From: a virus
Length of the DNA: 20,008 nt
IMG/VR virus record: IMGVR_UViG_3300034112_001658
Span: 1-20,008 of that record
Direction: 5' to 3' (one strand)
The translations under genes and the position numbers were made by a program. Numbering within the stretch: position 1 is the stretch's first letter; every line of letters starts with the position of its first letter. Below the pieces are notes generated by a model that searched no databases, was not told where the DNA came from, and saw only the letters and a program-made list of their open reading frames with translations. This document shows, piece after piece, positions 1-20,008 of this stretch.

Positions 1-509
1 ACGGCATGATCACACTCCTCACCATGCGGATGCACCGCCGCACCAGAGTGATGGTGATGCTCGCCGCCCTCGCCGGTCTCAGGGTGGGGGAGATCGCCAA
101 AGTCAAAGGCGAAGACCTCGACCTCGCAGGACGCAAAATCTATGTCATCGGGAAGGGCGCGAAGCGGGCGTGGGTTCCGCTGCACCCACTGCTCATCGAG
201 GTGGCCGCGCAGATGCCAGCCCGCGGCTGGTGGTTCCCCGGCAACATCCGCAGGCCCGGGGAACACATCCACCCCAAAAGCGTGTCCGACATCCTGGGGC
301 AAGCGATGCGCCGAGCCCGCGTCCAGGGGACACCGCACTCCCTGCGCCACTGGTACGCCTCCACCCTCCTCGATGATGGGGCGGACCTTAGGACGGTGCA
401 GGAGCTGCTGCGCCACACGTCCATCCAAACCACCCAGGTGTACACCAAAGTCAGGGACGAACGCCGGGTGTCAGCGGTGGACCGACTGGACCCATTCCGG
501 GCTGCGTAA
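1..509 (+). CDS. int: Tyrosine integrase, catalytic domain (5' end outside window)
   Basis: This is the C-terminal catalytic domain of a tyrosine site-specific recombinase, which would cut and join attP and attB during lysogeny. The frame is open to the left edge, so the N-terminal arm-binding and core-binding domains are missing from the window; the first Met at base 6 is probably internal. Counting from that Met, the full catalytic set is visible: Arg26 in GLRVGEI, Lys50 in the beta-hairpin (GKGAKR), His111-x-x-Arg114 in HSLRHWYAS, His137 in LLRHTS, and nucleophile Tyr146 in TTQVYTKV. It ends in TAA 13 bases before a tRNA-Lys gene and points toward the minus-strand structural genes. That is the arrangement expected for an L5-like phage, with attP at the convergence. 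The domain looks intact and active; subfamily is not assigned. Confidence 0.93.
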   Translation, partial: GMITLLTMRMHRRTRVMVMLAALAGLRVGEIAKVKGEDLDLAGRKIYVIGKGAKRAWVPLHPLLIEVAAQMPARGWWFPGNIRRPGEHIHPKSVSDILGQAMRRARVQGTPHSLRHWYASTLLDDGADLRTVQELLRHTSIQTTQVYTKVRDERRVSAVDRLDPFRAA

Positions 510-522
510 CTATGCTGTCGGA

Positions 523-595
523 GCCCCTATAGCTCAGTTGGTAGAGCTACGAGCTTTTAACTCGCAGGTCATCGGTTCGAGTCCGATTGGGGGCA
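523..595 (+). tRNA. tRNA-Lys (anticodon UUU)
   Basis: A full cloverleaf can be folded by eye. The 7-bp acceptor stem is 523-529 with 588-594 (one G-U). The D stem is GCTC/GAGC, the anticodon stem 549-553 with 561-565 has an A-C mismatch at its outer pair, the anticodon loop CTTTTAA gives UUU, and the T arm is ATCGG-TTCGAGT-CCGAT. The discriminator base is A at 595. Only CC follows, so the terminal CCA is not fully encoded. No promoter fits in the 13 bases after the integrase stop, so expression would need the integrase transcript or an upstream host promoter. Its 3' part overlaps the HNH gene on the other strand. Confidence 0.93.
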
Positions 596-597
596 CC
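549..597. other. Candidate attachment-site core within tRNA-Lys 3' half
   Basis: Tyrosine integrases of actinophages commonly use the 3' half of a tRNA gene as the crossover core; tRNA-Lys is a recalled target of some mycobacteriophages such as Tweety. Here a tRNA-Lys lies exactly between the convergent integrase and late genes, which is where attP lies in L5-like genomes. The core limits cannot be read from one copy; the range given spans the anticodon stem to the 3' end and is inferred. Unusually, the 5' half of the tRNA is also present on the integrase side. Confidence 0.4.
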
Positions 598-1189
598 GAT
601 CTGCTCGACGTGCCTCGGCCCGCTCGCGAGCTCCCTTGGCGCAGTTGCACCGGAAGCACATCGTCTGGACGTTCTCATAGCTATGCACACCACCGAGGAC
701 GAGCGCGACGATGTGGTCGAGGGTGGCGTAGTCCTTGGACGGCCACGCCTCGCGCTGGCACTTAATGCCGCACTGCTGACAGATGTAGTCGTCCCGGTCG
801 AACACCACCAACGGGTTGACATGCTCAACAAACGCGCTCAACTTCCGCGCACGCCGTGCATGGTTTGCCGCGCGGCCCGATCCCGACGCGCGGCGCGACT
901 CGCGGAAACGCTCTCGGTTCTCGCTAAACCATTGCGTTCGTTTCTGGCGGTAGTAGTCGGGATTGGATCGGTAATGTTCACGACTGGCCGCCCTACTGGC
1001 CTCCAGATTGTTTTGGTGATACTCCGCTTGATAGGCCAAGCGTTTGGCACGGTTCGCTCGGTAGTAATCGCGCTGGGCCTGGCGGCAGGCCGAGCACCGA
1101 CAACCACGAACGAAATAGTTCGCCAACTTCCCGCATTCGGCGTAGATATCGCCGCAATTCAGCTCGCTGCAGGGCGTAGCATCAGTCAT
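569..1189 (-). CDS. HNH endonuclease
   Basis: A 206-residue protein with a C-terminal HNH nuclease domain. Visible elements are C137-x2-C140, the catalytic D158-H159 pair (TLDHIVAL), N173, and C178-x2-C181 followed by N182, so both zinc-binding cysteine pairs and the metal-binding histidine are present. The N-terminal part has several cysteines (7, 12, 19, 30, 32, 35). A strongly basic helical stretch (about 38-120) with repeated Tyr/Asn/Arg spacing probably contacts DNA. The ATG at 1189 has a good ribosome site (TTAGGAG, about six bases upstream). The gene lies beyond the late-operon terminator and ends with TGA inside the tRNA-Lys T-arm region, so its last codons are antisense tRNA. It is probably a free-standing homing-type nuclease. 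A packaging role is less likely because it is far from the terminase end. Confidence 0.88.
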   Translation of the reverse strand: MTDATPCSELNCGDIYAECGKLANYFVRGCRCSACRQAQRDYYRANRAKRLAYQAEYHQNNLEASRAASREHYRSNPDYYRQKRTQWFSENRERFRESRRASGSGRAANHARRARKLSAFVEHVNPLVVFDRDDYICQQCGIKCQREAWPSKDYATLDHIVALVLGGVHSYENVQTMCFRCNCAKGARERAEARRADRCPQSDSNR

Positions 1190-1216
1190 GTCGAACTCCT
1201 AACTAGTTCGGCCATA

Positions 1217-1246
1217 CCCCGGGGCTGTTACCAGCAGCCGCCGGGG
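1217..1246. other. GC-rich hairpin in HNH leader
   Basis: An inverted repeat: CCCCGG then GGCTG, a seven-base loop, CAGCC, one bulged G, and CCGGGG (11 paired bases in all). On the minus strand it lies in the 5' leader of the HNH gene, upstream of its ribosome site. On the plus strand it is followed by CCTTTGCT, a poor U-tract. It could be a weak terminator against readthrough from the integrase side, or a leader structure controlling HNH expression. Confidence 0.55.
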
Positions 1247-1257
1247 CCTTTGCTGTA

Positions 1258-1263
1258 AGTATA
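1258..1263 (-). promoter_or_regulatory. Possible -10 element for HNH gene
   Basis: TATACT on the minus strand, between the late-operon terminator and the HNH hairpin leader. No consensus -35 hexamer is seen 16-18 bases upstream, though actinobacterial promoters often have weak ones. It is offered because the HNH gene is separated from the late operon by a terminator and would need its own start. The core GTATAC is palindromic, so strand is ambiguous. Confidence 0.3.
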
Positions 1264-1289
1264 CGAATCCGTCCGACAGGGGGCACGAA

Positions 1290-1335
1290 AAAGAGGGGGC
1301 GCCCACCGACTCATGTTCCGAGTCGGTGGACGCCC
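1290..1335 (-). terminator. Intrinsic terminator of the late structural operon
   Basis: On the minus strand a long hairpin is followed by a U-tract (CTCTTTTTCG). The stem pairs 1297-1301 with 1331-1335 (5 bp), has one C-A mismatch, then 1303-1312 with 1320-1329 (10 bp: CCACCGACTC/GAGTCGGTGG), with a seven-base loop at 1313-1319. It stands about 30 bases past the last gene of the minus-strand operon, as expected for an operon-end terminator. There is no T-run on the plus-strand side, so it is directional. Confidence 0.85.
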
Positions 1336-1364
1336 ACCAGGCACAAGGATGGTGTGCCAAATAT

Positions 1365-1703
1365 CTATGCGGTATGCACTTCCCTACGCAGGGAAGCGAC
1401 CTGCAATTCCAATTCAGCGATCCGCACCTCACGCTCATCGCGGCCTTGGTCAGCCCGATCAGCCTCATCCAACGCATCGTGCAGCCGGCGCACCAAGTCC
1501 CCCATGCAGCCATGCAGAGCGGTGATGAAGTCGGCGTCTTCACTTGCCAGGAATGAACCGATCAGCTTCTCTTCGTTCTGCTGGTTCACCGCGACGATGT
1601 CGAAACCGTTGATCGTTTCCACCGGTTTCCAGAAGGTGTCTTGCGCCCCTGTGGTTTTCGACCACACCTGATACAGCAGGTCCGCGAATGAGCGGTCGTC
1701 CAT
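1365..1703 (-). CDS. Hypothetical protein with C-terminal coiled coil (last late-operon gene)
   Basis: A 112-residue acidic protein starting MDDRSFADLLYQ. I do not recognise a function. The first 60 residues look globular (FWKPVETINGFDIVAV). The last 45 residues are heptad-like and highly charged (DLVRRLHDALDEADRAD, then RIAELELQVASLRREV), predicting a coiled coil. The ATG at 1703 was preferred over longer upstream readings because it overlaps by one base the stop of the preceding gene and has an AAGGA site about eight bases upstream. It is the final gene before the terminator. Small coiled-coil proteins of this type are common at the ends of actinophage tail operons; function unknown. Confidence 0.75.
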   Translation of the reverse strand: MDDRSFADLLYQVWSKTTGAQDTFWKPVETINGFDIVAVNQQNEEKLIGSFLASEDADFITALHGCMGDLVRRLHDALDEADRADQGRDEREVRIAELELQVASLRREVHTA

Positions 1704-1867
1704 CAGAGCATCCTTTTCCGGTTGAACGTCCCCAAACAGAGGCGGCACTCGCCGGTGTCGACGTTGGCGCGGCGCCCGTCCGGGTTGTACAGGAACAGGG
1801 GCATCACCTCGCGGCAGCCACACAGACGCAGGCCGGCTTCCAGCAGATCCTGCGGGGTGACAGCCAT
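1703..1867 (-). CDS. Small putative zinc-ribbon protein (54 aa)
   Basis: A 54-residue protein beginning MAVTPQDLLEAGLRLCGC. Four cysteines (C16, C18, C41, C44) form two pairs, C-x-C and C-x2-C, spaced by about 22 residues, which suggests a small zinc-binding knuckle, though the first pair is atypically tight. The ATG at 1867 overlaps the preceding stop in an ATGA arrangement and the stop overlaps the next start, so it is translationally coupled on both sides. Function unknown. A virion role is possible from its operon, but a zinc-ribbon could also bind nucleic acid. Confidence 0.7.
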   Translation of the reverse strand: MAVTPQDLLEAGLRLCGCREVMPLFLYNPDGRRANVDTGECRLCLGTFNRKRML

Positions 1868-2133
1868 CAGATGGCCTTCAGGACAGTCCACCCGGCCAGG
1901 GTGCCTTGCTGGTCGTTGGAGATGGAGCCGTTCAGGCTGGTGACATGCCAAAACGGCACACCCTGGTCGGAGACTCTGACGGCGATGTTGCCGGTGCCGG
2001 GTTCCTCGAGGACGGTGCCCACGGGGTCGCCGCCCTGGACGCGTTGCACCGCGGCGAGTACTGCTTTGACTTGTTCCTCGGTCAGGTCAGCTACTTGTGC
2101 GGTGACGGCACGCACTAAACCGGCATCAGCCAC
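1867..2133 (-). CDS. Hypothetical protein downstream of minor tail gene (88 aa)
   Basis: An 88-residue protein (MADAGLVRAVTAQVADLT...). It starts at GTG 2133 with a clear GAGGAGA ribosome site about seven bases upstream. The first 30 residues look helical. The rest is likely beta-rich and Gly/Asn-rich (GNIAVRVSDQGVPFWHVTSL). No family is recognised. It is 11 bases after the 349-residue minor tail gene and is coupled through ATGA to the zinc-ribbon gene. A tail-tip accessory or chaperone role is a guess from position only. Confidence 0.75.
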   Translation of the reverse strand: MADAGLVRAVTAQVADLTEEQVKAVLAAVQRVQGGDPVGTVLEEPGTGNIAVRVSDQGVPFWHVTSLNGSISNDQQGTLAGWTVLKAI

Positions 2134-2144
2134 AACACTCTCCT

Positions 2145-3194
2145 CTACTTACTGTCGAACATGACGAATTGGGCTACCTTGCCGGATTGCAAAGCGTTAG
2201 CGTTGGCGAAGCCCAGCCCGGTGTACCGGTGGGTGGAACCGACAAACGAGATTTTGCTGCTGTCTATCGCTTCGAGGATCTGGGTGCTGCCCTCAAACAA
2301 CCTGAAGGTGTACGGTGCGTCCGCGACACCGCCCGTGCCTTTCACCCCGCACTGCAACGTGTAGGCGGCGGCCGGATTGAAATTGAACGTCGGTGCAGCC
2401 TTCAGGATCGTTTCAGTACCCCGGATGTTCACACCGATTTCCGCTGTCTTAGCACCCAACTTCGCGAAAACGAATGTGGCGGTTGTGTCGGTGCTACCCA
2501 TCTGGGCGACACGGCCCATGATGTAGTTGTAGGCGGTAGCGTTGAACAAACCTGTTTGCGGTTTAGACGCAAACACCGCACCGACACGCTGATAGTCGGT
2601 GCCGGTGTCCTCCGCAACATACTTGGCCCACCCGGAGCGGGTGGCCAGCGGGAAACAGAACAACCACATCTTGCCGTCTTTGATGGAAATGGTTTCCGCG
2701 GCTAAACCTTTATGCCACGTCACCCATTTCGACCCAGGCCCACCATCCGGGTATTGCCCGAAGTTTTCCGTTTCGCTGATCCCGTCACTGCCGCCGGCGA
2801 ACAGTGCGGCCACATCCGAGTTCAGGGTGGCGATAGCAGCCGCGATCTGCTCCATCGTGGCGTAGATGTCAAGGAAATCCCAGTCACCCTCAATCAACCC
2901 CTGCCAACCGTTCACAAGGTTGTTGATGACGTCTTTGAAGAACTTCAGCAGATCGGGTTTCTGCTTCAGGGCGCCCATGATGGTGGTGACCGCAGATGTT
3001 TCGGAGCCGAAATCCCCACCCACCACAGGCTCGAACTGCTTCAAAGCATCCAACGGCAACCTGAGCAGTTGGCGCTCAACATGTTCCAACGGGTTGTCCC
3101 ACGTCGGGGTCACCCCAACGATCTGATTCAGCAGGGTCTCGTTGACGTTCTGGCCCCAGTCCCCGCCGCCGATCACAAAAGACCGGTCAGTCAT
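2145..3194 (-). CDS. Minor tail protein (probable tail-tip / receptor-binding component)
   Basis: About 349 residues from MTDRSFVIGGGDWGQ. The N-terminal 140 residues are helical and resemble the attachment part of mycobacteriophage minor tail proteins (DNPLEHVERQLLRLPLDALK, then a segment with NLVNGWQGLIEGDWDFLD). The remainder is beta-rich and Gly/Thr-rich (KWVTWHKGLAAETISIKDGK, later GLFNATAYNYIMGRVAQM), like a lectin or jelly-roll-type C-terminal domain that may bind the cell envelope. Two adjacent ATGs exist (3197, 3194); 3194 has better spacing from GGGGAAG. The start overlaps the preceding stop. It corresponds by position to the minor tail genes after gp28 in L5-like phages. The receptor-binding role is inferred. 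Confidence 0.82.
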   Translation of the reverse strand: MTDRSFVIGGGDWGQNVNETLLNQIVGVTPTWDNPLEHVERQLLRLPLDALKQFEPVVGGDFGSETSAVTTIMGALKQKPDLLKFFKDVINNLVNGWQGLIEGDWDFLDIYATMEQIAAAIATLNSDVAALFAGGSDGISETENFGQYPDGGPGSKWVTWHKGLAAETISIKDGKMWLFCFPLATRSGWAKYVAEDTGTDYQRVGAVFASKPQTGLFNATAYNYIMGRVAQMGSTDTTATFVFAKLGAKTAEIGVNIRGTETILKAAPTFNFNPAAAYTLQCGVKGTGGVADAPYTFRLFEGSTQILEAIDSSKISFVGSTHRYTGLGFANANALQSGKVAQFVMFDSK

Positions 3195-3639
3195 CATCTT
3201 CCCCGGCAGGGAGGAACTGCGGCCCAGCATCCTGCGGACCTATCAAGCCGGCGTTAACGAACTGCTCGATCATCGCGGCCTGCTCGTCAGCGGTCAGTTC
3301 ATTCACGTCGGGCAGGTGGATAGGCTCCGGCGGCGGGGTGCCCTCCGCAACCCACCGTGCAGCGTTGTTGTAGGCGTGCCGAGGCCCGCGCATCGCGGGC
3401 TCGAACTGCACCACCTGGCGGGGAATCAGATCCACGTGAACCATGCCGTGCTCGTCGGCCAGCGAAGCGATGTAGTCCCGGTGGAAGAAGCCGCAATTGA
3501 ACAGATGCTCGGACCACTGCGTGAGGAACTGGGGGTGAGTGATGCCGCCCACCCCCGCGATCATCGGCAAGTTACGCAGAGCCCACACGAAATGCTCACG
3601 CGGGTTCGCGTAATTCGTTTGCTCCTGCGACCTGATCAT
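3187..3639 (-). CDS. Conserved phage tail-region protein (150 aa)
   Basis: A 150-residue acidic protein starting MIRSQEQTNYANPREHFVWA. It is rich in aromatic residues in its first 100 positions (FLTQWSEHLFNCGFFHRDY) and ends in an acidic tail (GEDDD). It looks like the small conserved protein found just after the gp28-type minor tail gene in L5-like phages, where no function is established. The ATG at 3639 forms an ATGA overlap with the previous stop and has GAAAGG six bases upstream; its end overlaps the next minor tail start. A structural or tail-assembly role is inferred from the operon. Confidence 0.78.
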   Translation of the reverse strand: MIRSQEQTNYANPREHFVWALRNLPMIAGVGGITHPQFLTQWSEHLFNCGFFHRDYIASLADEHGMVHVDLIPRQVVQFEPAMRGPRHAYNNAARWVAEGTPPPEPIHLPDVNELTADEQAAMIEQFVNAGLIGPQDAGPQFLPAGEDDD

Positions 3640-3809
3640 CTGAACCTTTCTGACATTTGGGCGAACAGCTCCCAGCGGGCGGCGTCCAACAGGCCCAAAG
3701 CCTCAATGAGGGAGGTGTTCTCATCCATCGCGACCGTGAAACCCTGCGCCCCATTCGGGGCGATGTGCCTAGCGACAGTGATCCTCTGATAAACCAAATC
3801 GTCGTTCAT
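3636..3809 (-). CDS. Small hypothetical protein (57 aa)
   Basis: A 57-residue protein starting MNDDLVYQRITVARHIAPNG. The start at 3809 is chosen because its ATG overlaps the TGA of the minor tail gene (ATGA). A longer in-frame reading exists but would overlap that gene by about 100 bases. The first half looks like beta strands, the second half is helical (LIEALGLLDAARWELFAQMS). No function is recognised. Tight coupling on both sides suggests it is translated with the tail genes. Confidence 0.68.
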   Translation of the reverse strand: MNDDLVYQRITVARHIAPNGAQGFTVAMDENTSLIEALGLLDAARWELFAQMSERFR

Positions 3810-5708
3810 CACAGCAACCCCAACTGGCTTCCGATGCTGCCCAGCTTCTGAATCTCCGACATGACACGGGTCATCGGGTCGGCGGGTTTGCGGTAACCCA
3901 GGCCGATCTGCCAACCCGAAGGGCCGTCCTTACCCCAACTGTATTTCGCCTTCTTGACTCGTTCCACGAAGATCGTGTCCGGGTCGGGGTAGCCCAGGAC
4001 GGTTGTGCCGACACGCGAACCAACCCACAGATGCCCGTACCCGTTGCGGCCGAACAGATACGGGGCCGCGTCACTGATTTGCAGGGTGTGCGCGGTGTGC
4101 GCCTGCGTCTCATACATGCGTTTCTTGATGGCCATAGCAGCCCCGAGGGTCCAGGCCTTCTCCGCATCTCCCCAGCCCTCGTAGTAGTGGAAGTCGCCCA
4201 AACTGGATTTGATGTTTTCCAGACCAGCGATAGGCAGACTGATACCCATTGCCCTAAGTGTTGGTACCTGCATGAATGCAAATGCGACATCGCGGTAGAA
4301 AATTTGGGCGATAGCGTCGAGCATGCCCCCCAGTGAAGGCATTTCGACGGGGATAGCACCAACAGGGGCACCGGAAGCTGCTTCCAACGCACTATTGATC
4401 AGCGACGAAATGATGTCCCCGCCGATATTCACCAGAGCCGACGCCGTCTCGTTAATGCCCGGGGCGCTGGACCCCCCGGTCAGGAAGGACGTGTCAGTGG
4501 CCTCGAAGTACTGGAACTCCGACGACTTGATACCGGTGTATTTGCCTTCCTGGAACACCACCCACGGCGCCTGCGGCGAAGTGCCGAAAAACATTGGGGT
4601 GTAATACTCCCCGGGGAACGTGGGATCCCCGGTGAAAACATCCACACCCTCGGTGTAACCATCAGACGTCAACTGGACGATGCCCCTCGTCAAACCAACC
4701 AGGATGGATCCGCCGAACGCCGTCTCGCGGCCCCACTCGTTGTTGTCCTCCACATCCCAGACGAGGCAACCCTGTTTCAACGGGATGGAGGTGTAGAGGT
4801 CTCGCAGCAGCTTTTGTTCACCCAGCAGATTCTCGAACGGGTGCGGGTCACGATCCGCCAGATACCGGCGGCACGTCAACGTCAAACCCGTGTCGTCCAA
4901 CACTTGTTTCGCCAGGTCGTAGAACGACCCGAACCGCGAAAACACAATCGTGATGGGGGTGTTGTCCCCCAACAGAGGGTAGGGCTTCACAATGTTGCGC
5001 CAGTTACCCGGCCAAAAAGACGGCCCCATCCACTCGTTGATATCCAAAGGGTCATCAGGCAAAGACCACAAAGACCCCTCAAGGCGGATGCACAGGTTCA
5101 CGAAAAGTGTTGTGAGCAGGCAAAAGCGGGCAGGCCCAAACATCACCCATAGCTTGGGAAATTGGAATTCGGGCCTTAAGAAGGGATTAGCTCAGTCAGG
5201 CTGCGTGGCCTGCGCCCCCCCGGTTGCCCAGGGGGGCGCAGACCCAGCAGCGGATATGTTTAACTTCCTCGAAGTCGTGCAGGAACGTCACATCAAGGTA
5301 GCAGTCCCCTGAGTCCTCTTTGACCACCCGGTAATCGGACATTCGGCCCGACCACCTGACGCCTTGCTTCTCGATTACCAGGTGGATGTTTCGTTTTTGG
5401 CGGCCTTTGTGGTTCATGATCCACTTAGCCAGGTAGTGATCTAAGCCGAGTTGGATTGAGGCGGTGCCGGTCTCGTTTTCGATTTCCTCGAAGTCGCCGG
5501 AGCGTTCGCCGGCCACCACACCGCGCAGCTGGTAGTCCCCGTCGTACAGTTCGACGACTGGTTTCTCCAGCCGCATCTTCTCCAACCATGCGCGGCGTTC
5601 CTGAACCTTCCCCCACAGGTTCTCGTGATCCGCCAGGCTCGACAAGCCGCCGGAAAGGTCAGCACGCTCCAAAACCGAATCCACGTTTGTCCTCCCACTC
5701 CCACTCAT
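3809..5708 (-). CDS. L5 gp28-like minor tail protein, split by a 52-base insertion
   Basis: This locus encodes a large minor tail protein of the L5 gp28 / Gp37-like type, a tail-tip component. The 5' part (5708-5196, 170 residues) starts MSGSGRTNVDSVLERADL after GGAGAG. It contains family-like segments (LVIEKQGVRWSGRMSDYRVV, FLHDFEEVKHI), then runs into stops. The 3' part continues in a frame shifted by one (NPFLRPEFQFPKLW, FGPARFC, WSLPDDPLDINEW, RRYLADRDP) to the stop at 3809. Removing 52 bases (5243-5192) restores one frame of about 615 residues, near the usual family length of roughly 600. The 3' part could start alone at GTG 5146 or ATG 5143, but I see no good ribosome site there. The gene is either a pseudogene, two split products, or expressed by bypass. 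Confidence 0.85.
5192..5243 (-). other. 52-base insertion with 17-bp GNRA-capped hairpin inside minor tail gene
   Basis: On the minus strand the codon TGG (5246-5244) is followed by 52 bases before GCT-AAT-CCC resumes family-like coding (ANPFL). The insert limits are uncertain by one base because G is repeated. From 5244 to 5207 it folds into one hairpin: GGTCTGCGCCCCCCTGG pairs with CCGGGGGGGCGCAGGCC (two G-U pairs) around a GCAA tetraloop. Then follow about 15 unpaired bases holding in-frame TGA at 5198-5196, TGA at 5194-5192 in the downstream frame, and TAA at 5189-5187 in the upstream frame. Simple +1 or -2 slippage inside the insert therefore cannot join the halves. Confidence 0.8.
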
Positions 5709-5865
5709 ACCGGCTCTCCGGGGAGAGCGGGTTGCCGTCACGTTCAAAGTTGTGTGCGCTGCCACCACCCGCGCCGGTAGCCTCTTCGGTTTCCTCGTAC
5801 TCCACTAGCTGCTCCACGGTGAGAGACACGACGGGGACACCGAACAGCCGCAGCACGTAACGCAT
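5659..5865 (-). CDS. Small conserved tail-region protein (68 aa)
   Basis: A 68-residue protein starting MRYVLRLFGVPVVSLTVEQL, with an N-terminal hydrophobic strand or short membrane-like segment. An acidic middle (EYEETEEATGAGGGS) and an aromatic/Gly tail (SRYEWEWEDKRGFGFGAC) follow. The start at 5865 forms an ATGA overlap with the stop of the upstream minor tail gene. Its 3' end overlaps the start of the gp28-like gene by about 50 bases in another frame. Short proteins with this MRYVLRLFGVPVVSL opening are, from memory, frequent in actinophage tail operons. Their function is not known to me. Confidence 0.72.
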   Translation of the reverse strand: MRYVLRLFGVPVVSLTVEQLVEYEETEEATGAGGGSAHNFERDGNPLSPESRYEWEWEDKRGFGFGAC

Positions 5866-7832
5866 CAGCCTTCCAATCCCCACGGCCGGCTGAATGGCCT
5901 AGGTAGGCGCAGAGCCACCATCTGCCCCGGTTTGCAACCAGAAACGGTGATCTCAAACTTTCGGGCCGCGGTGTACGGCGGGACGAAGTGCTTGAATCGG
6001 ACCCCGTTCATTCGAGCCCACACTTCCGAGCCGGATTCCGACACCACCTGTTCCACACGCGGGTCGGTGTCCACAAACGCGTTCTCGGCGGGTGCGGTGG
6101 CACCCTCCAACCGCACAGCCGTGGTGACCCTCGGTTTCCTGCCGCCCGTCAACGCCACCTGGGTGGGTTCGAGTTGGGGCACATCCTTCCCCGAAAGATT
6201 CCCCAGGAACGTGATCTGGAATGGGTGTGACCCTTCGGTGGTGGTGCGGATATCCACGGACGGGTTCTTCCCCCCCGTCAGCCGGGACGCATCGAACTTG
6301 AGCATCTCCGCGTTATAGCCGGATAAGCTGCCGCCGAACGTGATCGTGTATTTGCGGCCACCAGGGGTCAGGATCTTGGTGTTCACCGCGATGCCCGCAC
6401 CCCCGGACAGTCCGGAAGCGTCAGCGGTCAAACGGTTCACGTTCACCCCAGCCAAATTGCCCTGGAACGCGACCTTCCACCACGGCCCACCACCGAACAA
6501 CCCGGCCCCGGTCACGTTGATGTCAAACGAACCGATACTCGCCAGCTTCGACAGTTCAAACGCAACCGTGAGATTGGATGCGTTGTAGGGGATTTCCCCT
6601 GTGGTCTCACCGTCGAACGTCAGCTTGAATGTGCCCTTGGTGGGTTCACCGACGATGCGGATTTCCTGCACACAGTCTTTGGAATCCTGCTCCACTGTCA
6701 CACCGACCATCGACACCTGGGGGAGCGCAGCCAACGCGGCATACACATTCAGGGCGATAGCGTTGAACGGAATCCAGTCAGTCCAGTTGTCTTCAAATGC
6801 AAGCCGGAACGAACCTCCGGTAGCGCCGCCAGTCAATTCGACGGTCTGCTGCTCATTCACCGCCGGGTTGCGGGTGACCTCAACATCCCCGGCGGCGATC
6901 TGAGCCAACGCCACCAAAGCGTTCTGGATCTGCGTTGTGGACGCATTATGCGGGATGTTGCCGGTGGTTTCCGAACCGAACCTCAGTTTGAAGTTCCCCC
7001 CAGTCGGGCGGCCGTCAATGACCAACTGTTGGATCTCGTTGGTACGCAACCCACCGATCAAACCCGGCAACCGAAGCCTACGGTTCTTCTGGTCGTCGTC
7101 CTGCCACGAATAGTCGGGCAGGGTCCAGATCGCCGCCCGCGACTTCGGCGCACCCAGCCACGGCAGCCACGGGATGTACGGCTCCGCGGGGGCCTCAGTG
7201 GAACCAGGAACACTCCATTTAGGCCAGATGATCTGGTCAGTCGGATTCACCTTCGGGACATCAATGAACAGTGTTTCCTTGGGCAGTTCGTTCTGCGGCC
7301 ACGGCCACGGCAACTGCAACGCATTCGGGTCGAAGCTGGTGTCGGTTTGCGTGACAGCGGTGTGAATCTCATCCTCCCCCCACCAAAACGGGTCGTAAGC
7401 CACGCACACCATCGACACCCGGTTAATGGTGTGCATCCGCGGATCGGTGGTGGTGTCCACCTGGGGGGACTCCAGCAGTCGCACCTTCAAATAGCGGGTG
7501 CCAGACTCCGGGGTCGTCACAAACAGTTTGCAGTCAGCCTCAAAAGACCACGCTTTGCGCCACTCCGAATCCCGCGACAACCACGACAGGTTCTTCGACG
7601 GGTCATCCAGGATTTCCACGGCGAAAACCAAGTCGCGCCGCAGAATACGGTGATTCAGATACCGTGAGCCCGGATAGTTACCGGGCTCCTCGGACACCAC
7701 CTTCACCGGCGGGTCGAAGAACTCCCGCAGCCCCGTCCCCAAAAACACGCCTTTATCCCCGGCGTTAGGGCCGGCGATGGTGAACCGCTCCCCGGTGACA
7801 CCCTCCAGCTCAACTACGGTGTCAGGTCTCAC
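5865..7832 (-). CDS. L5 gp27-like minor tail protein with inserted repeat array
   Basis: A tail-tip minor protein of about 655 residues, probably distal-tail or hub-associated. The first ~265 residues (VVELEGVTGERF, PPVKVVSEEPGNYPGSRYL, SRDSEWRKAW, CVAYDPFWW, PTDQIIWPKWSVPGSTE, NRRLRLPGL) and the last ~60 (ESGSEVWARMNGVRF, then MVALRLPRPFSRPWGLEG) match the L5 gp27 family as I recall it. Between them lie about 310 extra residues of repeats; the family is normally near 350 residues. GTG 7832 is preferred as the start because GGGAG lies about five bases upstream. TTG 7844 is an alternative that would overlap the tape measure stop and add four residues. The stop overlaps the next gene. Confidence 0.88.
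   Translation of the reverse strand: MRPDTVVELEGVTGERFTIAGPNAGDKGVFLGTGLREFFDPPVKVVSEEPGNYPGSRYLNHRILRRDLVFAVEILDDPSKNLSWLSRDSEWRKAWSFEADCKLFVTTPESGTRYLKVRLLESPQVDTTTDPRMHTINRVSMVCVAYDPFWWGEDEIHTAVTQTDTSFDPNALQLPWPWPQNELPKETLFIDVPKVNPTDQIIWPKWSVPGSTEAPAEPYIPWLPWLGAPKSRAAIWTLPDYSWQDDDQKNRRLRLPGLIGGLRTNEIQQLVIDGRPTGGNFKLRFGSETTGNIPHNASTTQIQNALVALAQIAAGDVEVTRNPAVNEQQTVELTGGATGGSFRLAFEDNWTDWIPFNAIALNVYAALAALPQVSMVGVTVEQDSKDCVQEIRIVGEPTKGTFKLTFDGETTGEIPYNASNLTVAFELSKLASIGSFDINVTGAGLFGGGPWWKVAFQGNLAGVNVNRLTADASGLSGGAGIAVNTKILTPGGRKYTITFGGSLSGYNAEMLKFDASRLTGGKNPSVDIRTTTEGSHPFQITFLGNLSGKDVPQLEPTQVALTGGRKPRVTTAVRLEGATAPAENAFVDTDPRVEQVVSESGSEVWARMNGVRFKHFVPPYTAARKFEITVSGCKPGQMVALRLPRPFSRPWGLEG
6090..7045 (-). 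repeat. Degenerate protein repeats inside gp27-like minor tail gene
   Basis: Two related repeat motifs occur in series. Type A appears three times: a segment like GGNFKLRFGSETTGNIPHNA, followed by a helix and a valine strand (other copies begin GGSFRLAFEDNWTDWIPFNA and KGTFKLTFDGETTGEIPYNA). Type B appears three times: WWKVAFQGNLAGVNVNRLTA, then a segment starting YTITFGGSLSGYNAEMLKFD, then one starting FQITFLGNLSGKDVPQLEP, each ending in L(S/T)GG. Order is A-A-A-B-B-B. Such A-B repeats resemble modules seen in other actinobacterial phage and surface proteins. They are probably beta-sandwich spacers or glycan-binding units. Confidence 0.75.
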
Positions 7833-7833
7833 G

Positions 7834-10800
7834 TTATCTCCCAATAGTTGCTTGCATTTGCCGGTTCTGAAGGGTTCTTTGGCCGCTCAAAGCGTCATCC
7901 ATGTTCGCCACGTTGAACACGAAACTGGTTGCGTAGTCGAGCCCTTGCTGCATCAGCGACGGGATAGCGCCCTGCCCGGACCAACCCAGGTCGGACAGGA
8001 ACTGGTTTCCGTTTGCGGTGGCGAAGTCCAACGGCATCTTCTGGAGGCTCTTGATCTGATCCTGGTAGCCCTGCGACGTGGATGACATTTGCCCGCCGTA
8101 CTTCTGGGCGTAGGCCAGTTGGTCGCGCTGCAACTCGAGCGCGGTTTTCTGGTTGCGGATCTGCTCAAGCTGCGCCTTGATAGCGGCCTTGTCCGCGTTC
8201 GGTGCTCCCTTCGCCAACTCGGCCTGCTTGCGGGCGATCGCCAACTCAGCGAGACGCTGCGTCAACTCCGCAACCTGCTGCTTGGACTCCGACGTGCTCA
8301 ACGGGGCCAGAGACGCCGCAGCGCCGTCCATTGACTGCCGGAAATCCTGCGCCGGAACCGCCAACGCCGAAACCTGACTTTGCAGCCCCGACAAGCCGCC
8401 GCTGAACTGGTTCACCGAACTCGTCGCCTCACCGAGGTTGAAGTTGAACACCACACCCTCGGCGTTACCGAACACATCTTTGACTTGCTGCATCATCAGG
8501 CGGGCGATCCCCACCACTTCACCCACAGCGCCCTTGATTCCGCCGGCGAACCCGGTACCGATGGCTTCACCGGACCTATCCACCCAGCCCGACCCGGCGA
8601 ACGGCCCCTTGTCGGCCGGGGAGTTCGGGAAGAACTGCCTCGCCGCAGCCATCAACGATTGGGCGGCCGCGGCCACCGCACCCGACTGCGAAGAAATGCC
8701 GCCCGCGAATTCCCGGCCCACAGCCTCACCGGAAGCCCGGGCAGACGCCGACAAACTCTGCAACGCCGAGGTGATCTGACCCGACCAGCCCTGCACCGCT
8801 GCCACGGCCTGGGAACCGCCGTTGGTGACTGCCGACACCAGATCGTTCATGGCGGTCTGCGCCGAAGTCACTAAGCCGGTGAACGAAGTTTGCGCCAAAG
8901 TTGGTAACTGGCCGATGGAAGCTTGGAATGCGGTGGTGATCTGCGAGCCCGCCGCCCCGACCGCCGAAACGGCCTGACCCAACGCCCCGGTGATCACCGC
9001 GGGAATCTGGTTGAACGCCTGCTGCACCGCGTTGGTGATGTTCCCGGCCTGCTGACCGATGGACAACACCATGAACCCGAACGCCCCGGTGATGCTGGTT
9101 TGCACACCCTGGAACGCTGTGGTGGCCGTCAACGGCAGCTGCTGGAACGCCGTGGAGATAGCGGTGTTCAACTGGGTCACACCCGCTGTCACGGTCTGCT
9201 GGATGACACCCCACGCCCCGGTGATCGCCGGCGCCAACGCGCCGAACGCCTGCCCCACCTTCGCGGGCAGCGTCGACAGCGGCAGCACCGCCTGGTCGAT
9301 GCCCTGCTGCAACACCGGGCCGAGCTGGGTGACCGCGGCTTGGGCCTCAGTGATCACCCCGGTCATCTGGGTTCCGATTTGCGCCTTCACCGCGTCGGTG
9401 ACCCCGGTGCCGGTGAACGCCGACTTCAACGCCTCAGCCTGGGCCTGTTTCGACACATTCACCGCGGCCGACAACTGGTTGTTGATCGCCTCGGTTAAAC
9501 CCGCACCACCGTCGGTGGCAGTTGACGCCGTCGCGGACAGGTTCTGCTGGAACTGCCTGGCCGCCTCACTGCCAGCCTCGGCAGCAGCTTTCGGGGCCTC
9601 ACCGAAGAACTGCCGGAACGGGGCCTTATCACCCAGAACCCCGTCCTTGCCGAACAACCCGAGGAACCCCTCGGTCTGCTTCTGGCTGGTGTCCAAATCC
9701 TGCTTAGCGCCGGTGATCCGCTCAAAGGTTGCCGCGACATCCTTGATCTTGTCGATCGTGTCGACGATGCCGCTGATGATGGTGGCCACATCCTCGAAGC
9801 CGCTTTTCAGCAGCGGCAGGATGTCGTTGACGATCGACCGCAGATCGGCGGCGAAGTCTTTCATCTTCTGCCCGAAAGCAGGATCGGACAGGTTGTCGAA
9901 ACTCCACGCCGCGATGTCCTTGATCGTGCCGCCGATCTCCCCCAACACCGCTTTGAGGTTCTGCATCGCCGAATCGAGTTGCCCGTTGGCGGTGATCTTG
10001 TCCACCCAGGTGGAGAACTCGTTGCCGATCCGGCTGAACGAATCAGCGAGACCGTTGAGGAAGCTGCCCGACAACCCTCTGGTGAGGTTGAGCAGCCCGT
10101 TGGTGAACGCCTGGAATCCCGGTGTCGCCCTGGTGATCGCCGAACTGATGTTGTCGATGATGGTGCGGACGCTTTCCAGGCCCGCGCCGCTGGTGACAAC
10201 ATCGACCACACCACCGAAAGCGTTTGACAGGACCGTGGCGACGTTGGCCAGCTGCCCTTGGATTTTCGGGATGAACTCGCCGACCTTACGGAACGGTTCC
10301 TGCAAACCCTTCTCGAAGGCGCCGCTGACAGCGGTCTTCAGATTGTCGAAGGCCGGTTTGACAGCCTCGGCTGCCTTAGCGATGCCATCCATGCCCAACG
10401 CCAACACCGACGCCGGAACCACCGCGGCGGCCAACAGGCCGGGCAAAGCGACAAGCGCACCAGTGGCCAAAGACAAAGCTGGGGCCGCTAACGCCACGAC
10501 CGCGGCGGCTATCGCCCCGGCCTCACCGAACTTCGCCATCGAGTTCGCGGTGTTTGAGAAACCCTTGGAAAGCCCGGACAGCGACGACGACACCCGGTTG
10601 AATCCACGCAACGCTGTCGCACCGAAACCAGCCGTCGCGGTGGTGAACGCCGCGGAAAACCTGACCAACGATCTACGCACACTGTTGTTGTCGACGTCGA
10701 CTTCCACCGGAACCTTCACCGCTTGGCCGCGCAAACCACGCGCAAACCCCGCCAGGAAAGACCTCACCCGGGTTTGGTCGGCCTCCGGCTCAACCGGAAC

Positions 10801-11019
10801 CTTCACCGCGTTAGCGGCCGAAACTTTGACCTTCGCGTCGGGAAGGTTCGCGGTGGCTGCCCGCACCTCGTCCCGCAGCCGGCTGGTGTCCGCACCAACC
10901 CTGATATCAGCGACTTTACGTTCCAGCTTCTCCAGTTCGCCCTGCAGTTCCTCCCGGAACCGATCCAAATCAGGAATGACCCGGATCGAGACCTTCCCGA
11001 CTTCCTTCGAACCGGCCAT
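7834..11019 (-). CDS. Tape measure protein
   Basis: At 1061 residues this is the longest gene; it sets tail length and is ejected through the tail tube. The N-terminus (KVSIRVIPDLDRFREELQGE) is coiled-coil. Hydrophobic segments occur near residues 165-215 (ALAAPALSLATGALVALPG) and may act in membrane passage. A long Ala/Gln/Thr-rich middle (QQAGNITNAVQQAFNQIPAV) is followed by the typical phage motif FFPNSPADKGPFAGSGW. The C-terminus is again helical. At about 0.15 nm per residue it predicts a tail of roughly 160 nm. The ATG at 11019 has GGAAGG five bases upstream and overlaps the chaperone frameshift ORF by 50 bases. No lysozyme or peptidase domain is evident. Confidence 0.95.
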   Translation of the reverse strand: MAGSKEVGKVSIRVIPDLDRFREELQGELEKLERKVADIRVGADTSRLRDEVRAATANLPDAKVKVSAANAVKVPVEPEADQTRVRSFLAGFARGLRGQAVKVPVEVDVDNNSVRRSLVRFSAAFTTATAGFGATALRGFNRVSSSLSGLSKGFSNTANSMAKFGEAGAIAAAVVALAAPALSLATGALVALPGLLAAAVVPASVLALGMDGIAKAAEAVKPAFDNLKTAVSGAFEKGLQEPFRKVGEFIPKIQGQLANVATVLSNAFGGVVDVVTSGAGLESVRTIIDNISSAITRATPGFQAFTNGLLNLTRGLSGSFLNGLADSFSRIGNEFSTWVDKITANGQLDSAMQNLKAVLGEIGGTIKDIAAWSFDNLSDPAFGQKMKDFAADLRSIVNDILPLLKSGFEDVATIISGIVDTIDKIKDVAATFERITGAKQDLDTSQKQTEGFLGLFGKDGVLGDKAPFRQFFGEAPKAAAEAGSEAARQFQQNLSATASTATDGGAGLTEAINNQLSAAVNVSKQAQAEALKSAFTGTGVTDAVKAQIGTQMTGVITEAQAAVTQLGPVLQQGIDQAVLPLSTLPAKVGQAFGALAPAITGAWGVIQQTVTAGVTQLNTAISTAFQQLPLTATTAFQGVQTSITGAFGFMVLSIGQQAGNITNAVQQAFNQIPAVITGALGQAVSAVGAAGSQITTAFQASIGQLPTLAQTSFTGLVTSAQTAMNDLVSAVTNGGSQAVAAVQGWSGQITSALQSLSASARASGEAVGREFAGGISSQSGAVAAAAQSLMAAARQFFPNSPADKGPFAGSGWVDRSGEAIGTGFAGGIKGAVGEVVGIARLMMQQVKDVFGNAEGVVFNFNLGEATSSVNQFSGGLSGLQSQVSALAVPAQDFRQSMDGAAASLAPLSTSESKQQVAELTQRLAELAIARKQAELAKGAPNADKAAIKAQLEQIRNQKTALELQRDQLAYAQKYGGQMSSTSQGYQDQIKSLQKMPLDFATANGNQFLSDLGWSGQGAIPSLMQQGLDYATSFVFNVANMDDALSGQRTLQNRQMQATIGR

Positions 11020-11775
11020 CTGAACCTTCCTCAGCCAACTTTTGGGCCGCGATAGCGGCGAATGAACCAGCGCCGCGGCGCTTCGGACGGTCAGGGATGG
11101 GGAACGGCTCCGGCGGCTTCGGCCGGGACTTCACATGCGCCGACACATAGGTGTGCTGCAAAGCCCGAACCGCGTTCACCGTCGCCGCCGCCGCATACCG
11201 GGACGCGTCCCAACCGCGGAACTCCTGCCCACCACGCACAGCAGCGTTGAACCGCCCACCCTCAGGCAAGCCGCGGATCAACACCAACAACCACAGCGGG
11301 GTCAGCGGGCTGCCCGGATGCATCAGATCCCGCAAATCCACCCGGTAATGCTCGAGCAGGTCAGCGGCCAAATGCTCACCGTACTCATCTATGAGGTCGG
11401 CGAGCCCTCGGCTTCCCCCGCCTGGGTGCCCTCCATCCACCGCGAAAACACCCGCAGCGTCAACGCCAAATCGTCCTCAATGGACTCCACAAGCCTCGCG
11501 CCGAGCTTCTCGTTGTCGGCCACCAAAGGCAGGATCTTCAACGCGATCTGAGCGGACTGCTCAGTGGCCACCAAACCGTCCTGGTCCTCGTCTTTCTGGA
11601 TGGCGGACAGCTCATCGAGCAGTGTGTACACCTGTTCCCGGGTGGTTTTGGGGAGCCGCAGAAGGTTCCGCAGCGTCAACGTTTTCCCCTCCCCCACGTC
11701 CAGTTGGCAGGGGGCGAATTCGCGCTCGATGTCTTCGCGGAGGGAATCCAAAGTCAAAATGTTGTTGTTGGGCAT
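10970..11775 (-). CDS. Tail assembly chaperone G-T fusion made by -1 frameshift
   Basis: The same start as the G-type chaperone is read through the slippery heptamer G-GGG-GAA (11419-11413) into the -1 frame. Translation continues GGSRGLADLIDEYGEHLAAD to the stop at 10970, giving about 268 residues. The downstream frame has no good start near the overlap. Its C-terminal part is basic (PFPIPDRPKRRGAGSF), as is usual for the T domain that contacts the major tail protein. Position and length fit L5 gp25. Frameshift efficiency cannot be judged; I see only weak downstream pairing (GAGG/CCTC) as a possible stimulator. Confidence 0.9.
11389..11775 (-). CDS. Tail assembly chaperone (G-type, unshifted product)
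   Basis: A 128-residue protein starting MPNNNILTLDSLREDIEREF, the counterpart of lambda gpG and L5 gp24. It is acidic and mostly helical (LRLPKTTREQVYTLLDELSA, later SIEDDLALTLRVFSRWMEG). It lies between the major tail and tape measure genes, the standard place. The ATG at 11775 has GAAAGG about seven bases upstream. A longer reading from further upstream would run through the intergenic hairpin and is rejected. It binds the tape measure during tube polymerisation and is not in the virion (family knowledge). The slip site GGGGGAA lies about ten codons before its stop. Confidence 0.92.
   Translation of the reverse strand: MPNNNILTLDSLREDIEREFAPCQLDVGEGKTLTLRNLLRLPKTTREQVYTLLDELSAIQKDEDQDGLVATEQSAQIALKILPLVADNEKLGARLVESIEDDLALTLRVFSRWMEGTQAGEAEGSPTS
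11413..11419 (-). promoter_or_regulatory. Programmed -1 frameshift slippery site
   Basis: The minus-strand heptamer GGGGGAA is read G-GGG-GAA in the zero frame. A one-base slip back gives GGG-GGA, and both tRNAs can re-pair mostly. It lies in the short overlap (11389-11440) between the two chaperone frames, the only place where a shift can join them. Confidence 0.88.
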
Positions 11776-11822
11776 GGCTGGGCCTTTCTCATAGCGGGTC
11801 TTTGGCGGGCAGTGTGGTGAAG

Positions 11823-11860
11823 GGGGGAGGGGAGCGGCCCGCCAGGAACTCCCCTCCCCC
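11823..11860 (-). other. Perfect 12-bp hairpin after major tail gene
   Basis: GGGGGAGGGGAG (11823-11834) pairs perfectly with CTCCCCTCCCCC (11849-11860) around a 14-base loop. It starts eight bases after the major tail stop on the minus strand. No U-tract follows, so it is not a classical terminator. It could protect the 3' end of a processed major-tail mRNA or partly attenuate transcription into the chaperone and tape measure genes, which are needed in lower amounts. Confidence 0.72.
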
Positions 11861-11867
11861 GGCCTAC

Positions 11868-12542
11868 TCACGGGACGAAGAAGTCCTTGTTGATCCAGGA
11901 GAACTTCACTTCGGTGTTGTGGCGCAGCAGCGTCGCCCGGATGGGCAGCGCCGCGAACTCGTCGGTGGCCATTTCCACCGCATCGTCCCGCCTGAACGAC
12001 GCCTTGTGGGCGTGGAACCCGATCTTGTTGTCGCCGTCCACGATCAGGATGAACAGGGCCTTCTCCACCGGGACGGTGGTACCGCCGGCCACACCGAATA
12101 CACCGGTCGTGGTGGGCAGGGCGTCCTTGCCGTAGTACAGCTCGAACGCACCCGAGTCGAACTGGTGCAGTTTGAAGACGAGGTAGTCAGCGACCGGTTT
12201 GGTTTCCACCTCGCGCAGCGACTCGTTCTGCCAAGTGCCACGCGTCTCCAGATCGCCGCCGTCGTAACCGAACTCCGGCAGATCATCGCGGGAGGTGTGC
12301 CCGACGTTGACCCACGCCACAGGCAGTGTGGTCTTCGCATCCGCGGCAGCCGAACGGCCACCGGCCTTGCCGCCAGCGTCAGCGTCGGGGTCAACAACAA
12401 CATCGTCAACCCCGGCTTCGAGAAGCAGCTTCGGGGTAGCCAGAGCGGCAAGCTCAGTTGGGGTCGGTGCGGCAGTTCCGACCGGGGCCGTGAAAATGAA
12501 CCCAGTCGCAGCGGTGATCACCGCTTTGTCATTGATTGGCAT
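11868..12542 (-). CDS. Major tail (tube) protein
   Basis: A 224-residue protein, the likely tube subunit that polymerises around the tape measure. Its position, between the tail terminator and the frameshifting chaperones, is diagnostic. The start (MPINDKAVITAATGFIFTAP) and core (TLPVAWVNVGHTSRDDLPEF, later DGDNKIGFHAHKASFRRDDA) resemble L5 gp23 as recalled. A Gly/Ala/Asp-rich stretch near residues 50-68 (DPDADAGGKAGGRSAAADA) looks like a flexible loop. The ATG at 12542 has AGGAG about ten bases upstream. A strong hairpin lies directly after its stop. No C-terminal Ig-like domain is present. Confidence 0.92.
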   Translation of the reverse strand: MPINDKAVITAATGFIFTAPVGTAAPTPTELAALATPKLLLEAGVDDVVVDPDADAGGKAGGRSAAADAKTTLPVAWVNVGHTSRDDLPEFGYDGGDLETRGTWQNESLREVETKPVADYLVFKLHQFDSGAFELYYGKDALPTTTGVFGVAGGTTVPVEKALFILIVDGDNKIGFHAHKASFRRDDAVEMATDEFAALPIRATLLRHNTEVKFSWINKDFFVP

Positions 12543-12557
12543 GTCTATTTACTCCTG

Positions 12558-12968
12558 TTACTTGATTGGAAGGGGCCGAACCCCGAATGCGATAAGTCCC
12601 TGAACCCGCCAGGAGTCCTGGAAAGGAGACGGGTACTGGGCGGCGCCAGAGGTCTCCCGTATTGAATGCAGATAGCCGGTATCTGTTCGTGCCTGATTCC
12701 TCGCAGCCGAATACAGCGCCTCCAGGGCGTCCTCGTACAGCTGCTCGGTTTCCACCAACCCCTCTATGCCGTAAGCGGTCAACTCAATGACCGGCATGGC
12801 CAACTGGGTAGGTCTTCGGTCGTGCCGCATCCCACCGATCCGCCTGACTTGCAGCATCGGGAAATCACGAAAGTCGATGTCCTCCACCCAGGAACCGACC
12901 TTCACATCGGGAAACGAGTCCCGCAGGATGGGGAGAATGACCGACTGGATGCGAGGCATCCTCGACAT
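12558..12968 (-). CDS. Tail terminator protein
   Basis: A 136-residue protein starting MSRMPRIQSVILPILRDSFP. It should cap the head-proximal end of the tail tube and join it to the neck. The helix-strand pattern (ILPILRDSFPDVKVGSWVED, then FPMLQVRRIGG) and its place just before the major tail gene fit the tail terminator, L5 gp22. ATG 12968 is chosen because GGAGG lies five bases upstream. GTG 12974 would add two residues but sits too close to the ribosome site. Confidence 0.85.
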   Translation of the reverse strand: MSRMPRIQSVILPILRDSFPDVKVGSWVEDIDFRDFPMLQVRRIGGMRHDRRPTQLAMPVIELTAYGIEGLVETEQLYEDALEALYSAARNQARTDTGYLHSIRETSGAAQYPSPFQDSWRVQGLIAFGVRPLPIK

Positions 12969-12978
12969 ACTCACCTCC

Positions 12979-13335
12979 CTAGGCTTGGCTGTGCGTCCCC
13001 GTCATGATGTAAAGACCGAACGGCGCTCTCGTGCGGGTGCCCTCCAACTTCCCCGAGGGGGCGTGCCCGTACTCGATGGCCATCGCGTTCTCGGCGGTCA
13101 TGGAGACGTGATAGTCGCAGGTGTAGCGGCCGTCCGCTTCGGACACCTCGATGGCGGTTTCGCCGGCCGAGTCGCGGTCGTACTTCACCCATTTCGTTGA
13201 TGAGCGGGCAGCTGTTAAACGGGTTTGCGCGATGCCCTCCAAGCGGCCCGCTTCGTCCCGCAACGCACCCTTCACCCCACCCATGTGGGCGATCATCCCG
13301 TTGAACGCTTTGCCCTTCTTGTAGATCTCAGCCAT
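12979..13335 (-). CDS. HK97 gp10-like neck/tail completion protein
   Basis: A 118-residue protein starting MAEIYKKGKAFNGMIAHMGG. The segment AMAIEYGHAPSGKLEG carries the (I/V)EYGH/G-type signature of HK97 gp10-like proteins, which act at the head-tail joining step or early tail assembly. The first 45 residues are helical. The ATG at 13335 overlaps the previous stop (ATGA) and the gene ends ten bases before the terminator start. It corresponds by order to L5 gp21. Confidence 0.85.
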   Translation of the reverse strand: MAEIYKKGKAFNGMIAHMGGVKGALRDEAGRLEGIAQTRLTAARSSTKWVKYDRDSAGETAIEVSEADGRYTCDYHVSMTAENAMAIEYGHAPSGKLEGTRTRAPFGLYIMTGTHSQA

Positions 13336-13682
13336 CAGTACCTCTTGATGGTGTAGATCAGGTGGGCGGTGCGCGGAGAGTTGCTGTACCTCAACGGGTC
13401 ACCGTGGATGACCCACCGCTCACCCATCCACTCAATTTGGGACTGGGCACCCAACACGCATCTCAGGCCGCGGGGGAACCGCAGCGAATACACCTTCTCG
13501 CTGTCGAACCCGTCCCCGTACTGGTCGGCTGAGGCTGCACCACCGGAACCCAACGGTTGGATGCGTGCCCTGGCGCGGAACCCGCACTTAGCGGCTTGGG
13601 TTTTCGTGTTCCCGTCCGCGTCGGTGACCTTTTCCTCCGGGAACACAACCACGCACTGATTACCCCTATCGAGGAGGCTCAT
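13335..13682 (-). CDS. Head-tail stopper / connector protein
   Basis: A 115-residue, mostly beta-strand protein starting MSLLDRGNQCVVVFPEEKVT. Its size, beta content (SLRFPRGLRCVLGAQSQIEW, then MGERWVIHGDPLRYSN) and position before the gp10-like gene fit the head-tail stopper that closes the head after packaging. A small pre-turn (GSGGAASADQYGDGFD) may be the loop that plugs the channel; this is an inference. The ATG at 13682 overlaps the previous stop by four bases. Confidence 0.8.
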   Translation of the reverse strand: MSLLDRGNQCVVVFPEEKVTDADGNTKTQAAKCGFRARARIQPLGSGGAASADQYGDGFDSEKVYSLRFPRGLRCVLGAQSQIEWMGERWVIHGDPLRYSNSPRTAHLIYTIKRY

Positions 13683-13972
13683 TGGGTGAGTGCGGCTTTC
13701 ACGTCCGAGGGCCGGATCAGCTTCGTGCGGTCCTTGAGGACGTGCGGGATGGTGCCGTCAGCGACGAGCCTCTTCAGCCGGTTCATGGAGATGTCAACGA
13801 CACCTGGGATGCGTGTCATCGGGATCGGAGTGTCGTCTTCTCCACGGCCCTCCACCCGGTCACCGTGATCTTCGGTGGAGCCTTCCGCCCAGGACTTCCC
13901 GGCCAGCAGCAGCTTCGCCAACGACTCTGGCAGGTCGACGTTGATTTCTCCGTTGGTGATTTCCATAGTCAC
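13679..13972 (-). CDS. Small connector-region protein with winged-helix-like C-terminus
   Basis: A 97-residue protein read from GTG 13972 (GTGA overlap with the previous stop, AAGG upstream). ATG 13966 would be two residues shorter. The N-terminus resembles a short beta/helix segment (MEITNGEINVDLPESLAKLL). The C-terminal 35 residues (MNRLKRLVADGTIPHVLKDR, then TKLIRPSDVKAAL) look like a small excisionase-type winged helix. Equivalent small genes occur in L5-like connector cassettes, so a head-tail role is expected. The DNA-binding look is an observation only; a helical adaptor could give the same pattern. Confidence 0.72.
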   Translation of the reverse strand: MTMEITNGEINVDLPESLAKLLLAGKSWAEGSTEDHGDRVEGRGEDDTPIPMTRIPGVVDISMNRLKRLVADGTIPHVLKDRTKLIRPSDVKAALTQ

Positions 13973-14859
13973 AGCACCTTCGACGGAGCGTTCACGTTGA
14001 CCACTAAAGCGCCAGCAGCGAACTTCGCTCCACCGCCGTGCATGATTGTCAATGGCTCGGGCTGCGGCTTGCGATCCTCAAAGACGACGATGCGACGGCC
14101 ATCCTTGTCGGACGCCTCCCACAAAACTTTCGCGGGTCCACCGGAACCGGACTGCACATACGTGCGTGCCGGGGTGGTAGCGACTGAGGAGACACCGATG
14201 TAGCGGCGGTCAGCGCCGAGCGCACCGAAGGTGGTCCTGTCGTTGCTGCCAGTACCACCGGCCCATCCCGACGACGCGCTGCCGACCCAGTTGCTCACCG
14301 TCACAGAGTTTGAGGCGAACGTGTACGTCGGATTACCGGCACGGCCAGTCAGATTCAACCCGGTAGTGCACGTGACCACAACTTCCTGCGGACCCTGACC
14401 CGGCGTGATCGGCAGGTCGTAATACTGCACCGCACCGCGAGTCGCATCAGTGGCCGAGCCGCCGGTAAGGAACTCGTTGCGGTAGGTCATCGTCTTACCG
14501 CCGTAGGTGACCTTGATCGTCCACGTCGAGCCACCAGGAACCACAGACGGGATCGTGTAGGCCAGGAACACGAAGGCGTAATCGTCAAACTCACCCGGGG
14601 TGTGCATGTACCGGTTCGTCATCGTGTTCAGCGCCGTGACAACGTACTCCCCCTGGCCGACAGCGGTGTTGGAGACCCGCACCAACGCCGGGTCGGGTGT
14701 GGTTGATGCGGGGCAGCACTGCCGCCGCTCCAACGCGGTGACACGACCGTCAAGCCCGGACAGATCATCCCCGCCTCGGAGTGGCACAGTGATCCGCGTC
14801 GGATCGCCAATACGGTCCTTGCTGCCGATCATCGGGGCCATCTTGTTACTTGCAGTCAC
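13969..14859 (-). CDS. Beta-rich accessory virion protein in connector cassette (296 aa)
   Basis: A 296-residue protein from GTG 14859 (GTGA overlap with the previous stop; GGAAGG about eight bases upstream). The N-terminal 45 residues are polar with a short helix (DLSGLDGRVTALERRQ). A vicinal Cys pair (CC, about 48-49) precedes a long Ser/Thr/Gly-rich beta region (YAFVFLAYTIPSVVPGGSTW, VTYGGKTMTYRNEFLTGGSA) that looks like stacked beta-sandwich or Ig-like folds. No family is recognised. It follows the fibre-like gene with overlap, so the two may form one appendage. Its place among head-tail connector genes argues for a neck, collar or capsid-surface location. Confidence 0.72.
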   Translation of the reverse strand: MTASNKMAPMIGSKDRIGDPTRITVPLRGGDDLSGLDGRVTALERRQCCPASTTPDPALVRVSNTAVGQGEYVVTALNTMTNRYMHTPGEFDDYAFVFLAYTIPSVVPGGSTWTIKVTYGGKTMTYRNEFLTGGSATDATRGAVQYYDLPITPGQGPQEVVVTCTTGLNLTGRAGNPTYTFASNSVTVSNWVGSASSGWAGGTGSNDRTTFGALGADRRYIGVSSVATTPARTYVQSGSGGPAKVLWEASDKDGRRIVVFEDRKPQPEPLTIMHGGGAKFAAGALVVNVNAPSKVL

Positions 14860-16049
14860 GGTTTCACCTTCCCTTCGATTTCGATTCCAGTTGCGTCGAT
14901 CAGCGCCATCACAACATCGTTAAGCAACCAGAACATCGCCCGCACACTGTCTACCGTCGCGTCGGGGCCGTTCATCGCATCCAAGACCGCCTGCACTGTG
15001 GTGTTGGTGGCGGCAATCGCATTTGCGACCGCGTTCTCCACGTCGCCGCCGAACTCAGCCAGCGCGGCTTTGGTGGCGTAGGTCTGCACCACATGGTCAA
15101 GGACCTCCGCCAGTTCAGACGTGTCGGCCTTACCGGTGATGGTCGCCTCAAGCGCATCGAGTCTTGCTGTCAGAGAGGCGTTGTCGGCTTCCAGTGTGTC
15201 GATCCGAGCCTTCGCCGCACCCAGGTCGGTAGCGGTGTCAAGGATCATTTGGGCTTGCTCGCCGGTCAGGCCGGTGCCGTCACCGCCCCCCACACCCAAC
15301 GCTTCCAGGGCCGCGACAGCCGCCTGGAGCGCGGCGATAGCGGTCTTGTTCTCCACCGTCTTGTCGTAGGCGAACTTCAGGTTGCTTTCGAGGTTTTCAA
15401 TTTCTTGCTTGGCGATGTTGACCCACACGCCGACCTTGGCGACGTTGTTGACAACATTGCCCGTCATGCCGACGAACGGTGCGGAACACAAAGCGTTGAT
15501 CAACGCCTGGTACTCGGTCTTGGTGGTCAACTGCGAGGTAGCCGCAGCCACCGCCGCATCGACCGCCTCCTGGTCGATACCGCCACCAGCATCATCGACG
15601 GTCAACACCCGCTTGCCGTTTACGCTGACCTCGCCGCCCCGCTGGGTGACGAAATCGACACCCACCTTGTGCTGGGCACTAGTCAGGTTGTTCGTCTCGA
15701 ACACCACCGAGCCGTCACCAGCCTTAGTGGAGTCCAAACTCATCCTGTCGGTGACCCTGCCAACCTGCGAAGCAATAGCAGCCTGGATCGCAGGCCCCGC
15801 ATCAGTCAACGCCTTCTCAATAGATGCATCAACCTGGGCCTGCGTCACCCCGCCGGCCCCGCCAGCGGGAAGGTTGGCGATGGCAGCGTCGACAATCGCC
15901 TGAACCTGGGTCTGCGTCAAACCACCAGACCCACCGCCCGTGGGGAGGGTGCCCAAACCCCCACCAGTGGGCTTCGGGACACCGTAATCCCGCTCCAAAA
16001 CCTCATAGATGAGGGCTGTAACACCCACAACCGTGATAACAGTTGCCAT
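14856..16049 (-). CDS. Fibre-like coiled-coil protein in connector cassette (397 aa)
   Basis: A 397-residue protein. The N-terminus is hydrophobic (MATVITVVGVTALIYEVL) and is followed by a Gly-rich hinge (about 27-43). Two related helical repeats come next (LTQTQVQAIVDAAIANLPAG and VTQAQVDASIEKALTDA), then a small beta patch (about 110-150). Long heptad-like helices follow (IEQ-type pattern about 205-250, LGAAKARIDTLEADNASLTA about 276-305, and on to residue 375). This architecture is typical of trimeric phage fibres. It lies between the head-tail adaptor and small connectors, not in the tail-tip block, so a head or neck fibre is likely. The hydrophobic N-terminus could be the anchor. ATG 16049 is preceded by AAAGG at short spacing. 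Confidence 0.78.
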   Translation of the reverse strand: MATVITVVGVTALIYEVLERDYGVPKPTGGGLGTLPTGGGSGGLTQTQVQAIVDAAIANLPAGGAGGVTQAQVDASIEKALTDAGPAIQAAIASQVGRVTDRMSLDSTKAGDGSVVFETNNLTSAQHKVGVDFVTQRGGEVSVNGKRVLTVDDAGGGIDQEAVDAAVAAATSQLTTKTEYQALINALCSAPFVGMTGNVVNNVAKVGVWVNIAKQEIENLESNLKFAYDKTVENKTAIAALQAAVAALEALGVGGGDGTGLTGEQAQMILDTATDLGAAKARIDTLEADNASLTARLDALEATITGKADTSELAEVLDHVVQTYATKAALAEFGGDVENAVANAIAATNTTVQAVLDAMNGPDATVDSVRAMFWLLNDVVMALIDATGIEIEGKVKP

Positions 16050-16054
16050 AGCCT

Positions 16055-16456
16055 TTAAATCTCCGCCCTAAGAATCGTGTGCCCATCGCCCAACAACAGA
16101 GAAGGAACCAGCGTCGTCAACCGATTGCGGTGAACACCCAATGTCGCCCACTCATCGGGCAGGATCTGCAACCTGCCCGTCGTCAACTCCTTGGAAAGCT
16201 GGTAGGTGTAGCTGCCGTCGGTCTCCGAAACGAAACCCTCCGGGTTGCGGCACAACCGCAACACCGCATCGGCCTCAACCTGAACCAAGTCCTCCACATC
16301 CAGCCGGCCCGAATCAATCCAGGCGTCCAGATCGGGAATCCTGCGGCGAATCAGACGCTCCACATCCTCGAGGCGAACCTCGACGAGCGCCTTCTCCTCC
16401 TCGGTCAAAGCACGCGACCAGCGCACCGCCACATCACATGCCGACGCGAACGCCAT
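16055..16456 (-). CDS. Head-to-tail adaptor (Gp19/Gp15/Gp42-like)
   Basis: A 133-residue mostly helical protein starting MAFASACDVAVRWSRALTEE. The pattern ALVEVRLEDVERLIRRRIPD, later VLRLCRNPEGFVSETDGSYT, is that of the actinophage Gp19/Gp15/Gp42 adaptor family, which docks on the portal ring after packaging. It is the first connector gene after the capsid region. The ATG at 16456 follows the previous stop by one base (TGAGAG-ATG) and is likely coupled to it. Confidence 0.85.
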   Translation of the reverse strand: MAFASACDVAVRWSRALTEEEKALVEVRLEDVERLIRRRIPDLDAWIDSGRLDVEDLVQVEADAVLRLCRNPEGFVSETDGSYTYQLSKELTTGRLQILPDEWATLGVHRNRLTTLVPSLLLGDGHTILRAEI

Positions 16457-16459
16457 CTC

Positions 16460-16657
16460 TCACGCCCCAACCTTCTTCGTGGGGGCTTTCTTCGCCGGTG
16501 CCTTCGCCGGCGCTTTCTTCGCCGGGGCTTTAGCCGGCGCTTCTGCCGCAACCGCATCTTCCGCGGCAGCCTCCCAGCCGCCCGCCGAAACCAGCACACC
16601 GGCCAAAACCTCCGGCACGTCGGCTTCCTCGCCGCTGACCTTGTTTCTGATCTTCAT
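16460..16657 (-). CDS. Small Lys/Ala/Pro-rich protein (65 aa) after capsid gene
   Basis: A 65-residue protein starting MKIRNKVSGEEADVPEVLAG. The first 40 residues are acidic and could form a small helix. The last 25 consist of near-perfect repeats of APAKKAPAKAPAKK ending TKKVGA, like the C-terminal tail of histone H1 or the mycobacterial HU-type protein. ATG 16657 has AGAGGG about eight bases upstream. It lies between the capsid hairpin and the adaptor gene. A capsid-associated or DNA-binding role is inferred from composition; low-complexity sequence limits homology. Codon use around the repeats favours GCC/AAG strongly. Confidence 0.78.
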   Translation of the reverse strand: MKIRNKVSGEEADVPEVLAGVLVSAGGWEAAAEDAVAAEAPAKAPAKKAPAKAPAKKAPTKKVGA

Positions 16658-16680
16658 CGCTTTGCCCTCTTCCCCGGGTT

Positions 16681-16708
16681 CGGGGGGAGCCCCGAAGGGC
16701 TCCCCCCG
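16681..16708 (-). other. Perfect 12-bp UUCG hairpin after capsid gene
   Basis: On the minus strand CGGGGGGAGCCC and GGGCTCCCCCCG pair perfectly around the loop TTCG, closed by a C-G pair, the very stable C(UUCG)G tetraloop. It begins about seven bases after the capsid stop. No U-tract follows, so a terminator role is doubtful. It probably stabilises capsid mRNA or partly attenuates the downstream genes. Confidence 0.8.
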
Positions 16709-16715
16709 ATCACGG

Positions 16716-17648
16716 TCACTTGGTGAGTTTGACGAACGCCTCGGGGTCGTCGACGAGGACACCGAATTCGGCCTCAATACGTACTGCCAGGAGATTGTTC
16801 TGCCAAAGCGACACCAGGCCGGACCCGTCACCGTTGGCCGACATGTCCAGCGTGGCCTGATCCGACACGTCGTAAGACAGCCCGCCGATCTGACCCCACA
16901 CGATCTTCGACCAATCGCCCTGGAATCCGAGGATTCCGGTGTCGTTGGCCGGCTTCGTCGGGTCGGTGACGTGATCCGACAGGAACGTCGGGCGGCCCAA
17001 CACCCGGCCCGAACGGAACGGCGAGTTGATGTCGGTGTAGGTGGCCTCGATGAACAGCGGGCGGTCCTGCTTGTCCTTCGACCCGTTGAGGACCGGCTCG
17101 GCCAGATCATCGAACAGGGTGCCGTTCCACTTCTTCTTGTCCTTCAGCAGCAGATCCAGGCCCTTGTTCAGCGAATCGAACGCGGTGTCCGGGCCGGCCA
17201 GCTTGATGGACTTAGTGGTGTCGGCGACGCACTTACCGAACGGGCTGTCGATGCCGTGCAGCACCGCGGCGTCAAAGGCAAGCGCGATCGCCTCGGCGAC
17301 CTTCGTGCGCATCGTCGCGAGGTAGTTGCCCGGGTTGACCCGGACAACCTCGGCGCTTGCCGCGAAAATGGTCGCGATCTTGTGCGGGACCACTTCCTGC
17401 TTGGTCATCGAACCCTTGGTGACGGGCTTCTGCTCACCCTCACCGGTCCACTTGGCGCGAACATCACCATCCCAGTGCGGGATACGAACACCGGTCGGCC
17501 CCAAAGGGATCTTCCGGGCGATCTGCTGAACCACGGAGGTCTTCTCAACCTCAGCGAAGTAGTCCTGAGACATCACCGGGTCCAGGTAACCCTGGAACAT
17601 CGTGTCGCCGGTCATGGCCACCGTATTAGGGGTATTGAATGCAGGCAT
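16716..17648 (-). CDS. Major capsid protein (HK97 fold)
   Basis: A 310-residue capsid subunit. It resembles L5 gp17 as recalled: DYFAEVEKTSVVQQIARKIP, then PHKIATIFAASAEVVRVNPG, then TKVAEAIALAFDAAVLHGID. These correspond to the N-arm and spine helix of the HK97 fold. The rest (LDLLLKDKKKWNGTLFDDLA, IGGLSYDVSDQATLDM) fits the P and A domains. It follows the scaffold gene and precedes the connector genes, the standard order. The ATG at 17648 has only a weak purine-rich site (AAAGAAGAC) upstream, which is surprising for an abundant product, but capsid genes of this group often look so. A strong hairpin follows its stop. Cross-linking Lys/Asn cannot be judged. Confidence 0.95.
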   Translation of the reverse strand: MPAFNTPNTVAMTGDTMFQGYLDPVMSQDYFAEVEKTSVVQQIARKIPLGPTGVRIPHWDGDVRAKWTGEGEQKPVTKGSMTKQEVVPHKIATIFAASAEVVRVNPGNYLATMRTKVAEAIALAFDAAVLHGIDSPFGKCVADTTKSIKLAGPDTAFDSLNKGLDLLLKDKKKWNGTLFDDLAEPVLNGSKDKQDRPLFIEATYTDINSPFRSGRVLGRPTFLSDHVTDPTKPANDTGILGFQGDWSKIVWGQIGGLSYDVSDQATLDMSANGDGSGLVSLWQNNLLAVRIEAEFGVLVDDPEAFVKLTK

Positions 17649-17682
17649 TTCTGTTTGTCTTCTTTCTTGAAAAGGGAAGGGT

Positions 17683-18177
17683 TTAGGCGCCGACCATCCG
17701 CTTCACGGTCTCCAACAACGGATCACCGTTCAGCGGCAGCACATTGCCCGAACCCTGAGATGGGTCAACAGGGCGCTCCCGGGTGGGAGCTTTGTCCAGA
17801 AGCGACTTCACACGCTTCACGCTGTCCGAAACCGTGGCCTCATCGTCACCCTGAATCAGGGCGGCCACATCGAAGATGTCCTCAGTAGGAATCCCTTCCG
17901 AGACAACCGCCTTAAGCTTCAACAACTCGACATTGAGTTCGTTGAACGCGGCTTCACGCTCCGAAAGTTTTGACTCATAGTCCTTACTGAGATCGGCTTT
18001 GGCCCGCTCCGTAGCCTCGTTACGTTGGAGTCGGTACTTACCTGCCTCTTGCCGAAGCTTTGCTACCTCCTGCCGAAGATCTTGAACGTATTCGAGGCCG
18101 AACGTTTCCTGCGCCTCCGGGGCTTCGGGAACGGTTTCGGTGCTCACGGTTTCGGCGGTAACGGCTTCGTCTGACAT
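17683..18177 (-). CDS. Capsid scaffolding protein
   Basis: A 164-residue acidic protein starting MSDEAVTAETVSTETVPEAP. Its middle is a long charged coiled coil (YVQDLRQEVAKLRQEAGKYR, then a stretch ending KSEREAAFNELNVELLKLK-like heptads). The C-terminus is short and basic/hydrophobic (DPLLETVKRMVGA), as in scaffolds that bind the capsid interior. It lies directly before the major capsid gene, and size and place fit L5 gp16. ATG 18177 has an excellent AGGAGG about eight bases upstream, the strongest ribosome site in the head region, in line with high demand for scaffold. Confidence 0.9.
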   Translation of the reverse strand: MSDEAVTAETVSTETVPEAPEAQETFGLEYVQDLRQEVAKLRQEAGKYRLQRNEATERAKADLSKDYESKLSEREAAFNELNVELLKLKAVVSEGIPTEDIFDVAALIQGDDEATVSDSVKRVKSLLDKAPTRERPVDPSQGSGNVLPLNGDPLLETVKRMVGA

Positions 18178-18236
18178 GTTGGTTGCCTCCTGGGCGTAGT
18201 TGAGAACCCATCAAGGGCTCACGGTTTTCCTTTAAC
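18178..18236 (-). other. Short intergenic spacer, MuF to scaffold
   Basis: A 59-base gap between the MuF-like stop and the scaffold start. It holds the scaffold AGGAGG and a weak stem (GAGCCC/GGGTTC, five-base loop). No promoter is convincing. Confidence 0.45.
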
Positions 18237-19313
18237 TCAGGCCGCGTTCAGGGCGGCCCAGTCAGTTGCGTCGGCCTCACCCGCTGCGATCATCTGCCGC
18301 AGCTGGTTGAGTGCCTCACGATTCAGGGTGGTTTTGTACCACCCAGGTTTCCCCTTATTCGGCCCGAACTTAGGGCCGTTGCGGGAGTAGAACTTCTTGT
18401 CCGGTTCGGCTTCCAAAGCCTTCTCAGCGCGGCGGGAAGCTTCCTCCCACAACGTGAACGCTCTCTGCGATGCCCGCCGGCCAACCCAGTTCTCCAAATC
18501 GAAAACCGGGACGACTTTGCAGTCGCAGTTCGTGTGGAAACGGTCCTCCGGGGCCATGAACTCCTCAATGTCCCCGAAGTACTCCTCGAGGCTCGAAGAG
18601 CGGAACATGTCCACCAGATCGTCGTCGGGTAAATCCACCCCGGCGGACTGCCCGGTGTAGTACACAGGGCCGCGGGACACCAACGCCAAACAGAACGCGC
18701 ACGTCTCTTTCCCGGTGGCGACCCTGGCCCAACCACGAACCTCGGTGACCGCCAACTCCACCTTGCGGTCCACCGTCACCTTCGACCCGGCCCACGAGGT
18801 GACCTCGGCGGTCGGGTTCAACAAATCCCGGAACTCCGCGATCTGCTCATCAGTCAGCTTTACCCGTTCACGCTGCTCGGTGAGTTTGTCGTCCAACGGT
18901 TTATCGTTCTTCACCGCGTTGATGATTTGGCGGCGGCCGGCGTTCTCCACTTCACGCACCACCACCGCGGCGACCTGCCCAACCACCTGCTGCGGGGCGG
19001 CTTCCACCGACATCGACGCCCGCACCGGCTCCAAAGCCTGGGCGAACCAGGAGAACTCGTAGGGCTCCAACTCCCGCGCCAACACCGGTAAATCCGGGTG
19101 GGCCTGGCGGCGGGCGATGTCGTAGAAATCCCTGGCCAGCATCGCTGACTGCTCGCGGCGCCGCTTCACCTCCGGGAACAACAGCCGCAGAAACGAAATC
19201 CAGTCCGACGCCGTCAACAAAGGCTGCGCCGCGAACTTCGCGAACTGCAACACGAACCGCACCACAGCAGCCGAGATCAACGCCTGCTGCAACGCATAAT
19301 CCTCAGCATCCAC
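18237..19313 (-). CDS. MuF-like head morphogenesis protein
   Basis: A 358-residue minor head protein, counterpart of L5 gp15, often annotated MuF-like or capsid maturation protease. The N-terminal half is helical. The C-terminal half carries the classic MuF motif: C205-x2-C208 (TCAFCLALVSRGPVYY) with H260, C263 and C265 (FHTNCDCKVVP), probably binding zinc. I see no clear protease active site, so a protease role is not supported here. It is read from GTG 19313 with AGAGG about six bases upstream, 15 bases after the portal stop. MuF proteins sit near the portal and can be co-ejected. The far C-terminus is basic (KFGPNKGKPGWYKTTLN), which suggests DNA contact. Confidence 0.9.
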   Translation of the reverse strand: MDAEDYALQQALISAAVVRFVLQFAKFAAQPLLTASDWISFLRLLFPEVKRRREQSAMLARDFYDIARRQAHPDLPVLARELEPYEFSWFAQALEPVRASMSVEAAPQQVVGQVAAVVVREVENAGRRQIINAVKNDKPLDDKLTEQRERVKLTDEQIAEFRDLLNPTAEVTSWAGSKVTVDRKVELAVTEVRGWARVATGKETCAFCLALVSRGPVYYTGQSAGVDLPDDDLVDMFRSSSLEEYFGDIEEFMAPEDRFHTNCDCKVVPVFDLENWVGRRASQRAFTLWEEASRRAEKALEAEPDKKFYSRNGPKFGPNKGKPGWYKTTLNREALNQLRQMIAAGEADATDWAALNAA

Positions 19314-19328
19314 CAGGGCCTCTTTTGG

Positions 19329-20008
19329 TTACGCGCCGATCACGTCCTCAACGGCGGGTTTGGGTTTCGGTTCGGAATACATGCCGGCCAACTGGCCCAA
19401 AGGGTTCTCCTCGGCGTCCCAGGCCCGCATCTCCTCACGCTCAGCAATGGAGTACCCGAGGTCGATACGTGCTCTCTCTTTGCCGATCACACCCGCACCG
19501 TTGGCGTACAACTTCGTCACCGCATCGGCTTTCGCCGCATAAGTAGGTGTTGAGGGGTCACGCCACACCGACTCCAGGCGGAACATCTCCGGTGGGGCGT
19601 CCTGCCCCTTGGCGACCTTGTAGGCGATCCGCATGGCCTGTTCCCACGCCCCACCGAACAGCTTGTTCTTGCGCTCCACCTTCTTCACCAACCGGCTCTC
19701 GCTGGACTTGATCGCTTCAGCAGAAGCCGGATTATCCGAAGAGAAACTCAAGTATTGAGGCGGTAAACCTGTGTACGCGGCCGCTTTCCTATCCAAAGCG
19801 TCAAGGGCGTCAACAAAGTTGCGTAGCTCCGCGGCGGAGAACTGGGTGGCGTTCGCATCAGGATCCTCAAACGCCAAAATGCGTGCCATATAGGCGTCGA
19901 ACAGCGCCTTACCCGTCTCCGGGTCCACCCCCAAATCCTCCGGCTTCACCCCGAAAATCAGACGCTGCGGGATGGCCATCAGTTCCGCCGTCCCTTGGAG
20001 ATCCATCA
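19329..20008 (-). CDS. Portal protein, C-terminal half (5' end outside window)
   Basis: About 226 residues of the portal protein, which forms the dodecameric DNA channel at one capsid vertex. The frame is open at the right edge, so the N-terminal half is not seen; the Met at 20006 is internal. Family-like segments are AAYTGLPPQYLSFSSDNPAS, AEAIKSSESRLVKKVERKNK and GGAWEQAMRIAYKV, which correspond to the crown/wing helices of SPP1-type portals. The C-terminus (YSIAEREEMRAWDAEENP) resembles L5 gp14 as recalled. It ends in TAA just before the MuF-like gene. The terminase and lysis genes would be expected further right, outside the window. Confidence 0.92.
   Translation of the reverse strand, partial: MDLQGTAELMAIPQRLIFGVKPEDLGVDPETGKALFDAYMARILAFEDPDANATQFSAAELRNFVDALDALDRKAAAYTGLPPQYLSFSSDNPASAEAIKSSESRLVKKVERKNKLFGGAWEQAMRIAYKVAKGQDAPPEMFRLESVWRDPSTPTYAAKADAVTKLYANGAGVIGKERARIDLGYSIAEREEMRAWDAEENPLGQLAGMYSEPKPKPAVEDVIGA

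What the first reader, a model, noticed from the sequence alone, without database searches (positions are those of the whole stretch)
5192..5243. 52-base hairpin insertion in a minor tail gene: bypass element or small mobile insert
Seen: the 5' and 3' halves of an L5 gp28-like gene are in different frames. Removing exactly 52 bases joins HIRCW to ANPFLRPEF, which is how I recall this family reading (W-x-NPFL). The insert is almost wholly one 17-bp hairpin capped by GCAA and begins right at the Trp codon. Both reading frames meet stop codons near its end, so plain slippage inside it cannot work. Known: T4 gene 60 and yeast mitochondrial byp elements carry about 50-base gaps with a hairpin at the take-off codon. 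Inference: this may be a bypass gap. Against it, no TGG landing codon precedes AAT. A possible Ala hop exists (GCC followed directly by TGA at 5201-5196, landing on GCT 5191-5189), but that would retain most of the hairpin as protein. The alternatives are a defective gene, split products, or excision at RNA level.
Basis: partly seen in the sequence, partly recalled or inferred. Interest (0 to 1): 0.88.

Follow-up and report, generated by a model that had tools for sequence, protein, structure and literature searches.

The report
Mobile hairpins interrupting phage baseplate gene
A 52-base hairpin splits an essential tail-tip gene in this phage, and related hairpins split the same gene at two sites in other uncultured phages while the rest of the gene still looks functional, so ribosomes probably jump over the insert, a feat well established in phages only for T4 gene 60.

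Summary
On the minus strand, a 52-nt insert (window 5243-5192) separates two out-of-frame halves of a baseplate-hub gene (Bxb1 gp25 family, PF14594). Nearly all relatives read it in one frame.

It is not a lone oddity. Hairpins with the same stem arms (GGUCUGCGCC...GGCGCRGGCC) and stable tetraloops interrupt this gene in five distinct sequences: two at this site (52 and 53 nt) and three at a second site (59, 56 and 56 nt). None was found in any other gene. Presence conflicts with the gene tree, so the element is mobile. Its outer stem pairs native upstream codons with a site-specific tail. Overlapping-codon frameshifting is excluded at the first site. The one synonymous codon pair available in all five is Ala GCC (5' arm) to Ala GCN, immediately before the native AAY codon; it skips 46-50 nt (T4 gene 60: 50).

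I favour translational bypass of a mobile element. Hub segments are under ordinary purifying selection and no other broken gene was found, but descent of the inserts is unproven and no expression data exist. Rivals: a short Ala stop-hop that keeps the hairpin peptide, split hub proteins, defective genes.

The parts
5192..5243 (-). 52-nt insert relative to the empty site of relatives
   Evidence: Comparison with uninterrupted relatives; 53-nt version in G002
5228..5244 (-). 5' arm of the upper stem, GGTCTGCGCCCCCCTGG; its GGTCTGCGCC part is shared by all family members
5224..5227 (-). GCAA (GNRA) tetraloop; other members have GAAA or UAAC
5207..5223 (-). 3' arm of the upper stem, CCGGGGGGGCGCAGGCC
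5247..5251 (-). 5' side of the lower stem (GCTGC), part of native codons CGC TGC (Arg-Cys)
5200..5204 (-). 3' side of the lower stem (GCAGC), a site-specific tail of the element
5235..5237 (-). proposed take-off codon GCC (Ala), in the same phase (GTC TGC GCC) in all five members
   Evidence: assignment is inference
5189..5191 (-). proposed landing codon GCT (Ala), immediately before the native resume codon AAT; GCN-AAY in all five members
   Evidence: assignment is inference
5196..5198 (-). TGA stop ending the upstream frame, directly after GCC 5201-5199
5192..5194 (-). TGA stop in the downstream frame directly before the landing codon; rules out overlapping-codon frameshifts
5247..5768 (-). 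N-terminal segment of the hub gene (ORF start as listed; true start may lie further downstream)
   Evidence: PF14594 profile positions 2-98, phrog_110 27-168
3809..5191 (-). C-terminal segment of the hub gene, 460 codons plus stop, different frame
   Evidence: PF14594 positions 101-370; PDB 9d93 Bxb1 gp25 residues 142-600, E 1.9e-189
569..1189 (-). HNH endonuclease gene with a Cys-rich repeat; possible but unproven mobility partner
   Evidence: PF01844 E 7.7e-11; absent from the held uninterrupted relatives

Best explanation
A small mobile intervening element (52-59 nt, almost all hairpin) has entered the baseplate-hub gene and is neutralised at translation. Inferred mechanism: the ribosome translates into the 5' arm as far as Ala GCC, peptidyl-tRNA-Ala detaches, the mRNA slides about 46-50 nt while the hairpin, including its lower stem with native upstream codons, folds behind the ribosome, and the tRNA re-pairs on the Ala GCN codon just before the native AAY codon. 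The product is hub protein with a V-C-A linker (HIRCW-VCA-NPFL here, MPGV-VCA-NEAI at the second site). Shown: the insertion, the family, the two sites, the covarying hairpin, discordance with the gene tree, constraint on the hub segments, restriction to this gene in the searches made. Inferred: bypass itself, the codon pair, the sliding model, how the element moves.
For: (1) Exact empty sites in relatives. (2) Same stem arms at two sites of homologous hub genes in five distinct sequences: window (and G001), G002, L126 (and L130), G013, G022. (3) The element does not follow the gene tree: window and G002 are separated by uninterrupted relatives, as are L126 and G013 (0% of bootstrap trees give one origin). 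(4) RNA-level conservation: 95% of cells paired, 4 pairs with changes on both sides, covariation score above all 500 shuffles; loops GCAA, GAAA, UAAC. (5) The lower stem uses native codons of each site with a matching tail (GCUGC:GCAGC against GAUGCC-GG:CCGGCAUC). (6) At site 1 the two frames do not overlap (TGA ends one, TGA precedes the other) and the needed shift differs (52 against 53 nt), so no overlapping-codon frameshift can join them. (7) GCC to GCN is the only synonymous pair present in all five (46, 47, 50, 47, 47 nt); in G022 a UAG lies two codons after GCC, so reading through the hairpin in frame is impossible there. (8) Constraint: window against G001, 4 of 4 downstream differences synonymous; G013 against G022 dN/dS 0.11 and 0.08 after site 1 and after site 2, like uninterrupted pairs at 0.12-0.14. 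(9) The hub gene is the only gene seen broken in the window, G002, G013 and L130.
Against: No expression, proteomic or cultured-phage evidence; no cultured phage was found with the insert. Landing on GCG at site 2 is not perfectly matched to a GCC take-off. No nascent-peptide signal or Shine-Dalgarno-like landing aid was identified. L126, G013 and G022 each carry a second frame break near site 1, as a decaying gene might. Whether the inserts are old enough for dN/dS to test them is not proven, since G013 and G022 are not firmly sisters.
Confidence: 0.55

Rival explanations
1. Short stop-hop: the hairpin is translated as a 15-residue insert, and at GCC-UGA the tRNA-Ala hops 10 nt (11 in G002) to GCU/GCC, helped by the hairpin refolding behind the ribosome like the T4 5' stem-loop.
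For: Perfectly cognate codon pairs at site 1, GCC-TGACTGA-GCT and GCC-TGACTTGA-GCC. G013 and G022 have an independent, hairpin-less site in the same gene with the same layout, CTT-TGAATGA-CTC, Leu to Leu. The take-off codon shares its first two bases with the lower stem.
Against: Does not fit site 2: G022 has UAG inside the 5' arm, so the hairpin cannot be translated in that frame, and G013 and L126 would need other slips. It would leave a 15-residue peptide in the hub.
Confidence: 0.17
2. Split hub: N- and C-terminal parts are made separately (termination and re-initiation) and assemble, so the insert at the domain boundary is tolerated.
For: Site 1 lies just after the compact N-terminal domain in a low-confidence model. 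L126 has a stop/start overlap TAGTG near there.
Against: No start codon follows the stop soon enough in the window (first GTG after 14 conserved residues), G002 or G013; start positions are not conserved. The residues that would be untranslated are conserved; in G013 against G022 the first 25 codons after each break show 12 synonymous to 3 and 10 to 6 nonsynonymous changes. It does not explain a conserved RNA hairpin or site 2.
Confidence: 0.1
3. Defective genes: the hairpin is a small insertion element that inactivates the hub in dying phages or prophages.
For: Only metagenome contigs carry it. L126, G013 and G022 have two breaks in the gene.
Against: Hub-only damage in the window, 44-kb G002 and 41-kb G013; same sites hit in separate lineages with every flanking residue kept; constraint similar to intact genes; no copies outside hub genes in viral scans and only chance matches in about 85,000 genomes.
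Confidence: 0.12
4. Removal at RNA or DNA level (excision of the 52 nt before translation).
For: Precise insertion without loss of codons, as introns show.
Against: Too small for any known self-splicing intron; no bulge-helix-bulge or flanking direct repeats seen; no Rfam match.
Confidence: 0.06

Closest known systems
T4 gene 60 translational bypass (50-nt gap)
   Same: Phage gene; about 50 nt; hairpin with stable tetraloop at the take-off region, made partly from upstream coding sequence; [quoted passage not shown] stop codons in the gap; linked in the literature to a homing-endonuclease event (PMC5009743, PMC11194080).
   Different: No sequence relationship; Ala rather than Gly codons; stem of 17-19 bp plus a lower stem rather than a short hairpin; stop not directly after the proposed take-off except two codons later in G022; several copies at two sites; structural gene of actinophage type; no nascent-peptide signal identified; not tested experimentally.
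Mitochondrial bypass insertions (byps) of Magnusiomyces capitatus
   Same: Many frame-disrupting inserts neutralised at translation; imperfectly matched landing codons in several cases (PMC5009743).
   Different: Fungal mitochondria against phage; here inserts seen only in one gene; stem arms conserved and each lower stem fitted to its site.
Mini-inteins and phage introns that home into conserved genes
   Same: Target conserved residues of essential genes; an intein-like insert sits in the same hub gene about 7 residues from site 2 in L275.
   Different: Far too small to self-splice; no protein encoded.
Likely bypass in Streptomyces phage Hau3 terminase
   Same: Actinobacterial phage gene with proposed bypass (PMC5009743).
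   Different: Proposed there to relate to a UUA codon and a much shorter gap, not a hairpin insert.

Membership tests
Translational bypass gap (T4 gene 60 type) | Gene interrupted by about 50 nt that are absent from the uninterrupted homologue, with both flanks coding | tested here: met
[quoted passage not shown]
   GCC to GCT/GCC at site 1 is cognate, GCC to GCG at site 2 is synonymous only; use of these codons not shown
Translational bypass gap (T4 gene 60 type) | Take-off stem-loop | tested here: met
   Hairpin includes the proposed take-off codon in its 5' arm; covariation
Translational bypass gap (T4 gene 60 type) | Stop codon immediately 3' of take-off | tested here: not met
   GCC is followed by CCC or CTC; UAG two codons on only in G022. 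The T4 case has UAG directly after GGA
Translational bypass gap (T4 gene 60 type) | Nascent-peptide signal (KKYK-type) | not tested
   No search for a functional equivalent was made
Translational bypass gap (T4 gene 60 type) | Continuous protein made across the gap | not testable with these tools
   Needs proteomics or a reporter; only evolutionary constraint was tested
Mobile intervening element | Distribution discordant with host-gene phylogeny, exact empty sites | tested here: met
   G013/G022 unresolved
Programmed ribosomal frameshift | Overlapping open frames with a slip site | tested here: not met
   No overlap in the window or G002; overlap exists in G013, G022 and at an A-run in L126
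Known RNA family (Rfam) | Match at gathering threshold | tested here: not met
   only a tRNA

The most novel reading that the evidence does not exclude
A family of mobile RNA-hairpin elements spreads through phage populations by inserting into one essential structural gene and survives because each copy programs the ribosome to jump from an Ala codon in its own stem to an Ala codon at its end; the outer stem is rebuilt from the target's own codons at every new site.
Probability: 0.45. Interest if true: 0.92.

Novelty: new variant of a known kind. Interest (0 to 1): 0.86.

Why it matters
According to the 2016 review read here, programmed bypassing is established in one phage gene (T4 gene 60) and in yeast mitochondria, so what a bypass signal minimally needs and how such gaps arise is hard to study. 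A family of at least five different natural sequences at two sites of one gene, with covarying stems and a shared codon pair, would turn this into a comparative problem and give ready-made reporters. It would also show that very small, protein-free intervening elements can spread among phages.

Tried and rejected
Trp UGG to UGA landing: possible at site 1 but no Trp at site 2. Stop reassignment (TGA as Trp): read by eye, the frame still meets TAA. Host REP-like repeat: a genome-contig scan gave 23 matches, which on inspection looked like chance hairpins in unrelated sequence. Known RNA family: none. Helper tRNA: only tRNA-Lys in the window and G002, plus an odd call at the G002 contig edge. 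HNH endonuclease as homing partner: present in the window and G002 but at different places and only partly similar, no convincing homologue in G013, none in L126/L130, so left open. Other strong hairpins in the contigs look like a terminator or codon-biased coding sequence. Structure prediction of the hub was poor outside the N-terminal domain (mean pLDDT 52) and was used only for that domain's boundary; no fold search was run on it. A vertical-descent test for G013 and G022 was inconclusive. The cultured-phage and plasmid collections hold no clear copy. Metagenome contigs could not be scanned.

Full report
What was checked. The gene lies on the minus strand. The upstream frame ends ...KHIRCWVCAPLGNRGGAGHAA-TGA and the downstream frame begins after a TGA with GCT AAT CCC = ANPFLRPEF. 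The insert is nearly all hairpin: a 17-bp stem with a GCAA loop, closed below by GCUGC:GCAGC, -52.1 kcal/mol, z -6.5, the strongest 70-nt fold in the window.

What the gene is. Both halves belong to PF14594 and phrog_110, and profile positions continue across the gap (98 to 101 in Pfam, 168 to 170 in PHROGs). The C-terminal half matches PDB 9d93, the baseplate hub gp25, residues 142-600, E 1.9e-189; from general knowledge that entry is mycobacteriophage Bxb1. A virion is therefore not expected to work without it (established knowledge of tail tips, not tested here).

Empty and filled sites. Close relatives in IMG/VR read HIRVWANPFLRPEF in one frame. Contig G001 carries the identical insert. 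Contig G002, about 79% identical in the N-terminal part and 86% in the start of the C-terminal part, carries a 53-nt insert whose hairpin core is identical and whose tail has one extra T. The one-base difference means the frame shift required differs between the two phages. In each, the upstream frame ends in TGA before the downstream frame opens after its own TGA, so there is no overlap in which a simple frameshift could work.

A family. A relaxed pattern for the stem arms found L126 and L130, where a hairpin with the same arms but a different apex interrupts the homologous hub gene at another place, between GGHSMPGV and NEAISA. A homology search then led to G013, and a second relaxed pattern to G022, both at that second site. 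Relatives show exact empty sites there. Across the five distinct elements 95% of stem cells pair, four pairs have changes on both sides and the covariation score exceeds all 500 shuffles. Five sequences, some possibly related by descent, are few, so this is good but not overwhelming support. The loops are GCAA, GAAA and UAAC; the first two are GNRA tetraloops and UAAC is of the UMAC type (established knowledge), all on the coding strand, which points to function as RNA. The lower stem is built from native codons of each site and a tail that matches them.

Mobility. The C-terminal-half tree separates the window and G002 with uninterrupted relatives between them (0% of bootstrap trees give one change), and L126 and G013 are likewise separate. 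G013 and G022 may be one acquisition or two. Scans of IMG/VR and of about 85,000 species genomes found the arms with this full hairpin only in hub genes. A close relative of G013, L275, has an intein-like insert (PF14890, E 5e-11) about seven residues from site 2, so this conserved stretch is a target of intervening elements.

Is the gene still functional? Window against G001: four differences in 348 downstream codons, all synonymous, none upstream. Private changes of the window in the C-terminal half are 53 synonymous to 14 nonsynonymous, within the range of its uninterrupted relatives. G013 against G022, which share both the site-2 hairpin and a small break near site 1: dN/dS 0.30, 0.11 and 0.08 in the three segments, against 0.12-0.14 for whole genes of uninterrupted pairs. 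The first 25 codons after each break show 12:3 and 10:6 synonymous to nonsynonymous changes, before any conserved start codon. This fits continuous translation, but only proves it if the inserts are older than the divergence, which I could not show. The window, G002, G013 and L130 show no other broken gene in the comparisons made (flagged out-of-frame ORFs were judged shadows).

Mechanism. Listing all synonymous take-off and landing pairs, only one occurs in all five: GCC in the 5' arm (always read as GTC TGC GCC) to GCN just before the native AAY codon, at distances 46, 47, 50, 47 and 47 nt. The 3' end reads AGC-N-AAY in all five. In G022 a UAG follows two codons after GCC, so reading through is impossible in that frame. 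T4 gene 60 skips 50 nt between matched GGA codons, has a take-off stem-loop that includes upstream sequence, and folds structures behind the ribosome to drive it forward (PMC11194080, PMC5009743; T4 sequence). By analogy I propose that the hairpin refolds behind the sliding ribosome. This is inference. At site 1 a shorter hop (GCC-TGACTGA-GCT) is also possible, and the hairpin-less CTT-TGAATGA-CTC in G013 and G022 shows the same layout; that alternative is the leading rival for the window itself. In G013 and G022 a minus-one slip on the C-run of the stem would also reach the downstream frame, so site 2 alone does not exclude ordinary frameshifting there.

Limits. Everything is sequence evidence from uncultured phages. 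No protein, RNA or plaque data exist here. Counting lineages conservatively, there are at least three acquisitions (one at site 1 with losses, or two; two at site 2).

Verdict.

Noticed in passing
L275 (hub gene, about locus 2735-3192): In-frame intein-like insert (PF14890, E 5e-11) between GVNEVISA and SIQAVGDI of the hub gene, about 7 residues from the second hairpin site.
   Followed up: partly
L276 / L279 (G013) and L361 (G022), hub gene after NPFL: Hairpin-less frame break CTT-TGAATGA-CTC: synonymous Leu codons flank two stops; about 30 nt around it are identical in both contigs although synonymous sites are strongly diverged.
   Followed up: partly
L126, about 8238-8250: Five-nt insert TAGTG after HDYEHL in the hub gene, giving a stop/start overlap at the N-terminal domain boundary.
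   Followed up: partly
window 569-1189 (-): HNH endonuclease gene with a Cys-rich N-terminal repeat, absent from the held uninterrupted relatives.
   Followed up: partly
L104 19594 to L105 544 (G002 19594-20544): ORF with four similar Cys-rich repeats and an HNH-like C-terminus between the tape measure gene and the next tail gene.
   Followed up: partly
L104 16-100 (G002 contig start): ARAGORN calls a tRNA with a four-base anticodon (cgag); it sits at the contig edge and may be spurious.
   Followed up: no
window 6-597 (+): Tyrosine integrase fragment beside a tRNA-Lys(ttt) gene, suggesting a temperate phage or prophage end.
   Followed up: no
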